Positions 1 to 64,000 of a stretch of 64,000 bases of DNA are shown here, one piece after another. Positions within the stretch are counted from its first letter, which is position 1, and every line of letters begins with the position of its first letter. A model generated the notes under the pieces. That model was not told where the DNA came from, ran no database searches, and saw only the letters and a list, made by a program, of their open reading frames with translations. Both the position numbers and the translations under genes were made by a program. The stretch lies in assembly GCF_005893125.1 (NCBI RefSeq), contig NZ_VCJS01000031.1, positions 1-64,000 on the forward strand. The letters are read 5' to 3'. This DNA is from Nonomuraea basaltis. Lineage in GTDB: Bacteria > Actinomycetota > Actinomycetes > Streptosporangiales > Streptosporangiaceae.

Positions 1-1512
1 GGGCTGGGCGGGCTGGTCGCGCAGACGGCGACGCCGTATTCGACGGCCGACTACTTCGCCGACGCCCGGTTCCGGCACAAGGACGACATCGACGAGGCCG
101 TCAAGGAGGAGGGCCTGGTCGCGATCCTGGGCGTGCCGCTGCGGCTGGGCAAGCGGGTGATCGGCGTGCTGATGGCGGCCAACCGCAGCGCCAGGCCGTT
201 CCACCAGGAGGAGGTGTCGCTGCTGGCCAGCCTGGCCGCGCACGCCGCCGTCGCGATCGACAACGCCAGGCTGCTGCAGGAGACCAGGAACGCGCTGGAG
301 GAGCTGTCCCATGCGCACCGGACGGCCAGGGAGCACGGCGAGGCCGTCGAACGGGCGGCACTGGCCCACGACCGGATGACCTCGCTGGTGCTGCGCGGCG
401 GCGGGATCGAGGACGTGGCGGCCGTGGTGACCGATGTGCTGGGCGGGTCGCTGGCCGTGCTCGACGACCTGGGCCGGCCGATCACCGGTGCCGTGGGCGA
501 GCTGGCGGAGCTCGACGCCGGGGTTTTCGAGGCGGCGCAGGCGTCCAGGGCGCTGGGGCGTACCGTGCGCAGGGGCGATCTGCTGATCGCCTCCGTGGAC
601 GTCGGCGGGGAGCCGCTGTGCACGCTCATCCTGCGCAGCGACGACGCCGACGAGCGGATCCTGGAGCGGGCGGCGCTGGTGTGCGCGTTGCTGCTGCTGT
701 TCCGCAGGAGCGTGGCCGAGGCCGAGGGGCGGGTCAGGGGCGAGCTGCTCGACGACCTGATCTCGCGGCCGGACTCCCCCGGCCTGGCCGACCGGGCGCG
801 CCGGCTCGGGGTCGACCTGGACGCGCCGCACGTCGTGGTGGTGGTCAAGCACGGCGGGCAGCGGGAGCGGGCGGCGTTCTGGGCTTCCTCGCAGGCCACG
901 ATGCGCCACGGGCTGGCCGCCGGGCGGGGCGACGAGGTGGTGCTGTTGCTGCCGGGTGAGAACGCCGGAGGCATCGCGCAGCGGGTGGCGGCCGAGCTGA
1001 GCGCGTCCCTGCACAGCCCGGCCACGGCGGGCGCGGCGAAGGCGAGGAGCGTTGCGCTGTGTCATGGCGATCTCATGCCGGCTTCTGAGACCGCCAAGGC
1101 CTATCAGGAGGCGCGGCGGTGTGCCGAGGCGCTGATCGCGCTCGGGCGCGCCGGGGACGGTGCGAGCGCGGCCGAGCTGGGCTTCGTCGGGCTGCTCGTC
1201 GGCGACGGCCGCGACGTGCGCGGCTTCGTGGACCGGGTGCTGGGCGAAGTGATCGACTACGACGCCCGCAGGGGGACCGCGCTGGCCGGCACGCTGGCCG
1301 CGTACTTCGGCACCGGCGGCTCGCCCTCGCGTACGGCCGAGGCCATGCACATCCACGTCAACACCGTCACGCAGCGGCTCGACAGGATCGGCAAGCTGCT
1401 CGGCGACGGCTGGCTGGAGCCCGAGCGCGCTCTGGAGATCCAGCTGGCGCTCCGCCTGCACCGGCTCGGCCACACATCCACCTCGCAGACTGTGGGCCCG
1501 GACTCCATATGA
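1..1512 (+). CDS. GAF/PucR-type (CdaR family) transcriptional regulator, 5' partial
   Basis: The reading frame is open from the first base, so the start lies outside the window. The first ~90 visible residues are the end of a GAF sensor domain (GVPLRLGKRVIGVLMAAN, then a long helix LLASLAAHAAVAIDNARLLQ). A GGDEF-like middle follows. The last ~60 residues are the PucR C-terminal helix-turn-helix (HIHVNTVTQRLDRIGKLLG). Members of this family regulate catabolic or transport genes in response to a small ligand. The next genes (transporter, hydrolase, esterase) run in the same direction after 31 bases, so they are the likely targets; that is inferred from position only. Confidence 0.85.
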   Translation, partial: GLGGLVAQTATPYSTADYFADARFRHKDDIDEAVKEEGLVAILGVPLRLGKRVIGVLMAANRSARPFHQEEVSLLASLAAHAAVAIDNARLLQETRNALEELSHAHRTAREHGEAVERAALAHDRMTSLVLRGGGIEDVAAVVTDVLGGSLAVLDDLGRPITGAVGELAELDAGVFEAAQASRALGRTVRRGDLLIASVDVGGEPLCTLILRSDDADERILERAALVCALLLLFRRSVAEAEGRVRGELLDDLISRPDSPGLADRARRLGVDLDAPHVVVVVKHGGQRERAAFWASSQATMRHGLAAGRGDEVVLLLPGENAGGIAQRVAAELSASLHSPATAGAAKARSVALCHGDLMPASETAKAYQEARRCAEALIALGRAGDGASAAELGFVGLLVGDGRDVRGFVDRVLGEVIDYDARRGTALAGTLAAYFGTGGSPSRTAEAMHIHVNTVTQRLDRIGKLLGDGWLEPERALEIQLALRLHRLGHTSTSQTVGPDSI

Positions 1513-1515
1513 GTG

Positions 1516-1545
1516 ATGCCGGTCACTCTTTACCGTGACCGGCAT
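1516..1545. promoter_or_regulatory. 11-bp inverted repeat covering the transporter start
   Basis: Perfect arms ATGCCGGTCAC (1516-1526) and GTGACCGGCAT (1535-1545) are separated by 8 bases. A TACCGT box (1531-1536) lies inside the element, 7 bases before the ATG at 1544. A bound dimer would therefore block both the -10 region and the start codon of the transporter gene. No T-run follows, which argues against a simple terminator for the upstream regulator gene. Operator function is inferred. Confidence 0.55.
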
Positions 1546-2818
1546 GGCCACTTCCATCAAGAAGATCGTCGCCGCGAGCCTGATCGGCACCACCATCGAG
1601 TGGTACGACTTCTTCCTGTACGGCTCGGCAGCCGCGCTCGTGTTCAACAAGCTCTTCTTCCCCGACTCCGACCCGCTGACCGGCACGCTGCTGTCGTTCC
1701 TCACCTACGCCGTCGGTTTCATCGCCCGCCCGCTCGGCGGCCTGGTCTTCGGCCATTTCGGCGACCGGCTGGGCCGCAAGACGCTGCTGGTCGTCAGCCT
1801 GCTGATGATGGGCGCCGCGACGTTCCTGATCGGCTGCCTGCCGACGTACGAGACTCTCGGCCCGGCCGCGGCGCTGCTGCTGACGGCGCTCAGGCTCGTG
1901 CAGGGCTTCGCGCTCGGCGGCGAGTGGGGCGGCGCGGTGCTGATCGTCTCCGAGCACGGCGACAGTCGCCGGCGCGGCTTCTGGGCGTCCTGGCCGCAGG
2001 CCGGCGCGCCGGGCGGGAACCTGCTGGCCACCGGCGTGCTGGCGGCGCTGGCCGCCTGGCAGCCGGACGAGGCGTTCCTGTCGTGGGGCTGGCGGGTGCC
2101 GTTCCTGCTGTCGGGCGTGCTGGTGCTGATCGGCCTGTGGATCAGGCTGTCGATCAGCGAGTCGCCGGTGTTCCAGCAGGCCCCGCCCGAGGAGCGGGCG
2201 CCGATCGTCGGCGTGCTCCGCTACCACTGGAAGGACGTGGTCACCGCGATCGGCGCGCGCCTGGCCGAGAACATCTCCTTCTACCTGCTGACCGTCTTCG
2301 TCATCACGTACGCCAAGACCACCGGAATCTCGAACTCGACCGTGCTGACCGCGGTGCTGATCGCCTCGGCCATCCACTTCGTCACGATCCCGATGTGGGG
2401 CGCACTGTCCGACCGCGTCGGCCGCCGCCCGGTCTACCTGGCGGGCGCCGCCGGCATCGGGGTGTGGATCTTCGCGTTCTTCCCGCTCATCGACACCGGC
2501 AACTTCCTGGCGATCACCCTCGCCGTCACCGTCGGCCTGCTCTTCCACGGCATGATGTACGGCCCGCAGGCGGCCTTCTTCTCCGAGCTGTTCGGCACCA
2601 GGATGCGCTACACCGGCGTCTCGATCGGCGCGCAGCTGTCGGCGATCGTGGCAGGCGCGCTGGCCCCGCTCATCGCCGTCGCACTGCTGAAGACCTACTC
2701 GAGCAGCGTGCCCATCTCCATCTACCTTGGTCTGGCGGCGCTGCTCACCCTGGTCGCGGTCTACGCCGCACGCGAGACCCAGGGCCGCGACCTCGCCGAA
2801 AGGGTCCACGCCTCATGA
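1544..2818 (+). CDS. MFS transporter, metabolite:H+ symporter (MHS) family
   Basis: A 424-residue membrane protein of about 12 helices. It opens with the hallmark of the MHS branch (shikimate, alpha-ketoglutarate, proline/betaine symporters), IGTTIEWYDFFLYGSAAAL. It carries the MFS loop motif GHFGDRLGRKTLLVVSLLMMG after helix 2 and its second copy GALSDRVGRRPVYLAG in the middle of the protein. ATG 1544 is preferred because MATSIKKIV is the usual family start; an in-frame GTG at 1535 is also possible. The stop overlaps the next start (ATGA), so it is probably co-translated with the alpha/beta hydrolase and imports the substrate that the two downstream hydrolases act on. The substrate is unknown. 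Confidence 0.88.
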   Translation: MATSIKKIVAASLIGTTIEWYDFFLYGSAAALVFNKLFFPDSDPLTGTLLSFLTYAVGFIARPLGGLVFGHFGDRLGRKTLLVVSLLMMGAATFLIGCLPTYETLGPAAALLLTALRLVQGFALGGEWGGAVLIVSEHGDSRRRGFWASWPQAGAPGGNLLATGVLAALAAWQPDEAFLSWGWRVPFLLSGVLVLIGLWIRLSISESPVFQQAPPEERAPIVGVLRYHWKDVVTAIGARLAENISFYLLTVFVITYAKTTGISNSTVLTAVLIASAIHFVTIPMWGALSDRVGRRPVYLAGAAGIGVWIFAFFPLIDTGNFLAITLAVTVGLLFHGMMYGPQAAFFSELFGTRMRYTGVSIGAQLSAIVAGALAPLIAVALLKTYSSSVPISIYLGLAALLTLVAVYAARETQGRDLAERVHAS

Positions 2819-3813
2819 AGATCACCACGCCGCGGCTCACCCAGCACGTCCTGACCGCCGAGGGCAGGGACACCGGCGAGCCCGTGCTGTTCGTGCACGG
2901 GAATGTCTCCTCGGCCGCGTTCTGGCGCGACAGCATGGCGGCGCTGCCCGAGGGCTACCGCCCGCTCGCGGTCGATCTGCGCGGCTTCGGCGAGACCGAC
3001 CCCGAGCCGGTGGACGCCACCCGGGGTCTTCGCGACTACTCCGACGACGTGCTGGAGCTGATCGGGGAGCTGGGCCTGGACGGGGTCCACCTGGTCGGCT
3101 GGAGCCTGGGCGGTGGCGTCGTCCTGCAGGCCCTGCGCGACCGCCCGGCCGCCGTCAAGAGCGTCACCCTGGTCAACCCCATCTCCCCGTACGGCTTCGG
3201 CGGCACGGAAGGCACCGAAGGCCGGCTGACACACACCGACGGCACGGGCTCGGGAGCGGGGGCCGCGAATCCGGACTTCGTGGCACGACTGAAGGCGGGC
3301 GACATGTCGGATGAATCCCCCACATCCCCACGCAGCGTCTTCCGCTCGGCCTACGTCAAGAACGCGGTCACCGACGAGGACTTCTACCTGCGGTCGATGC
3401 TCACCACGCGGGTGGGCGAGGCCCACTATCCGGGTGACGGGGCGGCCTCCGGCACGTGGCCGCACGTGGCCCCCGGCAAGCATGGCGTGCTCAACGCCGC
3501 CGCCCCCGTCCACTTCCGGCTGGACGACCTGCACGAGATCGACCCCAAGCCGCCCATCCTGTGGATCAGGGGCGCCGACGACCTTATCGTCTCCGACACG
3601 TCCCTGTTCGACCTGGCCCACCTGGGCGCGCTCGGCGTCGTGCCCGGCTCCCCCGGCACGCCGGCCCAGCCGATGGTGGCCCAGACCAGGACGGTCCTGG
3701 AGCGCTACGGCCCGTACCGCGAGGCCGTGATCGAGGACTGCGGCCACAGCCCGCACCTGGAGCACCCCGCCGAGTTCCGGCGCCTGCTGGCCGAGCACCT
3801 CAGGGAGACGTGA
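2815..3813 (+). CDS. Alpha/beta hydrolase
   Basis: A 332-residue alpha/beta-hydrolase fold protein. It has an oxyanion-hole segment LFVHGNVSS near residue 25, the nucleophile elbow GWSLGG (Ser near residue 97), an acid-loop candidate IRGADDLIV near 260 and the catalytic His in DCGHSPHLEHP near the end. No signal peptide is visible, so it should act in the cytoplasm on an ester or related bond of an imported compound. It overlaps the transporter by 4 bases and the esterase by 1 base, giving a compact three-gene unit. The exact substrate cannot be read from the sequence. Confidence 0.85.
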   Translation: MKITTPRLTQHVLTAEGRDTGEPVLFVHGNVSSAAFWRDSMAALPEGYRPLAVDLRGFGETDPEPVDATRGLRDYSDDVLELIGELGLDGVHLVGWSLGGGVVLQALRDRPAAVKSVTLVNPISPYGFGGTEGTEGRLTHTDGTGSGAGAANPDFVARLKAGDMSDESPTSPRSVFRSAYVKNAVTDEDFYLRSMLTTRVGEAHYPGDGAASGTWPHVAPGKHGVLNAAAPVHFRLDDLHEIDPKPPILWIRGADDLIVSDTSLFDLAHLGALGVVPGSPGTPAQPMVAQTRTVLERYGPYREAVIEDCGHSPHLEHPAEFRRLLAEHLRET

Positions 3814-4958
3814 TGCTGGTAGCGCTCACCCTGGTGGCGAGCCTGCTCACGCCGGTCCAGCAGCTCGCGGTGCCGGGCGCGGAGCGGCAGGTCGTCGCCG
3901 CGCTCGGCGACCTGACCACCGCGGGCACCGCGCAAACCGGGCACACCGACCCGGCCGACTGGGCCGGGCTGCACTCGGCCGCCACCGTCAACCCGACCGG
4001 CGTGCCCGGCGTCCAGATCGACGGCTACTTCCCCGACACCTCGACCGGCAACGCCACGCACGGCTGGAACCACGACTCCCAGTTCGTGATCAGACTGCCC
4101 GACGACTGGAACGGCGGCCTGGTCGTCAGCGGCACCCCCGGCAACCGGGAGCAGTACGCCAACGACTACACGATCTCCGACTGGGTCCTGTCCAAGGGCT
4201 ACGCGTTCGCCGCCACCGACAAGGGCAACGTCGGCCTGGCCTTCCACGAGGACGGCCGGCACCCCGGCGACGCCGTCGCCGAGTGGAACCACCGCGTCAC
4301 CCAGCTCGCCGTGGCCGCCAAGGCCGTGGCCGGGCAGCGGTACGGCAGGAAGCCGGCGCGTACGTTCGTGGCGGGCATCTCCAACGGCGGCTACCTGGTC
4401 AGGTGGCAGCTGGAGAATCGCGGGTGGCTCTACGACGGCGGCGTGGACTGGGAGGGCACGCTCTGGCGGGTCAAGGGCGACAACCTGCTGAGCTTCCTGC
4501 CGCCGGCGCTGCGGGCGTATCCGGACGAGGCCGGCGTGCGGGCGGCCGGGTTCGCGGCGGGCTCGGAGTTCCTGTGGCCGTTCCACCGGCAGTACTACTG
4601 GGAGCTGACCCAGCAGCTCTACCAGAAGGAGCTGGACCCGTCCTACCAGGGCGCGGCCGCCGACTACGACTACGACGAGCGCCGGCCCTACGCGGCGGTG
4701 GCGAAGATCGCGCTGACCGGCCGGATCACCAAGCCGCTGATCACGATTCACGGGACGCTCGACGCGCTGCTGCCGATCTCCCGCAGCTCCGACGTCTACG
4801 CGCGGATGGTGGGACCGCACCGGCCGTTCCGCTATTACCGGGTCGAGGGCGGCAACCACCTGGACGGCCTGGTGGACGTCCATCCAGATCGGCTGAAGCC
4901 GCTGCTGCCGGTCTTCAGGAGTGCCTTCCAGGAGCTGGAGGGCTGGGTCAGTCCCTGA
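3813..4958 (+). CDS. Secreted tannase/feruloyl-esterase-like or 3-hydroxybutyrate-oligomer-hydrolase-like esterase
   Basis: A 381-residue serine hydrolase. The N-terminus is a short hydrophobic segment (LVALTLVASLL) that could be a signal peptide. Motifs: nucleophile elbow AGISNGGYLV, acid in IHGTLDALLP, and His in EGGNHLDG. The layout resembles tannase/feruloyl esterases and hydroxybutyrate oligomer hydrolases. The ATG overlaps the stop of the previous gene (TGATG). Its 3' end overlaps the convergent glycosyltransferase gene by 11 bases. A model in which this protein cleaves an external ester and the MHS transporter takes up the product is consistent with the gene order, but is inference. 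Confidence 0.7.
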   Translation: MLVALTLVASLLTPVQQLAVPGAERQVVAALGDLTTAGTAQTGHTDPADWAGLHSAATVNPTGVPGVQIDGYFPDTSTGNATHGWNHDSQFVIRLPDDWNGGLVVSGTPGNREQYANDYTISDWVLSKGYAFAATDKGNVGLAFHEDGRHPGDAVAEWNHRVTQLAVAAKAVAGQRYGRKPARTFVAGISNGGYLVRWQLENRGWLYDGGVDWEGTLWRVKGDNLLSFLPPALRAYPDEAGVRAAGFAAGSEFLWPFHRQYYWELTQQLYQKELDPSYQGAAADYDYDERRPYAAVAKIALTGRITKPLITIHGTLDALLPISRSSDVYARMVGPHRPFRYYRVEGGNHLDGLVDVHPDRLKPLLPVFRSAFQELEGWVSP

Positions 4959-6942
4959 GGTAGCGCTGACTGCCCGCGCGCGCCAGGCGCACCATGTGCC
5001 GCGCGCCGGGCAGCCGCCGGCCGATCCGGTGCAGCGCGGTGTCCCGGCCCATGGGCGAGCGCTCGGGGTGGACCGCGGCGGCGGGGCGCACCTCGACCCT
5101 GCCCCGGCGCACCTCCAGCGCGAACCGCAGCCCGAGCTCCTCGTCCGCCGAGCGCAGCGACGCCCGCCAGTCGCCGGGGCCGAGGTGCTCCACGCCCGGC
5201 ATCAGCCGCTTGACCGGCACCTTGGCCACGAGCTGCCCGGCGAGCCTGCCGGGCACCCCGGCCTCGGCCAGCGCGGGGGCGCACACCTCGCGCTCGCGCC
5301 GCCCGGTGCTGCGCAGCACCAGCTCCAGGGGCGGGCCGCCGCTGGGCGGCACGTACGGCACCGGCAGCACGATGTACGCGTTCCCGTCGAGCTGCTTGAC
5401 CTCCACCCCCGGCGACACCAGCGCGATCGACTCCGAGAACGAGCGCGGCTCCACGGCCAGGCCCAGCTCACCCTGGTCGGTCCAGCACGGCACCACCAGC
5501 CGCGTCCTGGGCCGCTGGGCCAGCACGCCCAGGCAGTTGAGCGGCCCGGCGGTCCGGCTGACCCGGCTCCTGGCCTGGTTGGCGCCGCCGAACATGCGCA
5601 CGTGCACCTCCCACTGACCGGGCCTCAGCGGCTGGCCGAGCGCGGCGGTGGTCACGTCGATCCTGGTCTCGCCCTTGATCTGCAGGCGGACGCGGCGGCC
5701 GCCGTCCTGGATCACCTCCACGTGCTGGGCCAGCGGCAGGAAGTGCACGACGCCCGTCTCGGCGTGCCGCACGTAGACCTCGATGCGGGCCCGTTCGACG
5801 GCCTCGCTCACGTCGGTGACGCTGGTGCCCAGCAGCCTGGCGTCGACGGCGCGTGGCGGGATCCAGTTCAGGCGCGGGCCGTCCGAACGGTACCTTTCCG
5901 GCCGGTCGTCGCTGCCGAGGACCTCCACCGTCACCCCGAGCACCAGGACGTGGGCGTCCCAGCGCACCTCCGTGAGGTCGGCGCGGAGCCCGCACCGCCT
6001 GGAGGACTTGGCCAGCAGCACGATCTGGTCCAGGCGCCCCATCCGGACGAACGCGGCCACCGCACGCAGCTGAACGGGCAGGTAGCGGTCGAGCCGCTCG
6101 GGGAAGCGCTCGGCCATGAGCTCCTGCACGAGGCGGAAGTGCAGGCCCCTGTCCACGGAGGATTCGGCGAACCTGCTGGTGAGCAGCGGCCGGAGGACGG
6201 CGTAGCGGTACCAGTAGGCGTACATGCGGTCGCGCTGGCGGCCCTCGCCGACGTAGGTGTCGACGTCGTCGAGCAGCCCGCGCAGCTCCTTCGCCATCGC
6301 CCGCGGCTCCTCCTCGGCCCTCGGCCGCTCGCCGAGGTGGCAGCACACGTGGTCGGCCAGCACGGCGATGACCTTGGCCTGCAGGTACGCCCGCATCACG
6401 AACGCCTGCTCGGCCAGCCGGCCGCCGGGCACGGCGAACCCCAGCTCGTGCTCCACCAGGAAGGCGCGGCGGTAGAGCTGCTGCGGGCGGAGCAGGCTGA
6501 GCAGGCGGTCGCGCAGGATGTCGGCGCGGGCGGTGCTGCGCGCGAAGGCGATCAGCGGCGGGCCGTGGTCGCGCGCCAGGCGGCCGATCAGCACGTCCGC
6601 GTCGGTCTCCACGGCGCGCTCGTGCATGCGCGCGAGCGCGTCCCGTTCGAGCCGGTCGCCCTGGTCGAGGAAGAAGACGTAGTCGCCGGTCGCGGCCGTC
6701 AGCCCGACGTTGCGGCCGTGCATGGGCGAGCCCGTGTGCGGCAGGTGCAACGTCCGCGCGTTGTCGCGGTTCGCCGCGATGGTGTCGAGGCGCTCGGCGA
6801 TCCCGTCCGTGGACCCGTCGTCCACGAGGATCACTTCGTAGTCGGCCGCGGGCATCGTCTGCTCCAGCGCGGAGCGAATGCACGCGTCGGCGGTGTCACC
6901 CGGATTGTGGACGTTGACGATCACGCTGACCTTCACAACCAT
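4948..6942 (-). CDS. Family 2 glycosyltransferase, large (664 aa)
   Basis: The first ~230 residues are a GT-A catalytic domain: VSVIVNVHNPGD, the nucleotide-binding VILVDDGSTDG, and a DQGD acidic motif (FFLDQGDRLE) in place of the common DxD. The remaining ~430 residues form an all-beta accessory region and a poorly conserved tail, a layout seen in actinobacterial wall-polymer glycosyltransferases of the TarS/TagF-associated type. It probably adds sugars to a cell-wall polymer or capsule at the inner membrane face. It faces the esterase gene and is separated by a hairpin from the transglycosylase gene upstream. Confidence 0.78.
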   Translation of the reverse strand: MVVKVSVIVNVHNPGDTADACIRSALEQTMPAADYEVILVDDGSTDGIAERLDTIAANRDNARTLHLPHTGSPMHGRNVGLTAATGDYVFFLDQGDRLERDALARMHERAVETDADVLIGRLARDHGPPLIAFARSTARADILRDRLLSLLRPQQLYRRAFLVEHELGFAVPGGRLAEQAFVMRAYLQAKVIAVLADHVCCHLGERPRAEEEPRAMAKELRGLLDDVDTYVGEGRQRDRMYAYWYRYAVLRPLLTSRFAESSVDRGLHFRLVQELMAERFPERLDRYLPVQLRAVAAFVRMGRLDQIVLLAKSSRRCGLRADLTEVRWDAHVLVLGVTVEVLGSDDRPERYRSDGPRLNWIPPRAVDARLLGTSVTDVSEAVERARIEVYVRHAETGVVHFLPLAQHVEVIQDGGRRVRLQIKGETRIDVTTAALGQPLRPGQWEVHVRMFGGANQARSRVSRTAGPLNCLGVLAQRPRTRLVVPCWTDQGELGLAVEPRSFSESIALVSPGVEVKQLDGNAYIVLPVPYVPPSGGPPLELVLRSTGRREREVCAPALAEAGVPGRLAGQLVAKVPVKRLMPGVEHLGPGDWRASLRSADEELGLRFALEVRRGRVEVRPAAAVHPERSPMGRDTALHRIGRRLPGARHMVRLARAGSQRYLRD

Positions 6943-6953
6943 GCGGCCAGCGT

Positions 6954-6978
6954 GCGCCCGAATACACGATTCGGGCGC
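6954..6978 (-). terminator. 10-bp hairpin between transglycosylase and glycosyltransferase genes
   Basis: Perfect arms GCGCCCGAAT and ATTCGGGCGC with a 5-base loop lie 12 bases before the glycosyltransferase ATG on the - strand. There is no T-run behind it. It may end transcripts from the transglycosylase gene, or hold back translation of the glycosyltransferase. Confidence 0.45.
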
Positions 6979-7043
6979 GGCGGCTTGCCGATTGCAGAGG
7001 GAAAGTTGACCTGTACCTGTGCCCCTTTAGGTGACGGGGCCTT

Positions 7044-7763
7044 CTAGTACCAGCCCACCCGCTGCGAGTGTCCCCAGGCCGCGCACGGCGTGCCGTACCG
7101 GCCCTTGATGTAGCCCAGGCCCCACTTGATCTGGGTGGCCGCGTTGGTCTGCCAGTCGGCGCCCGCGCTGGCCATCTTGGTGCCGGGCAGGGACTGCGGG
7201 ATGCCGTACGCGCCGGAGTAGCGGTTCATCGCCCGCTCGTTCCAGCCGCTCTCCTTCGTCCAGAGCGACTCCAGGCAGCCCCACTGGTCCGCGCCGAAGC
7301 CGAACTGACCGAGCATGGCCTTGGCGGTCGCCTTGTTGGAGCCCGGCGAGGGGTCGCTGCCCGGCGGGAAGTTCACCGGAGGGAACCCGTCGCCGGCGGG
7401 CGCCTGCTTCGGCACGACCCAGTCGAAGTCGGGGCTGTCCCCCGCGCCCGAGCGGCCCTTCTTCAGCTTCTCGGCCCGGTACGCCTGCTCGGCCGCGGCC
7501 TTGAGCGCGTCGGTCTCGGGGTCTGGCGCGGACAGGTCGCCGCTGGCCAGCTTGCCCATGTCGTCGATGGTGAACTTCGCGGTGGGCGGCGTGGCGGCAT
7601 TCTCAATGGCACGGTAGGCGATGAAACCCCCGCCACCACCGACGATCACCAGCGACAGGACGATGATGGCGATGCGCTTCGGGGTCAGGCGCGAAGGCCG
7701 GGGGCGCGCCGATGGGACATCTTCCGTTGGGGGGCGCTCACTCACACGCGGACCGGGGCTCAC
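7044..7763 (-). CDS. Membrane-anchored lytic transglycosylase (SLT/lysozyme-like fold)
   Basis: A 239-residue protein with a short basic cytoplasmic N-terminus, one transmembrane helix (IAIIVLSLVIVGGGGGFIAY, residues ~32-51), a Pro/Gly-rich linker and a C-terminal ~80-residue lysozyme-fold domain. That domain has the catalytic Glu in WTKESGWNERAMN, the SGAYGIPQSLPG loop and the terminal GWY seen in aggregation-promoting-factor and Rpf-related muralytic proteins. It should cleave peptidoglycan outside the membrane. Start is GTG at 7763. It is divergent from the AfsQ-like operon and shares an upstream region holding a perfect CRP-type site; in mycobacteria CRP controls rpfA, so coupling of wall turnover to cAMP is plausible. 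Confidence 0.83.
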   Translation of the reverse strand: MSPGPRVSERPPTEDVPSARPRPSRLTPKRIAIIVLSLVIVGGGGGFIAYRAIENAATPPTAKFTIDDMGKLASGDLSAPDPETDALKAAAEQAYRAEKLKKGRSGAGDSPDFDWVVPKQAPAGDGFPPVNFPPGSDPSPGSNKATAKAMLGQFGFGADQWGCLESLWTKESGWNERAMNRYSGAYGIPQSLPGTKMASAGADWQTNAATQIKWGLGYIKGRYGTPCAAWGHSQRVGWY

Positions 7764-7870
7764 GATCCATGAGCTTGCCCTGTCCTAGGGGGTACTCCGC
7801 AACCGAAACGCGGGAATCGTTTGGCGCCCTCTTGGGCAACCAGCTCTTTAGCATGGCATTTCCGGAAAAC

Positions 7871-7886
7871 TGTGACTTTCATCACA
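7871..7886. promoter_or_regulatory. CRP/Fnr-family binding site (TGTGA-N6-TCACA)
   Basis: The sequence TGTGA-CTTTCA-TCACA is a perfect match to the cAMP-receptor-protein consensus used by actinobacterial CRP (for example Rv3676). It lies in the 260-base divergent region, 108 bases from the transglycosylase start and about 138 bases from the response-regulator start. Confidence 0.65.
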
Positions 7887-8023
7887 GCAAGGTGGCCCCC
7901 CTTCGAGCGCCCGTCAACCGAAGGGAAGCCGCTACCAGCGTTGCGTGCCCACTTCGGGATCGCATGCCTGGAACGTCACAGTTTGATGACACAACCCGGG
8001 TATTCGGGACATGGAATAATAAT

Positions 8024-8704
8024 GTGCGCGTGGCAGGCATCCTCCTTGTTGAAGACGACCCCTCGGTCCGCACGGCCCTCGAGCTGGCGCTGACCCGGCA
8101 GGGGCACTCGGTCACGTCCTACGCGACGGGTGAGGAGGCCCTGGACCACATCAGGTCCCGCCGCCCCGAGATCGCGATCCTGGACGTCATGCTCCCCGGA
8201 ATCGACGGGATCGAGGTGTGCCGCCGCGTGCGCAAGCTCGACCAGCTCCCCGTCATCCTGCTCACGGCCAGGGGCGACGACCTCGACGTGGTGGTCGGCC
8301 TGGAGGCCGGCGCCGACGACTACGTGATCAAGCCGGTCGAGCCTCGGGTGCTGGACGCGCGGATCCGTGCCATCCTGCGCAGGGCGGAGTCCGCCACCTC
8401 CGATCGGATCACGTTCGGCGACCTCGTGATCGACCGCGGCGCGCTCAAGGTCATGCTGGACGGCAAGGAGATCCACCTGACGCCCACCGAGCTGCGGCTG
8501 CTGCTGGAGCTCGTACGCCACCCCGGCCAGGTGCTCAACCGCCGCTACCTGCTGCGCGCCGTCTGGGACCACACGCACATCGCCGACTCGCGGCTGGTGG
8601 ACGCCTGTGTGCAGCGCGTCCGCGCGAAGATCGAGCCGAAACCCGCCGAGCCCGTTTTCATCCACACGGTGCGCGGGTTCGGCTACCGGTTCAACCCTCC
8701 GTGA
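8024..8704 (+). CDS. OmpR-family response regulator (AfsQ1-like)
   Basis: A 226-residue regulator. Its receiver domain has acidic pocket EDD (residues ~9-11), phospho-acceptor Asp in AILDVMLPGIDG, and Lys in DDYVIKPVEP. The DNA-binding domain is a winged helix (LTPTELRLLLELV ... VHTVRGFGYRF). GTG 8024 or GTG 8030 start it just after an AATAATAAT stretch, so a leaderless transcript is possible. The stop overlaps the kinase start (GTGA). With the kinase and the lipoprotein it matches the S. coelicolor AfsQ1-AfsQ2-AfsQ3 order, a system linked to nitrogen stress and antibiotic control. Confidence 0.85.
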   Translation: MRVAGILLVEDDPSVRTALELALTRQGHSVTSYATGEEALDHIRSRRPEIAILDVMLPGIDGIEVCRRVRKLDQLPVILLTARGDDLDVVVGLEAGADDYVIKPVEPRVLDARIRAILRRAESATSDRITFGDLVIDRGALKVMLDGKEIHLTPTELRLLLELVRHPGQVLNRRYLLRAVWDHTHIADSRLVDACVQRVRAKIEPKPAEPVFIHTVRGFGYRFNPP

Positions 8705-10113
8705 TCCCGCTCCCCACCGGGTTGCGGGCGCGCCTGGTCATCACGTTCACGCTCGTCGCCGTCACCGCCTCGACGCTGGTCGCCACGATCGGCTTCGAGC
8801 TGGCCAAGACGGCGCTGGTGACCCGGGCCGAGACCACCTCGCTCAACGTGGTGACCAGGGAGCTCAGCAGCATCGACTTCCCCGTCGGCAAGCTCATGCC
8901 CGGCGAGGCGGCGCCGACGACCAAGGAGCTGGACCGGCTGGCCCAGGCCCTGAGCGGCCCCGGCCGCGGCGCCCTCATCGAGTACGGCGACCTCGTCTCC
9001 CGCAACGGCCCCATGACCATGAGCGACGTGCCCAACGAGCTGTACGGCCGGGCCAACCGGAGCGTCGTCACCCAGCGCAAGGTCATCCGCAACGAGCTCT
9101 GGCTCATCGTCGGCGCCGAGGTGTACCGGGACGCCGAGGGCGTGCCCCAGGCCACCGGGCTGCGGGCGTTCGTCTTCTTCCCGATGCGCGCCGACGAGAG
9201 CCAGCTGGCCACGCTCCGGACCACGCTCTTCCAGGGCGGCGCCGCCATCGTGCTGATCGCCCTGGTCGTGGCGCTGCTGTCGGCCAGGCAGGTGCTGCTG
9301 CCCGTCCGGCGGCTGAGCGCGGCCGCGCAGGCGCTCGGCGGGGGCAGGCTGGACACGCGGCTGCCCGTCCACGGGCAGGACGAGCTGGCCGAGCTGACCG
9401 CCAGGTTCAACGACGCGGCGGCGGCTCTGGAGCTGAGCGTGTCCGAGCTGCGCTCGCTGGAGGCCATGTCGCGCAGGTTCGTGGCGGACGTCTCGCATGA
9501 GCTGCGCACCCCGCTCACCGCGATGACGGCCGTGGCGGACATGCTCTCGGAGGAGGCCAACCGCCTGCCCGAGGCGCCGGCGGAGGCCGTCCGGCTGGTG
9601 CTCAGGGAGATCGAGCGGCTGCGCGAGCTGGTCGAGCACCTCATCGAGATCAGCCGCTTCGACGCGGGCACGGCCATACTCAACCTCGAGCCCGTCAACG
9701 TGGCCGACGCCATCGCGGACTGCCTGGAGGTACGCGGCTGGAGCGACCAGGTGAAGGTGAACGCCTCCCAAGGCCTGACCGCCAACCTCGACCCGAGGAG
9801 GTTCGACGTCATCGTGGCCAACCTCGTCGGCAACGCACTCAAGCACGGCCTGCCCCCGGTGGTGGTCACCGCCAGGGGCACGGAGAACGGCCTGGAGGTG
9901 AAGGTACGAGACCACGGCAAGGGCATCCCGCGGGAGGCGCTGGCCCACGTCTTCGACCGCTTCTTCAAGGCGGGCGCGGGCCGGGCCCGGAGCCAGGGCA
10001 GCGGCCTGGGCCTGGCCATCGCCAGGGCCAACGTGCACCTGCACGGCGGCACGATCTCGGTACGCGTCCAGAACCCCGGCACCCTGTTCACGGTCTGGAT
10101 GCCGCACGCATGA
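8701..10113 (+). CDS. Sensor histidine kinase (AfsQ2-like)
   Basis: A 470-residue membrane kinase. Helix 1 is near residues 9-33, an extracytoplasmic sensor of about 140 residues follows, and helix 2 is near 180-200 (AIVLIALVVALLSARQV). HAMP, then the H-box FVADVSHELRTPLTAM with the phospho-His, N-box NLVGNALKHG, and G boxes DHGKGIP and GSGLGLAIA. Start is a GTG overlapping the response-regulator stop. The sensor domain should read an envelope signal, perhaps through the adjacent lipoprotein. Confidence 0.88.
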   Translation: MIPLPTGLRARLVITFTLVAVTASTLVATIGFELAKTALVTRAETTSLNVVTRELSSIDFPVGKLMPGEAAPTTKELDRLAQALSGPGRGALIEYGDLVSRNGPMTMSDVPNELYGRANRSVVTQRKVIRNELWLIVGAEVYRDAEGVPQATGLRAFVFFPMRADESQLATLRTTLFQGGAAIVLIALVVALLSARQVLLPVRRLSAAAQALGGGRLDTRLPVHGQDELAELTARFNDAAAALELSVSELRSLEAMSRRFVADVSHELRTPLTAMTAVADMLSEEANRLPEAPAEAVRLVLREIERLRELVEHLIEISRFDAGTAILNLEPVNVADAIADCLEVRGWSDQVKVNASQGLTANLDPRRFDVIVANLVGNALKHGLPPVVVTARGTENGLEVKVRDHGKGIPREALAHVFDRFFKAGAGRARSQGSGLGLAIARANVHLHGGTISVRVQNPGTLFTVWMPHA

Positions 10114-10613
10114 AGACCGTCCGCGTCCTCGTGATCGCCGCCCTGCTGGCCGTGGCGGCCTGCGGCATCTCGCCCACCGACGTCCAGGACCGGGGCACCG
10201 CGCCCACCATCAGGATCCCGCCGCCGTCCAAGACGATCTATCTGGTCAGGGACGGCGAGCTCACCCTGGAGCCGGCCGACGTCGAGGACGACACCGTCGA
10301 GAGCCTGCTCGGCGCGCTCTTCGCGGCCTCCTCACAGCCGCTCGGCGACCGGGACACGGATCTGCGCGGGTTCACGTACCTGGGGATCAAGGACTCGCTG
10401 AACCCGGTGCAGCGGGACGAGATGCAGCTTCCCCGTACGTCGACGCTGACGGTCCACATCAGAGGCCAGGGCACGCTGACCAGGCTCGGCATGGCCCAGA
10501 TCGTCTGCACGGCCCAGCAGGACGCGGCGTACGAGCAGGTCAAGATCGTCCGAGACAACGAGAACCGCCCCGCGAAGGTCGAGGGACGGTTCAGATGCGG
10601 CGACCTGAAGTGA
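10110..10613 (+). CDS. Lipoprotein of an AfsQ-like operon (GerMN-like)
   Basis: A 167-residue secreted protein. Signal peptide with lipobox AVAAC (lipidated Cys near residue 21), then a single small alpha/beta domain (TIYLVRDGELTLE ... LTRLGMAQIVCTAQQD) with two further cysteines. ATGA overlap with the kinase. In S. coelicolor the lipoprotein next to afsQ1/afsQ2 modulates the kinase; the same role is inferred here. Confidence 0.78.
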   Translation: MKTVRVLVIAALLAVAACGISPTDVQDRGTAPTIRIPPPSKTIYLVRDGELTLEPADVEDDTVESLLGALFAASSQPLGDRDTDLRGFTYLGIKDSLNPVQRDEMQLPRTSTLTVHIRGQGTLTRLGMAQIVCTAQQDAAYEQVKIVRDNENRPAKVEGRFRCGDLK

Positions 10614-10614
10614 C

Positions 10615-10647
10615 CTTCGGTGGGCCGCGTCCAGCGGCCCACCGAAG
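10615..10647. terminator. Bidirectional terminator between lipoprotein gene and phoH
   Basis: Perfect 14-base arms CTTCGGTGGGCCGC / GCGGCCCACCGAAG with a 5-base loop start one base after the lipoprotein stop. A second small hairpin (GCGGGC-GAA-GCCCGC, 10651-10665) abuts the phoH stop. Confidence 0.8.
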
Positions 10648-10667
10648 TCAGCGGGCGAAGCCCGCGC

Positions 10668-11987
10668 TCACATCGTGATGTCCTCCAGCATCTCCGTCAC
10701 CAGCGCGGCGATCGGAGAGCGCTCGGACCTGGTCAGCGTGACGTGCGCGAACAGCGGGTGGCCCTTCAGCTTCTCCACCACCGCCACCACACCGTCGTGC
10801 CTGCCGACCCGCAGGTTGTCGCGCTGGGCGACGTCATGGGTGAGCACGACCCGCGAGTTGGCGCCGATCCTGCTCAGCACGGTCAGCAGCACCCCGCGTT
10901 CGAGCGACTGGGCCTCGTCCACGATCACGAACGCGTCGTGCAGCGAGCGGCCGCGGATGTGCGTCAGCGGGAGCACCTCCAGCATGCCCCTGTCGAGCAC
11001 CTCCTCGATCACCTCGGGAGAGGTGACCGCGCCCAGCGTGTCGTAGACCGCCTGCGCCCACGGGCCCATCTTCTCGCCCTCGCCGCCCGGCAGGTAGCCG
11101 AGCTCCTGGCCGCCCACGGCGTAGAGCGGGCGGAAGACGACCACCTTGCGGTGCTGGCGGCGCTCCAGGACCGCCTCCAGGCCCGCGCAGAGCGCCAGCG
11201 CCGACTTGCCGGTGCCGGCCCGGCCGCCGAGCGAGACGATGCCGATCTCGGGGTCCATCAGCAGGTCGAGCGCGATGCGCTGCTCGGCGGAGCGGCCGTG
11301 CAGGCCGAACACCTCGCGGTCGCCGCGGACGAGGCGTACCGACTTGTCGGGCAGCACCCGGCCGAGCGCCGAGCCCTTGGCCGACAACATCCGCAGGCCG
11401 GTGTGCGTGGGCAGGTCCCTGGTGTCCTCCAGGTCCGCAGTGCCGTGCTCGAAGAGCGCCTCCACGTCTTCGGTGGTCACCTGGATCTCGGCCATCCCGG
11501 TCCAGCCCGACTCGTGCACCAGCTCGGCCCGGTATTCCTCGGCCGACAGGCCGATCGAGGCCGCCTTGACCCGCATGGGCAGGTCTTTGGACACCAGCAC
11601 GACGTCACAGCCCTCGGCGGCCAGATGGCGCGCCACGGTCAGGATGCGCGTGTCGTTGTCGCCCAGGCGGAACCCCACGGGCAAGATGGACGGATCGCTG
11701 TGATTGAGCTCAACCCTGATCGTGCCATCCCCCGTCGGCATGGGCTCGTCGAGCCTGCCGTACTGGATCCGCAGATCGTCGAGGTAGCGGAGAGCCTTCC
11801 TCGCGAAGTAGCCGAGTTCGGGATGGTGCCGCTTTCCTTCCAGCTCCGTGATGACCACGATCGGAAGGACGACGTCGTGCTCGGCGAACCGGGTCATCGC
11901 CGCCGGGTCGGCTAGCAAGACCGAGGTGTCCAGCACGTACGTGCGCTTGGTCGGCTGGTTCGTAGGGTTGCTCGAGGACACTGCCAC
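10668..11987 (-). CDS. PhoH-family ATPase with N-terminal PIN domain
   Basis: A 439-residue protein. Residues ~10-150 are a PIN nuclease-like domain ([33 protein letters not shown]). Residues ~230-430 are a PhoH ATPase with Walker [19 protein letters not shown] and Walker [14 protein letters not shown]. Such PIN-PhoH proteins (PhoH2) are RNA helicase/RNases. The frame stays open far upstream, but GTG 11987 follows a GGGGGAG ribosome site and leads directly into the PIN domain, so I start it there. It faces the AfsQ-like operon across a strong hairpin. Confidence 0.88.
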
Positions 11988-12193
11988 ACGTTCTCCCCCG
12001 GGCGCCCAACGTGCGGGCACCCTGCAGACGAGGCGGGAATCGGACCGGACCCGCGTCCCCGACCGCGAACTGCCGGCGGCGCCGGGTTCCGGCCCCCCTC
12101 GGCAGATGTTGGTGCAAAGGCGGGCCCTCTCCGGAGTGTTCGACCTGTGGCCGGACACTTCCAACGTTACGTCCTCGATACCCGAATGTCGTG

Positions 12194-12955
12194 TCAAGAA
12201 CCGTAACGTCGGTGTCTCGCAGCGTAATCGCGCAGCGCCCGCAGGAAGTCCACCCTGCGGAAGTCCGGCCAGTAGGCCTCGTGGAAGTAGAACTCGGAAT
12301 GAGCGCTCTGCCACAACATGAAGCCGGACAAGCGCTGCTCGCCCGAGGTCCGGATGAGGAGGTCCGGGTCGGGCTGGCCGCGTGTGTAGAGATGCTCCGC
12401 GATGTGCTCCACATCGAGTACCTCGACAAGGTCCTCGATGCTCGCCCCCTTGCTCGCGTGCTCCTGGAGGAGTGAGCGCACCGCATCGGCAATCTCACGT
12501 CTTCCTCCATACCCAACTGCAACGTTCACAATCAGGCCCGGACGGTGTGATGACACTTCTTTTGCATTTTTTAGGACATTAGCCGTCCGGTCGGGGAGCA
12601 GATCGAGTGCGCCGACCGGGCTGATCCGCCAGCCTTCGGCCACGAGCTCCCGCGTGACGTCCTCGATGATGCCCAGAAGCGGCTCCAGCTCCTCCCGCGG
12701 CCGGTTGAGGTTGTCGTTGGAGAGCATCCACACGGTGACGACCTCGACGCCGGTCTCGCGGCACCAGGTGAGCAGCTCGGAGATCTTGTCCGCGCCCTTG
12801 CGGTGACCGGTGGCCACGTCGCGCATGCCCATGGCGCGTGCCCAGCGCCGGTTGCCGTCGATGATGACCCCGACGTGCCGGGGAATGATGTCCTTCGACA
12901 GCTTGGCCTCCAACCGGCGTTCGTACAGCCGGTAGACCAGGTCGCGCAGGCCCAC
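12194..12955 (-). CDS. uppS: Isoprenyl transferase (cis-prenyltransferase, undecaprenyl-diphosphate-synthase family)
   Basis: A 253-residue enzyme that condenses isopentenyl diphosphate onto an allylic primer to make the lipid carrier for wall synthesis. Motif [18 protein letters not shown] holds the catalytic Asp. [12 protein letters not shown], then the conserved [15 protein letters not shown] segment and YWPDFR follow near the end. GTG 12955 is chosen over the upstream ATG because GGGGAGG lies six bases before it and [15 protein letters not shown] is the usual actinobacterial N-terminus. The - strand upstream shows GATAAT, a plausible -10 box. Confidence 0.9.
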
Positions 12956-13010
12956 GGAGTGCCTCCCCAGCGGTGCTGTGCCTTCGGTCCAATGACCCAA
13001 CAGGCAATTA

Positions 13011-13571
13011 TCACCGCGTTTCGCCCGTGCCTGCTCCCTCTATCGGATTCCTTACCAGATCTCTTCCTCCCAGACACCACTCGGCCTCCTCGACGAGGCC
13101 GCGTACGAACGCCGCCAGCTCGGCCGACGTCAGCACCGCCCGCATGCCCACGCCCGTCGTCCCCCACGCCTCCACGTAGGCCCGCCTGGTCAGCCGCCAC
13201 TCGCCGCGCCGGCCCCGCCGCCCGGGCACCCAGAGCGGGATCGTCCTGAGCTGGCAGCGCAGCTCCCCGCCGCCCACCAGGCCGGACCTGCTGCGATAGC
13301 GGAAGGAGAACAGCTCACCGTCCGGCTCGTCGCCGGGGAACCTGTCGTCGGGATCTTTCCACCGCCGGGCCTCTCCCCGGCCCTGGCGGGCCTCGTCGAC
13401 GCCGCGCGCCAGGCGTGCGAGCAGCCAGCCGCATCGCTCGCCCACGCTGCCGTACGGGGTGCCGTCGCGATACAGCTCCAGGGTGACCTCGTACGGCGTG
13501 CCCAGGCTGTCCCGGCACGCGACGGGCGTGACGGTCAGATAAGATCCGTCGACGCAGCGTAGTCCCCCCAT
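13011..13571 (-). CDS. Hypothetical protein, 186 aa
   Basis: I do not recognise the family. It is soluble, mixed alpha/beta, with Arg- and Gly-rich stretches and three to four Cys (LRCVDGSYL, VACRDSLG, GERCGWLL, LRCQLRT). No signal peptide or membrane segment is seen. Codon use is that of a real gene (G/C at third positions). It lies 55 bases upstream of the uppS start in the same direction and could be its leader gene. In related genomes a hemolysin-III or recO gene often sits near uppS; neither is here. Confidence 0.55.
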   Translation of the reverse strand: MGGLRCVDGSYLTVTPVACRDSLGTPYEVTLELYRDGTPYGSVGERCGWLLARLARGVDEARQGRGEARRWKDPDDRFPGDEPDGELFSFRYRSRSGLVGGGELRCQLRTIPLWVPGRRGRRGEWRLTRRAYVEAWGTTGVGMRAVLTSAELAAFVRGLVEEAEWCLGGRDLVRNPIEGAGTGETR

Positions 13572-13691
13572 TTCTCCAGCATTTCCCGCCGAAAGTGGGC
13601 TAAACCCGACTATGTCTGAATGCTTTCCGGCCGTGATCCCGCAGGCCCGGCGGCTGGTACCACCCGGTCCAGCCCTCGGGGACGCGATCGT

Positions 13692-14165
13692 TCACCGCCG
13701 GACGGCTCGCGACGGCAGCAGGCGGGACCACCAGGGGGACTTGGCGGCGGGCCGGTCCGGCATGCGGCCGCGCTCGCGCAGCCAGGCGGCGAAGTCGTCG
13801 GCGTCGGTGCGGTAGCTGGGCGGCGGCGCGCCGCGAGACCGTGCGTAGGCGGCGAACTCGGAGGCCAGGCGGGATCCTGCGGCGATGGCCGTGTCGGGGC
13901 GGATCCTGGCCACGATGCTGCGCCGCTTGGCGACCAGGCTCGCGGCCTGCGCCCGCACCCGCTCCTGATCGAAGCCCTCAGGAACGTCACCCCCGGCCAC
14001 CAAGGCCTCGACCAGCCGCGCCTGCGCCTCGGCCAGCCTCGCCTGCGCCGCCACCATGTCCGCCGGCACCTCCCGCCGCTCCTGCGTCTCAGCCGGCCCC
14101 TGCTCGCCCGCCGCCGAGCCCGCGCCGGTCACTTCCACCCCACCCCCGAACGGGCCGGGCGTCAC
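13692..14165 (-). CDS. Small partner protein of the DUF692 enzyme (SCO6045-like C-terminal domain)
   Basis: About 157 residues if started at the GTG (14165) that overlaps the DUF692 stop (GTGA). A flexible Gly/Glu-rich N-terminus leads to a helical domain ([20 protein letters not shown], then [19 protein letters not shown]) and an aromatic-containing end ([12 protein letters not shown]). The helical part resembles the small conserved domain encoded after DUF692 genes in streptomycetes (SCO6045 type). In characterised DUF692 systems a small partner recruits the precursor peptide; by position this protein is the candidate for that job. It has no cysteines and no membrane segment. Confidence 0.6.
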
Positions 14166-14977
14166 CGGGGCTCCCCTGCCAGGGACATCGCGGTCCTGAT
14201 CTTGGACAGCTCGTCCGCCAGGGCCGCGTCGCTCGGGAAGTCGTCGTCCCATTCCAGCAGCACTCCGGGCGGGGTGGCGCGGGCGCACAGCTCGGTGAGA
14301 AGGTCCAGCACCGGCTGGGGCGCGGCGGTGGTGTGCGTGTCGTGCCAGATGCCGTGGTGCTCGTACCCGCCGGCCACATGGACGTAGGCGAGGTGCTCCA
14401 GCGGGAGCGCGTCCAGCGCGGCCACCGCCGACAGGCCCAGGTTGAACTGGTTGGTGTACAGGTTGGCCACGTCGATCAGCAGCTTGACCCCGGTCTGCTC
14501 CACCAGCTCGGCGAGGAACTGGCCCTCGGTCAGCTCGTCGTCGGGCCAGCCGAAGATGGCCGCGACGTTCTCCAGGGCCAGCGGAACGGGCAGCGCGTCC
14601 TGCGCCCTGCGCACGTTCTCCGTGATGACCCGCAGGGACTCACGCGTACGCGGGACGGGCAGCAGGTGGCCCGCCTCCAGGCCGCCGCCGCGTACGAAGG
14701 CCAGGTGCTCGCTGACCAGCGGCGCGTCCAGCGCCCCGGCGCAGGCGGCCAGGTGGGCGAGCCGGGCCGGCGAAGGAGGCTCGGCCCCGCCGACGCCGAG
14801 CGACACCCCGTGCGGGATCACCGGCACGCCCTTGGCCCGCAGCACGCGTAGCGACTCGGGCAGGTGGGCGGGCTTGAGGTTCTCGGCGATCACCTCGACG
14901 AAGTCGACGTCCGCCATGCGCTCGATCGTCAGGTCCAGCTCCGCCCGCCAGCCGATCCCTACACCCAGTTCCGCCAT
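14162..14977 (-). CDS. DUF692 multinuclear non-heme iron oxidase (MbnB/TglH superfamily)
   Basis: About 271 residues with a TIM-barrel and the family's motifs in order: [75 protein letters not shown] and LLEWDDDFP. These supply the His/Asp/Glu/Asn ligands of the iron cluster. Characterised members modify cysteines of ribosomal peptides. ATG 14977 follows GGAGGGGG. An earlier ATG at 15091 overlaps the stop of the upstream gene, but the 38 extra codons have many A/T third positions and are probably not translated. The upstream neighbours encode Cys/Gly tails, which makes them candidate substrates. Confidence 0.85.
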
Positions 14978-15090
14978 ATCAGCCCCCTCCGCCATAAAGG
15001 CCCCGTTCCCTTCAGCTTGGCTCTCGCCCCCGCTATATCGGCCCTCTGGACCACCAGCACTTCCGGGCCGTTCGGCTTCCGGCCGTGCCA

Positions 15091-16017
15091 TCAGCCCCCT
15101 CCTCCACCGCAGCCACCGCCGCCGCAGCTCGGCCCGCTGGATGACGAGCTGTCGCCGCTCGGCCCGTCCGGTGACGAGCCGCCCCCGCCGCAGCCGCCCG
15201 CGCCTACCACGTAGACGCCATCGCTCCCGGCGCGCCTCCGGCTCCCGCGGCGGCCCCGGCTTTCGCTCCCGGTGAGCTCGACTTGGAGGTCGTGGTTGCG
15301 CAGCTCGCCGAGACCGTACAGCGCGATGGCGACGGGCGCCTCGGCGGTGCCTTGGGCGTTGTCCCGCCGGGCCGCGTCGAGCGTCTCCTTGCCCGACGGC
15401 GTCAGCGTGACCCGCGTGGCCCGCTTGTGGCCGGCGATGACGATCGCCGCGGCCACCCCCGTGGCCGCCAGGACGAGCATCGCGAGCAGGGGCAGCAGGA
15501 TCATCAGAACCACGGCCGACACCACCGCGACCACGACACCCGCGTACGCCGCCACTGCCAGCGCCCGCAACCGGGCGCTGAGCCTGCCGGCCTGGGCGAA
15601 GGCGTCGTCGGGATGGAGCAGCCCCAGCCCCGTGAGCCGGCGCTTGAGCGCGGCCATGGCCAGGGTCCGCGTGGTCTCGATCCTGAGCGCGACCACGGGC
15701 AGCCCCGAGCGAGAGGCGACGATGCCCAGCACCGCCTCCTCGATGGGCTCGCGCGAGACGACGCCGGAGTGGACCTGGTGGACACGACCCCCGCGGGACA
15801 CGCGCAGGTCGCCCGAGTCGGCCAGCAGTGCGATGGCGGTGTCCGCCACCCGGCCGGGGCCTGCCGCCAGGTAGGCGAGCTCGTAGTGGCCGAGGTCACG
15901 GCGGCGGGAGCCCGTGGCGGCCGCCCGGATGGCGGCGTGCTCTCGTTTGATCGCAGAGGCGGTGGTGAAGGTGAGCGCCGCCAGCGCCACCGAGACGATC
16001 AGCAGGATCAGATCCAT
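15091..16017 (-). CDS. TIGR04222-like membrane protein with Gly/Ser/Cys tail (copy A)
   Basis: 308 residues. An N-terminal helix ([19 protein letters not shown]), a cytoplasmic winged-helix-like region with the family signature [20 protein letters not shown], two central helices ([20 protein letters not shown] and following) and a last ~35 residues almost only Gly/Ser/Pro/Cys, ending in [12 protein letters not shown]. Three tail Cys lie in Gly runs. ATG 16017 is preceded by GGAGGGGAGG. The stop touches the ATG of the long form of the DUF692 gene. The tail is a plausible modification target of that enzyme; this is inference from proximity and composition. Confidence 0.72.
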
Positions 16018-16174
16018 GCAGGCCTCCCCTCCGTGCAGCCCGACAGGCTGGGTAACCGGGAAGACGCGTAAAGCGGGGGTAAAGGTTCCGGCCGCTGGGA
16101 TACAGTTTCGCGCCGCCGGCCGCCGGCCGCCAGTCGCAGGCCGCCACAGGCCATAGACCGGCCCCCGCAGGCCT

Positions 16175-16294
16175 TCAGCTGCTGCCGCAGCTTGAGCCGC
16201 CACCGCCACAGCTGGACGAGCCCCCACCACAGCTGGACGAGCTCCCACCGCAGCTCGACGAGCTCCCGCCGCAGCTTGACGAGCCGCCGCCGAA
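16175..16294 (-). repeat. 21-bp coding repeat giving a seven-residue Cys period
   Basis: The last ~39 codons of copy B are degenerate copies of a 21-bp unit coding (G/S)(G/S)(G/S)SSSC-like heptads. Cys recurs at exactly seven-residue intervals five times before the terminal GSS. Confidence 0.75.
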
Positions 16295-17167
16295 GTCCAG
16301 ACCGCCGTAGGAGTCGCTGCCGAACGTCGTGCCGTCGCCGCCGCTGTAGGTCCCGCAGGATCCGGCGCAGTCGTTCGGGTCGCCGGCCGACAGCTCGGCG
16401 CAGAGCGTCTGGTCGCCGGCGTCCGCCAGGCCGTACAGGGCTACGGGCAGCCCCACCGCCATGGCCAGCGAGCTCTGGTCCCGCACGCCCCTCGGGTGAT
16501 GCTGATGCGCCGACAAGAGGACCTCGCGTCCCTCGCGCGTGATGATGTTCCGCAGCCTCCGCCCCTTCCTGTAGGACGCCACGAGACCGTTGAGCACGGC
16601 GATCCCACCGAAGAACAGCGCTCCGAGGAACACCGGCTCATTCGCCGCCAGCCCGACGACGGCCAGCACGAACAGCAGCACCATGAACCCCACGGCCACG
16701 CCTGCGGCGATCTGCAGGTGCTGCCTGCGCCGCCACGCCGGGCCGAACGCGTGCTCCCGCACGATCAGGCCGCGGCCTTCGAGCCCGCTGACGAGATCGG
16801 TCAGCGCGGGATGCGTCTGCAGCGCCCGCCGCAGCTCGCCGGCCCGGTAGCCGCCCGGCCTGACCGCCAGCGCATGGAGCACGGCCTGCTCGATCGGCAC
16901 CGGCGAGGGCCGCGCCCCGCGTACCGGGGTGACGTGGGACCCCCTCGACACGCGGATGGCGCCGGCCGTCGCGAGGACGGCCAGCGCCGTGTTGATGGCC
17001 CGCCGCGGGCCGCCGGACAGATAGGCCAGCTCGTACGGGGACAGGTCATGCCCCCTGCCAGTCGGCTTCGCCTCGCTGACGCGCCTGCGCTCGCGTTCGA
17101 CGCGCTGGTTGGCCGCGCTGACCAGGAGCACCATGCCAAGCGCGGCAACGAGCAGGACGTAGTCCAC
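16175..17167 (-). CDS. TIGR04222-like membrane protein with heptad-Cys tail (copy B)
   Basis: 330 residues, same plan as copy A: N-terminal helix, signature LSPYELAYLSGGPRRAINTA, two central helices (AAGVAVGFMVLLFVLAVVGL and LGALFFGGIAVLNGLVA), and a low-complexity tail. The tail contains five Cys spaced exactly seven residues apart in GGSSSSC-type units, preceded by DCAGSCGTYSGG. Start is a GTG (17167) whose ribosome site lies inside a long hairpin. Copy A and copy B differ strongly in sequence outside the signature, so they are old paralogues. The tail should be exposed on one membrane face and is the best precursor candidate of the locus. Confidence 0.72.
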   Translation of the reverse strand: MDYVLLVAALGMVLLVSAANQRVERERRRVSEAKPTGRGHDLSPYELAYLSGGPRRAINTALAVLATAGAIRVSRGSHVTPVRGARPSPVPIEQAVLHALAVRPGGYRAGELRRALQTHPALTDLVSGLEGRGLIVREHAFGPAWRRRQHLQIAAGVAVGFMVLLFVLAVVGLAANEPVFLGALFFGGIAVLNGLVASYRKGRRLRNIITREGREVLLSAHQHHPRGVRDQSSLAMAVGLPVALYGLADAGDQTLCAELSAGDPNDCAGSCGTYSGGDGTTFGSDSYGGLDFGGGSSSCGGSSSSCGGSSSSCGGGSSSCGGGGSSCGSS

Positions 17168-17173
17168 GGTGGC

Positions 17174-17234
17174 CCCTCTCTTGCGGTACGGCAGATCGCC
17201 AAGCTAGATGGCGCCGCCGTACCGCACAAGAGGG
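17174..17234 (-). promoter_or_regulatory. Long hairpin between pckG and TIGR04222 copy B
   Basis: Two 19-base arms (17174-17192 and 17216-17234) pair except for a short mismatch at the C/T-rich end. A smaller 5-bp stem lies in the loop. It starts 7 bases after the pckG stop and ends 6 bases before the GTG of copy B. The proximal arm contains the GAGAGGG ribosome site of copy B, so the structure can act as a pckG terminator or hide that ribosome site. No T-run follows. Confidence 0.65.
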
Positions 17235-17240
17235 CTTCGC

Positions 17241-19046
17241 TCAGCCCAGGCGGTCGAGCAGGGCGTTGTACTCGTCCCACAGCTCCTTCGGCAGGTGCGC
17301 GCCGAACTTGTCGAAGTGGGCCGGGATCAGCGCGGCCTCCTCACGCCACACGTCGCGGTCGACCGACAGCAGCGCGCGCAGGTCCTCCTCGGACAGCTCC
17401 AGGCCCTCGGTGTCGAGGCCGGCGGGCAGCAGGCCGATCGGGGTGGGCACGGCCCTGGCCTCGCCGTTGAGCCGCTCCACGATCCACTTGAGCACGCGGC
17501 TGTTCTCGCCGTAGCCGGGCCAGATGAACCGGCCGTCGGCGTTCTTGCGGAACCAGTTGACGTAGTAGATGCGCGGGAGCACGGCGCCCTCGCGGCGGCC
17601 GATCTTCAGCCAGTGGCCGAAGTAGTCGCCCATGTTGTAGCCGCAGAACGGCAGCATGGCGAACGGGTCGTGGCGGAGCTCGCCGACCTTGCCCTCGGCC
17701 GCGGCGGTCTTCTCGGAGGCGACGTTGGCTCCGAGAAAGACGCCGTGCTCCCAGCTCAGCGACTCCGTGACCAGAGGCACCGCGGTGGCGCGGCGACCGC
17801 CGAACAAGATCGCTGAAATGGGCACGCCCTTGGGGTCCTGCCACTCGGGTGCGATGGTGGGGCACTGGGAGGCCGGGGTGGTGAAGCGGGCGTTCGGGTG
17901 GGCGGCCGGTTCGCCGCTGTCCGGCGTCCAGGAGCGGCCCTTCCAGTCGGTCAGGTGCGCCGGCGGCTCGTCGGTGAGGCCCTCCCACCACACGTCGCCG
18001 TCGTCGGTGAGCGCGACGTTGGTGAAGATGCTGTTGCCCCAGAGGGTCTTGATCGCGTTGGCGTTGGTCACCTCTCCGGTCCCGGGCGCGACCCCGAAGA
18101 AGCCGGCCTCGGGGTTGATCGCGTGGAGGCGGCCGTCGTCGCCGAAGCGCATCCAGGCGATGTCGTCGCCGACCGTCTCGACCTTCCAGCCGGGGATGGT
18201 GGGCTGGAGCATGGCGAGGTTGGTCTTGCCGCACGCGCTCGGGAAGGCGGCGGCGATGTAGCGGGTCTCGCCGGAGGGCGGAGTGAGCTTGAGGATGAGC
18301 ATGTGCTCGGCCAGCCAGCCCTCGTCGCGAGCCATCACGCTGGCGATGCGCAGGGCGTAGCACTTCTTGCCGAGCAGCGCGTTGCCGCCGTACCCGGAGC
18401 CGTAGGACCAGATCTCGCGGGTCTCGGGGAAGTGGCTGATGTACTTGGTCGAGTTGCACGGCCACGGTACGTCCACCTGACCCGGCTCGAGCGGCGCCCC
18501 GACGGAGTGGACCGCCTTGACGAAGTCGCTGTGCTCATGGTCGCGCTCCTCGATGAGGCGGAGCGCCCGGTCACCCATCCGCGTCATGATCCGCATGGAC
18601 ACGGCGACGTACGCGGAGTCCGTGATCTCCACGCCGAGCTGCGAGATCTCGCCGCCGAGCGGGCCCATGCAGAACGGCACGACGTACATGGTCCGGCCGC
18701 GCATGCAGCCCTTGAACAGCTCGCCGAACGTCTTACGCATCTCGGACGGCGGGATCCAGTTGTTCGTGGGCCCGGCGTCCTCCGCACGCTCGGAGCAGAT
18801 GAAGGTACGGTCCTCCACCCGCGCCACGTCGCTGGGGTCGGACTTGGCGTAGAAGCTGTTCGGCCGGGCGGCGAGCCGCGTGAACGTGCCCTCCTCGACG
18901 AGAAGGTTGGTCAGGCGCGTCCACTCCTCCTCCGACCCGTCGCACCACTCGATCCGGTCCGGCTGGGTCAGGGCTGCGATGTCGCTCACCCACGCGGCCA
19001 ATTCTCTATTGCTCGTCGGTGCGGTTACTGCCACGGAAACGGACAC
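17241..19046 (-). CDS. pckG: Phosphoenolpyruvate carboxykinase (GTP)
   Basis: 601 residues, the usual length for the GTP-dependent enzyme, which converts oxaloacetate plus GTP to PEP, CO2 and GDP at the start of gluconeogenesis. Visible motifs: substrate loop [22 protein letters not shown]-loop [13 protein letters not shown] with the reactive Cys, metal site GDDIAWM and [21 protein letters not shown] 19046 follows GGAGGAG by nine bases. Three DasR-like operators lie 166-222 bases upstream, suggesting control by amino-sugar or carbon status. Confidence 0.95.
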
Positions 19047-19211
19047 GGCTGTGACTCCTCCACTCTCTCAGGGCCCAGTCATCATTAACGACGAAGCGAC
19101 CGGAAAGCCAATTGGCATAGACCTCTTGGCGCGGCCATCGCCGCAGGCAGCGGCCCTGACGATTGAGGGAGCCTACCCATGCGGAGGAGATTTAAAAGAA
19201 AAATTGTCGGC

Positions 19212-19268
19212 AGTGGTCCAGTCCAATTGACCTGGTCTAAACCAATTTCCACAGTGGTTTAGTCCATT
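19212..19268. promoter_or_regulatory. Three tandem DasR/GntR-like operators upstream of pckG
   Basis: Sites AGTGGTCCAGTCCAAT (19212-19227), CCTGGTCTAAACCAAT (19231-19246) and AGTGGTTTAGTCCATT (19253-19268) each resemble the DasR dre consensus ACTGGTCTAGACCACT. Start-to-start spacing is 19 and 22 bases, about two helix turns, so bound dimers would line up on one face. An AT-rich stretch between them and pckG could hold the promoter. Confidence 0.6.
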
Positions 19269-19294
19269 CCGCGGCCCGTTTCCGCTGGATGGTC

Positions 19295-19816
19295 TCAGGA
19301 ATTGACGTCGGGCCCCTCGGAGCGAACTCTGTCGACGTGCTGGAGCGCGTCGCGCAACTCGGCGAGCCACGTGTCGGTGTTCTTGCCGACCAGGCGCACG
19401 CACCAGGCGAGCGCGTCGCTGCGGCTCCTGGCCACGCCGGCGGCCACGAGAGTGTCCAGGACCTGCCGTTCCGTCTGGCGCAGCCGGGTCATCACGGGGA
19501 CGGACAACGTGGTGAACATCACAGTCTCGCCGCCGCAGACCACGCCCCAGGAGACCTTCTGCCGGAACTTGCGCTCGGCCTCTCTGGCGATCTCGACGCG
19601 CCGCTCGCGCGTCTCCTCTCTGAACCTTCTGGCCAGCCCTTCGATCAGGGTGCCCCGCTCGGCCTCTGGCACGTCGCCGGGTGGGTCGGGCAGCGTGCCG
19701 AGCACCGCGATCTCCTCACGGTCCCTGATGATCTTTGGAGCCTCGGTGAACCAGTCGCCGGGAAGCCGCCCGGTGAACCAGCCGCGGACCTGCGCCGCCA
19801 CATCATCTGTTGCCAT
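19295..19816 (-). CDS. Probable ribbon-helix-helix-type regulator or conserved hypothetical, 173 aa
   Basis: A helical, charged N-terminal region (LIEGLARRFREETRERRVE) is followed by a beta-rich part and a C-terminal segment ERQVLDTLVAAGVARSRSDALAWCVRLV. The latter looks like the two helices of a ribbon-helix-helix unit (…sRSDALawcv…). No signal peptide. The start codon lies within a perfect ATGTAAT/ATTACAT palindrome, which would fit negative autoregulation by a dimeric DNA-binding protein. The assignment as a DNA-binding protein is my inference; the family itself I do not recognise. Confidence 0.55.
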   Translation of the reverse strand: MATDDVAAQVRGWFTGRLPGDWFTEAPKIIRDREEIAVLGTLPDPPGDVPEAERGTLIEGLARRFREETRERRVEIAREAERKFRQKVSWGVVCGGETVMFTTLSVPVMTRLRQTERQVLDTLVAAGVARSRSDALAWCVRLVGKNTDTWLAELRDALQHVDRVRSEGPDVNS

Positions 19817-19832
19817 GTAATCAACATTACAT
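19815..19832. promoter_or_regulatory. ATGTAAT-CAAC-ATTACAT palindrome at a start codon
   Basis: Perfect 7-base arms with a 4-base centre overlap the ATG (19814-19816, - strand) of the 173-residue protein. It is strikingly AT-rich in this GC-rich context. Probable operator for that gene. Confidence 0.6.
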
Positions 19833-19889
19833 AGTTGCGCCGCAATTGCATCCAGAGGGAAGGAGGATGTCGCGCGAAGGAACGTGCGG

Positions 19890-21044
19890 CTAGCGGACCT
19901 TGGCCGCGGCGATGGGGCTCACCCGCACGATGCCGGCCAGGCCGCGCGTGTGTATCGGGGAGAGCTTGACCACGTCTCCGGTACGCGGCGCCTGGATCAT
20001 CTTCCCGTCGCCCCAAATAATCGCCACGTGCGAGATGTAGCCGGGATTCGTCGGGTCGAGGCGCCAGAAGATGAGGTCGCCCGGCTGCGCCTGCGACAGG
20101 GGCACCTGCGGGCCGGCCACCCACTGCTGGTGCGTCACCCGGGGCATCCGCACCCCGGCCTGGGCGTAGGCCCACTGGACCAGCCCGGAGCAGTCGAAGG
20201 TGTCGGGCCCCTCGGCCCCCCACACGTACGGCCTGCCCAGCTTGGAGGCGGCGGCCTTGAGCGCCACGGTGACCTGCTCACCTGTCATGAACGAACCGGC
20301 GGGCCAGTTCTGCGCGACCTTCTGCTGCGGCTGGGGCAGCACCGGGTTGACCATGGCGACCTGAGTGCCCTTGGGCAGCTTCTTGAGGATCTTGGTGCGG
20401 AGCGCGGCGGAGTTCACGTTGGGGGCGCTGACGATGAGCGCGTTGTCGTGCGGCAGCCCGAGCGTGCGCCCGACGTCCTTGGAGACGACGGCGTCCACGG
20501 CGCCGATGCCGGTGGTGGCGTACGCGCCGATCCGCAGCGGCCCGGCCGGCCCCGACACCTTGCGGTGCAGCTGGAGCCCGCCGTCACTGCCCAGCACGAA
20601 CGAGACCGCGACGTCGCCGGCGGCCACGTTCTGCCACAGCGCGTCGGAGGACGCGGTCACCTTGGGCGTGTACGACCGGAACGAGGACGGGTCGACCGCG
20701 AGCGTCTGCACCCGCTTGCCGTCGAGCGTGATGGACGCCGCGTCGGCCAGCTCCAGCGCCCGCACCCCGCGCAGCTTGGCCACCTTCTGTAACAGCTCGT
20801 TGGTGAACGGCTTGCGGGTGAGCACGAACAGGTTGGGCTTGTGCAGCTTCTTCAGCGGCGCCACGGGCTCGGCGGTCCTGGCCGGCTGCTGCTTTTGCTC
20901 CTGCTGCTGGTGCTCCGCCATCAGCGTCTGCCTGGGCTCTGGCGGGGGCGCGGCGGCGCTGGGGGCGCCCGGCCGGCCCGACGTGGCGAGCAGCAGCACG
21001 TCGGCGGTCAGCACCGCGACCAGCGCCACCACGATGAACGGCAC
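19890..21044 (-). CDS. Secreted NlpC/P60 peptidoglycan endopeptidase
   Basis: 384 residues. N-terminal membrane/signal helix (FIVVALVAVLTADVLLLA), Pro/Gln-rich linker, a ~190-residue domain of unknown fold, then a C-terminal NlpC/P60 domain with catalytic Cys in DTFDCSGLVQWAY, His in GYISHVAIIWGDG and the third residue near MIQAPRTG. It should cut stem peptides in the wall. GTG 21044 is the only usable start codon I see, yet the frame stays open upstream with a plausible cytoplasmic segment (SYLVGTPRRRDTTYKL), so the true start may be a less common codon. Leu in TNELLQK is coded by the rare TTA (20790-20792). Confidence 0.85.
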   Translation of the reverse strand: MPFIVVALVAVLTADVLLLATSGRPGAPSAAAPPPEPRQTLMAEHQQQEQKQQPARTAEPVAPLKKLHKPNLFVLTRKPFTNELLQKVAKLRGVRALELADAASITLDGKRVQTLAVDPSSFRSYTPKVTASSDALWQNVAAGDVAVSFVLGSDGGLQLHRKVSGPAGPLRIGAYATTGIGAVDAVVSKDVGRTLGLPHDNALIVSAPNVNSAALRTKILKKLPKGTQVAMVNPVLPQPQQKVAQNWPAGSFMTGEQVTVALKAAASKLGRPYVWGAEGPDTFDCSGLVQWAYAQAGVRMPRVTHQQWVAGPQVPLSQAQPGDLIFWRLDPTNPGYISHVAIIWGDGKMIQAPRTGDVVKLSPIHTRGLAGIVRVSPIAAAKVR

Positions 21045-21127
21045 CAGCTTGTACGTCGTGTCACGCCGCCTAGGCGTCCCGACCAGATAGCTGAGATCCT
21101 GCCGGATCCCGGAAGAATGCGAAACTT

Positions 21128-21153
21128 CCGCCGGGCCAACGTGGGCCCGGCGG
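21128..21153 (-). terminator. Terminator after greA
   Basis: 10-base arms CCGCCGGGCC / GGCCCGGCGG with a 6-base loop begin 17 bases after the greA stop on the - strand and are followed by AAGTTT. Confidence 0.7.
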
Positions 21154-21169
21154 TTGGTCTCCAGGGGTG

Positions 21170-21670
21170 TCAGTTCCCGATGTACGGCACAGCCTCGAGG
21201 ATCTCGACGGTGTTCTGGCGACCGTTGGGGAGGGAGTAGGTCGCCTTCTCCCCGATCTTCTTGCCGTTGATCGCCGACCCGAGCGGGGACCTGGGCGAGT
21301 AGACGTCGATGGGCGCTCCGCTCTCCTCACGGGAGGCGAGCAGGAAGGTGACCTCGTCGTCGTCGCCGACGAACCGGATCGTCACGGTCATCCCGGGGCC
21401 CACCACCCCCTCGGTCTTGGGGGCCTCTCCCACCTGGGCGTTGTCGAGGATCTGCCGGAGGTGGAAGATCCGGGCCTCCATCTTGCCCTGCTCGTCCTTG
21501 GCGGCGTGGTAGCCGCCGTTCTCCTTCAGGTCACCCTCTTCCCGGGCGGCCTCGATCTTCTTGGCGATGTCGACGCGCCCGGGGCCAGAGAGATATTCGT
21601 ACTCCGCCTTCAGGCGGTCGTACGCCTCCTGCGTCAGCCATGTGACGTTCTCATCGCGAGAGTCGGCCAC
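21170..21670 (-). CDS. greA: Transcription elongation factor GreA
   Basis: 166 residues. It rescues backtracked RNA polymerase by stimulating transcript cleavage. N-terminal coiled coil with the tip acidic pair in EEGDLKENGGYHAAKDEQG, then the C-terminal FKBP-like domain (VTIRFVGDDDEVTFLLASREE, SPLGSAINGKKIGE). GTG 21670 follows AGGAGAACCC. Length and motifs are standard. Upstream on the same strand is the DUF4307 gene, the usual actinobacterial neighbour. Confidence 0.95.
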   Translation of the reverse strand: MADSRDENVTWLTQEAYDRLKAEYEYLSGPGRVDIAKKIEAAREEGDLKENGGYHAAKDEQGKMEARIFHLRQILDNAQVGEAPKTEGVVGPGMTVTIRFVGDDDEVTFLLASREESGAPIDVYSPRSPLGSAINGKKIGEKATYSLPNGRQNTVEILEAVPYIGN

Positions 21671-21778
21671 GGGTTCTCCTTGCTTGCCTAGGGGGCCCTG
21701 AGATCACTTGAGGTTTCCAACGGTTGAATTGCGAAAGGCTAACAACTTAACCGCTCGAACGCTTCCCCAAATGTCTCA

Positions 21779-22198
21779 CTATACGAGATTGCAGTACTGG
21801 ATGTGGACGGAAGTGGCCTGACCACTGGTGTCGAGGCTTTCCTTGAGCTGCTTACTACCCTCACCAGCCGGGATTCTTACTTCCTTGCTGCCCACTTCCG
21901 CGTGGTTGACGTCCAGAGCCCTGATGCGGCAGACAGCCACCCTATCGTCTGCCTTGTACACCTCAAAGGTGATCTCGGCCCGTGTCGGGCCCTCGACGCT
22001 GAACGTCACCACCTGCGACGGCGCCTCCGAGCCACCGGCCGTCATCGACCACATCACGTAACCCCAGCCGCCGGCGATGATGGCCACCAGCACGCCGATC
22101 ACGACGTGGACGACGAGCCTGCCGCCGCGTCTGGGACGGTCGGGCAAGTCGTCGGGTGTGCCGAGAACGGGTCCGTTCTCGACATCTCTGGTGACCAT
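21779..22198 (-). CDS. DUF4307 membrane protein
   Basis: About 139 residues. A Pro/Arg-rich cytoplasmic N-terminus, one transmembrane helix (VVHVVIGVLVAIIAGGWGYVM) and an extracytoplasmic beta domain of ~80 residues with two Cys (AVCRIRALD and IQYCNLV). ATG 22198 is chosen because GGGAGA lies seven bases before it. DUF4307 genes commonly sit beside greA and mca in actinobacteria, as here. Function unknown. Confidence 0.8.
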   Translation of the reverse strand: MVTRDVENGPVLGTPDDLPDRPRRGGRLVVHVVIGVLVAIIAGGWGYVMWSMTAGGSEAPSQVVTFSVEGPTRAEITFEVYKADDRVAVCRIRALDVNHAEVGSKEVRIPAGEGSKQLKESLDTSGQATSVHIQYCNLV

Positions 22199-22334
22199 GG
22201 CGGAATCTCCCTGCACTCCCTCGGCGTTATCCGAGACAATTGTCGCCCGCGGGGGGCCCGGTACAAGACCTGACCCTCACGACCGCCCGCAGACAAAGCT
22301 AAGTGACCCGCCCGACTGAGGAGACATCGAGCCC

Positions 22335-23219
22335 GTGAGTGCACCGCTGAGGCTGATGGCCGTCCACGCCCACCCCGACGACGAGTCGAGCAAGGGCGCC
22401 GCGACGATGGCGCGTTATGTGCGTGAAGGCGTGGAAGTGCTGGTCTGTACCCTCACGGGCGGTGAGCGCGGATCCGTGCTCAACCCGAAGATGGACCGGC
22501 CGGAGATCGTTGCCAACATCGCGGAGGTGCGCAAGGCCGAGATGGACCGGGCGCGCGAGATCCTCGACGTCGAGCAGCGGTTCATGGGCTTCATCGACTC
22601 CGGCCTGCCGGAGAACGAGGACGAGGAGCTGCCGGAGGGCTGCTTCGCCCTGCAGAAGCTTGAGGACGCCTCCGCGCCGCTGGTGGCGGCCGTGCGCGAG
22701 TTCAGGCCGCACGTCATCATCACGTACGACGACGACGGCGGCTACCCGCACCCCGACCACATCATGACCAACAAGGTGTCCGTCGAGGCGTTCGAGGCGG
22801 CCGGCGACCCCGACCGCTACCCGGGCACCGGTGACCCGTGGCAGCCGCTGAAGCTCTACTACCAGATGGGCTTCACCAAGGAGCGTTTCGAGGCGCTGCA
22901 CGAGGCGATGACCGAGCGCGGCCTCGGCTCCCCGTACGCCGACTGGATCTCCCGCTGGGAGGACCGCCCGGCGAAGTGGCCGGTGACCACGCGGGTGCCG
23001 TGCGGCGACTACTTCCACATCCGCGACGAGGCGCTGAAGGCGCACGCCACCCAGGTCGACCCCGACAGCTGGTGGTTCGTCTGCCCGCGCGAGCTGCAGC
23101 AGGAGATCTGGCCGACCGAGGACTACCACCTGGCGCGCTCGCTGGTGGACACCGAGCTGCCCGAGGACGACCTGTTCGCGGGCATCCACGCCGAGGACGT
23201 CTCCCCCGCCTGCCCCTGA
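22335..23219 (+). CDS. mca: Mycothiol S-conjugate amidase
   Basis: 294 residues of the LmbE-like zinc deacetylase fold. The metal motif AHPDDESSKG is at the N-terminus, with the second ligand region in YPHPDHIMTN. The enzyme splits mycothiol conjugates of toxins or antibiotics into a mercapturic acid, which is exported, and GlcN-inositol, which is recycled. The near relative MshB (GlcNAc-inositol deacetylase) has a similar motif, but the location beside DUF4307 and greA favours Mca. GTG 22335 follows GAGGAGA. Confidence 0.9.
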   Translation: MSAPLRLMAVHAHPDDESSKGAATMARYVREGVEVLVCTLTGGERGSVLNPKMDRPEIVANIAEVRKAEMDRAREILDVEQRFMGFIDSGLPENEDEELPEGCFALQKLEDASAPLVAAVREFRPHVIITYDDDGGYPHPDHIMTNKVSVEAFEAAGDPDRYPGTGDPWQPLKLYYQMGFTKERFEALHEAMTERGLGSPYADWISRWEDRPAKWPVTTRVPCGDYFHIRDEALKAHATQVDPDSWWFVCPRELQQEIWPTEDYHLARSLVDTELPEDDLFAGIHAEDVSPACP

Positions 23220-23253
23220 CCGGACCACGGGGGCCCGGTGGCACACTGGAAGT

Positions 23254-23418
23254 GTGACCCTTCTAGCAGCTGGTGATGTAAGTCCGGGTTTGCTGGGCTT
23301 CGTCGTCGTCGCCCTCATCGGGGTGGCCCTGTATATGCTGATCAAGTCGATGAACAAGCAGATGTCGAAGATCCAGGTGCCGCACGAGCGCGACGTGGAC
23401 GACAAGAAAGCCGAGTAG
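23254..23418 (+). CDS. Small single-helix membrane protein, 54 aa
   Basis: GTG start, then a short N-terminus, one membrane helix (LLGFVVVALIGVALYMLIK, residues ~14-32) and a charged cytoplasmic tail (KQMSKIQVPHERDVDDKKAE). It sits 34 bases after mca and ends one base before the ATG of the GNAT gene. Small proteins of this shape next to mca are common in actinomycetes. Function unknown. Confidence 0.75.
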   Translation: MTLLAAGDVSPGLLGFVVVALIGVALYMLIKSMNKQMSKIQVPHERDVDDKKAE

Positions 23419-23700
23419 ATGACGATCGACTTAGTCGACAACTCGACGGAGAGCCGCTTCGAGGTTCTCGTAGACGGCAAGGTCGCCGGGTTCGCCGAAT
23501 ATCGCCTGCTGCCTGCCAAGATCGTCTTCACGCACACCGAGGTGCTGCCCGCGTACGAGGGGCAGGGGCTGGCGAGCAAGCTGGTCGGGCACGCGCTGCG
23601 CGCGAGCGCCGACACCGGTCTGCGGGTCGTGCCGCTCTGCCCCTACGTGGCGAAATACATCGATCGCCACCCGGAGTTCAAGGAGCTCGTGGACGCCTGA
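23419..23700 (+). CDS. Small GNAT-like N-acetyltransferase (NATD1/YidJ type)
   Basis: 93 residues, the minimal GNAT fold: FEVLVDGKVAGFAEYRL, VLPAYEGQGLASKLVGHAL (acetyl-CoA loop Q/R-x-x-G-x-G/A variant), LCPYVAKYIDRHPEF. It transfers an acetyl group to an unknown small substrate. The ATG directly follows the TAG of the 54-residue gene. Codon 5 is TTA (23431-23433), the rare leucine codon that delays expression in streptomycetes. Confidence 0.82.
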   Translation: MTIDLVDNSTESRFEVLVDGKVAGFAEYRLLPAKIVFTHTEVLPAYEGQGLASKLVGHALRASADTGLRVVPLCPYVAKYIDRHPEFKELVDA

Positions 23701-24849
23701 TCACTCAGGAGCCGACGACCAGGCCAGCTCCAGCGCCTTCGGCAGCCCCCACCAGCCCAGCGGCGTGAGCACCTCGTCCTCGTCCACGATGCCGAGATAG
23801 GCCCACAGCGCCACCACGGACTCGAACAGTCCCTCGGTGGCGTCCAGGTCGTCCTCGTCCTGCTCGTCGATGTCGATGTCCTCGGACTCGGCGATGAGCC
23901 GCGCCATCCGCTCCGGCGAGGCCAGCACCCCTGGGCCCATCCTGGTCAGCGCCGCCACGCCGGCCAGCCAGTCGGCGTGCTGGATCGCGCAGAGGTTGGC
24001 CAGCGCCGCGTCCTCCACGCTCAGGTCCCCGTCCAGGTCGGCGAACTCCTGCAGCACGTCACCGCTCTCCGACAGGTCGGAGACCGGCCCCGCGATGCCG
24101 GCCGCCACCGCCAGCCACAGCTGCCGGTCGTCGTCGGGCATCGGCCGCTCGTCGAACCCGGCGCAGGCCCGCAGCACGTTGGCGGGGTAGCCGGGCAGCG
24201 CCAGCAGCGCGCGCAGGCGGGCCCCGGCCGTCTCCAGCTCGGCGGCGGGCAGCTCGGGCTGCTTCGGCAGCCCGCTGACGATGCGCCGCAGCTCGGCCAG
24301 CGCGAACGCCTCCTCCTCGTCCCACGCCGCGAACAGCTCCTCGTCCTGCTCATCGCTCACCACGTGGCCGGGCACCCGTCCGTCGGGCAGCGGCGTGCTG
24401 AGCCAGCGCTCCTGCAGATCCTCGTACGCCCTGCGCGCCTCCCGGTCGCCGGCCGTCAGCGCGTCCGGGTCGATCTCCCCGGAGGCGACCCGTTCCTCCA
24501 GGTAGGCGACCAGGCGGGCGAACATCTCCGCGGCCACCGGCCCGCGCTCGTCCTCCTCCGGCCAGACGAAGTAGCTGGGCGTCATGAGGATCGGCTCGGT
24601 GCCCGTGGACTCGACCCAGCGCTGCACGTCGCCGACCGTGGCGACGCCCGACTCGATGGAGCTGAGCGTCGCCTTGGCGGAGTCCCAGAACGGGAGCGAC
24701 AGCGGGTTGCCGGCCGACATCATCGCGCGCCGCAGGTCGGGCAGCGCCACCAGCGCCACGCCCGAGGGCACGGCGAGCAGGGCCCTGGCCACGTCCCTCC
24801 GTGTGAGGGCGGTCGCCGGGCGGCCGGCGTGGGCGCAGACGAAGTCCAT
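23701..24849 (-). CDS. Hypothetical acidic protein, 382 aa
   Basis: I do not recognise the family. Soluble, largely helical and very acidic near the C-terminus (ESEDIDIDEQDEDDLDATEG). The N-terminal part has ALTRRDVARALLAVPSG and the middle YFVWPEEDERGPVAAEMF. ATG 24849 lies seven bases after GGAG; a GTG six bases earlier is too close to that site. Its stop touches the stop of the convergent GNAT gene. Nothing in the surroundings suggests a role. Confidence 0.6.
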   Translation of the reverse strand: MDFVCAHAGRPATALTRRDVARALLAVPSGVALVALPDLRRAMMSAGNPLSLPFWDSAKATLSSIESGVATVGDVQRWVESTGTEPILMTPSYFVWPEEDERGPVAAEMFARLVAYLEERVASGEIDPDALTAGDREARRAYEDLQERWLSTPLPDGRVPGHVVSDEQDEELFAAWDEEEAFALAELRRIVSGLPKQPELPAAELETAGARLRALLALPGYPANVLRACAGFDERPMPDDDRQLWLAVAAGIAGPVSDLSESGDVLQEFADLDGDLSVEDAALANLCAIQHADWLAGVAALTRMGPGVLASPERMARLIAESEDIDIDEQDEDDLDATEGLFESVVALWAYLGIVDEDEVLTPLGWWGLPKALELAWSSAPE

Positions 24850-25074
24850 ATCCACGCTCCGTAACCTACGCCGTCCCGACCTTCCGAGTCAGCTGAAGAA
24901 TCCGTGGATCCCTCCAGCGCCCAGCCCTACCGGCCACGTGGCGGCGCGCACACGACTCGGCCACGGGGGCGGCGGCACCCGCACACAGCCCCTCGGGCGA
25001 TGCACCCGCGGGCGGGGCATGGAGCCGCAGCAGGGCGGAAGCAGCTGGTCAGAAGCACAGGAGCCAGGGCGGAT

Positions 25075-25080
25075 TAGGCT
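25075..25080 (+). promoter_or_regulatory. Probable -10 box (TAGGCT) with very short leader
   Basis: TAGGCT lies 14 bases before the AUG of the YyaL-like gene. Transcription starting seven bases on would give a leader of about eight bases that consists of the AGGAGG ribosome site. Confidence 0.45.
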
Positions 25081-25094
25081 GAAGCGAGGAGGTC

Positions 25095-27098
25095 ATGATG
25101 AACCGCTTGAAAGACGCCACCAGCCCCTACCTGCTGCAGCACGCCAGCAACCCGGTGGACTGGCACCCGTGGGGCGAGGATGCGTTCGCGGAGGCCCGGC
25201 GCCGCGACGTGCCGCTGCTCATCAGCGTGGGCTATTCAGCGTGCCACTGGTGTCACGTCATGGCCCATGAGAGCTTCGAGGACACCGACACCGCGCGCCT
25301 CATGAACGAGCACTTCGTCAACGTCAAGGTCGATCGCGAGGAGCGGCCCGACGTGGACGCCGTCTACATGGGCGCCACGCAGGCCATGACGCACCAGGGC
25401 GGCTGGCCCATGACGGTGTTCGCGACGCCCGAGGGCCACCCGTTCTACTGCGGCACCTACTTCCCGCGCCCCAACTTCCAGCGCCTGCTCACCGAGGTCC
25501 ACAGGGTGTGGACGGGCGACAGGGAGTCCGTGCTGAAGCAGGGCGCGAAGGTGGTCGAGGCGCTCAACACGCACACCACGCTGCCCAGCGGCGCCCTGCC
25601 CGGCGAGGAGACGCTGGCGCAGGCCGTAGAGAATCTGCGGGAGTCGTACGACCCCGTGAACGGCGGGTTCGGCGGCGCGCCCAAGTTCCCGCCGTCCATG
25701 GTGCTGGAGTTCCTGCTGCGGTCCGGCGAGCGCGAGATGAGCGGTAAGACGCTCGGGTCGATGGCCCGCGGCGGCATGTACGACCAGCTCGGCGGCGGGT
25801 TCGCCCGCTACAGCGTTGACCCGGAGTGGGTCGTGCCGCACTTCGAGAAGATGTTGTACGACAACGCGCTGCTGCTGCGGGTCTACACGCACTGGTGGAA
25901 GGCGGGCGGCGGCGAGCTGGCGCGGCGGGTGGCGCTGGAGACGGCGGACTGGCTGCTGCGCGAGATGCGTACCCCCGAGGGCGGGTTCGCCTCGGCGCTG
26001 GACGCGGACAGCGAGGGCGTGGAGGGCAAGTTCTACGTCTGGGCGCCCGAGCAGCTCCGCGAGGTGCTCGGCGAGGACGACGGCCGGTGGGCGGCCGGGC
26101 TCTTCGAGGTCACCGGCACGTTCGAGCACGGCACGTCCGTGCTGCAGCTCCTGCGCGACCCCGAGGACGCCGAGCGCTACGCGAGCGTCCGAGAGCGGCT
26201 GTTCGCCGCCAGGGAGCAGCGGGTACGTCCCGGGCGCGACGACAAGATCGTGGCCTCGTGGAACGGCCTGGCCATCGCGGCGCTGGCCGACACCGGCGTG
26301 GCGTTCGAGCGGCCCGATCTCGTGGCGGCGGCCTCGGCGGCGGCGGAGCTGCTGGCCGGCACGCACCTGGTCGACGGCAGGCTGCTGCGCACGTCGCGGG
26401 ACGGCCGGGCGGGCACGAACGCCGGCGTGCTGGAGGACTACGCGAACCTGGCGGAAGGGCTGATCTCGCTGTACGGCGTGACCGGCGAGGCCAGGTGGCT
26501 GCGGCTGGCGGGATCGCTGCTCGACGTCGTGCTGGACAGGTTCGCCGACAGGGCGGGCGGCTTCTACGACACGGCGGACGACGCCGAGCGACTGTTCCAG
26601 CGGCCGCAGGACCCCACGGACAACGCCACCCCCTCGGGCCAGTACGCGGCCGCGGGCGCCCTGCTCTCCTATGGCGCGCTGACCGGCTCGGCCCGGCACC
26701 GGGAGGCCGCCTACGCCGCGCTCGGCACCGTGTCCGTGCTGGCCGCGGGGCATGCCAGGTTCGCGGGGTGGGGGCTGGCCGTGGCGCGGGCCGCGCTGGA
26801 CGGTCCCGTCGAGGTGGCCGTCGTCGGCCCGCCCGGTGACCCGCGCACTGCGGCGCTGCACCGGGAGGCCCTGCTGGCGGACGCGCCCGGCCTGGTGGTC
26901 GCGCTCGGGACCGGCGACTCCGGCGCCATGGGCACCTCGGGCGATCCGCTCATGCCCGGCGGCGAGGTGTTCCCTGCGCTGCTCGAAGGCCGCGGCCCGG
27001 TCGGCGACGCGCCCGCGGCCTACGTGTGCAGGGGGTTCACCTGCCGGATGCCGGTCACGACGGCCGAGGCGCTGCGGGCCGAGCTGGCGTCCCGGTAA
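25095..27098 (+). CDS. Thioredoxin-domain/DUF255 protein (YyaL, SSP411 family)
   Basis: 667 residues, full family length. N-terminal thioredoxin-like domain [21 protein letters not shown] with the motif [16 protein letters not shown]. Then an (alpha/alpha)6-barrel of the glycosidase type with [31 protein letters not shown] and [14 protein letters not shown]. The biochemical role of the family is not settled. A GAGGAGG ribosome site precedes the ATG pair. It is a stand-alone gene, converging on the PBP gene across a tandem repeat. Confidence 0.9.
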
Positions 27099-27176
27099 GG
27101 GCGCGTCAGCCTGCCGGAGCGATAACGGCGCGTCATGCTGACGGGCCGGTAACGGCGCGTCATGCTGACGGGCCGT
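27096..27176. repeat. Three tandem 27-bp repeats between convergent genes
   Basis: Units at 27096-27122 (diverged), 27123-27149 and 27150-27176 (nearly identical, TAACGGCGCGTCATGCTGAC...). The first contains the TAA of the YyaL-like gene and the third holds the TGA of the PBP gene. The two better copies each contain a small CGTCA-TGC-TGACG hairpin. Confidence 0.85.
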
Positions 27177-29280
27177 CCCGGTCGCCGGTGACCCTGGGGT
27201 CGACGTCCGGGGACGGCTGGTCGGGGGCCTGCGTGGGCGGCGGGGCGGTCTGCTCGGGCTGCTGGTCGCCACGTCCGCCGTCGTCCGGCTGCTCCGTCAC
27301 GGGCGGGTCGGAGAACGGCGGCTCGCTGGGCTCGGGCTCGGACGTGTTCCACTCGTCCGGGTTCGCCGGCGGCGTGTAGTCCTGCTCGGGCACGTCCGTG
27401 TCCCGGTCCGGCGTCGAGTAGTCGGGGGTGTACCCGTACTCGGACGGCTTCGGGAACTCCTCGACCGGCTCGCCCTCCATGGCCTCGGTCATGAACGCCC
27501 GCCAGATCTGCGCGGGCAGCTGGCCGCCGAACTGCGTGCCGTACCCGGGGATGGTGACCGTGGCGTTGTCGTCGCGGAACATGTTGACCGCCACCGCGAG
27601 CTGCGGCGTGAACCCGTTGAACCAGACCTGTCGTGACTTGTCGGTGGTGCCCGTCTTGCCGGCCACCGGGCGGTCGTAGAGCCGGGCGGCGGTGCCGGTG
27701 CCGTACTTGACGACCTGCTGCATCGCGTACGTCGTGTCCGCTGCGGCCTGCTCGCCGATCACCTGCGTCGAGACCGCCTTGACGACGTCCTTGTGGCCGG
27801 TGCTGTCGGTGACCGACTTGACCACGTGGGCCTCCATGTGGACGCCCTTGTTGGCGAACGTGGAGAAGCCGGAGGCGTTCTGGACGGCGCTGACCGAGGC
27901 CACGCCGAGCGGGAAGGAGACGGCGCTCTGGTGCTTCTCCAGCTGGGCGGCGGGGATTCCGGCCGACTCGGCGGTCTTGGCGACCTTGTCCAGGCCGACC
28001 TTCTGGCCGAGGTCCACGAACGCGGTGTTGACGGAGTTCTGGGTGGCGCTCACCAGGTTGATCTGCCCGTACGAGCGCCCGCTGTCGTTCGGGATGGGCT
28101 TGGAGGCCGACGCGACGCGCAGCGGCGAGTTGCCGTCGACCCTGGTGGACAGGTCGAAGCCGTTGTCGAGGGCGGCGGCCAGCGTGTACGGCTTGAACGT
28201 CGACCCGGCCATCACCGTGGCCGAGAACGCGCTGTCGTAGTAGGCCGACTGCGAGGGGCGCCCGCCGTAGAAGGCGACGACCTCGCCGGTGCCGGGATCG
28301 ACGGCGGCCAGCCCGGTGCGGACCTTCTTGGGCGTGTTCTCGGGCAGCACGTCCTTGACCGCCCGCTCGGCCGCCGCCATGAGCTTCTTGTCGAAGGTGG
28401 TGACGATCTTCAGCCCGCCGCCCTTGATGTCCTCGTCGGTGTAGCCGCGCCGGTTGAGCTCGGCGGTCACCTGCTCCAGCATGTATTGAGCCTGGCCCTT
28501 GAGCTCGAACGGCTTCTTCGGCGCCGTCAGCTCGGGGAACCGCTCGGCGGCCACCTGCTCGGGCGTCAGCGCGCCCGTCTGCCCCATCGCGTTGATCACC
28601 GACTGCCAGCGGGCCTTGGCCGCCGCGAGGTCGGAGCCCTTGGGGTCGGCGAACCGGCTCGGCTGCTGGATCACCGCCGCGAGGTAGGCTCCCTCGGCCA
28701 CGGTGAGCTTGTCGACGTCCTTGCCGAAGTAGGCGCGGGCGGCCGACTGCACACCGTTGGCGCCGCGGCCGAAGTAGATCGTGTTGAGATACTGCTCCAG
28801 CACCCAGTCCTTCGACTTGGACTGGTCGACCTTCATCGCGATGAGGATCTCTTTGAACTTGCGGGTGACGGTGCGTTCCTGGCTGAGGCCGCTGTAGTAG
28901 TTGCGGACGAGCTGCTGGGTGATGGTCGAGCCGCCCTGGAGCTGCGCCCCGGTGACGGTGGACCAGACGGCCCGCGCGGTGCCCTTGGCCGAGACGCCGG
29001 CGTCCTCGTAGAACGAGCGGTTCTCCGCCGCGATGACGGCCTGGCGCACGTGCTCGGGCACCGTGGCCAGTTTGACGAGCTTGCGGTCGATGCCCTGCCG
29101 GGCCAGCACGCTCTTGCCGTCCCGGTAGTAGATCACCGAGCCCTGCGCGGTGGCCTCTTTCTGGGTGCTGTCGGGAATGGGAGTCATGGCCCACGCGATC
29201 GCGAAAAGGCCTGCCAGCACGGCGATTCCGGCGCCACAAGAAATCAGCAGAAGTCGGAGAATCCGCCGCCGCTTCTTCAT
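27160..29280 (-). CDS. Class A penicillin-binding protein (transglycosylase/transpeptidase)
   Basis: 706 residues. A short basic N-terminus and one membrane helix precede the GT51 glycosyltransferase domain (VIAAENRSFYED with catalytic Glu, GGSTITQQLVRNYY). The transpeptidase domain follows, with SxxK in GSTFKPYTLA, SxN in TQNSVNTAF and KTGT in VAGKTGTTDKS. The C-terminal ~100 residues are a disordered Pro/Glu/Asp tail. It polymerises and cross-links peptidoglycan on the outer membrane face. ATG 29280 follows GGAAAGGG; upstream in-frame codons look non-coding. The stop lies inside a tandem repeat. Confidence 0.93.
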   Translation of the reverse strand: MKKRRRILRLLLISCGAGIAVLAGLFAIAWAMTPIPDSTQKEATAQGSVIYYRDGKSVLARQGIDRKLVKLATVPEHVRQAVIAAENRSFYEDAGVSAKGTARAVWSTVTGAQLQGGSTITQQLVRNYYSGLSQERTVTRKFKEILIAMKVDQSKSKDWVLEQYLNTIYFGRGANGVQSAARAYFGKDVDKLTVAEGAYLAAVIQQPSRFADPKGSDLAAAKARWQSVINAMGQTGALTPEQVAAERFPELTAPKKPFELKGQAQYMLEQVTAELNRRGYTDEDIKGGGLKIVTTFDKKLMAAAERAVKDVLPENTPKKVRTGLAAVDPGTGEVVAFYGGRPSQSAYYDSAFSATVMAGSTFKPYTLAAALDNGFDLSTRVDGNSPLRVASASKPIPNDSGRSYGQINLVSATQNSVNTAFVDLGQKVGLDKVAKTAESAGIPAAQLEKHQSAVSFPLGVASVSAVQNASGFSTFANKGVHMEAHVVKSVTDSTGHKDVVKAVSTQVIGEQAAADTTYAMQQVVKYGTGTAARLYDRPVAGKTGTTDKSRQVWFNGFTPQLAVAVNMFRDDNATVTIPGYGTQFGGQLPAQIWRAFMTEAMEGEPVEEFPKPSEYGYTPDYSTPDRDTDVPEQDYTPPANPDEWNTSEPEPSEPPFSDPPVTEQPDDGGRGDQQPEQTAPPPTQAPDQPSPDVDPRVTGDRDGPSA

Positions 29281-29399
29281 CCCTTTCCCACCACCGCTCC
29301 GCACCCTCGACCCCCCTCGGCAAGCGCTGCCCAACCTCCGCGAGCTGGGCGAATGCCAAGGCTAAACGATCGATGACGGTGCCTCGTCCCCTTGCGATA

Positions 29400-29885
29400 C
29401 TACGACGGCCGTCCCTCGCGACGCGGAACATCGGCGACCAACGGCAGCACTCGGTAGGGAACCGGGGTGTCCAGGGCGATGATCGAATTAGTCCTGAGTA
29501 CGCCCTGAACCTCGACGATCTGGTCGATAACCCGCTGCAGATCGGCGTTCGTCCGGGCCACCACGCGGCAGAGCAGGTCGCTGTCGCCGGTGATGGTGTG
29601 CACCTCCAGCACCTCGGGGATGCGGGCGAGCCGGTCCGCCACCGGATCGTGCCCGGCGACCTGCCTGATCTCCATGGTGACGAACGCGGTGACGTCGTAG
29701 CCGAGTGCCGCGGGCGACACGTCGGGCCCGAACCCGGTGATCACTCCCCGGACGGTCAGCCGGTCGAGCCTGGCCTGTGCGGTGCCGCGCGCCACGCCGA
29801 GCCGGCGCGAGCACTCCAGCACGCCCAGGCGGGGCTCCGCGGCCAGGAGGGCGATCAGCCGGGCGTCGAGATCGTCGATCGTCAT
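29400..29885 (-). CDS. Lrp/AsnC-family transcriptional regulator
   Basis: 161 residues. N-terminal winged helix (DDLDARLIALLAAEPRLGVLECSRRLGVARGTAQARLDRL) and C-terminal RAM/ligand domain (VTAFVTMEIRQV, EVHTITGDSDLLCRVVA). ATG 29885 is chosen as the family-typical start, although no good ribosome site is seen. It is divergent from hppD with about 100 bases between them containing CAAG/CTTG half-sites. It therefore probably regulates tyrosine breakdown through hppD, with an amino acid as ligand. Confidence 0.88.
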   Translation of the reverse strand: MTIDDLDARLIALLAAEPRLGVLECSRRLGVARGTAQARLDRLTVRGVITGFGPDVSPAALGYDVTAFVTMEIRQVAGHDPVADRLARIPEVLEVHTITGDSDLLCRVVARTNADLQRVIDQIVEVQGVLRTNSIIALDTPVPYRVLPLVADVPRREGRPS

Positions 29886-29919
29886 GCTGTACAGGATTAC
29901 CCGACTTTCCCCGAGATGA

Positions 29920-31098
<1,179 letters not shown>

Positions 31099-31111
31099 TT
31101 TGTCCCGACTT

Positions 31112-31149
31112 GGTGGGGGCGATCACGAAATCATGGGATCGCCCCCACC
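31112..31149 (+). terminator. Terminator after hppD
   Basis: Perfect 13-base arms GGTGGGGGCGATC / GATCGCCCCCACC with a 12-base loop, 13 bases after the hppD stop. Confidence 0.8.
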
Positions 31150-31273
31150 CGAGCCGGATCCTCTTCGGACCGACGCAAGGAGGCCCTCCACGACAAGGCC
31201 GCCAGGGCGGTCGTGATGACCTCCTGACGCAGCGTAATATTCTGATTACGGACCGAAGGGGGCTCGTTCGCCT

Positions 31274-32668
31274 ATGCGTTCCAACCGGCGCGGGGTGGCA
31301 GTGCTGGCGGCGCTGATCAGCGTGCTCGCCTGCGCGCCCACCGACGAGTCGCCGTCCCCGGCCGGCCACCGGGCGGGCGCCCCCGGCATCGGCGACCCCG
31401 ACTTCCCCAGGGACGGCAACGGCGGCTACGACGTCGCCCACTACGACGTCGTCATCGACTACACCCCGGCGAGCAAGCGGCTCGAGGGCGTGACCACCAT
31501 CGAGGCCGCCGCCACCCACGGCCTGTCGGCCTTCAACCTCGATCTGGCCGGGCTCGACGTGCACGAGGTCACCGTCGACGACTCCCCCGCCACCTTCACC
31601 CGCCAGGGCGACGAGCTCACCGTGCGGCCCGCCGGGCCGATCGACGAGCGCGACCGGTTCACCGTGAAGGTGAGCTACGCGGGCACGCCGAACGCGGCCG
31701 ATGCCTCCGCCGACCTGGGCACGTACGGCTTCCTGCCGACGCCCGACGGCGCGTTCGTGGCCTCCGAGCCCAACGGCTCCAAGACCTGGTTCCCCGCCAA
31801 CGACCACCCCGCCGACAAGGCCACCTTCGACTTCACGATCACCGTGCCCGCCGGGCTGACGGCCCTGGCCAACGGCGAGCGGGCCGGGCAGCCGACGACC
31901 ACGGGCGGCAAGACCACCTTCCGGTGGCGCGAGCGGCACCCGATGGTGACCTATCTGGCGACGGCCACGCTGGGCAAGTTCGAGCTGCGCGAGGGCCGCA
32001 CGCCCGGCGGCATCCCCAACCTGGCGGCCGCCGACCCCAGGTTCAGCAGCACGCTCGACGGCCTCTACACGACCTCCGCCGAGGTCACGGACTATTGGGC
32101 CACGGTCTTCGGCCCCTACCCGTTCGGGTCGACCGGCGGCGTGGTCGACGACTACGCCGCCGGATACGCACTGGAAAACCAGACCAAGCCGCTCTACGGC
32201 GGCTTCAACCCGGACGAGAGCATCATCGTCCACGAGCTGGCGCACCAGTGGTTCGGCAACAGCCTGAGCATCAAGCGGTGGAAGGACCTCTGGCTCAACG
32301 AGGGCTTCGCCACGTACGCGGAGTGGCTGTGGTCCGAGCGCAAGGGCAGGAGGACGGCCGAGACCACCTTCAAGAAGTTCCACTCCCGCCCGGCCACCGA
32401 CCCGATCTGGTCCTACCCGCCGGGGCGGGCCAAGCCCGGCGACCTGTTCAACCTGTCGATCTACACGCGCGGCGCCATGACGCTGCACGCCGTGCGCCGG
32501 GCCGTCGGCGACCAGACGTTCTTCGCGCTGCTCAGGGCGTGGGCCACCGAGCACCGCTACGGTCACGTCACGACGGACCAGTTCATCGAGCTCGCGGAAC
32601 GGATGTCGGGCAAGGACCTCGGCGCCCTCTTCGACGCCTGGCTCTTCCAGCCCCGCCGCCCCGCCTGA
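31274..32668 (+). CDS. M1-family metallopeptidase, lipoprotein
   Basis: 464 residues. Signal peptide with lipobox (ALISVLAC, Cys near residue 20), N-terminal beta domain (YDVAHYDVVIDYTPASKRLEG), and a thermolysin-like domain with zinc motif HELAHQWF plus the third-ligand Glu in LWLNEGFATYAEW. This is the short M1 form that lacks the large C-terminal helical domain of aminopeptidase N, common in actinomycetes. The usual GAMEN exopeptidase motif appears as YALENQTKP, so substrate recognition may differ. It acts outside the membrane on peptides. Confidence 0.87.
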   Translation: MRSNRRGVAVLAALISVLACAPTDESPSPAGHRAGAPGIGDPDFPRDGNGGYDVAHYDVVIDYTPASKRLEGVTTIEAAATHGLSAFNLDLAGLDVHEVTVDDSPATFTRQGDELTVRPAGPIDERDRFTVKVSYAGTPNAADASADLGTYGFLPTPDGAFVASEPNGSKTWFPANDHPADKATFDFTITVPAGLTALANGERAGQPTTTGGKTTFRWRERHPMVTYLATATLGKFELREGRTPGGIPNLAAADPRFSSTLDGLYTTSAEVTDYWATVFGPYPFGSTGGVVDDYAAGYALENQTKPLYGGFNPDESIIVHELAHQWFGNSLSIKRWKDLWLNEGFATYAEWLWSERKGRRTAETTFKKFHSRPATDPIWSYPPGRAKPGDLFNLSIYTRGAMTLHAVRRAVGDQTFFALLRAWATEHRYGHVTTDQFIELAERMSGKDLGALFDAWLFQPRRPA

Positions 32669-32740
32669 CCAGAGGGGAAACGCTTTTCGTCGCTCGGTCC
32701 AAGTACTGGTGTAAGGCGAACGACGAAAGGGAGTGGGGCC

Positions 32741-33286
32741 ATGCGCCTCGACGAAGACCCCGCGGCCTTTGAGGCCTTTTATCGCCGCCACGTTGATGCC
32801 GTGCTGAAGTTCGTGGCCCGGCGGGTGAGCGACCCTCACCTCGCCGCGGACCTGACGGCGGACATCTTCCTGGCGGCCCTGGACTCGGCTCACACTTATG
32901 TCCCCGGCCGGGGCAGCGAGACCGCATGGCTGTACGGCGTAGCGCGCAACGTCGTGTCGGCCCAGCATCGCAAAGCGGCCAGGGAGGCGCGGGCCACCGG
33001 TCGTGTCGCGGGTCGCCGGCTGATGGACGACGACGATCTCGTCAGGATGGAGGAGCGGATCGACGCCGAGCGCCGGATGCGCAGCGCTCTGGAGGCCCTG
33101 GCCGAGCTTCCCGAGGGAGAGCGTGCCGTGCTGGAGCTCGTGGCGATCGACCAGCTCACCGTCTCCGAAGCCGCCGCGGCCCTGGGCATCAGGCAGGTGA
33201 CCGCACGAGTCCGCTTGCACCGGGCCAGACGAGCCCTTGAAAACGTCGCTTCGCCAGCACCTGTGTACGTGGAAGGACAGGCATGA
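32741..33286 (+). CDS. ECF-type RNA polymerase sigma factor
   Basis: 181 residues. Region 2 is near residues 8-75 (FEAFYRRHVDAVLKFVARRV, AWLYGVARNVV), followed by an Asp/Glu-rich linker and region 4 (ELPEGERAVLELVAIDQLTVSEAAAALGIRQVTARVRLHRARRAL). ATG 32741 follows GGGAGTGGGG. ATGA overlap with the next gene, which encodes a membrane protein and would be its partner or anti-sigma factor. The pair type is widespread and multi-copy in Streptosporangiales. Confidence 0.88.
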   Translation: MRLDEDPAAFEAFYRRHVDAVLKFVARRVSDPHLAADLTADIFLAALDSAHTYVPGRGSETAWLYGVARNVVSAQHRKAAREARATGRVAGRRLMDDDDLVRMEERIDAERRMRSALEALAELPEGERAVLELVAIDQLTVSEAAAALGIRQVTARVRLHRARRALENVASPAPVYVEGQA

Positions 33287-33966
33287 GCAACTTCGAAGAG
33301 CGCCTTCTCAGTGCACTCAAGGAAGAGATCACGACGAGAACGGCGGAGGACAAGATGACAACGGTTACACCGGTTCAGCGCGGCTCACGGCGGCGTTTCG
33401 CAGGGCTGTCCGCCGCGGTGGCGGGGGTCGCGGCGGCCGCCACGGCCGTGGTGGTCATGACCGGGATCGCCGGCGGCCCGGCGTACGCGGTGACCAAGGC
33501 CGCCGACGGGGGCGTGAGCGTGCAGATCAGCTCGTTCACCGACCCCGAGGGGCTGGAATCCGAGCTGGCCGACGCCGGCGTCAAGGCGGTGGTCGACTAC
33601 CTGCCGTTCGGGCAGACCTGCAAGGAACCGCGCGGCCGGCACGGCGGCGCGAGCGGGCAGTTCACGACGAGCATCGGCAAGGACGGCGACGGGATCTCGT
33701 TCAAGATCGAAAAGGGTCAGGTTCCGGCGGGCGAGACGCTCGTCCTGGCCGTCACCAAGAGCAAGGACGGCGACGACAAGCCGCCGTTCGCGACCTCTCT
33801 CCAGCTCGTCAACGGGGCGGTCGCGCCCTGCGAGGCGACCGCGATGCCGCAGCCTCCGTCCGGCGGTGGCGGCACCACCGAGGAGAAGCAGGACGACGGG
33901 CCCGGTCTCAACTCCAAGACCGAAGGCGAGGACAGCGGTCCCAGCCAGGACCAGGTGACCAAGTAG
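33283..33966 (+). CDS. Single-pass membrane protein, putative partner of the ECF sigma factor
   Basis: 227 residues. A ~40-residue cytoplasmic N-terminus (FEERLLSALKEEITTRTAED), one membrane helix (FAGLSAAVAGVAAAATAVVVM, residues ~40-60), an external domain with two Cys (GQTCKEP, VAPCEAT), and a Gly/Glu/Asp-rich end. No zinc-binding anti-sigma motif (HxxxCxxC) is present, so if it binds the sigma factor it does so by another mode. Translationally coupled to the sigma gene. Confidence 0.65.
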   Translation: MSNFEERLLSALKEEITTRTAEDKMTTVTPVQRGSRRRFAGLSAAVAGVAAAATAVVVMTGIAGGPAYAVTKAADGGVSVQISSFTDPEGLESELADAGVKAVVDYLPFGQTCKEPRGRHGGASGQFTTSIGKDGDGISFKIEKGQVPAGETLVLAVTKSKDGDDKPPFATSLQLVNGAVAPCEATAMPQPPSGGGGTTEEKQDDGPGLNSKTEGEDSGPSQDQVTK

Positions 33967-34062
33967 CAGCCCATCCAGGGCCGGCGATCTCCTCACTTCG
34001 CGAATCGCCGGCCCGCACCAGGCCCGGCGGCCTCTCTGCTCTGACAGCCGACCGGGCGACCA

Positions 34063-34100
34063 GGCCCGGCGGTCCTCCCGAGCAGCGGGGCCGCCGGGCC
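34063..34100. terminator. Bidirectional terminator between sigma operon and ROK kinase
   Basis: Arms GGCCCGGCGG (34063-34072) and CCGCCGGGCC (34091-34100) enclose an 18-base loop. A second copy of the left arm lies at 34021-34030, so an alternative fold is possible. Sits between convergent genes. Confidence 0.65.
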
Positions 34101-34132
34101 TTCGGGGCTTTGACCAGCACGGGGCCGGGCCT

Positions 34133-35125
34133 TTACCTGCTTGTCGCCGGCGTCCAGTAGCTCTCGCCGGCCAGGATCAGCGCGGCGGCGCCGACCAGGC
34201 CGGCCTCCTGGCCCAGGGTGGCGGGCATGACCTTGACCCGGCGGGCGAACCCCATCATGGCGTGCTCGCGCAGCGCCTCGTCCAGCGGCCCGAACAGCGG
34301 CTCACCGGCCTGCGACAGCCCGCCGCCGATCGTGACGAGGTCCAGGTCGCACAGGTGGGTGGCGGAGGCGATCGCGATGCCGAGCGCGCGACCGGCCCTG
34401 CGCATGGCCCGCACCGCCACCGGATCCCCGGCTCGCGCGTCGGCCGCCAGCCCCCGCGCCGTGACCGCCCGATCCTCCCGGTATGCCCCGTCGTCCGGGC
34501 CGAACCGAGGCCCGGCGTCCGCCATCTGCGCGGCGGGGCCCGGAACCCAGCCCTGGTCCAGGGCCCAGGCGGTCAGGGCCGGGCCTCGTGCGACGGCCTC
34601 CAGGCAGCCGTGGCCGCCGCAGCCGCACCGCGGCCCGCCCTCCGGCTCGACCACCACGTGCCCGATGTGCCCGGCGTTGCCCGTGCCGCCGTTGACCAGG
34701 CGCCCGTCCAGGATCAGCCCGCCGCCCACACCGGTCGACACCACCATGCCGAGCATGTCGGCGCTCCCCTGCCCCGCGCCCTTCCAGTGCTCGGCCACGG
34801 CCAGGCAGATGGCGTCGTTGTGGAGGCGTACCGGCAGACCGGGGAAGCGCTCGGCCAGCCGGGCGCGCAGGGGGAAACCGCGCCAGCCGGGGATGTTCAG
34901 CGGCGAGACCTCGCCGTCCGGCCAGGCCATGGGCCCGCCGCAGCCCACCCCCACCCCCTCGACGCCCTCCGACAGGGGCTCGATGAGCTCGTCGAGCGTT
35001 TTCCACAGGGTCGGGGCGTCCGCGCCCTGCGGCGTCGCGACGCGTGCGGAGAACGCCACCGTGCCGTCGGAGCCGACCAGGCCGGCGGCCATCTTGGTGC
35101 CGCCGACGTCGATCGCGAGGATCAC
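34133..35125 (-). CDS. ROK-family sugar kinase (glucokinase-like)
   Basis: 330 residues. ATP-binding N-terminus LAIDVGGTKMAAGLVG, substrate region GTGNAGHIGHVVVEPEG with the conserved His, and the zinc motif CGCGGHGCLEAVARGPAL. A second phosphate motif is in TIGGGLSQAG. It phosphorylates glucose or a related hexose in the cytoplasm. Start GTG 35125. No helix-turn-helix N-terminus, so this is an enzyme rather than a ROK repressor. The FIST-domain gene lies 25 bases upstream on the same strand. Confidence 0.88.
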   Translation of the reverse strand: MILAIDVGGTKMAAGLVGSDGTVAFSARVATPQGADAPTLWKTLDELIEPLSEGVEGVGVGCGGPMAWPDGEVSPLNIPGWRGFPLRARLAERFPGLPVRLHNDAICLAVAEHWKGAGQGSADMLGMVVSTGVGGGLILDGRLVNGGTGNAGHIGHVVVEPEGGPRCGCGGHGCLEAVARGPALTAWALDQGWVPGPAAQMADAGPRFGPDDGAYREDRAVTARGLAADARAGDPVAVRAMRRAGRALGIAIASATHLCDLDLVTIGGGLSQAGEPLFGPLDEALREHAMMGFARRVKVMPATLGQEAGLVGAAALILAGESYWTPATSR

Positions 35126-35150
35126 GGGCCGACCACCGTACCGGAGTGGC

Positions 35151-36335
35151 TCATGACGCGCCCGAGGCGCTGGAGAAGACGAGGACGGAGGCGGTGAAGC
35201 CGTGTACGTGGTTGTGGCCGGCGACCGGACCGACCTCGCCGGCCGCGAAGAAGCCCGCCACGCCGATGGGCCCCAGCGTGTCGCGCAGCGCCACCGGGTC
35301 GTGGTCGGCGGTGCCGAACATGGCCGAACCCCGCCCGTTGCACGAGAACAGCAGCGCCCCGTCCACCTTGCCCAGCTCTTCCCGGTGGGCGTCGAGCAGG
35401 TCGTACAGGTCCTCGTCCGCGGTGGCCGCGTCGCGTACCTGGAAGCGCACGGTCCTGCCGATCTCCACGATGTCGCCGATGGCCACGGCCTCGCGTTCGG
35501 GGTCGATGCCGATGACTCCCCTGATCAGGAAGTCGCCGCGTTCGTGGCGTTCGGCGTACTCGTCCATGGCCACGCCGATCTGCAGCCCGGCGGCGACCAG
35601 CTCGCGGTCGTCCTCGTCCAGGTCGCTGACGATGTCCTCCAACCTGGCCAGCGCCGGCTGGCCGGCCAGCTCCAGCAGCAGGTTGTCCTCCGACGCCGTG
35701 ACCACCATGCTCGGCCCGATGGGCCGGCAGCCCTGGCTGACCACGGTGCTGACCTTCACCGGGCCGCTGAGCAGCACGCCGATCGCGCCCTCGGTGTAGA
35801 TCTCGCCGTCGGCGAACAGCCGTACGGAGCCCCGCCCCTGCAGCCCATTGGCCAGCCCGCCGATCAGCGGCAGCTCGCCGAGCACGTCGATCGAGCGCTC
35901 GACGAAGGCGTCGGTGGGGAAGGTGTACGGGTCCGCCAGGAGGATCGCCACATGATCGTCCTTGCTGCGCTCCGGCAGCCCTACTACGACGAATTTGTCC
36001 TCGGCCGCCAGCGTCTCCAGCGCGAACGTGGTCAGCCGCGCCCCGTCCAAGGTGGCCGCCCAGGCGCTCACCGCAGGCGTCAGCTCCACGCCCTGCCCGT
36101 CGCCGATCACCCCCGTGGCGCTGCATCCGATCACGTGCGCTCCGGGTGCGAGCTTCATCGCGGCCTGTCCGGCCCTCGCGACGCCGTCGGGATCGTCGCC
36201 GCAGATGAAGAAGCAGACCAGGTCGGCTTGGCCGCTGAGCCTCGACAGTGCCTGGCCGACGGCGTTCTGCGCGGCCTCCACCAGGTCGGAACCCACGGCG
36301 AGGCCGTCGGCGAAGCGGCTTGTCATCAAGGCCAC
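35151..36335 (-). CDS. FIST N-/C-domain signal-transduction protein
   Basis: About 394 residues. FIST N-terminal domain (ADLVCFFICGDDPDGVARAGQ, HVIGCSATGVIGDGQGVEL, LIGGLANGLQGRG) and FIST C-terminal domain (GALLFSCNGRGSAMFG, GVAGFFAAGEVGPVAGHNHVHG). FIST domains are thought to bind small ligands such as amino acids and often feed signals to kinases; here the protein stands alone. GTG 36335 follows GGGAGG by eight bases; longer in-frame starts at 36356 or 36362 are possible. Confidence 0.83.
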   Translation of the reverse strand: MALMTSRFADGLAVGSDLVEAAQNAVGQALSRLSGQADLVCFFICGDDPDGVARAGQAAMKLAPGAHVIGCSATGVIGDGQGVELTPAVSAWAATLDGARLTTFALETLAAEDKFVVVGLPERSKDDHVAILLADPYTFPTDAFVERSIDVLGELPLIGGLANGLQGRGSVRLFADGEIYTEGAIGVLLSGPVKVSTVVSQGCRPIGPSMVVTASEDNLLLELAGQPALARLEDIVSDLDEDDRELVAAGLQIGVAMDEYAERHERGDFLIRGVIGIDPEREAVAIGDIVEIGRTVRFQVRDAATADEDLYDLLDAHREELGKVDGALLFSCNGRGSAMFGTADHDPVALRDTLGPIGVAGFFAAGEVGPVAGHNHVHGFTASVLVFSSASGAS

Positions 36336-36483
36336 GCGTCTCGCCTCCCTCGACATGTCCAAGTTCCCTAGGCCCGATTCTCCCCACTAAAGGGACAAGC
36401 ACGCCCACGAACCGTCACGCAATAGTCAAGATCCGATATCTCGCCAGATGCGAAACTCTCTGCCACATTCCCCGCAGGGGACG

Positions 36484-36489
36484 TAGTCT
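36484..36489 (+). promoter_or_regulatory. TAGTCT box 7 bases before the AAA+ gene start
   Basis: TAGTCT-N7-GTG. Transcription would begin at or one base before the start codon, giving a leaderless mRNA. No ribosome site is present at a useful distance. Confidence 0.5.
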
Positions 36490-36496
36490 CGTTCCC

Positions 36497-37888
36497 GTGC
36501 ATCAGCCACGTATTCTCCGCGAGCTGCGAGAGACCGGCCACGTCCATCGCACCGTCAAAGCCGAGGTCAGGGAAAACCTGCTGGCCAAGCTGCGGGCGGG
36601 CGAGCCGAGATTCCCCGGCATCGTCGGGTTCGACGACACGGTCCTGCCGCATCTGGAGCGGGCGCTCCTCGCCGGGCACGACCTGGTCCTCCTCGGCGAG
36701 CGCGGCCAGGGCAAGACCCGGCTCATCCGCACCGTCACCGGCCTGCTCGACGAGTGGACGCCGGTCGTCGAGGGATGTGAGATCAACGACCACCCGTACG
36801 CTCCGGCCTGCACGCGCTGCAAGGCGCTGGCGCGAGAGCTGGGCGACGAGCTGCCGGTCGCGTGGAAGCACCGCGACGAGCGCTACGGCGAGAAGCTCGC
36901 CACGCCCGACACTTCCGTGGGCGACCTGATCGGCGACGTCGACCCGATCAAGATCGCGGAAGGGCGTACGCTCGGCGACCCCGAGACGGTCCACTACGGG
37001 CTCGTCCCGCGTACCAACCGGGGTGTGTTCTCCGTCAACGAGCTGCCCGACCTGGCCGAGCGCATCCAGGTGTCGCTGCTCAACGTGCTGGAGGAGCGCG
37101 ACATCCAGGTGCGCGGCTACAACCTGCGGCTGCCGCTCGACATCCTGCTCATCGCCAGCGCCAACCCCGAGGACTACACCAACCGGGGGCGGATCATCAC
37201 GCCGCTGAAGGACCGGTTCGGCGCCGAGATCCGCACCCACTACCCGCTGACGGTCGAGGACGAGCTCACGCTCATCCGGCAGGAGTCCGTGCCGGACATC
37301 GGGGCCGACGTCCCCGAGCACCTGGTCGAGGTGATCGCCAGGTTCACCCGGCTGGTCCGCGAGTCCACCGCCGTGGACGCCCGCTCCGGGGTGTCCGCGC
37401 GGTTCTCGATCGCGGCCGCCGAGACCGCGTCGGCCTCCGCCGTCCGCCGGGCGGCGATCTCGGGCGAGGAGCAGGCCGTCACGCGCGTGATCGACCTGGC
37501 CAGCGTGGTGCACAGCCTGCGCGGCAAGGTGGAGTTCGAGGTCAGCGAGGAGGGCAGGGAGACCGAGATCCTCGCCCACCTGCTGCGCCGGGCCACGGCG
37601 GAGACGTTCAGGACCCGGCTGGGCGGCATGGACCTGTCCGCGGTGACCGACAAGTTCGCCGAGGGCAACCAGGTGGAGTCCGGCGAGCTGGTCGCGGCCG
37701 GCGAGCTGCTGCACCGGATGGGGCCGGTCACCGGCCTGGCCAAGATCATGTCCAGGCTGGGCATGGGCGCGGGCGAGGAGTCCCCCGGGCACGCCGCGGC
37801 GGCCCTGGAGTTCGCCCTGGAGGGCCTCTACCTCATGCGCCGCCTGTCCAAGGAAGACCTGGACGGAGTCACCGTCTACCGCACGTGA
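36497..37888 (+). CDS. AAA+ ATPase, magnesium-chelatase-I/MoxR-like
   Basis: 463 residues. Walker A GERGQGKTRLIRT, an inserted four-Cys-type loop beginning CEINDHPYAPACTRCKALA, pre-sensor region NRGVFSVNELPDLAERIQVSLLN with Walker B-like NEL, and sensor-1 LLIASANPEDYTNRG. It belongs with the BchI/ChlI-like chaperone ATPases that work with a von Willebrand A protein. The VWA partner follows at 38036. No chelatase H subunit or porphyrin gene is nearby, so the pair probably remodels or activates another protein. Confidence 0.85.
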   Translation: MHQPRILRELRETGHVHRTVKAEVRENLLAKLRAGEPRFPGIVGFDDTVLPHLERALLAGHDLVLLGERGQGKTRLIRTVTGLLDEWTPVVEGCEINDHPYAPACTRCKALARELGDELPVAWKHRDERYGEKLATPDTSVGDLIGDVDPIKIAEGRTLGDPETVHYGLVPRTNRGVFSVNELPDLAERIQVSLLNVLEERDIQVRGYNLRLPLDILLIASANPEDYTNRGRIITPLKDRFGAEIRTHYPLTVEDELTLIRQESVPDIGADVPEHLVEVIARFTRLVRESTAVDARSGVSARFSIAAAETASASAVRRAAISGEEQAVTRVIDLASVVHSLRGKVEFEVSEEGRETEILAHLLRRATAETFRTRLGGMDLSAVTDKFAEGNQVESGELVAAGELLHRMGPVTGLAKIMSRLGMGAGEESPGHAAAALEFALEGLYLMRRLSKEDLDGVTVYRT

Positions 37889-38023
37889 ACATCTGGGCGG
37901 ACTTCCGCGTCATAGTGAGTACTGATCACGTTTGACGGGGGGAGACCGGCTCAAGGCGATCCCGGGGGCGAAGGAGCTGCGGCGTGGGAGGTCTACGGGG
38001 ACGCGTAGGCGGACATTCCGGGT

Positions 38024-38029
38024 TAGCGT
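38024..38029 (+). promoter_or_regulatory. TAGCGT box 6 bases before the VWA gene start
   Basis: TAGCGT-N6-GTG places the expected first transcribed base exactly on the GTG at 38036. Leaderless transcription inferred. Confidence 0.5.
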
Positions 38030-38035
38030 GGTCTC

Positions 38036-39991
38036 GTGATGGCCTTCCGCTATGGCGAATTCCACGACGGCCCCGATCCCCTGGCCCCGCCCTACGACGT
38101 GCGGGCCGCGCTCGACGAGATGGGCGATGCGATCCTGTCGGGCTCGACGCCGGTCCACGCCCTGCGCGACCTGCTCAAGCGCGGCCTGCCCGGCGCCCAG
38201 GACCGCCGCGGGCTGGACGACATGCTCAGGGAGGTCCGCCGGCGCCGCCGCGACCTGCGTGAGCGCGGGCGGCTCGACGGCACGCTGGAGAAGGCACGGG
38301 CGCTGCTCGACAAGGCCATCGGACAGGAGCGGGCGGAGCTGTTCCCCGATCCGTCCGACGACGCGCGGCTGCGGGAGACCGGGCTCGACGCGCTGCCCGA
38401 CGACACGGCCAGCGCCATCCAGGAGCTGAGCACGTACGACTGGCGCTCGGCCGCGGCCCGCCAGACGTTCGAGGAGCTGCGCGACCTGCTGCGGCGGGAG
38501 GTTCTGGACAGCCAGTTCAGAGGTCTGCGGGACGGGCTGGCCAACCCGGACCCTGAGGCCATGGAGCGCATCCGCCAGATGATGTCGGACCTGAACGACA
38601 TGCTGGACAAGGACGCCCGCGGCCAGCACACCCAGACCGACTTCGACGCCTTCATGGAGAAATACGGCGACCTCTTCCCGGAGAAGCCGCGTAATCTCGA
38701 GGAGCTCGTCGACATCCTGGCCCGCCGCGCCGCCGCCACGCAGCGCATGCTGGCCTCGATGACCCCACGCCAGCGCGAGGAGCTCGGCAACCTGATCAAC
38801 CAGACCCTCGACCAGGCGGGGCTCTCCGAGCAGATGCGCCGGCTCGGCGACGCGCTCCACGCCCGCCGCCCCGACCTGGCCTGGAACGCCCCAGAACGCC
38901 TCACCGGCGAGGAGCCCTTGGGCATGGGCGACGCCGTCACCGCCCTCGAGGAGCTGGCCGACCTCACCCAGCTGGAGACCGCCCTGCGCCAGGACTACCC
39001 GGGCGCACGACTCGACGACGTGGACGAGGCAGCGGTACGCCGCGCGCTCGGCCGCTCGGCGGTCGACGACCTGGAGGCGCTCAAGCGGATCGAGCGGGAG
39101 CTGGAGGAGCAGGGCTACCTGCTGCGCCGCCGCGGCAAGCTGGAGCTGACGCCCAAGGCGGTGCGGCGGCTCGGCGAGACGGCGCTGCGCCGGGTGTTCT
39201 CCTCCCTCGACGCGGGCCGGCGCGGCGACCACGACCAGCACGACGCGGGCTCGGCCGGGGAGCTCACGGGCTCGTCGCGGCCGTGGCGCTTCGGCGACGA
39301 GCAGCCGATCGACGTGGTCCGCACCCTGGTCAACGGCGTCCGCAGCGGTGGGGTCAGGGCTGGAGGAGGCGTACGCCTGTCCGTGGACGACTTCGAGGTG
39401 GCCGAGACCGAGCGCCGCAGCGCCGCCGCCGTCTGCCTGCTCGTCGACCTGTCGTACTCGATGGCCCTGCGCGGCACCTGGGCCGCCGCCAAGCAGACGG
39501 CGCTGGCCCTGCAGGCGCTGGTGGCCTCGAAGTTCCCGCAGGACGCGGTGCAGATCATCGGCTTCTCCAACTACGCCAGGGTGCTGCAGCCGGACGAGCT
39601 GGCGGGCCTCGACTGGGACATGGTCCAGGGCACCAACCTGCACCACGCCCTGCTGATCGCCGGCCGCCACCTGGACCGCCACCCCGACTTCGAGCCGGTG
39701 GTGCTGGTGGTCACGGACGGCGAGCCCACCGCCCATCTCATGCGCAACGGCAGGTCGGCGTTCGAGTGGCCGCCGTCGCACGAGACGCTGGAGCTCACGC
39801 TGGCCGAGGTGGACAAGATGAGCAGGCGCCGGGCCACGCTCAACGTCTTCATGCTGGCGGCGGACGAGCGGCTCAAGGAGTTCGTGGACGAGGTGGCCCG
39901 CAGGAACGGCGGCCGTGTCTTCTCGCCGAGCGCCGAGCGCCTGGGCGAATACGTCGTCAGCGACTTCCTCCGCCTCCGCCGCGCCCGCTGA
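38036..39991 (+). CDS. VWA-domain protein, partner of the AAA+ ATPase
   Basis: 651 residues. About 380 N-terminal residues are helical and charged (LREVRRRRRDLRERGRLDG, FEELRDLLRREVLDSQ). The C-terminal ~220 residues are a von Willebrand A domain with metal site LLVDLSYSMALRG (DxSxS), the Thr in VQGTNLHHAL and Asp in VVTDGEPTAH. Such proteins couple MoxR/chelatase ATPases to a substrate. It begins 147 bases after the ATPase stop and has its own predicted promoter. Confidence 0.87.
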   Translation: MMAFRYGEFHDGPDPLAPPYDVRAALDEMGDAILSGSTPVHALRDLLKRGLPGAQDRRGLDDMLREVRRRRRDLRERGRLDGTLEKARALLDKAIGQERAELFPDPSDDARLRETGLDALPDDTASAIQELSTYDWRSAAARQTFEELRDLLRREVLDSQFRGLRDGLANPDPEAMERIRQMMSDLNDMLDKDARGQHTQTDFDAFMEKYGDLFPEKPRNLEELVDILARRAAATQRMLASMTPRQREELGNLINQTLDQAGLSEQMRRLGDALHARRPDLAWNAPERLTGEEPLGMGDAVTALEELADLTQLETALRQDYPGARLDDVDEAAVRRALGRSAVDDLEALKRIERELEEQGYLLRRRGKLELTPKAVRRLGETALRRVFSSLDAGRRGDHDQHDAGSAGELTGSSRPWRFGDEQPIDVVRTLVNGVRSGGVRAGGGVRLSVDDFEVAETERRSAAAVCLLVDLSYSMALRGTWAAAKQTALALQALVASKFPQDAVQIIGFSNYARVLQPDELAGLDWDMVQGTNLHHALLIAGRHLDRHPDFEPVVLVVTDGEPTAHLMRNGRSAFEWPPSHETLELTLAEVDKMSRRRATLNVFMLAADERLKEFVDEVARRNGGRVFSPSAERLGEYVVSDFLRLRRAR

Positions 39992-40023
39992 ATTGTCGGT
40001 ACGGGATGCCAGACTCTCCCGGC

Positions 40024-40506
40024 ATGAGCGGCGATGACGACGTGCGGTTGAGAGATGTCGTGGAGGCGGACCTGGAGGTGTTCCTGGCGCAGGAGCACGA
40101 TCCTGAGGCCGTCCGGAGGTCGAGGTTCCCCGCCCGGCCGCGGGAGAGGTTCCTCAACCACTGGAGGACCAAGATCCTCGACGACCCGACCGTCTTCGTG
40201 CGGGCGATCACGGTGAACGGCGAGCCGGCCGGAAATCTCGTGGCCTGGTGGGAGGGAGAGCGGCGCTTCATCGGCTACTGGATGGGCCGTGAGTTCTGGG
40301 GCCGCGGCGTCGGCACCCGGGCGCTCGGGCTCTTCCTGGCCCAGGAGAAGTCCCGCCCCCTCTACGCCGACCCGTTCCACGGCAACACCGCCTCCGTCCA
40401 CCTCCTGGAGAGGCACGGCTTCCAGCGGGCCGGGACGATCCAGCACGGCGACGACGAGCACCTCCTGCTCGTCCTCCACGACCCGCCGTCACCCGTCACG
40501 GCCTGA
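40024..40506 (+). CDS. GNAT-family N-acetyltransferase (RimJ/RimL type)
   Basis: 160 residues. VRLRDVVEADLEVFLAQEHDP, then the acetyl-CoA site YWMGREFWGRGVGTRALGLFL (Q/RxxGxG/A) and a C-terminal VHLLERHGFQRAGTIQ. It acetylates an unknown amine, possibly a protein N-terminus or an antibiotic. ATG 40024 is preferred; ATG 40006 is also in frame. A CAGACT box lies eight bases before the start. It follows the VWA gene by 32 bases. Confidence 0.8.
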   Translation: MSGDDDVRLRDVVEADLEVFLAQEHDPEAVRRSRFPARPRERFLNHWRTKILDDPTVFVRAITVNGEPAGNLVAWWEGERRFIGYWMGREFWGRGVGTRALGLFLAQEKSRPLYADPFHGNTASVHLLERHGFQRAGTIQHGDDEHLLLVLHDPPSPVTA

Positions 40507-40575
40507 TTCTCAGCCCCACGCCCACCAACGGTCCGGCCCGCCCTCTCGCACGCGGCACTCGGTCTCTGCACGCGA

Positions 40576-40785
40576 TCACGGCCAGATGTGCTTCAGGGCG
40601 AACTCAGGCAGGGCATACGGGCCGGTCTGAGGTGCCGACGGATCGGCGGAGACGTGCAATGAGCCGTGGGACAGAAGCCGGTGACGCGATTCCTGCCGGC
40701 CGGCACCACACGTGTGATTCCCGTACGCCGCGCGGCCTCCAGCACATGGTGGGTTCCGAGCACGTTCGCCTGAGCTCCAGGCACC
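40576..40785 (-). pseudogene. Remnant of an NAD-dependent epimerase/dehydratase
   Basis: On the - strand an internal stretch ANVLGTHHVLEAARRTGITR followed by NRVTGF matches the middle of extended short-chain dehydrogenases (…NVLGTxxVLEAARRaGvtRVV…SNrVtGFyPt). The catalytic region is damaged, with PAGRN where ASSN is expected. After a frame change the sequence ends in PEFALKHIWP and a stop (40576-40578), which looks like a real C-terminus. No start and no Rossmann motif are present, so it is a deletion remnant. The call rests on my recognition of the family pattern. Confidence 0.5.
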
Positions 40786-40788
40786 GCA

Positions 40789-41253
40789 CTAGTCGCCGAG
40801 GCGGAGAAGCTTGCCGAGGAGCGCAGTGAGCTGGCTACGTTCTTCGGGGGCGAGGGCTTGGAAGGTGCCGTCGAGGAACGCCGGGATCGACGTCTGGGCC
40901 TCGGCGAGCCGCTGCCGGCCTGAGCCGGTGATGGTGACGGCGTAGGAGCGCCGGTCATGGGGATTGCGTTCCCTGCGCACGTGGCCCGCCTGCTCCAGGT
41001 CGTCACACACGCTGACCATGACGCTGCGATCAATGCGCAGCTCCTCGCTGAGCGTCTGTTGCGAGCACGGGCCGACGGCGTCGAGCATCTGCAGCACCAA
41101 GTGCTGCCCGACCCCCAAGCCCTCCTCGGCGGCGTGCGCGTCGGCGGCGCGCGCCACGGCGGCCGAGGCCCGACACAGTGCGATGTCCAACCGCTCGGCC
41201 GCGAGCTGCGGAAAGTACGTCGGCCGCGCGCGGTCGGCTGTCTTCGTCGGCAT
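40789..41253 (-). CDS. MarR-family transcriptional regulator
   Basis: 154 residues. The winged helix spans QHLVLQMLDAVGPCSQQTLSEELRIDRSVMVSVCDDLEQAGHVRRERNPHDRRSYAVTITGSGRQRL in outline: recognition helix SVMVSVCDDLE, wing with the DRR signature. Divergent from a drug-efflux-type transporter and a nitroreductase; the 136-base region between them holds two AACAGATTGTT palindromes. By analogy it represses itself and the transporter until a small aromatic ligand binds. Confidence 0.88.
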   Translation of the reverse strand: MPTKTADRARPTYFPQLAAERLDIALCRASAAVARAADAHAAEEGLGVGQHLVLQMLDAVGPCSQQTLSEELRIDRSVMVSVCDDLEQAGHVRRERNPHDRRSYAVTITGSGRQRLAEAQTSIPAFLDGTFQALAPEERSQLTALLGKLLRLGD

Positions 41254-41312
41254 CGATCTCCTCTTCCGTATGGGGCCAGCGTATCACCAACAGTCTGGAC
41301 ACTGATTGTTTG

Positions 41313-41369
41313 ACAACAGATTGTTGTTCGCCATACCGTCTCGATCATCTGCGAACAGATTGTTTGCGC
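41313..41369. promoter_or_regulatory. Two MarR-type operators sharing AACAGATTGTT
   Basis: Site 1 ACAACAGATTGTTGT (41313-41327) is a perfect palindrome around GAT. Site 2 GCGAACAGATTGTTTGCGC (41351-41369) shares the same core. Centres are 39 bases apart. A third partial copy (CTGATTGTTT) begins at 41302. All lie between the divergent MarR and MFS genes. Confidence 0.7.
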
Positions 41370-41389
41370 TCAGATGAAATGAGGATGGT

Positions 41390-42745
41390 GTGACGCATTC
41401 CGACGGCCGCAAACAGGTGGCCCTGGTGTTGTTGTGCGCGGCGGTGTTCCTGGACTCGATGGACCTGTCCCTGATGGGTGTGGCCTTGCCTGCCATCGGG
41501 CGTGATCTGTCGCTGCCGGAGAGCACCCTCCAGTGGCTGATGTCCGGCTACGCGGTCGCTTACGGTGGTTTCCTGCTGTTCGGCGGCCGGATGGCCGACC
41601 TGTTCGGTCGTCGCCGCATGTTCCTGCTGTCGCTGGCGGTGTTCGCGGCGGCGAGCCTGATCGGCGGTCTGCTCTCCGCGGGGTGGCCGCTGGTCGCTAC
41701 CCGGGTGATCAAGGGAGTGGCAGCCGCGCTCACCGCGCCGGCCGCGCTCTCACTCATCACCACCACCTTCACCGAAGGGCCGCAGCGCAACCGTGCGCTG
41801 GGGGTCTACTCGCTGGCCGGGGCGACCGGCTACACCGCCGGACTGATCGCCTCCGGCCTCCTCACCGAGATCAGCTGGCGGCTGGTGTTCTTTCTGCCGG
41901 TTCCGGTCGCCATGCTCGTGCTGGTGGCGGCGCCGCTGGCGCTGCCACGGGGCCTCCAGCCGCCCAGGACGCGCGGTGGGTTCGACGCGGCCGGTGCGGG
42001 CGCCGTCACCGGAGGCGTCCTTCTCCTGGTGTTCTCGTTGAGTGAGCGGAACTGGCTGGTCGGTGTCGTGGCCATGCTCGTGCTGAGCGGCTTCGTCGTC
42101 ATCGAACTCAGGCAGCGGGCCCCGCTCGTACCGCTGGAAGTGTTCAGGTCTGGCAGCGTAACCGCCGCCAACCTCGCCGCACTGGCCTGGGCGTGCGCGA
42201 CCATCGGCTGGCAGTTCGTCGCCGTCCTCTACCTGCAGCAGGTCCTCGGGTACACCGCGCTGACCACCGGCCTGGGCATCGTCCCGATGGGCCTGGCCAT
42301 CGTGATCGCCGCCAATCTGGCCGGAAAACTGATCAACCGGTGGGGGCTCGGGCGAGTGGCCACGGTGGGGATGCTGGTCCAGGGGGCGGGCATCCTGCTG
42401 TTCCTTCGAGCCGGGGCCACCAGCGACTACGCCACTGTGCTGCTGCCCGCGCTGGTTGTTCACGGGGTGGGCAACGGGCTGTCGTTCCCCAGCCTCAACA
42501 TCGCCGCCGTCAGCGGCCTGCCGGACGAGCAGCAAGGGCTGGCCTCAGGGCTGATCACCTCCGCGATCCAGATCGGCGCCGGGATCGGCGTGGCGGTGCT
42601 GGCCGCCGTCATGGCCCTCGGTGAGTCCGCGCTGGCCGGTCACAGGCTGGCGTTCCTGGTGGCAGGAGGCGTCTCCCTGCTGGGTGCCCTCATCGCACAC
42701 TTCGGCCTGCGTGGCCGCCAAGCCGTACAAACCGTCAATGCCTGA
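41390..42745 (+). CDS. MFS transporter, DHA2-type drug efflux
   Basis: 451 residues, about 12-14 membrane helices. Family signatures: DSMDLSLMGVALPAIGRDL in helix 1, LQWLMSGYAVAYGGFLLFGG in helix 2, loop GRMADLFGRRRMFL and antiporter motif C in GVYSLAGATGYTAGLI. It should expel a drug or toxic metabolite in exchange for protons. Start is GTG 41390. The nitroreductase gene follows after 11 bases and the MarR gene is divergent, a standard inducible resistance layout. Confidence 0.9.
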   Translation: MTHSDGRKQVALVLLCAAVFLDSMDLSLMGVALPAIGRDLSLPESTLQWLMSGYAVAYGGFLLFGGRMADLFGRRRMFLLSLAVFAAASLIGGLLSAGWPLVATRVIKGVAAALTAPAALSLITTTFTEGPQRNRALGVYSLAGATGYTAGLIASGLLTEISWRLVFFLPVPVAMLVLVAAPLALPRGLQPPRTRGGFDAAGAGAVTGGVLLLVFSLSERNWLVGVVAMLVLSGFVVIELRQRAPLVPLEVFRSGSVTAANLAALAWACATIGWQFVAVLYLQQVLGYTALTTGLGIVPMGLAIVIAANLAGKLINRWGLGRVATVGMLVQGAGILLFLRAGATSDYATVLLPALVVHGVGNGLSFPSLNIAAVSGLPDEQQGLASGLITSAIQIGAGIGVAVLAAVMALGESALAGHRLAFLVAGGVSLLGALIAHFGLRGRQAVQTVNA

Positions 42746-42756
42746 GGAAACACATC

Positions 42757-43404
42757 ATGACCTTGGATCTGACCCCCGACGAACTTCTGACCACCACCCG
42801 CGCAGTGCGCAAGCGGCTCGACCTCACCCGGCCCGTCCCGCGTGAGCTGATCGAGCAGTGCGTGGACGTGGCCATGCAGGCGCCGACCGGGCGCAACCGG
42901 CAGCGCTGGCACTTCCTCGTCGTCACTGACCCCGGCCGGCGGCGGGCCGTGGCCGACATCTTCCTCCGTGCCCTGCCTCTGGCGGTCGGGCAGCCGTTGA
43001 CCGAACACGACCTGCGGCGCATGAACCACCACTCTGGCTCCATGGAGCGCATCTTCGACGGCTTGCGTCACCTCGCCGACAATATCCACCGCGTGCCCGC
43101 CTTCGTCATCCCCGCGGTGGAAGGCCGGACCGACCACGCTCCAGTGGCCGTCCAGGCCGGCGCGTGGGGATCGATCCTTCCTGCCGTGTGGAGCTTCATG
43201 CTCGCCGCCCGCGCGCGCGGCCTTGGGACGGTGTGGACGACCGCGCAGGGGCCGCTCGAAGGAGAGCTGGCCCAGGCACTCGGCGTACCCTGCGACGAGG
43301 TCATGCTCGCCGCGTTCATCCCCCTGGCCTACACCATCGGCACCGACTTCAAGCCCGCCCGCCGGGTCCCGCGCGAAGAAGTCCTGCATTGGGACCACTG
43401 GTAG
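42757..43404 (+). CDS. Nitroreductase-family FMN oxidoreductase
   Basis: 215 residues. N-terminal FMN-binding region TTTRAVRKRLDLTRPVP (R-x-x-RK variant), AMQAPTGRNRQRWHFLVVTD, and C-terminal WGSILPAVWSFMLAARARGLG, MLAAFIPLAYTIG. It reduces nitro-aromatic or quinone-like compounds, or carries out a related dehydrogenation, in the cytoplasm. Directly after the efflux gene, so probably induced with it and acting on the same compound. Confidence 0.87.
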   Translation: MTLDLTPDELLTTTRAVRKRLDLTRPVPRELIEQCVDVAMQAPTGRNRQRWHFLVVTDPGRRRAVADIFLRALPLAVGQPLTEHDLRRMNHHSGSMERIFDGLRHLADNIHRVPAFVIPAVEGRTDHAPVAVQAGAWGSILPAVWSFMLAARARGLGTVWTTAQGPLEGELAQALGVPCDEVMLAAFIPLAYTIGTDFKPARRVPREEVLHWDHW

Positions 43405-43524
43405 GGCGCCGTATCGAACACGCGCGTCGGATTCGACCGACGGCGACCAGGGTGTTGAACCTGCTCATGCGGAGGCGGCGGAGGTCCATGCAGTTGGCCT
43501 GAGGGATTGGCCTGGGGCTCCGGG

Positions 43525-43947
43525 TCAGGCGTCGACGAGGCGGGTGTAGAAGTCGAGGGCCACGTCGAAGCCGTCGCGGCAGTTGCGGTGGGAGCGATGG
43601 CAAGGACGCCAGGCCGTGCTGGCGCCCACCCCGGCCCGGGCGTCGCTCAACGCCGAGGGCACCCGCTCCGGCTTGGGCACGAGTCCGTGGCCCAGATAGC
43701 GGACCCCGGACAGCTCGGTGTGCCGGCCTGGCCCACCGGAGACGAAGGCGCCCAGGCGCCAGCCACTTTCCTCGTCCCACACCAGCGCGCTGCCGTCGGA
43801 CAGCTTGAGCGTGGCGTCGCGCGGGTCACAGGGGCCCTCCCACCAGTCCGCCACCTCGGCTCCGAGCTGGTCGACGACCTGGCGCACATAGCTGATCGGC
43901 TGCTGCAGCCACTCATCGGTGTACGGCTCGACGTGCCTGATGGTCAC
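43525..43947 (-). CDS. Hypothetical protein, DUF6292-like
   Basis: About 140 residues from GTG 43947. It contains LQQPISYVRQVVDQLGAEVADWWEGPCDPRDATLKLSDGSALVWDEESGWRLGAF in outline, a small alpha/beta domain with a Pro-Tyr-Val-Arg helix and a strand carrying WDEESGW, a pattern I associate tentatively with DUF6292. The last ~40 residues are Cys/His/Arg rich (WRPCHRSHRNCRDG). Such genes are often near regulators of the helix-turn-helix/DUF397 group, which I do not see here. Function unknown. Confidence 0.55.
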   Translation of the reverse strand: MTIRHVEPYTDEWLQQPISYVRQVVDQLGAEVADWWEGPCDPRDATLKLSDGSALVWDEESGWRLGAFVSGGPGRHTELSGVRYLGHGLVPKPERVPSALSDARAGVGASTAWRPCHRSHRNCRDGFDVALDFYTRLVDA

Positions 43948-44045
43948 GGACGACACCCCTTTGTGCCCTAACGGTAAGACAAACGGAACGGTGAACAACC
44001 ATACCGGGGCCGAACTTATTCCGTTGCACGTACGTCTAGTTATTA

Positions 44046-44064
44046 CGGACGATATTTACGTCCG
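44046..44064. promoter_or_regulatory. CGGACG-N7-CGTCCG inverted repeat
   Basis: Perfect 6-base arms around ATATTTA lie 23 bases before the ATG of the 41-residue protein, in an AT-rich promoter-like stretch. Candidate operator. Confidence 0.4.
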
Positions 44065-44086
44065 GCACGGGGAAGGAGAGGAGCCC

Positions 44087-44212
44087 ATGATTCCCACGAT
44101 TCTCCTCATCGTGCTGATGGTCGTCACGATCGCGGCCATGGAGCTCATCATGCGCTGCTCCCCGGAGAGCAAAGAGAGTGTCGAGTCCCCCACCGAGATC
44201 GCCGGGGACTAG
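44087..44212 (+). CDS. Small membrane protein, 41 aa
   Basis: A strong ribosome site (GGAAGGAGAGGAG) precedes an ATG, one membrane helix (IPTILLIVLMVVTIAAMELIM) and a short Glu/Ser-rich cytoplasmic tail. Ends 10 bases before the DUF2269 gene. No family recognised. Confidence 0.6.
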   Translation: MIPTILLIVLMVVTIAAMELIMRCSPESKESVESPTEIAGD

Positions 44213-44215
44213 TCT
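44210..44215 (+). promoter_or_regulatory. TAGTCT box 7 bases before the DUF2269 gene start
   Basis: TAGTCT-N7-ATG; its first three bases are the stop codon of the 41-residue gene. No ribosome site is present before the ATG, so leaderless translation is likely. Confidence 0.45.
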
Positions 44216-44222
44216 CTCCCGC

Positions 44223-44657
44223 ATGTCGTCCCTGCTTCTCTGGCTGCACATCGGATTCGCGATCTTCACCATCGGCCCGGTGACCGCCGCGACGATGGCC
44301 GCGCCCCGCGTCATCCGCAACAAGAACGTGTCCGCGCTGCAGTTCATCCAGCGCACGACGAGGATCTACAGCCTCGGCTCGATCGGGGTGTTCGTGTTCG
44401 GGCTGGCGCTCGGCGCGGTCATCGGCAACGGGCTGCTCGGCAGGTGGTACATGACCGCGTCGATGACGCTGTTCATCGTGGCCGCCGTGCTGCTCGTCAT
44501 CATCGACCGCGACCTGCGCACCGCCGTCCGGGCGCTGGCGAGCGAGGACGCGGACGACGATGCGAAGGTGCAGAACGGGCGGATCGCCGCGATCAGCGGG
44601 CTGCTCTCGGTGATCTGGCTGGTGATCTTGTTCCTGATGGTGGTTCCCACCGGGTGA
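44223..44657 (+). CDS. DUF2269-like integral membrane protein
   Basis: 144 residues with four predicted helices (LLLWLHIGFAIFTIGPVTAA, LGSIGVFVFGLALGAVIG, MTASMTLFIVAAVLLVII, ISGLLSVIWLVILFLMVV). Helix 1 carries the family's WLHIGFAIFTIGPV. Function unknown. Possibly expressed with the 41-residue protein before it. It converges on metB with 18 bases between stops. Confidence 0.75.
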   Translation: MSSLLLWLHIGFAIFTIGPVTAATMAAPRVIRNKNVSALQFIQRTTRIYSLGSIGVFVFGLALGAVIGNGLLGRWYMTASMTLFIVAAVLLVIIDRDLRTAVRALASEDADDDAKVQNGRIAAISGLLSVIWLVILFLMVVPTG

Positions 44658-44675
44658 TCACCCTGACCGGTCCCG

Positions 44676-45815
44676 TCAGCCGAGCGCCTGGGTGAGGTCG
44701 GCGAGCAGGTCGTCGACCGTCTCGATGCCGACCGACAGCCGCACCAGGTCGGCGGGCACCTCCAGCGGCGACCCCGCCGCCGAGGCGTGGGTCATCCGGC
44801 CCGGGTGCTCGATGAGCGACTCGACGCCGCCGAGCGACTCGCCCAGCGTGAACAGCTGGGCCCGGTCGCACACCGCCACGGCCTCCGCCTCGCCACCGTC
44901 GACCCGGAACGACACCATGCCGCCGAACCGCCTCATCTGCTTGGCCGCCACCTCGTGCCCCGCGTGCTCGGCCAGCCCCGGGTAGAGCACCTCGGTCACG
45001 CGCGGGTGCGCGAGCAGCAGGTCGACGACGCGTTCGGCGTTGTCGCAGTGGCGGTCCATGCGTACGCCGAGGGTCTTGAGCCCGCGCAGCGTCAGCCAGG
45101 CGTCGAACGGCCCGGCCACCGCCCCCATCGCGTTCTGGTGGTAGGCCAGCTCCTCCCCGAGCCCTGCGTCGGCCGCGATCAGCGCCCCGCCGACGACGTC
45201 CGAGTGCCCGCCCACGTACTTGGTCGTCGAGTGCACGACGACATCCGCGCCGAGGGCCAGCGGCTGCTGCAGGTACGGCGACGCGAACGTGTTGTCCACC
45301 ACCAGCAGCGCCCCGTTGTCGTGGGCCAGCTGCGCGAGCGCGGCGATGTCGGCGATGCCGAGCAGCGGGTTGGTGGGCGTCTCGACCCAGACCACCTTGG
45401 TCTTCTGCGTCATGGCCGCGGCCACGGCGTCGAGGTCGTGCAGCGGGACCGGGTCGTAGTGCAGGTCCCAGCGCTCGTGGACCTTGGCGAACAACCGGTA
45501 CGTCCCGCCGTAAGCGTCGTTCGGGATGACGACGTGGTCCTGCGGCTTGCACACCGCACGCAGGAAGGTGTCCTCGGCGGCCAGCCCCGAGGCGAACGCG
45601 AGCCCGCGCGCGCCGCCCTCCACGGCCGCCAGCGCCTGTTCGAGCGCGGTCCTGGTGGGGTTGGCCGAGCGACTGTACTCGTATCCGGAACGCAGGCCGC
45701 CCACGCCGTCCTGCTTGTAGGTGGACGTGGCGTAGATCGGCGGCACGACCGCGCCGGTCAGCGGGTCGGGCTCCTGACCTGCGTGGATGGCCAGTGTCTC
45801 AAAACCGTTGCTCAT
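44676..45815 (-). CDS. metB: Cystathionine gamma-synthase (or gamma-lyase), PLP enzyme
   Basis: 379 residues, fold-type I PLP enzyme of the Cys/Met family. Motifs: YATSTYKQDGVGG, YEYSRSANPTRTALE, SGLAAEDTF, substrate region VVWVETPTNPLLGIADI, PLP-lysine in HSTTKYVGGHSDVVGG and RLSVGIETVDDLL at the end. It joins cysteine to an O-acyl-homoserine, or splits cystathionine. With the CBS gene at 51.4 kb the window holds both directions of transsulfuration. ATG 45815 has a TAACGT box seven bases upstream and no ribosome site. No SAM riboswitch is seen. Confidence 0.88.
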   Translation of the reverse strand: MSNGFETLAIHAGQEPDPLTGAVVPPIYATSTYKQDGVGGLRSGYEYSRSANPTRTALEQALAAVEGGARGLAFASGLAAEDTFLRAVCKPQDHVVIPNDAYGGTYRLFAKVHERWDLHYDPVPLHDLDAVAAAMTQKTKVVWVETPTNPLLGIADIAALAQLAHDNGALLVVDNTFASPYLQQPLALGADVVVHSTTKYVGGHSDVVGGALIAADAGLGEELAYHQNAMGAVAGPFDAWLTLRGLKTLGVRMDRHCDNAERVVDLLLAHPRVTEVLYPGLAEHAGHEVAAKQMRRFGGMVSFRVDGGEAEAVAVCDRAQLFTLGESLGGVESLIEHPGRMTHASAAGSPLEVPADLVRLSVGIETVDDLLADLTQALG

Positions 45816-45822
45816 AGAGGCA

Positions 45823-45828
45823 ACGTTA
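45823..45828 (-). promoter_or_regulatory. TAACGT box 7 bases before metB
   Basis: On the - strand TAACGT-N7-ATG. Predicted transcript starts one base before the metB start codon. Confidence 0.45.
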
Positions 45829-45937
45829 ACGGAAGACGGCCCGCGGTCCGTTCCCAACGGACCACGGGCCGGTGCGGACGCCGTCCCCCAACGGCCTCCC
45901 GCGCGGCTCGCGCACCCTGCCCGCGCGAGCCGGGTCG

Positions 45938-46138
45938 TCAGGCCGCCTTGGGCGCGTGGCGGTCTTCCCCGCCCCCCGACAGGGGCGCGAGCCGTACGAC
46001 GTCAGCGTCGATGTGCCGGCCGCTCCCGCCCTCGGCGTGCTCCCCGTTGATGCGCGAGAGCAGCACCGGGTCGGCCAGCGCGAGAAGCACTCCGACGACC
46101 AGCCCCAGTCCCAGTAGCACGAACCCGATGACAACCAT
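45938..46138 (-). CDS. Small single-helix membrane protein, 66 aa
   Basis: One membrane helix (VVIGFVLLGLGLVVGVLLAL) then a polar tail with Gly/His/Asp (GEHAEGGSGRHIDADVVRL). GGAAAGGGGA precedes the ATG. It lies between metB and the divergent histidine kinase. No family recognised. Confidence 0.6.
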   Translation of the reverse strand: MVVIGFVLLGLGLVVGVLLALADPVLLSRINGEHAEGGSGRHIDADVVRLAPLSGGGEDRHAPKAA

Positions 46139-46262
46139 TCATGTCCCCTTTCCGACATATCCAGCATCCGCCACGCCCCCCGACCTTCACCTCCACTGAA
46201 GGAATGGTCTGCGGCAGGCTGACTCGGCCGAACGGTTGATACGACTTGTCCGACTTCCGACC

Positions 46263-46268
46263 TAGGCT
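46263..46268 (+). promoter_or_regulatory. TAGGCT box 6 bases before the histidine kinase start
   Basis: TAGGCT-N6-GTG predicts the first transcribed base exactly at the GTG (46275). A TTGATA at 46236-46241 could be the -35 box, though the 21-base spacing is long. Confidence 0.5.
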
Positions 46269-46274
46269 CGGGCC

Positions 46275-47417
46275 GTGGGTGATTCCAAGCGCCTCGTGTA
46301 CTGGATCCGGCGGCTGAGCGAGATCGCGATGCTCGGCTGGCTGGGCATGATGCTGATGATCGACCTCGTGCTCGCCATCACCATCGGGGGCTTCCAGTGG
46401 CTCGTGCCGTTCTGCGGAGCGTGCGGCATGGCGGCGGTGCTGCTGCGGCGCAGGCACCGCCTCAACGGCTACAGCGTCATGCTCGCCCTGTCGTTCGGCA
46501 CGTCCACGGCGATCGGAAGCACCGGGTTCGACGGCACGCCCGGCATGGCGGAGACCGGGTCGCTGCTCATCCTGATCATCGGCGTGCTGCGGCACGTTGA
46601 GCCGGTGCGGCGGGCGGCGGTGCTGGCCTGCGTGGGGCTGATCGTGCTGATGTCCGAGTCCGTCGGGCGCGACTACCAGAGCTCGGGGCTGGTGTTCTCG
46701 TTCGTGCTGTTCGCGGGGTGGTCGATGGCCGCCGGGATCGGCGGGTACCTCCGCTTCCAGCAAGAGCGCCGCGTGGAGGCCGTGCATTCGGTACGGCGGG
46801 CGGAGCGGCTCGAACTGGCCAGGGAACTGCACGACCTGGTCGCCCATTACATCACCGGCATCGTGGTCCAGGCCCAGGCCGCCCGTACGGTGGCCGAGAC
46901 CAAGCCGGACGCGGTGCTGCCCGCGCTCGACGCGATCGCCACGGCCGGGTCGGAGGCGCTGACGTCGATGCGGCGCATGGTGGCGGTGCTGCGTACCGAG
47001 GACGACCCGGCCCGCAAGCCCGGCACCACGCTGGCCGACCTGCGGATGCTGACCGACCGGTTCTCGTCCGACGGGCCCAAGGTGGCGTTCGAGATCGGGC
47101 AGGGTCTTGACGATCGGACCCTGCCACCTGAGGTCATGACCACCCTGCACCGGATCCTGCAGGAGTCGCTGACCAACGTGCGCAAGCACGCCTCGCGGGC
47201 CGCGTGGGTGGAGGCCGATCTGCGGCGGCACGAGAGGGTCGTGGTGTTACGGGTGCGGAACTTCGGGTCGGCGTCAGATCCGCGAGTCGCCCGCCTGGGG
47301 GGTGGGTTCGGGCTGGTCGGCATGGCCGAGCGGGTGGAGGCGCTGGGCGGCCGGCTGTACGCGGGCCCGTCCCCGGAAGGTGCCTGGGAGGTTGTCGCCG
47401 AGTTCCCGCTCCCCTGA
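46275..47417 (+). CDS. Orphan sensor histidine kinase, NarL/DesK type
   Basis: 380 residues. About six membrane helices in the first ~170 residues, HisKA_3 dimerisation box ERLELARELHDLVAHYITG with the phospho-His, and an ATPase domain with N-box LQESLTNVRKHAS and G-box GGGFGLVGMAERVEALGG. No response regulator gene is next to it. It has a TTA codon (47247-47249) near the end. Its last 144 bases are overlapped on the other strand by the BTAD regulator gene. Confidence 0.88.
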   Translation: MGDSKRLVYWIRRLSEIAMLGWLGMMLMIDLVLAITIGGFQWLVPFCGACGMAAVLLRRRHRLNGYSVMLALSFGTSTAIGSTGFDGTPGMAETGSLLILIIGVLRHVEPVRRAAVLACVGLIVLMSESVGRDYQSSGLVFSFVLFAGWSMAAGIGGYLRFQQERRVEAVHSVRRAERLELARELHDLVAHYITGIVVQAQAARTVAETKPDAVLPALDAIATAGSEALTSMRRMVAVLRTEDDPARKPGTTLADLRMLTDRFSSDGPKVAFEIGQGLDDRTLPPEVMTTLHRILQESLTNVRKHASRAAWVEADLRRHERVVVLRVRNFGSASDPRVARLGGGFGLVGMAERVEALGGRLYAGPSPEGAWEVVAEFPLP

Positions 47418-50400
47418 GGGGCGCCGGCCGGAAAGGTGATCGCCGGGGTCCCGCTCCCCCGCCGCGAACGCTCGCCCGAACCCGTCCTCTCCCAGGGCGA
47501 CACGCAGCCTGCCGGCGATTCTGTCCACGTCTCGCCGCTCCCCCGAGGGAAGGGGCGCCCCCACGGCCCGCCTGATGGCCGCGGCCGCCCCGATCAGCCG
47601 AGCCGCCCCCAGCGAATCGCCGCCCATGCGGGCGGCGCTCTCCGCCCGCCGGTCGCTCAGCGGCAGCGACATCGCCCCGGCCAGCCCTTCGAGCGCCAGC
47701 GCGATCGCCCTGGGGTCGCCCGTGGCCTGTGCCGCCTCGTAGCCCTCACGCTGCCTGGCCAGCGCCGCCTCCGCGTCGCCGCGCTGCTCGGCGACGAAGC
47801 CCAGCTCCGCCATGACGAACGCGATCCCGGGCGTCCCCCGCACCCGCCGCAGGAAGTCGAGCACGGTCCGCAGGTACGTCTCCGCCTCCTCGTACCGCCC
47901 CTGGCGCCGGGCGCTCATGGCCAGCCCGAGCAGGGCGTTCTCCTCGGCGGCCTTGTACGACTGCTCGACCGCCAGCCGCCTGGCCCGCTCGTGGAGGTCG
48001 TCGGCCCGCTCGTAGTCGCCCGCCAGCAGCGCGATCCGCCCCAGGGCGGCCAGCCTGAACGAGACCTCGAACCCCAGCTCCTCGGCCAGCCTCAGGGCCT
48101 CCTCCCGCAACCGGGCGGCCTTGACGTAGTCGCCGCGGATCTCGGCCGCCCGGTCGAGCACGTCCATGGCCTCGACCTGGCCCCACTCGTCGCCCAGCTC
48201 CCTGAACAGCGCCAGCCCCCGCTCCCCGTCCCGCTCCATCGCCGCCAGGTCGGCGCGGCCGACGGCGAGCTTGGCACGCAGGCACAGCACCGCCGCCACA
48301 CCCCACCGATCACCCAGCTCCTCGTACGCGGCCAGCGCCCGGTCCGCCGCCGCCTCGTGCGCCGGCCTGTCGCCGTACGCCCAGCGAACGTGGCTGAGCA
48401 ACCAGTCGGCCAGCGCCGTCCCCGCCCGATCGAGCCCGCCGCGCCGGACCGGCGAGGCGGGCTCACCGAGCAGCAACTCGATCCCCGCCAGCCAGACCGA
48501 CGCCGGAGCCGCCTCCGCGGTGGGTGGCGTCAGTGCGGTGGCCGAGGCGGCACCGTGAGCGGCCGCGTCGTGTGCCGCCAGAGCCATCGCCAGGGACCTG
48601 CGGGCCTCGCGCAGCCTGCCCCGCAGAATCCAGTACCACGCCAGGGCGTTGACCAGGCGCAACGCCTCCGGCCCAGCCAACGCGAGCCGCAGGTTGGCGC
48701 GCTCGGCGTCGAGCCGTACGAACCACTCTCGCTGCCCCGGCCCCCTGAGGTCCGCCCGCTCGGCGAGCGCGGTGTAGTAGCGGGCGTGCCGCTCCCTGAT
48801 CAGGCCGAGCTCCCCCGCCTCAGCCAGCCGCTCCTGGCAGTAGGCCGCGACCGACTCCAGCAGCCGGTAACGAGACCCCGGCCCGCGGCCTGGCTCCGAG
48901 GCGCGCACCGGTCCCGGCGCCCGCACCACCAGCGACCGGTCCACCAGCCTGGCCAGCGTGTCGACCACGTCCACGCCCGCCTCCGCGCACACCTCCTCGG
49001 CGGCCTCCAGCGTGCACCCGTCGGCGTGCACCGCCAGCCGCCGCAGCACGACCCGCTCGGCCTCCCCCAGCAGCTCCCAGCTCCAATCGATCATCGCCCG
49101 GAGCGTGCGCTGCCTGGCGGGCGCGTCCCGCATCCCCGCGTTGAGCAGCCTGAAGCGGTCGTCCAGCCGGTCGGCGAGCTCCTGCACCCCGAGCGCCCGC
49201 ACCCGGGTGGCGGCCAGCTCCAGGGCCAGCGGGATCCCGTCGAGCCGCCGGCAGATGGTGGCCACGGTCTCGCCCGGGGGTACGTTCGCGCGCGCCGTGA
49301 AGAGCCGTACGGCCTCGGGCTCCGGCAGCGGCGGCACCGCCCGTACGTTCTCGCCCGTCACTCCCAGCGGCTCCTGGCTGGTGGCCAGGACGCGCAGCCC
49401 CGGGGCGGCCCGCAGCAGCGCCGAGACCAGCTCGGCCGCCTGCGTCACCAGGTGCTCGCAGTTGTCGAGCACCAGCAGCATGCGCTTGGCCGCCAGCGCC
49501 CCCGCCAGCCTGGGCGCCAGTGCGACGGCGGCGTCGTCGCGGATGCCGAGCACGGCCGCGACGACCTCCGCCACGTTCACCGCACCGGCCAGCTCGACCA
49601 GCCACACTCCGTCCGGGAACGCCGGCCCTTCGTGGGAGGCCAGGGGGCGGGCGGCCTCGAGGGCGAGCCTGGTCTTGCCGACGCCGCCCGGCCCCGTGAG
49701 CGTCACCAGCCGGGCCGTCGCGAGCAGCTCCCGGACCTCGGCCAGCTCGGCCTCCCGCCCGATCAGGTCGCTGAGCGGCGCGGGCAGGTTCGAGTCCGGC
49801 GCCCGGGTCCCTGCCAGCCCCGGATCCTGACGCAGGATCGCCTGGTGCAGCCCGGCCACCTCGGGCGACGGGTCCAGCCCGAGCTCCTCCCGCAGCCGCT
49901 CCCGCAACGACTCGTACGCGGCCAGCGCCTCGCTCTGCCGCCCGCCCCGGTACAGCGCCAGCATGTGCGAGGCACGCAGCCGCTCGCGCAGCGGATGCCG
50001 GGCGACCAGCTCGGCGAGGTCCACGCGTTCGCCGAGCTCCAGCCGTACCTCCGCCTGCTCCTCCAGCGCCGCCAGGCGCATCTCCTCGAGGCTCGCGGCC
50101 TCGGCGCGGGCGAAGTCCGCGTCGGGGAAGTCGGCGTACGCCGGCCCGCGCCACAGCGCCAGCGCCCGCTCGAGCTCGGCCGCCCGCGTGAGGAGGTCCG
50201 TGGAGCGGCGGTTGACGAGGGCGCGGAAGCGGGCGGCGTCGCAGTCGTGGGCGGCCAGCCGGTACCCCGCGGGCCCGTGGACGATCAGCCCGGGATCGCC
50301 GAGCGCGCGGCGCAGCTGGGAGACGCGGGCCTGGAGGGTGCCGACCGGGTTGCGCCCGGCCTGCGCGCCCCAGAGGTCGTCGACCAGCCGGTCCGCAGAG

Positions 50401-50525
50401 ACCGGACCGCCCTCGTGCGCCAGCAGGTCGGCCAGCAGCGCACGGACCTTGGCCTCGGCGACGTGGACGGGCCCGCCGCCGTCCGCCCACACGGCCAGCG
50501 GCCCGAGCACCCCGAAACACACCAC
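47274..50525 (-). CDS. BTAD/AfsR-type regulator with NB-ARC ATPase and TPR repeats
   Basis: 1083 residues. Residues ~1-90: OmpR-type winged helix (FGVLGPLAVWADGG, ADRLVDDLWG, LQARVSQLRRALG). ~95-240: BTAD (ALALWRGPAYADFPDADFA, LDPSPEVAGLHQAILRQDP). ~260-520: NB-ARC ATPase with Walker A TGPGGVGKTRLALEAARP and LLVLDNCEHL. ~620-1010: TPR-like helices. The last ~65 residues are low-complexity and antisense to the kinase gene, so the normal stop may have been lost. It probably activates a specialised metabolic or stress gene set. It is divergent from the imine-reductase-like gene, 63 bases away. Confidence 0.88.
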   Translation of the reverse strand: MVCFGVLGPLAVWADGGGPVHVAEAKVRALLADLLAHEGGPVSADRLVDDLWGAQAGRNPVGTLQARVSQLRRALGDPGLIVHGPAGYRLAAHDCDAARFRALVNRRSTDLLTRAAELERALALWRGPAYADFPDADFARAEAASLEEMRLAALEEQAEVRLELGERVDLAELVARHPLRERLRASHMLALYRGGRQSEALAAYESLRERLREELGLDPSPEVAGLHQAILRQDPGLAGTRAPDSNLPAPLSDLIGREAELAEVRELLATARLVTLTGPGGVGKTRLALEAARPLASHEGPAFPDGVWLVELAGAVNVAEVVAAVLGIRDDAAVALAPRLAGALAAKRMLLVLDNCEHLVTQAAELVSALLRAAPGLRVLATSQEPLGVTGENVRAVPPLPEPEAVRLFTARANVPPGETVATICRRLDGIPLALELAATRVRALGVQELADRLDDRFRLLNAGMRDAPARQRTLRAMIDWSWELLGEAERVVLRRLAVHADGCTLEAAEEVCAEAGVDVVDTLARLVDRSLVVRAPGPVRASEPGRGPGSRYRLLESVAAYCQERLAEAGELGLIRERHARYYTALAERADLRGPGQREWFVRLDAERANLRLALAGPEALRLVNALAWYWILRGRLREARRSLAMALAAHDAAAHGAASATALTPPTAEAAPASVWLAGIELLLGEPASPVRRGGLDRAGTALADWLLSHVRWAYGDRPAHEAAADRALAAYEELGDRWGVAAVLCLRAKLAVGRADLAAMERDGERGLALFRELGDEWGQVEAMDVLDRAAEIRGDYVKAARLREEALRLAEELGFEVSFRLAALGRIALLAGDYERADDLHERARRLAVEQSYKAAEENALLGLAMSARRQGRYEEAETYLRTVLDFLRRVRGTPGIAFVMAELGFVAEQRGDAEAALARQREGYEAAQATGDPRAIALALEGLAGAMSLPLSDRRAESAARMGGDSLGAARLIGAAAAIRRAVGAPLPSGERRDVDRIAGRLRVALGEDGFGRAFAAGERDPGDHLSGRRPSGERELGDNLPGTFRGRARVQPAAQRLHPLGHADQPEPTPQAGDSRI

Positions 50526-50588
50526 GCCATAGCCAACCCGTGGCCGTACCGAAGGAATTCCGTAGCGGCGGGCTCAAGAGTGGGGCGC

Positions 50589-51446
50589 ATGAGCCAAGTG
50601 ACGATTGTGGGATTGGGCCCGATGGGGTCGAAGATGGCCGAGACGCTCCTGGCGGCGGGCCATGAGGTGACGGTGTGGAACCGTACGGCGAGCAAGGCAG
50701 AGCCGCTGGTGTCCAGGGGCGCCCGGCGGGCGGTGACGGCGGCGGACGGCGATCTGCTGGTGGTCAGCCAGATCAGCTACCAGGCGATGTACGACAGTCT
50801 CGGCGACGCCCGGCTGGACGGGAAGGTCGTGGTCAACCTCAGCTCGGACACCCCGGAGCGGCTGCGCGAGGCGGCCAGGTGGGTGGCGGAGCGCGGTGGC
50901 ACGCTGATCACGGCGGGCATCATGGTCCCGCCGCCCGGGATCGGGCAGCCGGGGGCGTACACGTTCTACAGCGGCCCGAAGGACGTCCTGGATCGGCACA
51001 CCGAGACGCTGAAGGCCCTGAGCGAGATCACGTACGTGGGCACCGACCAGGGCCTGGCGATGATGTACTACCAGTCCCAGCTACTGATCTTCTGGTCCAG
51101 CCTGACCAGCCACATGCACGCCATGGCATTCATGCGCACGGCCGGGGTGTCGCCGGCGGAGTTCCTGCCGTTCGCGCGGTCGCTGTTCACTCAGCTGGGC
51201 GGCGCCGGCCCCATGGGGTACGCGAAGATCCTGGCCGAGGAGTTCGAGGCCGGGGTGCATCCGGGCGAGCTCAACTCCCTGCACATGCAGGCCGTCGGCA
51301 TGGGCCACGTCGTGGAGGCGCTGACGGAGGCCGGTGTGGAGACCACGGTGCCGAGGGCGCTGAAGGCGCTCTTCGAGCGGGCCGACGCAGAAGGGCGCGG
51401 CCACGAAGGCCTCGGCACCGTGATCGAGTCGATCGGAAAGCCCTAG
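50589..51446 (+). CDS. NAD(P)-dependent oxidoreductase, imine-reductase-like (beta-hydroxyacid dehydrogenase superfamily)
   Basis: 285 residues. Rossmann N-terminus VTIVGLGPMGSKMAETLLAAGHEVTVWNRT; the interdomain segment TAGIMVPPPGIGQPGAYTFYSG and the C-terminal helical dimer domain (SQLLIFWSSLTSHMHAMAFM) match imine reductases more than hydroxyisobutyrate dehydrogenases. The reaction would be NADPH reduction of a C=N bond; the substrate is unknown. ATG 50589. Divergent from the BTAD regulator, which may control it. Its stop shares bases with the convergent CBS gene stop (a CTAG). Confidence 0.75.
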   Translation: MSQVTIVGLGPMGSKMAETLLAAGHEVTVWNRTASKAEPLVSRGARRAVTAADGDLLVVSQISYQAMYDSLGDARLDGKVVVNLSSDTPERLREAARWVAERGGTLITAGIMVPPPGIGQPGAYTFYSGPKDVLDRHTETLKALSEITYVGTDQGLAMMYYQSQLLIFWSSLTSHMHAMAFMRTAGVSPAEFLPFARSLFTQLGGAGPMGYAKILAEEFEAGVHPGELNSLHMQAVGMGHVVEALTEAGVETTVPRALKALFERADAEGRGHEGLGTVIESIGKP

Positions 51447-52813
51447 TGGTTGGCGAGGAAGGCGAGCAGGTCCTGCCGGGTGATCAGGCCGGTGGGCTTG
51501 CCCTCCTCCAGAACCACGGCGGCGTCGGCCTTCTCCAGCGCTTCCACCGCACGCGCCACAGGTTCACCACTGCCGATCGTGGGTAGTGGCGCGGACATGT
51601 GATCGGCGATCGGATCGTCGGAGGAGAGCCTGCCGTGGTACAGGGCTTCGAGGAGGTCGCGCTCGACGATGGAGCCGATCACCTCGGCCGCCATGACCGG
51701 CGGCTCCTCCTTCATCACCGGCAGCTGCGACACCGAGTATTCGCGCATGATCTGGATGGCCGTGCTGACGGACTCGTGCGGGTGCACGTGCACGAACTCC
51801 GGCAGCCCCGGCCCCTTGCGCGCCAGCACGTCGGAGACCAGCCCCTCGTCGGAGGAGGTGGTCAGGAAGCCGTAGTCGGCCATCCAGTCGTCGTTGAAGA
51901 TCTTCGACAGGTAGCCGCGGCCGCCGTCCGGCAGCAGCACGACCACCACGTCGTCCTTCCCGGCCTTCGCCGCCACCTGCAGCGCCGCGACGACCGCCAT
52001 CCCGCACGAGCCGCCGACCAGCAACCCCTCCTCGCGGGCGAGCCTGCGGGTCATGGTGAAGGAGTCCTTGTCGGACACGGCGATGATCTCGTCGCAGATC
52101 GTGGTGTCGTACGTGTCCGGCCAGATGTCCTCGCCGACCCCCTCCACCAGGTAGGGCCGCCCCGACCCGCCCGAGTAGACCGAGCCCTCCGGATCCGCGC
52201 CGATGATCTTCACTCGCCCGCCGGAGACGTCCTTGAGGTAACGGCCGGCGCCGCTGATCGTGCCTCCGGTGCCGATGCCCGCCACGAAGTGCGTGACCCG
52301 GCCCTCGGTGTCCGCCCACACCTCGGGCCCCGTCGACTGGTAGTGGGACTCCGGGTTGTTGACGTTGGAGTATTGGTCGGGCTTCCAGGCGTTGGGCACC
52401 TCGCGGGCCAGCCGGTCGGACACCGAGTAGTAGGAGTCGGGATGGTCGGGCGAGACGGCGGTCGGGCAGACCACGACCTCGGCCCCGTACGCGCGGAGCA
52501 CCGAGATCTTGTCCTGGGCCACCTTGTCCGGCACCACGAACAGGCACCGGTAGCCTCTCTGCTGAGCCACGATGGCCAGGCCCACGCCGGTGTTGCCCGA
52601 CGTCGGCTCGACGATGACGCCGCCCGGGCGCAGCTCGCCCGACTTCTCGGCGGTCTCGATCATGCGCACCGCGATGCGGTCCTTGACCGAGCCACCAGGG
52701 TTGAAGTACTCGACCTTGGCCAGCACCTGGGCGGGCACTCCCGCGGAGACTTTGCGCAACCGGACGAGCGGGGTGTTGCCCATCAGGTCGACCAGGGAAT
52801 CGTAAACGCGCAC
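51443..52813 (-). CDS. cbs: Cystathionine beta-synthase
   Basis: 456 residues. Fold-type II PLP core with PLP-lysine in PGGSVKDRIAVRMIE, TSGNTGVGLAI and GTGGTISGAGRYLKD, then two CBS domains (SVSTAIQIMREYSVSQLPV and RAVEALEKADAAVVLEEG) that usually bind an adenosyl ligand. It condenses serine or O-acetylserine with homocysteine to cystathionine, the first step of reverse transsulfuration. GTG 52813 gives the family N-terminus (VRVYDSLVDLMGNTPLVRL); GTG 52825 is an alternative. Confidence 0.92.
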   Translation of the reverse strand: MRVYDSLVDLMGNTPLVRLRKVSAGVPAQVLAKVEYFNPGGSVKDRIAVRMIETAEKSGELRPGGVIVEPTSGNTGVGLAIVAQQRGYRCLFVVPDKVAQDKISVLRAYGAEVVVCPTAVSPDHPDSYYSVSDRLAREVPNAWKPDQYSNVNNPESHYQSTGPEVWADTEGRVTHFVAGIGTGGTISGAGRYLKDVSGGRVKIIGADPEGSVYSGGSGRPYLVEGVGEDIWPDTYDTTICDEIIAVSDKDSFTMTRRLAREEGLLVGGSCGMAVVAALQVAAKAGKDDVVVVLLPDGGRGYLSKIFNDDWMADYGFLTTSSDEGLVSDVLARKGPGLPEFVHVHPHESVSTAIQIMREYSVSQLPVMKEEPPVMAAEVIGSIVERDLLEALYHGRLSSDDPIADHMSAPLPTIGSGEPVARAVEALEKADAAVVLEEGKPTGLITRQDLLAFLANH

Positions 52814-52941
52814 CGAGGTGTTCACCTTCTTTGCCGAAGCTTTGATCAGCTTGCCTGTGGCCGAGATCCAGTGGGGGTGGCAGGCCCTCGGCTAGTTTTC
52901 AAGCAAACGCTACCGCTGAGTTCGACCAGGGAGGCACGTAG

Positions 52942-53925
52942 GTGGTCTGGGCTGCTGGGATGGCGCGCGCGGCACGCAAGATCGCTACTGCGGCGGCGCT
53001 CGGAGGGGGCGGGCTGACGGCTCTCGGAGCCACGGCGTACGGCCTGCTGATCGCGGAAGGGCTGCTCGCGCGCAAGGCCATCGGGCGCCCGCACGGCCTG
53101 GACGGCCCGGCGTCCGACGGCGCGTACGGCGACTTCCCCGGAGAGCCGCTCAACCTGGCCATGCTCGGCGACTCGACCTCCGTCGGCCTCGGCATGACCG
53201 ACCCCGCCGACACCCCCGGCGTCCTCCTCGCGAACGGCCTGGCCCACGTCGCCGAGCGGCCGGTACACCTGCTCGTCGCCGGCAAGTCGGGCGCCCCGTC
53301 CGCCGAGCTGGGAGACCAGGTGGACGAGGCGCTGGCCATGGAGCCCGACGTGGCGGTGATCTTCGTGGGGGCCAACGACATCATCACGCAGACGCCGCCC
53401 GCGATCGCCGTGCGGCACCTGACCAAGGCCGTGCGGCGGCTGCGGGACGCGGGCGTCGAGGTGGTCGTGGGCACGTGCCCGGACCTCGGCACCGTGCGGC
53501 CGATCGCGCAGCCGCTGCGCTGGGTGACCCGGCGGTGGAGCCGGCAGCTCGCGGCGGCGCAGACGGTGGCGGTGGTCGACGCGGGCGGGCGAACGGTGGC
53601 GTTCGCCGACGTCCTGGGACCGGAATTCGCGACAAACCCGACAGAAATGTTCGGACCCGATTGTTTCCATCCATCTGCCCGAGGTTACGCGCAGGCCGCT
53701 TACGCGGTGCTACCTTCGGTGTGCGCTGCGTTGGAGCTGTGGCCTGAGCCGCACCCCGCACGCGGCGAGGCACTGCAACCGATCTACCTTGCGGCGGCTA
53801 CGGCCGCGGAGGAGCCCGGCACCGAGGTCACCGCGACCCGGGTCGACGGGCGGGCGACGGGCCTGTACGGGAAGTGGGCGACGTTGTTCCGCCGGCGGCT
53901 CGGCGAGCAGCTCAACGACGCCTGA
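52942..53925 (+). CDS. SGNH/GDSL-family hydrolase
   Basis: 327 residues. An N-terminal hydrophobic segment (ALGGGGLTALGATAYGLLIA) may anchor it in the membrane. Block I AMLGDSTSVGLGM holds the nucleophile Ser, block III is VGANDII, and block V DCFHPSARGYAQAA holds Asp and His. It is an esterase or lipase-type enzyme acting on an unknown ester, probably at the envelope. GTG 52942 follows GGGAGG by eight bases. It is divergent from cbs. Confidence 0.85.
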   Translation: MVWAAGMARAARKIATAAALGGGGLTALGATAYGLLIAEGLLARKAIGRPHGLDGPASDGAYGDFPGEPLNLAMLGDSTSVGLGMTDPADTPGVLLANGLAHVAERPVHLLVAGKSGAPSAELGDQVDEALAMEPDVAVIFVGANDIITQTPPAIAVRHLTKAVRRLRDAGVEVVVGTCPDLGTVRPIAQPLRWVTRRWSRQLAAAQTVAVVDAGGRTVAFADVLGPEFATNPTEMFGPDCFHPSARGYAQAAYAVLPSVCAALELWPEPHPARGEALQPIYLAAATAAEEPGTEVTATRVDGRATGLYGKWATLFRRRLGEQLNDA

Positions 53926-54005
53926 TCCCATCAGGCCTCGTTCACGCCCGACCTCGGTCACCCTCCGAGCCCGAGCCGTCACTCCTTGTCCCATTGGAGT
54001 GTGTA

Positions 54006-55355
54006 TTGCCCGTGCTCCGGCCCCTCTGGAAACCGTCCCTCGCCCTAGCCGGAACCATGGCCGTCACCGCGTGCTCCGGCAGCGACGCGGCCACCTCTAG
54101 CTTCCCGACCTGGCACAACACCCAAGTCAACGCGGTCAGCCGCATGGCGGTGGCCGGCGGGGTCGTCGCCACGACCTCCATGAAGCCCGACGGCACGCTC
54201 GAGACCGTCGCGATGGGCCTGCGCGACGGCAGACGGCTGTGGGCCTACCCCGCCACGATGGCGGGCCGCCTGCCCGGCATGGGCGTCTCCGCCCCCGCGA
54301 ACGTCGAGACGGCCAAGGACCAAGGGGTGGTGGTCGCGCTCGACCCGGCCAAGAACGGCCGATGGAACGCCACCCTCGTCGCCCGCGACGCCCACTCCGG
54401 GGCGCGGAAGTGGGCCAGGCCGGTGCATTCGACGTTCGGGCCCCAACCCTGCGGGCCGTACGTCTGCGTGTCCGAGCACACGGCCCTGGCCAAGGCCCGC
54501 ATGGTGGTGCTCGACCCGGCCACGGGCAGGCAACTGTGGAAACTGCCCGGGATCTCCGAGGTCGAGTGGTCCGACGCGGCCCGGGTGCTGCTGCTCAGGC
54601 TGGCCGCCGGCCCCGTCATCGAGTCATACGAGCTCAAGACCGGCAAGCTCCAGTGGCAGCAGCCGATCGAGCAGGCCCTCGGCCCCGGCGTCGACATGTC
54701 GGGCGGGTGGGCGTTCGGCGCGACGGGCGAAAATCTGGTCGGCTACGTCGCCCCGTACACGAACCCCCGGACCAAGAAGGCCTCCACCTTCGGGCTGTTC
54801 TCTGTCAAGATCGCGGACGGGACGATCAACTGGATCCGGCCCTCGGTCGTCCGCGTCTATCCCAGCGGCAGCCCCGGCTACGCCCCGGTCGTACGCCCCG
54901 TCGACCGCCAGGGCGCCTACGGCGGCTTCGCCCGGCTCGACTCCGAGTCAGGCCGGGTGCTCGGGCAGGTCACGGCGGCCGACGTGCCGGGCTCAGGCTG
55001 GTGGCTGGCCTTCCCCGGCCGGATGGACAAGCTCGGCTTCCTCAAGCACAACTCCAAGGGCACGGCCTTCGACATCGTCTCCGGCAAGTCCGTGCCCGTG
55101 GAGGGCGAGCGCGGCTGGTCCTTCTGCGTCACCGACCCCAAACCGCTGTCGCTGCGCGGGCAGCCGCCCGGCTTCTACTCGACGGCGGCCATCTGCGAGT
55201 ACGACCTCGCCACCGGCAAACGCACCTCCCCCGCCACCGCGCCGCCGCCCTGGTTCACCGGCAGCCAGGACGGGTGGCGGCTGTGGCGCGACGAGAAGGG
55301 GGCACTGCACGCGGTCAACGACCAGACCGCGACCGCACCGGGCATGTACGGGTAA
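54006..55355 (+). CDS. Lipoprotein with PQQ-type beta-propeller repeats
   Basis: About 449 residues. Signal peptide ending in lipobox MAVTAC (Cys near residue 22), then a beta-propeller of PQQ-like blades (LRDGRRLWAYPAT, DAHSGARKWARPV, DPATGRQLWKLPG, ELKTGKLQWQQPI, KIADGTINWIRPS). It should fold outside the membrane as a scaffold or sensor. No cofactor residues typical of PQQ enzymes are seen. TTG 54006 has GGAG six bases before it; GTG 54012 is the alternative. Follows the SGNH gene by 80 bases. Confidence 0.78.
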   Translation: MPVLRPLWKPSLALAGTMAVTACSGSDAATSSFPTWHNTQVNAVSRMAVAGGVVATTSMKPDGTLETVAMGLRDGRRLWAYPATMAGRLPGMGVSAPANVETAKDQGVVVALDPAKNGRWNATLVARDAHSGARKWARPVHSTFGPQPCGPYVCVSEHTALAKARMVVLDPATGRQLWKLPGISEVEWSDAARVLLLRLAAGPVIESYELKTGKLQWQQPIEQALGPGVDMSGGWAFGATGENLVGYVAPYTNPRTKKASTFGLFSVKIADGTINWIRPSVVRVYPSGSPGYAPVVRPVDRQGAYGGFARLDSESGRVLGQVTAADVPGSGWWLAFPGRMDKLGFLKHNSKGTAFDIVSGKSVPVEGERGWSFCVTDPKPLSLRGQPPGFYSTAAICEYDLATGKRTSPATAPPPWFTGSQDGWRLWRDEKGALHAVNDQTATAPGMYG

Positions 55356-55383
55356 CCGCCGGGGGCGGCGGGGGTTGCGCAGG

Positions 55384-55400
55384 GAACTGGAATATAGTTC
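55384..55400. promoter_or_regulatory. GAACT-N7-AGTTC palindrome upstream of the thiolase
   Basis: GAACTGGAATATAGTTC lies 28 bases before the thiolase ATG in an AT-rich promoter segment. Palindromes of this kind serve TetR-family repressors of acyl-CoA or steroid breakdown genes in actinobacteria; no regulator is next to it. Confidence 0.45.
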
Positions 55401-55428
55401 TACTGTTAGCGCCGACAAAGGAGAGGCC

Positions 55429-56646
55429 ATGCCCGAGGCAGTCATCGTCGCAACCGCGCGTTCCCCGATCGGACGAGCCTTCAAGGGGTCGCTCAAGGAC
55501 ATCAGGCCCGACGACCTGACCGTGCAGATGATCCGGGCGGCGCTGGCCAAGGTGCCCCAGCTCGACCCCCACACGATCGACGACCTCATGCTGGGTTGTG
55601 GCCTGCCGGGCGGCGAGCAGGGATTCAACATGGCGCGGGTGGTGGCCGTGCTGCTCGGCCTCGACGACGTGCCCGGCACCACGGTCACGCGCTACTGCTC
55701 CTCGTCGCTGCAGACCACCAGGATGGCCTTCCACGCCATCAAGGCGGGCGAGGGCGACGTGTTCGTGTCGGCCGGCGTGGAGACCGTCTCGCGCTTCACC
55801 AAGGGCAACTCCGACTCGCTGCCCGACACGCACAACCCGCTCTTCCTGGACGCGCTGTCGCGTACCAAGAAGTTCACCGAGGGCGGGCAGACCTGGCACG
55901 ACCCGCGCGAGGACGGCGCCACCCCCGACATCTACATCGCGATGGGGCAGACCGCCGAGAACCTCGCCCAGCTCAAGGGCATCACCCGCGAGGAGCAGGA
56001 CGAGTTCGGGGTGCGGTCGCAGAACCTGGCCGAGAAGGCGATGGCCGACGGGTTCTGGGCCAAGGACATCACGCCCGCGACCATGCCGGACGGGACCGTG
56101 GTCAGCAAGGACGACGGGCCGCGGGCGGGGACGACGTACGAGAAGGTCTCCACCCTGCAGCCGGTCTTCCGGCCCGACGGCACCGTCACGGCCGGCAACT
56201 GCTGCCCGCTCAACGACGGGGCGGCCGCCGTGGTCGTGATGAGCGACGTCAAGGCCGCCGAGCTCGGGATCACACCGCTGGCCCGGATCGTGTCCACCGG
56301 GGTGTCCGGGCTGTCGCCCGAGATCATGGGTCTCGGTCCGGTGGAGGCCAGCAGGCAGGCGCTGTCCCGGGCCGGGATGGCCATCGAGGACATCGACCTG
56401 GTCGAGATCAACGAGGCGTTCGCGGCACAGGTGATCCCGTCCTACCGGGAGCTGGGGATCGACCTGGACCGGCTCAACGTGAACGGAGGCGCCATCGCGG
56501 TGGGGCATCCGTTCGGGATGACGGGGGCGCGCATCACCTCAACGCTGATCAACAGCCTGCACCACCACGACAAGAGCATCGGCCTCGAAACGATGTGCGT
56601 GGGCGGCGGCCAGGGGATGGCGATGATCCTCGAACGCCTGACGTAA
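55429..56646 (+). CDS. Acetyl-CoA C-acyltransferase (thiolase)
   Basis: 405 residues. Nucleophile Cys in VTRYCSSSLQTTRMA, catalytic His in NGGAIAVGHPFGMTGARI and the second Cys in ETMCVGGGQGMAMI. It splits 3-ketoacyl-CoA to acetyl-CoA and a shortened acyl-CoA, or runs in reverse. AAAGGAGAGG precedes ATG 55429. It stands alone, without a FadB partner. The N-terminus (EAVIVATARSPIGRAFKGSL) resembles the FadA3-like mycobacterial group. Confidence 0.92.
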   Translation: MPEAVIVATARSPIGRAFKGSLKDIRPDDLTVQMIRAALAKVPQLDPHTIDDLMLGCGLPGGEQGFNMARVVAVLLGLDDVPGTTVTRYCSSSLQTTRMAFHAIKAGEGDVFVSAGVETVSRFTKGNSDSLPDTHNPLFLDALSRTKKFTEGGQTWHDPREDGATPDIYIAMGQTAENLAQLKGITREEQDEFGVRSQNLAEKAMADGFWAKDITPATMPDGTVVSKDDGPRAGTTYEKVSTLQPVFRPDGTVTAGNCCPLNDGAAAVVVMSDVKAAELGITPLARIVSTGVSGLSPEIMGLGPVEASRQALSRAGMAIEDIDLVEINEAFAAQVIPSYRELGIDLDRLNVNGGAIAVGHPFGMTGARITSTLINSLHHHDKSIGLETMCVGGGQGMAMILERLT

Positions 56647-56668
56647 GGGCCCCATCTCCTACGCGCTG

Positions 56669-56685
56669 CCGTGGTCGATCCACGG
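56669..56685 (+). terminator. Small hairpin after the thiolase gene
   Basis: CCGTGG-TCGAT-CCACGG lies 23 bases after the stop. Weak, without a T-run. Confidence 0.35.
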
Positions 56686-56760
56686 AAGCCGGGCAACGTG
56701 GGCTCGCGTAGCGGCGGGCCACCGGCATCCGGTCAGCGGCCGTTTCCCTGGACGACCTCA

Positions 56761-56895
56761 GCCACGTGCGGTGGTTGGGTGACCACGGCAGCGCGTAAAG
56801 GCAGGGTGGAAAAAGGCCTGCCACGTGCGGTGGTTGGGTGACCACGGCAGCGCGTAAAGGGAGGGTGAAAGAACACGTGCGGTGGTTGGCCTACC
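56761..56895. repeat. 59-bp direct repeat, two copies plus a partial third
   Basis: Units beginning CCACGTGCGGTGGTTGGG at 56762 and 56821, and a partial copy at 56873-56889. Each full copy holds a GTGGT/ACCAC hairpin. It lies between the thiolase and the convergent PPOX gene. Confidence 0.8.
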
Positions 56896-57298
56896 CGTGG
56901 TGGTCTGGGCCTGCCTTAGTCGGGGTGATGCGGAGGAGGACGCGGCGTTCGCGGATCATGGCGGCGCGGTAGTCCGGCCAGTCCGGGTGTTCGCCGGAGA
57001 TGTTGCGGTAGTACGTGACCAGCTGCTCCATCGCCTCGGGTAGCGAGATGATCTCGGCCGTGCCGTCCACCTGGATCCAGTCGCCGTAGAAGGCGCCCGT
57101 GAAGGCGCACAGCGAGACGTGCGGGTCGCGGCGGAGGTTGCGGACCTTGGCCGCCGTCTCCCTGGTGCTGACGACGATGTGGTCGTCCTCGATGCCGACC
57201 GTCACCGGCGACATCTGCGGGCGTCCATCGCGATGCCGGGTGAGCAGGACGGCGTTGTGGTTGGCGCGGAGAAAGTCGAGAGCCTTGTCGAGATCCAT
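56891..57298 (-). CDS. PPOX-class F420/FMN-dependent oxidoreductase-like protein
   Basis: 135 residues, the split-barrel pyridoxamine-oxidase fold. LDFLRANHNAVLLTRHRDGRPQMSPVTVG, then VSTRETAAKVRNLRRDPHVSL and a terminal LLRITPTKAGPD. Small actinobacterial members of this size often bind F420 and reduce enones or quinones. The cofactor cannot be fixed from sequence alone. It converges on the thiolase across the 59-bp repeat. Confidence 0.85.
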   Translation of the reverse strand: MDLDKALDFLRANHNAVLLTRHRDGRPQMSPVTVGIEDDHIVVSTRETAAKVRNLRRDPHVSLCAFTGAFYGDWIQVDGTAEIISLPEAMEQLVTYYRNISGEHPDWPDYRAAMIRERRVLLRITPTKAGPDHHG

Positions 57299-57352
57299 CC
57301 ACTCATGATGACGCGCCCGCGCTTGGAGCGCGGGCGCGGCGGGCGGATGGGC

Positions 57353-57586
57353 TTAGACGAAGCCCATGCGGTTACGGCGGTGCCGCTCGTGTTCGTGCAC
57401 GATGGCGGCGGCGTAGCCGTGGGTCAGCCCGTGCTCGTCGGCAAGCCAGTTGGCCCGCTCGTCACACCTCAGGAAAGCCGGGCCGTTGTCGATGGCTTGG
57501 AACCACTCTGGGAGTTCGCGTCCCGTTATCGTTGGGACCCTTGCGATCAGCTTCGTCTGCGTCTCCGGTGAGTGGTTCAAGGACAT
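57353..57586 (-). CDS. Small DUF4287-like protein, 77 aa
   Basis: A compact helical domain: ITGRELPEWFQAIDNGPAFLRCDERANWLADEHGLTHGYAAAIVHEHERHRR in outline, with the WLADEHGLTHGYA core typical of DUF4287. GGAGGT lies five bases before ATG 57586. Function unknown; family members often sit beside SRPBCC or glyoxalase genes, here a PPOX-fold gene follows. Confidence 0.7.
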   Translation of the reverse strand: MSLNHSPETQTKLIARVPTITGRELPEWFQAIDNGPAFLRCDERANWLADEHGLTHGYAAAIVHEHERHRRNRMGFV

Positions 57587-57703
57587 GGGCACCTCCGCGG
57601 ATTAAGGTCCTTTGCTTGACACTGCAACACCATCGTGAGAATGGCAAGACCCCAGTCAGGCATCATTTCGTGACGGCACGTAGATTTTCGGTCGCGCAAA
57701 GAG

Positions 57704-57730
57704 AGGGCCCCGCCGGAACGGCGAGGCCCT
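57704..57730 (-). terminator. Intrinsic terminator after the Bax-inhibitor-1 gene
   Basis: 12-base arms (one mismatch) AGGGCCCCGCCG / CGGCGAGGCCCT with a 3-base loop. On the - strand it is followed by CTCTTTGCG. It begins 24 bases after the stop. Confidence 0.8.
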
Positions 57731-57753
57731 CGTGGTGACGCAGGTGCTAACGA

Positions 57754-58545
57754 TCAATCACTGCTAGTGAAATAGCTGATGAGGCGCAGCACCTCGAGGT
57801 AGATCCAGACCAGGCTCAGCGTCAGCCCGAACGCGCACTGCCAGGCGAACTTGTCCGGAGCGCCCTGCTTGACGCCCTGCTCGATCGAGTCGAAGTCGAG
57901 CAGCAGGAAGAAGCAGCCGAGCAGGATCATCAGGCCGCTGAAGGCGATGCTGAGCCCGCCGCCGGAGCGCAGGCCGAGACCGCCGTCGACGAACATCGAC
58001 GCCAGCAGGTTGACGAGCATCAGCCCGACCGCCGCGATGCCCGCGGCGACGACGAACCTCACGAGCTTCGGCGTGACGCGGATGATGCGCAGCGAGTAGA
58101 CCGCCAGCACCCCGCCGAAGGCCATCACGGTGCCGAGGATGGCCTGCAGCACGATGCCGCTGGTGCGCGCCTCCATGAGGCTGCTGAACGCGCCCAGGAA
58201 CACGCCTTCGAACACGGCGTAGGCCAGAATGAGCGCGGGGTTGGTGCTCATCTTGAACGACGCGACCAGGCCGAGGACCAGGGCGATGATCGCCGAGACG
58301 ACGGCGACACCCACCGGGACCTCGAGATACCAGGCGGCGGCCGCGGCCACGACGAGTGCGCCAAGGGTCATGAAGCCGCGGACGACGACATCGTCGATCG
58401 TCATCGGCCGGTAGGCGGGCGGGGCCGGGGGTGCGTACGACGGGGCGTCGTACATGTTCTGCAGCTGGCCGGAAGACGGGGTGGGGCCTGCCCAGCCCCC
58501 CGCCTGCTTACGCGACCTGCTGAATACGGGGTTCTTGCTCTCCAT
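57754..58545 (-). CDS. Bax inhibitor-1/YccA family membrane protein
   Basis: 263 residues. A ~45-residue Pro/Ser-rich cytoplasmic N-terminus, then seven predicted helices (RGFMTLGALVVAAAAAWYL, VAVVSAIIALVLGLVASF, PALILAYAVFEGVFLGAF, and so on). The family core FEGVFLGAFSSLMEA and FLLLDFDSIEQGVKQG are clear. Homologues are proton/calcium leak channels. The ATG follows an AGGAGGC ribosome site. Confidence 0.88.
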   Translation of the reverse strand: MESKNPVFSRSRKQAGGWAGPTPSSGQLQNMYDAPSYAPPAPPAYRPMTIDDVVVRGFMTLGALVVAAAAAWYLEVPVGVAVVSAIIALVLGLVASFKMSTNPALILAYAVFEGVFLGAFSSLMEARTSGIVLQAILGTVMAFGGVLAVYSLRIIRVTPKLVRFVVAAGIAAVGLMLVNLLASMFVDGGLGLRSGGGLSIAFSGLMILLGCFFLLLDFDSIEQGVKQGAPDKFAWQCAFGLTLSLVWIYLEVLRLISYFTSSD

Positions 58546-58717
58546 CGCTGCCTCCTGTGACGCCGAGCCTACTGGGGCCGGGCGGCACCTTGGTCAACTC
58601 GCGCTCAGATCGATGTTCGTGTGGGACTCTCGGCAGCGTTCACAACGAACGCCGACCCCGGAGAGTTCCCAAGGTCATCCCGGCTCCAGAAAAGACATTC
58701 CCAATGGTAGAAGCATG

Positions 58718-58790
58718 TGCCCCCGGCGGGATTCGAACCCGCACGTCAACCCTTTTAAGGGGTTTGCCTCTGCCATTGGGCTACGGGGGC
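58718..58790 (-). tRNA. tRNA with anticodon UAA but a short variable loop
   Basis: 73 bases on the - strand. A 7-bp acceptor stem (GCCCCCG/CGGGGGC), D arm of 3-4 bp, anticodon stem AACCC/GGGTT with loop CTTAAAA (anticodon UAA), a 5-base variable loop (GACGT), T arm GCGGG-TTCGAAT-CCCGC and discriminator A. CCA is not encoded. UAA reads the leucine codon UUA, but bacterial leucine tRNAs have a long variable arm, which is missing. It follows the deformylase-like gene by 49 bases in the same direction. The charged amino acid is therefore uncertain. Confidence 0.85.
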
Positions 58791-58839
58791 GCCGCAATCA
58801 TACGAAACGGACCATGCTTCCGAGGAGCACAACTTCGCA

Positions 58840-59421
58840 TCAGGCGTCACAACTGTGAAGTCTGCGGTGAAGTGATAGGGCTCCAGGCACTCTGTCCAAG
58901 AAGAGTAGACCGTCCAGATGGTCCAGTTGGTGCTGAATGCAACGGGCTTCGAAGGCATCAGCTTCGATGGTGACTGGCGCGCCGGTGCCGGGCAAATGCC
59001 CATGTACGGTGATACGGGTGGCACGAAGTACGTCTGCCGTGAGCCCCGTGATTGAAGCGCACCCTTCGCGGCCCTCATCCCAGTGGGACGCTCTCGCGAG
59101 GCGTGGATTGGCCACCACGAGCTCTCCAGCCCACGAGCGGCTGCGAGGGTGGAGTCCGGTGTCAAAGGCGATCAGGCGCCAGCTCAGGCCGATCTGGGGA
59201 GCCGCCAGACCGGTCGTGGACGGCTCGCGGCGCAGGGTCGCCAGGAGGTCGGCGGCGGCGGCCACGACCTCGGGGTCCGTCGGGTCCACCGGCTCGGCCG
59301 CGGCGGACAGGATCGGATGCGGGGCGCCGAGCACTTCGCGCGGGGTTCCGGCCGGCATCTCGCGGCCGGATCCCCCTGGTCCGGGGGCGGACTCGGGCGG
59401 GGTTCTCCAGGGCCCCTTCAC
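58840..59421 (-). CDS. Peptide-deformylase-like protein with altered catalytic motif
   Basis: 193 residues from a GTG overlapping the ACT gene stop (GTGA); ATG 59358 would give 172. The fold signatures are deformylase: motif 1 STTGLAAPQIGLSWR, motif 2 EGCASITG, motif 3 CIQHQLDHLDGLLFLDR. Normal motifs are GxGLAAPQ, EGCLS and HExDH. Cys and both His zinc ligands are kept, but the catalytic Glu is Gln and the Leu after Cys is Ala. It may be inactive or act on another substrate. The last third is less GC-rich than its neighbours. Confidence 0.78.
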   Translation of the reverse strand: MKGPWRTPPESAPGPGGSGREMPAGTPREVLGAPHPILSAAAEPVDPTDPEVVAAAADLLATLRREPSTTGLAAPQIGLSWRLIAFDTGLHPRSRSWAGELVVANPRLARASHWDEGREGCASITGLTADVLRATRITVHGHLPGTGAPVTIEADAFEARCIQHQLDHLDGLLFLDRVPGALSLHRRLHSCDA

Positions 59422-59930
59422 AACAGGTCCGGTTCGACGGGGCGGAAGGTTATCTCGGAGTCGAGGCTGGCGCCGACGGCCGCCAGCCTGCGCATGAGCG
59501 CCGCCACGTCCACCTCCTTCGGCAGCTCGACGTCGGCGATGAGCACGTAGAGCCGCCCGGTGAGCCGGGTGCTCATGCCGGTGATGTTCCCGCCGTCCGC
59601 GGCCAGCACGGCGCTGATGCCGGAGATGATCCCCGGCCGGTCGGGGCCGTGCACGGTCAGCACGTAGCCGAGCCCACCCCCGTCGTCGCAGAAGTGGCGC
59701 CGGGCCTCGATGGCCGAGGCGGTCACCACCAGGTCGGGGGCGCGCAGCCTTTTCAGCAGCTCGGCGGAGTCCAGCTCGCCGGAGACCAGCAGCATCATCG
59801 CCACGTGGCCGCCGAGCAGCGTCATGGTCGAGTCCTGGATGTTCGCACCGCAATCGGCGAGGGAACCGGTGACTGCGGCGATCACGCCGGGCCTGTCCAC
59901 GCCGAGCACGGTCACCGCTGAGAGCCCCAC
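59418..59930 (-). CDS. ACT-domain protein (GcvR-like tandem ACT)
   Basis: 170 residues with two ACT domains: residues ~5-75 (VTVLGVDRPGVIAAVTGSLADCGANIQD) and ~95-165 (LTVHGPDRPGIISGISAVLAADGGNIT). Proteins of this build bind amino acids and regulate, as GcvR does for glycine cleavage. GTG 59930 is chosen because AAGGGG lies eight bases before it; a GTG at 59963 sits in a tandem repeat without a ribosome site. Coupled to the deformylase-like gene. Confidence 0.83.
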   Translation of the reverse strand: MGLSAVTVLGVDRPGVIAAVTGSLADCGANIQDSTMTLLGGHVAMMLLVSGELDSAELLKRLRAPDLVVTASAIEARRHFCDDGGGLGYVLTVHGPDRPGIISGISAVLAADGGNITGMSTRLTGRLYVLIADVELPKEVDVAALMRRLAAVGASLDSEITFRPVEPDLL

Positions 59931-59955
59931 CCGTGGTACCCCTTCCCTCGCTACC

Positions 59956-60023
59956 GGTTCCACTCGCTACCCGGTTCCACTCGCTACCCGGTTCCACTCG
60001 CTACCCGGTTCCGCTCGCTACGA
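59956..60023. repeat. Four tandem 17-bp repeats upstream of the ACT gene
   Basis: Unit GGTTCCACTCGCTACCC at 59956, 59973 and 59990, exact; a fourth at 60007 carries changes. On the - strand each full copy offers GTGGAACCGGG, a false start codon in shifting frames. Confidence 0.9.
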
Positions 60024-60035
60024 GGGGCGCCGAAA

Positions 60036-60060
60036 CGCCCCGGCGATGCTCACCGGGGCG
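60036..60060 (-). terminator. Terminator after the NADH dehydrogenase gene
   Basis: 8-base arms CGCCCCGG / CCGGGGCG with a 9-base loop, 15 bases after the stop and followed on the - strand by TTTCGG. Confidence 0.65.
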
Positions 60061-60074
60061 CTGCCGTACCCGGG

Positions 60075-61391
60075 CTAGCGGCGCGTCGTCGCCACGGCGG
60101 CCCTGAAGTCCTCGCGGGGGTGCTCCATCTCACCCAGCGAGATCGTCTCTCGCTTGAAGAACAGGGCCAGGGTCCAATCGACGACGACACGGACCTTGCG
60201 GTTCAGCGTCGGCACCCGCGACAGATGGTAGGTGCGGTGCATGAACCACGCAGGAAATCCGCGAAGCTTGACGCCATAGACATTGGCGACGCCCTGATGG
60301 AGGCCCAGACCGGCAACCGATCCGACATACTTGTGGCGGTATTCGACCAGTTGCTGGCCACGCAGGTGACGAATGATGTTGTCGGCCAGCACCTTCGCCT
60401 GCCGGACCGCGTGCTGGGCGTTGGGCGCGCAATATTGGCCCGGGTTCGTCACGTCGGGCACTCCGGCGGCGTCGCCGGCTGAGAACGCGTCCCGCGTGCC
60501 TGCGACGGTGAGCATGGTGGTGGTCTTGATCCGGCCGCGCTCGTCGAGGGGCAGGTCGCTGTCGTTCACCACCGGGCTGGGCTTGACGCCCGCGGTCCAC
60601 ACGAGGGTCTCGGCGTCGAACTCGGAGCCGTCGGAGAGCATCACGTGCCCGCCCTCGCACGACTCGAGCCGGGTGTCGAGCTTGACGTCGATGCCGCGCT
60701 CGCGCAACTGCTCCAGCGTCCACAGGCCCATCTCGGGGCCGACCTCGGGCAGCACCCGGTTGGTCGCCTCGACGAGCACCCAGCGGATGTCCGCGGGCGT
60801 GATGTTGCGGTAGTAGCGCACGGAGTCCTTGGCCATGTCTTCGAGCTCGGCCAGCGCCTCCACGCCGGCGAAGCCCGCGCCGACCACGACGAACGTGAGC
60901 GCCCTGCGCCGCAGCTCAAGGTCGTCGGTCGACTCGGCCACGTCGAGCAGGTGCAGCACGCGGTTGCGCAGCGCGATGGCCTCGCCCACGGTCTTGAACC
61001 CGATGCCGATGTCGGTCAGGCCGGGGATGGGCAGCGTACGGGAGATCGATCCGGCGGCCATCACGATCACGTCGTAGGCCACCTGGCGCGGCGCGCCCTC
61101 GGCCGGCTGGAAGGTGACGGTGCGCTCGGAGTGGTTGACCTTGATGACCGCACCGTTGAGTATCTGCGCTTTCGGCAGGATCCGCCGCAGCGGGGCCACC
61201 AGGTGACGGGGCGAGAGGTTACCCGCCGCCGCCTCAGGCAAGAACGGCTGGTAGGTCATGTAGGACTGGGGGTCGATGATCGTGATGCGCACCTCGCCGG
61301 CGCGCAGCTCGCGGTGGAGCTTGCGCTGCAGCCGGAGCGCTGTGTACAGGCCGACGTATCCGCCGCCGACAATCAATATGTGCTTGTTCAT
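60075..61391 (-). CDS. ndh: Type II NADH dehydrogenase (NDH-2)
   Basis: 438 residues. FAD site HILIVGGGYVGLYTALRL, NADH site LTFVVVGAGFAGVEALAELED, second FAD region DAFSAGDAAGVPD, and quinone-site region QHAVRQAKVLADNI. The C-terminal amphipathic part (RVVVDWTLALFFKRETISLGE) anchors it to the membrane. It passes electrons from NADH to menaquinone without proton pumping. ATG 61391 gives the usual MNKHILIVGGG start; the longer frame is not supported. Confidence 0.93.
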   Translation of the reverse strand: MNKHILIVGGGYVGLYTALRLQRKLHRELRAGEVRITIIDPQSYMTYQPFLPEAAAGNLSPRHLVAPLRRILPKAQILNGAVIKVNHSERTVTFQPAEGAPRQVAYDVIVMAAGSISRTLPIPGLTDIGIGFKTVGEAIALRNRVLHLLDVAESTDDLELRRRALTFVVVGAGFAGVEALAELEDMAKDSVRYYRNITPADIRWVLVEATNRVLPEVGPEMGLWTLEQLRERGIDVKLDTRLESCEGGHVMLSDGSEFDAETLVWTAGVKPSPVVNDSDLPLDERGRIKTTTMLTVAGTRDAFSAGDAAGVPDVTNPGQYCAPNAQHAVRQAKVLADNIIRHLRGQQLVEYRHKYVGSVAGLGLHQGVANVYGVKLRGFPAWFMHRTYHLSRVPTLNRKVRVVVDWTLALFFKRETISLGEMEHPREDFRAAVATTRR

Positions 61392-61486
61392 CCTGAGGCC
61401 CCATCCCTCGTGGAATGCTTGTGAAAGCATTCACAAGCTTACGTCAAGCGCTCTCGACGAATCCAATCCAGGGGTGGTGCAACGCG

Positions 61487-62281
61487 TCACACAGCCAGTG
61501 ACCTGGCCCTGGTGAAGACGTCGTCCAGCATTTGGGCGGTGACGCGACCGGTGAACGTGTTCTGCTGGCTGGGGTGGTAGCAGCCGATGAGCGTCACGGA
61601 GGCGCCGGCGTACCGGGCCTCGGCCTCGGCACCGTGCCCGAACGGCGGCCGGCTGCGCGGCAGCTCGTAGCCCGCGTCCTTCAGCGCCGGCCACATGGCC
61701 TGCCAGGCGTACCCGCCGAGCGCCACGACCACCCGCACGCCCGGCGCGACGAGCGCCAGCTCGCGGGCCATCCACGGGAAGCAGGTGGTCTTCTCCGACG
61801 GCGAGGGCTTGTTCGCGGGCGGCGCGCAGCGCACCGAGGCCACCACGCGCGTGGCGAAGAGCTCCTGACCGTCGCCGGCGTGCGTGCTGGTCTCCTTCGA
61901 GGCCAGGCCGCTGCGGTACAGCGAGGCGAACAGCCAGTCGCCGCTGCGGTCGCCGGTGAAGATCCGCCCGGTCCTGTTGCCCCCGTGCGCGGCCGGCGCG
62001 AGGCCCACCAGCACGATCCGCGGCTGCTCGGCGCCCCAGCCGGGGACGGGACGGCCCCAGTACGTCTCGTCCGCGAACGCGCGCCGCTTCACCTCGGCGA
62101 CCTGCTCACGCCACTCCACCAGGCGGGGACAGGCACGGCAGACGGACTGCCTGGCCGTGAGCTCCGCGAGGGTGCTGCTGGTGGCGGCGAGGCGGCGCAC
62201 GTCCGCGGGGTCGAGCGCGACCGGGGTGTCCGCGGTCGCGGGATCGCCGGGCCAGCCGGTGCCAGGAGGTACGAAGCTCAT
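61487..62281 (-). CDS. Uracil-DNA glycosylase, family 5 (UDGb)
   Basis: 264 residues. Family 5 layout: an iron-sulphur Cys set beginning [12 protein letters not shown], motif 1 [18 protein letters not shown], later Cys in [12 protein letters not shown] and [11 protein letters not shown], and motif 2 [11 protein letters not shown]. The Asp/Asn that activates water in other UDG families is replaced by Ala in GLAPAAHG, which is normal for family 5. It removes uracil and other damaged bases from DNA. It follows NDH-2 upstream, 95 bases away, on the same strand. Confidence 0.9.
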
Positions 62282-62300
62282 GACACCGATCGTGCCCGAA

Positions 62301-63176
62301 CTACTTGGTCGGGGTCGGGGTCGGGGTCGGCATGGAGCAGGTGGGCCTCGGCTCCGGGGTGGTTTGCGGATCCTCCGGCAACCCGTCCTTGACCAGCGGC
62401 AGCGGGTAGCGGTTGAGTATCGGCTCGCCGCACGACCTGTCGACGGTGTAGCCGTGGTCCTCCGGGTTGGTGGTGAGCGGGGTGCCGTCCTGGTCGTAGA
62501 GGTAGACGTCGGTGAGCGGGGTGCCGTCCTTGGCGTACGGCTTGATGTTGTAGATGCCGGACGATCCCGACCCCACCAGCAGCACGTCGGCGGCCGGCTC
62601 GGCCATCGCGACCGGCTGCTGGGCGTAGGACGCCTGAGACGGGGCCCCCGTCAGCCCACTGAGCAGCGCCAACGCGGCGGCCAGGTTGAGCGCGGTCGCG
62701 ATGACCGCGGCCGACCGTCCCCCGCGCCGCCTGCCGAACCAGACCGAGACCCAGACGCTCGCCGCGACCACGGCCCAGTCGGCGGGGTTCTCGGGGACGA
62801 TCCTGCCGTAATCGCTCAGCGAGAGCACCAGCATGGCCAGCAGATAGCCGCGCAGCACCCACCAGCCCGGCCGAAGCTCGGGCAGAAAGGCCACGAAGCT
62901 CCGGTAGGGCCCCTGCCGCAGCATCGTGGCGTGCGCCTTGGACACCCACTCCTGCGGCCGCACACGGTGCCTCTGGCGGCTCTCGGAGCGGCCTCCGTAG
63001 GCGGCCATGAGCTCCTCGGCGTAGACGATGGGCGGGCCCAGCCGGTCCTCGATCGGCACGTCCGACTCCGCCGCGATCTCCGCGAGGTGGTCGTCGAGGT
63101 CCTCGAGCAGCTCTTCCCGGTCGGGGTGGTCGCCCACGGCATCGCGTACGGCCTGCGCGTAGTGTTCGGGGGTCAT
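62301..63176 (-). CDS. HAAS-domain membrane protein
   Basis: 291 residues. The N-terminal ~70 residues are a HAAS domain ([32 protein letters not shown]). About four membrane helices follow ([52 protein letters not shown]) and an external ~90-residue end finishing in a PTPTPTPTK repeat. HAAS proteins are partners of PadR regulators and often report envelope state. The start overlaps the PadR stop (ATGA). Confidence 0.82.
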
Positions 63177-63499
63177 TCTCGTCCCTCCTTGAGCAGCGAT
63201 GCCATGGTGGCCGCGAAAGAGGCCCAGGTCTTGGCCGAGGTGGCGTACATGCCCCTGCCGACCTCGTTGAGCCCGTAGTACTTGCGGTGCGGCCCCTCGT
63301 CGGAGGCCACCACATATGAGGTCAGGGCGCCTGCCTTGAACAGCCGGCGCAGCGTGCCGTACACGGAGGCGTCGCCCACCTCTTCCAGGCCGGCCTCCCT
63401 GAGCCTGCGCACGACGTCGTAGCCGTAGCCGTCGCGCTCGTTGAGCACGGCCAGCACGGCCAGGTCGAGCACGCCTTTCAGCAGCTGGCTGCTATCCAC
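63173..63499 (-). CDS. PadR-family transcriptional regulator
   Basis: 108 residues from GTG 63499. Winged helix LLKGVLDLAVLAVLNERDGYGYDVVRRLREAGLEEVGDASVYGTLRRLFKAG in outline, with the family's GYGYDVVRRL and SVYGTLRRL, then wing residues RKYYGLNEVGRGM. A TAGTGT box lies seven bases before the GTG, so it may be leaderless. It probably represses its own two-gene operon. Confidence 0.88.
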   Translation of the reverse strand: MDSSQLLKGVLDLAVLAVLNERDGYGYDVVRRLREAGLEEVGDASVYGTLRRLFKAGALTSYVVASDEGPHRKYYGLNEVGRGMYATSAKTWASFAATMASLLKEGRE

Positions 63500-63506
63500 G
63501 CAAAGC

Positions 63507-63512
63507 ACACTA
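63507..63512 (-). promoter_or_regulatory. TAGTGT box 7 bases before padR
   Basis: On the - strand TAGTGT-N7-GTG. Direct repeats GCAAAGC flank the box and may be PadR contacts. Confidence 0.45.
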
Positions 63513-63541
63513 CTGTGCAAAGCGTAATAGTGGCAACAAGA

Positions 63542-63573
63542 AACCGGGTGGCGCCCGAAGGTGCCACCCGGTT
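63542..63573 (-). terminator. Intrinsic terminator of the last gene in the window
   Basis: Perfect 11-base arms AACCGGGTGGC / GCCACCCGGTT with a 10-base loop. On the - strand it is followed by TCTTGTTG. It lies 22 bases after the stop of the last gene. Confidence 0.8.
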
Positions 63574-63594
63574 GTTACTCGGTCAAACCGTCGT

Positions 63595-64000
63595 TCACAC
63601 CGGCTTGGTAGGCGTGGGGGACGGGGTCGCGGTCGGAGTCGGCTCCGCAGTCTTGCAAGGAGCGTAGGACTGCGTGATCGACTCACTGTTGTGCGGCCCG
63701 GAGACCGTCAGCGTGACGTTGCCACCCTTGGTGGCGTCACCGGTCAGCAGGCTGTCGGGGAGCCCGACGGTCTTCGCGCCGGCGCCGGCGAAGTAGGCCT
63801 CGCCCTTGAGCACGGACGCGCCGTTCACCGACCAGGTCCACTGGACCTTCGCCGAGCCCGTCGTGCTGACGGTGGCGTGGGCGCTGACCTTGCAGCCGTC
63901 GTGGTTGGTGCCGGTCACCAGGCTGGAGGCCGAGACCTTCACGGCGGGAGCGGGGGCCGGGTCCTTGCACCAGACCTTGTAGTAGGCCCGGTTGGAGGAG
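63595..64000 (-). CDS. Hypothetical secreted or surface protein, 5' partial
   Basis: The frame is open to the window edge, so the N-terminus is missing. The visible 134 residues hold an Ig-like beta domain (VKVSASSLVTGTNHDGCKVS, KVQWTWSVNGASVLKG, GNVTLTVSGPHNSESITQSYAPC) with a Cys pair, and end in a Thr/Pro repeat (TPTATPSPTPTKPV). The domain type and tail suggest an exported protein. No function can be given. Confidence 0.6.
   Translation of the reverse strand, partial: SSNRAYYKVWCKDPAPAPAVKVSASSLVTGTNHDGCKVSAHATVSTTGSAKVQWTWSVNGASVLKGEAYFAGAGAKTVGLPDSLLTGDATKGGNVTLTVSGPHNSESITQSYAPCKTAEPTPTATPSPTPTKPV

Follow-up and report, generated by a model that had tools for sequence, protein, structure and literature searches.

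A TIGR04222-MNIO cassette of Nonomuraea basaltis as a probable system for the modification of membrane-anchored protein tails

Known MNIO systems and the closest described loci

MNIO enzymes are known mainly from systems based on small peptides that are exported or released. Methanobactin, the product of MbnBC, is a released peptide, unlike the anchored product proposed here. Other systems relevant for comparison are: (i) the bufferin and oxazolin systems (BufB, HvfB-HvfC), which combine an MNIO with a DUF2063-type partner and whose precursors are described as having Sec signal peptides (PMC13419390); (ii) the TglHI system, in which TglA is a peptide scaffold, unlike the substrates proposed here (PMC10880893); and (iii) the TIGR04222-MNIO-PME-type 2 loci, the tails of which were predicted to be MNIO substrates (Antoine et al., 2025; PMC12452194).

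The locus described here shares with the latter the same protein families and gene set, as well as C-terminal Cys/Ser/Gly tails as proposed substrates. An initial, sequence-only reading of this DNA is to be corrected on one point: both the association and the substrate hypothesis had previously been published as a prediction (PMC12452194). In the literature, no report of bench evidence for the pairing of TIGR04222 tails and MNIOs was found. The elements that are new here are the co-occurrence counts, the near-universal and often fused partner, the predicted cytosolic location of the tail (placed in the periplasm in PMC12452194), and the additional scaffolds.

The four-gene cassette and its proteins

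The cassette lies within positions 13692-17167 of the window (the whole stretch of 64,000 nucleotides analyzed, from contig NZ_VCJS01000031.1 of Nonomuraea basaltis), with all its genes on the minus strand (Table 1). Its host is a soil bacterium. The coordinates and family matches agree with the gene order first read from the sequence, i.e., two membrane paralogues with Gly/Ser/Cys tails, a DUF692 enzyme and a small helical partner on one strand, with an overlap of four bases (GTGA) between the MNIO stop and the partner start.

Table 1. Features of the cassette, in window positions
Feature	Position (strand)	Extent	Remarks	Basis
TIGR04222 protein A	16175..17167 (-)	330 aa	GTG start	NCBIfam, AlphaFold2, hydropathy and charge
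Protein A Cys/Gly/Ser tail	16178..16357 (-)	residues 271-330	proposed substrate segment	pLDDT, cysteine places
TIGR04222 protein B	15091..16017 (-)	308 aa	paralogue of A	NCBIfam TIGR04222
Protein B Cys/Gly tail	15094..15213 (-)	last 40 residues	three Cys	
MNIO (DUF692/PF05114) enzyme	14162..15091 (-)	309 aa (longest ORF)		PF05114 match, TglH alignment
Partner	13692..14165 (-)	157 aa	GTG start; DUF2063/TglI-N-domain-like helical protein	

The enzyme matches PF05114 (MbnB_TglH_ChrH) with 265.9 bits (gathering cut-off 25), and a later ATG is found at 14977, just ahead of the family domain. TglH binds iron through His71, His107, Glu151, Asp184, Asn187, His216, Asp229, His231 and Glu258 (PMC10880893); the aligned residues in the window enzyme are H94, H129, E174, D207, N210, H238, D251, H253 and E280 (309-aa numbering) and, to judge from this alignment, its iron site is intact. 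Of 90 MNIOs aligned, 89, the window enzyme included, have the complete nine-ligand set, and the remaining one is truncated. As regards subfamilies, the best NCBIfam scores are those of BufB (189.9, cut-off 310) and the HvfB family (152.5, cut-off 360), yet the enzyme falls below the cut-off of every NCBIfam equivalog touched, that of BufB included; for this reason, its product cannot be read from its family. It shares with methanobactin MbnBC the superfamily and, as proposed here, the oxidation of cysteines for copper binding, but the similarity is far weaker (MbnB, 35.4 bits).

Profile searches of the window partner gave no Pfam or NCBIfam match of its own. Its gene follows that of the MNIO and the protein passes no DUF2063 Pfam cut-off, as is the case for PME-type 2 partners, while PF09836 is weakly matched in nine of 82 members of the partner family. 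The AlphaFold2 model (pLDDT 90 over the last 126 residues) has TglI as its best, though weak, structural match. No beta strand is present in those 126 residues of the model and, hence, no full RRE domain, in contrast to the bufferin and oxazolin systems and to TglI, which has a C-terminal RRE domain (PMC10880893; 8hi7).

The partner is near-universal at MNIO loci, and enzyme-partner fusions occur naturally: the partner family was found at 88 of 90 such loci, and at 44 it shares one frame or ORF with the enzyme. Conversely, when the partner served as the seed of a scan, 80 loci from named genomes were retrieved (17 have 200 identical bases in common with the first locus set), of which 78 have an MNIO and the other two end at a contig end. 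According to PMC12452194, at least 10% of TIGR04222 clusters contain partner genes, and many TIGR04222-MNIO clusters seemingly lack one; here, in contrast, the partner is found at 69 of the 70 loci with both TIGR04222 and MNIO, often in frame with the latter, and the exception (L136) is interrupted where its contig ends.

Proteins A and B score 122.9 and 87.8 bits, respectively, against NCBIfam TIGR04222 (near_uncomplex; cut-off 43). In the AlphaFold2 model of A (mean pLDDT 81.7), the following parts can be recognized: (i) a helix at residues 2-31 (TM1); (ii) a winged-helix-like region at 44-131; (iii) a helical hairpin formed by helices 138-170 (TM2) and 178-206 (TM3); (iv) short helices; and (v) a disordered tail, with pLDDT below 50 almost throughout residues 271-330. 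Unlike the precursors with Sec signal peptides of the bufferin and oxazolin systems (PMC13419390), A appears as a membrane protein of several helices, the first of which is anchor-like. The charge layout of its N-terminus, as judged from the sequence and the model, resembles that of an anchor: the hydrophobic part of a 30-residue helix is preceded by no positive residue, and six K+R are found within the next 15 residues. Eight cysteines lie within the final 75 residues of A and three within the final 33 of B. Among 337 tail cysteines, 83% are followed by glycine (46% background Gly), a feature shared with oxazolin, where the modified cysteines are located in EGKCG repeats (PMC13419390).

Association of the tails with the enzyme and side of the membrane

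Co-occurrence was studied in 141 loci (the window and 140 fetched loci) picked for TIGR04222 or MNIO. The genomes sampled for TIGR04222 were the 106 over its cut-off, minus G102, G121, G200 and G391, plus G291 (below the cut-off); among MNIO matches, the three top-scoring (G232, G252 and G291; 366-370 bits) and the weak, partial and second copies were left out. These loci contain 11,695 stop-to-stop ORFs of at least 60 aa. A Cys-Gly/Ser tail was found in 81 of them, 72 of which are near an MNIO gene (ends at most 2.5 kb away, same strand). In other words, 72 of 2,425 MNIO-near ORFs are Cys-tailed versus 9 of the remaining 9,270 (Fisher p 1e-39, a value valid for this set only because its loci were picked for TIGR04222 or MNIO). 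This proximity is not due to chance.

Genomes with a Cys-tailed TIGR04222 protein and no DUF692 gene were sought, and none was found: in the comparison set, an MNIO is present in all 61 genomes and all 23 genera in which a TIGR04222 protein carries a Cys-Gly tail (one genome, G079, being counted through L136, whose MNIO is cut at a contig end and was missed by the class search), versus two of 12 genera without such a tail (Fisher p 4e-7). Comparative genomics thus lends good support to the initial proposal that the tail cysteines are the substrates. Likewise, an MNIO is found at a distance of 2.5 kb or less from 60 of the 67 Cys-tailed TIGR04222 genes, versus none of 14 with Gly/Ser-rich tails lacking Cys-Gly repeats (four of these 14 contain one or two stray cysteines); the other seven Cys-tailed genes are all in MNIO-bearing genomes. 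Next to an MNIO and its partner, Cys-Gly tails are also found on single-helix proteins (nine ORFs, eight loci) and on a soluble protein (two loci).

In view of these counts, it is unlikely that the tails stay unmodified, as plain thiol ligands for metal or redox purposes or as linkers, with the MNIO acting on a target encoded elsewhere, near or far. Such a role would agree with the 25 of 90 MNIO loci where a Cys-Gly-tailed ORF is missing from the vicinity, which weigh against the tails as the substrate of every such enzyme; 20 of these loci are among the 35 f18 (Streptomyces) loci, where MNIO-partner fusions are kept next to Cys-less TIGR04222 proteins. It would also agree with the similar Gly-rich tails without Cys repeats found away from MNIOs. 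In addition, loci in which no TIGR04222 protein is Cys-tailed (a group that includes loci whose tail sits on another scaffold) contributed 35 aligned MNIOs, all with the full set of nine ligands; those enzymes need another or an unlinked substrate. Against unmodified tails stand the lack of any MNIO-free genome among the 61 with Cys tails, the lack of an MNIO beside any of the 14 Gly/Ser-rich tails without Cys-Gly repeats, and the fact that the tail is the sole visible part shared by the three scaffolds that adjoin the enzyme pair.

The surrounding gene clusters vary by family, while the cassette remains together. No metal gene was recognized by eye among the 25 listed neighbor clusters, a point against the mechanism proposed below. 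One of the Streptomyces loci with a fusion beside a Cys-less TIGR04222 (L077) also encodes a DUF4142 protein.

The tail could also be modified, cleaved and released as a small metal-binding peptide, as in an ordinary RiPP, with the membrane domain as a mere leader. Release as a peptide is known for characterized MNIO products such as methanobactin, and RiPP cores usually sit at the C-terminal end of the precursor, as the tail does. This is, in any case, quite improbable: TIGR04222 far exceeds the usual leader size, tail lengths vary widely among the loci compared, and no protease or exporter was recognized by eye in the example sequences of those 25 clusters.

With respect to the side of the membrane, Cys-tailed TIGR04222 proteins have 3.28 K+R per flank on the tail side versus 0.34 on the opposite side, and 52 of the 67 are scorable. 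The charge rule predicts a cytosolic tail for 51 of these 52 (protein A included) and for 51 of 51 Cys-less proteins scored; the other 15 Cys-tailed proteins, protein B among them, are unscorable. A fourth hydrophobic stretch, present in 11 of the 52, would flip the tail if membrane-spanning, but its median insertion score is poor (7.4, versus -1.1 in TM1 and, in the two helices of the hairpin, -0.6 and 2.0), only four of 64 score below 2, and the model of A has a 12-residue helix followed by short helices in that region. Single-helix Cys-tailed ORFs have positive residues after the helix in nine of nine cases, and a hydrophobic segment is absent from the soluble scaffold. Charge rule and hydropathy, therefore, most likely place the Cys tail in the cytosol, contrary to the published placement. 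That the tails are substrates exposed outside the membrane, like bufferins, and hence modified before or during insertion, is very unlikely given all of the above, even though PMC12452194 states a periplasmic placement from predicted topology, the fourth stretch occurs in 11 proteins and the charge balance is reversed in one (L128).

Proposed mechanism and significance

The genes, the intact iron site, the near-universal partner, the fusions, the co-occurrence, the Cys-Gly bias and the charge pattern were all computed directly. On this basis, the cassette is probably a protein-tail modification system, in which (i) the MNIO and its DUF2063-like partner would form a cytosolic complex; (ii) the TM helices would hold the substrates, A and B, at the inner face of the cell membrane, so that enzyme and tail would meet in the cytosol and the product would stay anchored; and (iii) the complex would oxidize the Gly-followed cysteines in the disordered tails of both proteins. 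The most likely product would be a 5-thiooxazole, after the closest characterized relatives (HvfB and BufB), and the most likely role the binding of a soft metal, copper or another, at the cytosolic face of the membrane. The sequence-only interpretation is thus upheld in part: the tail as substrate is supported and a membrane-tethered rather than released product fits, while charge, hydropathy and the model of A point, most likely, to a cytosolic tail and not to an outer surface.

Whether this holds as a general system is an evenly balanced matter: a cytosolic MNIO-partner pair, often a single polypeptide, may oxidize the C-terminal Cys-Gly tail of intact proteins, a portable segment that evolution would have placed on no fewer than three scaffolds (TIGR04222 with three helices, single-helix anchors and a soluble protein), yielding fixed inner-face metal-binding patches and not a secreted peptide.

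Should the mechanism proposed for the cassette hold, part of the large TIGR04222 family would gain a testable function and the published orientation would be corrected. Besides, natural single-chain enzyme-partner fusions would be on offer; a HvfB-HvfC fusion was made in the laboratory because HvfB and HvfC bind weakly, and it was highly active (PMC13419390). Finally, MNIO chemistry would decorate full-size proteins kept in the cell, with the tail as a portable tag.

The cassette and its enzyme pair

The sequence-only reading had described two TIGR04222 genes followed by a DUF692 gene and a small partner gene on one strand, and this arrangement is borne out: the four genes run in that order on the minus strand, the last two overlapping. 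The cassette is real and well-formed and, in part, had been anticipated in print. In the accessible part of PMC12452194, subsets of TIGR04222 Cys tails are already proposed as substrates of DUF692 enzymes (MNIOs) acting with PME-type 2 partners; neither there nor in a wider literature search was a product or a test of this proposal found.

Coordinates of the cassette genes and of related features (L-numbers are fetched loci)
Feature	Position	Strand	Remarks
TIGR04222 protein A	17167-16175	minus	TIGR04222 122.9 bits (cut-off 43); first in transcription order
TIGR04222 protein B	16017-15091	minus	TIGR04222 87.8 bits (cut-off 43); second in order
MNIO/DUF692 enzyme	15091-14162	minus	PF05114 265.9 bits (cut-off 25); third in order
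Helical partner	14165-13692	minus	last in order; overlaps enzyme stop by GTGA
186-aa ORF	13011-13571	minus	directly downstream of cassette; no Pfam match
Soluble tail protein	L166:3016-4446	plus	476 residues; MNIO-partner fusion adjoining
Soluble tail protein	L167:5348-6706	minus	452 residues; MNIO-partner fusion adjoining
Tandem single-helix Cys-Gly-tailed proteins	L084:4533-5162	plus	between MNIO and partner; unequal tail lengths

The window genome (G000) encodes a single MNIO and three TIGR04222 proteins, counts that are approximate given its 14.3 Mb in 670 contigs and 8% estimated contamination. Its third TIGR04222 gene (L174) is unlinked and encodes a Gly/Tyr-rich end without a Cys-Gly tail, a natural control within the same genome.

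The search took in 394 genomes from the same class, 106 with TIGR04222 above cut-off and 94 with an MNIO. The 140 regions fetched covered 102 of the 106 TIGR04222 genomes, one genome that scored under the cut-off and most of the MNIO sites; rebuilt models, based on the proteins of the window, then identified 135 TIGR04222 ORFs in 103 genomes and 90 ORFs for MNIOs. Family f18 was equated with Streptomyces and genus g1 with Nonomuraea, since DNA of L089 and L103 is identical in part to records of a Streptomyces sp. and of N. deserti, respectively.

All nine TglH iron ligands are conserved in 89 of the 90 MNIOs, the other (L136) being truncated. The window partner has no match of its own to Pfam or NCBIfam models, and 9/82 members of its family match PF09836 (DUF2063) weakly; the closest among its listed relatives belong to Nonomuraea (83% identity with N. 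turkmeniaca across the best segment), which makes the window Nonomuraea-like. The AlphaFold2 model of its last 126 residues (pLDDT 90) has four main helices, its best structural match being the TglI N-terminal domain, a weak one that ties with an unrelated chain. The partner family is present at 88/90 MNIO loci (the exceptions being L165 and L136, where the MNIO is truncated), at 69/70 loci with both MNIO and TIGR04222, and at none of the fetched MNIO-free loci. A partner-seeded genome scan found an MNIO in 78 of the best 80 of 94 loci, the other two beginning at a contig end; this set is not independent, as 17/80 have an exact stretch of 200 bases in common with the first set. Enzyme and partner occupy the same stop-to-stop frame at 44 loci (30 in f18, 14 in f17; in two, the best-scoring stretch is oddly placed) and are separate at 44. 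According to the accessible part of PMC12452194, a partner gene occurs in at least 10% of TIGR04222 clusters and many TIGR04222-MNIO clusters apparently have none; the same-frame loci suggest that such partner genes look missing because of natural in-frame fusion. These fusions mirror the lab-built HvfB-HvfC fusion, reported as highly active in the accessible part of PMC13419390.

Cysteine tails and MNIO genes

Tails were scored as Cys-tailed when the last 40 residues held at least two CG/CS and Gly plus Ser made up at least half. On this basis, 60 of 67 Cys-tailed TIGR04222 proteins have a same-strand MNIO no more than 2.5 kb away, and the other seven belong to genomes with an MNIO elsewhere. 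Among 14 Gly/Ser-rich ends failing the Cys test (ten without Cys, four with one or two stray Cys), none has an MNIO nearby, and some of their genomes carry one elsewhere. The co-occurrence anticipated from the sequence alone was upheld by comparative genomics: an MNIO is found in 61/61 genomes with a Cys tail (60 by class search; G079 through an MNIO cut at a contig end) and in 19/42 without; by genus, in 23/23 vs 2/12 (p 4e-7). PMC12452194, in its accessible part, reports the MNIO absent from a third of TIGR04222 genomes (490/1,372); counting Cys-Gly tails alone turns this looser association into a tight one.

The converse does not hold, and this is the chief finding against a simple account with a single substrate. 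No Cys-Gly tail lies near 25/90 MNIOs (20/35 in f18 and five others), nor near 10/78 in the partner-seeded set, where L243 and L247 have less than 1 kb of contig upstream. Hence, at some loci the enzyme pair persists without its supposed substrate at hand. Cys-less TIGR04222 proteins near an MNIO number 22, eight of them encoded at a locus that also has a Cys-tailed one. At tail-free f18 loci (L047, L057, L059, L062, L063, L071, L075 and L077 among them), the MNIO is often in frame with the partner and adjoins a Cys-less TIGR04222 gene or none; at L077, a DUF4142 protein sits between MNIO and TIGR04222.

At ten MNIO loci, the sole Cys-Gly tail is carried by a non-TIGR04222 protein: (i) at eight, small proteins with a single helix, 60-119 residues long (nine ORFs, start codons chosen by hand), in which no more than one positive residue precedes the hydrophobic stretch and four to seven follow it; and (ii) at two, a soluble protein that lacks any hydrophobic segment. 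Neither the soluble protein nor the small ORFs at three loci scanned matched Pfam. The same tail on differing scaffolds marks it as the element common beside the enzyme pair, and these sequences point to a portable Cys-Gly tail. Gly follows 83% of 337 tail cysteines vs 46% background (68 tails, looser test); Cys spacing is typically 4-8 and the last Cys usually lies 2-5 residues before the end.

Orientation of the tail

The AlphaFold2 model of protein A (pLDDT 81.7) has membrane-long helices at 2-31, 138-170 and 178-206; the segment joining the first to the second is winged-helix-like, and the C-terminal end is disordered. Three spans could be assigned in 52/67 Cys-tailed proteins, including A; B was left unscored because its two hairpin helices merge in the span count. 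Positive residues per flank average 3.28 on the tail side vs 0.34 on the other, and charge balance predicts a cytosolic tail in 51/52 Cys-tailed (exception, L128) and 51/51 Cys-less proteins. PMC12452194, in the part accessible, places TIGR04222 tails in the periplasm, whereas the charge pattern predicts the cytosol. The obvious route to an outside tail is a fourth hydrophobic stretch; one exceeds the hydropathy threshold in 11/52. On an insertion scale, its median score is a poor 7.4 vs -1.1 for the first span and, for the two helices of the hairpin, -0.6 and 2.0; it scores below 2 in 4/64, and a charged residue lies inside it in 35/64. The tail is probably cytosolic, where it would be accessible to a soluble iron enzyme.

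Candidate product and role

The window MNIO scores 189.9 bits against BufB, 152.5 against the HvfB family, 129 against ApyH, 65 against ChrH and 35.4 against MbnB in NCBIfam, each under its equivalog cut-off. In oxazolin, the modified cysteines lie within EGKCG repeats (PMC13419390, accessible part). By analogy with the nearest characterised relatives, the likeliest product would be 5-thiooxazole (-4 Da per Cys). The MNIO-partner complex would engage the membrane-held substrate and oxidise the CG cysteines of the bound tail. Neighbour clusters differ from family to family, and no metal genes were recognised by eye among the 25 listed. As far as the accessible literature shows, four points are new: the tight link between Cys tail and MNIO, a partner that is nearly always present and often fused, the assignment of the tail to the cytosol, and its portability. 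Computation would place the cassette as a variant within the MNIO-modified class; its modified tail may form a metal-binding patch on the cytosolic side of the membrane.
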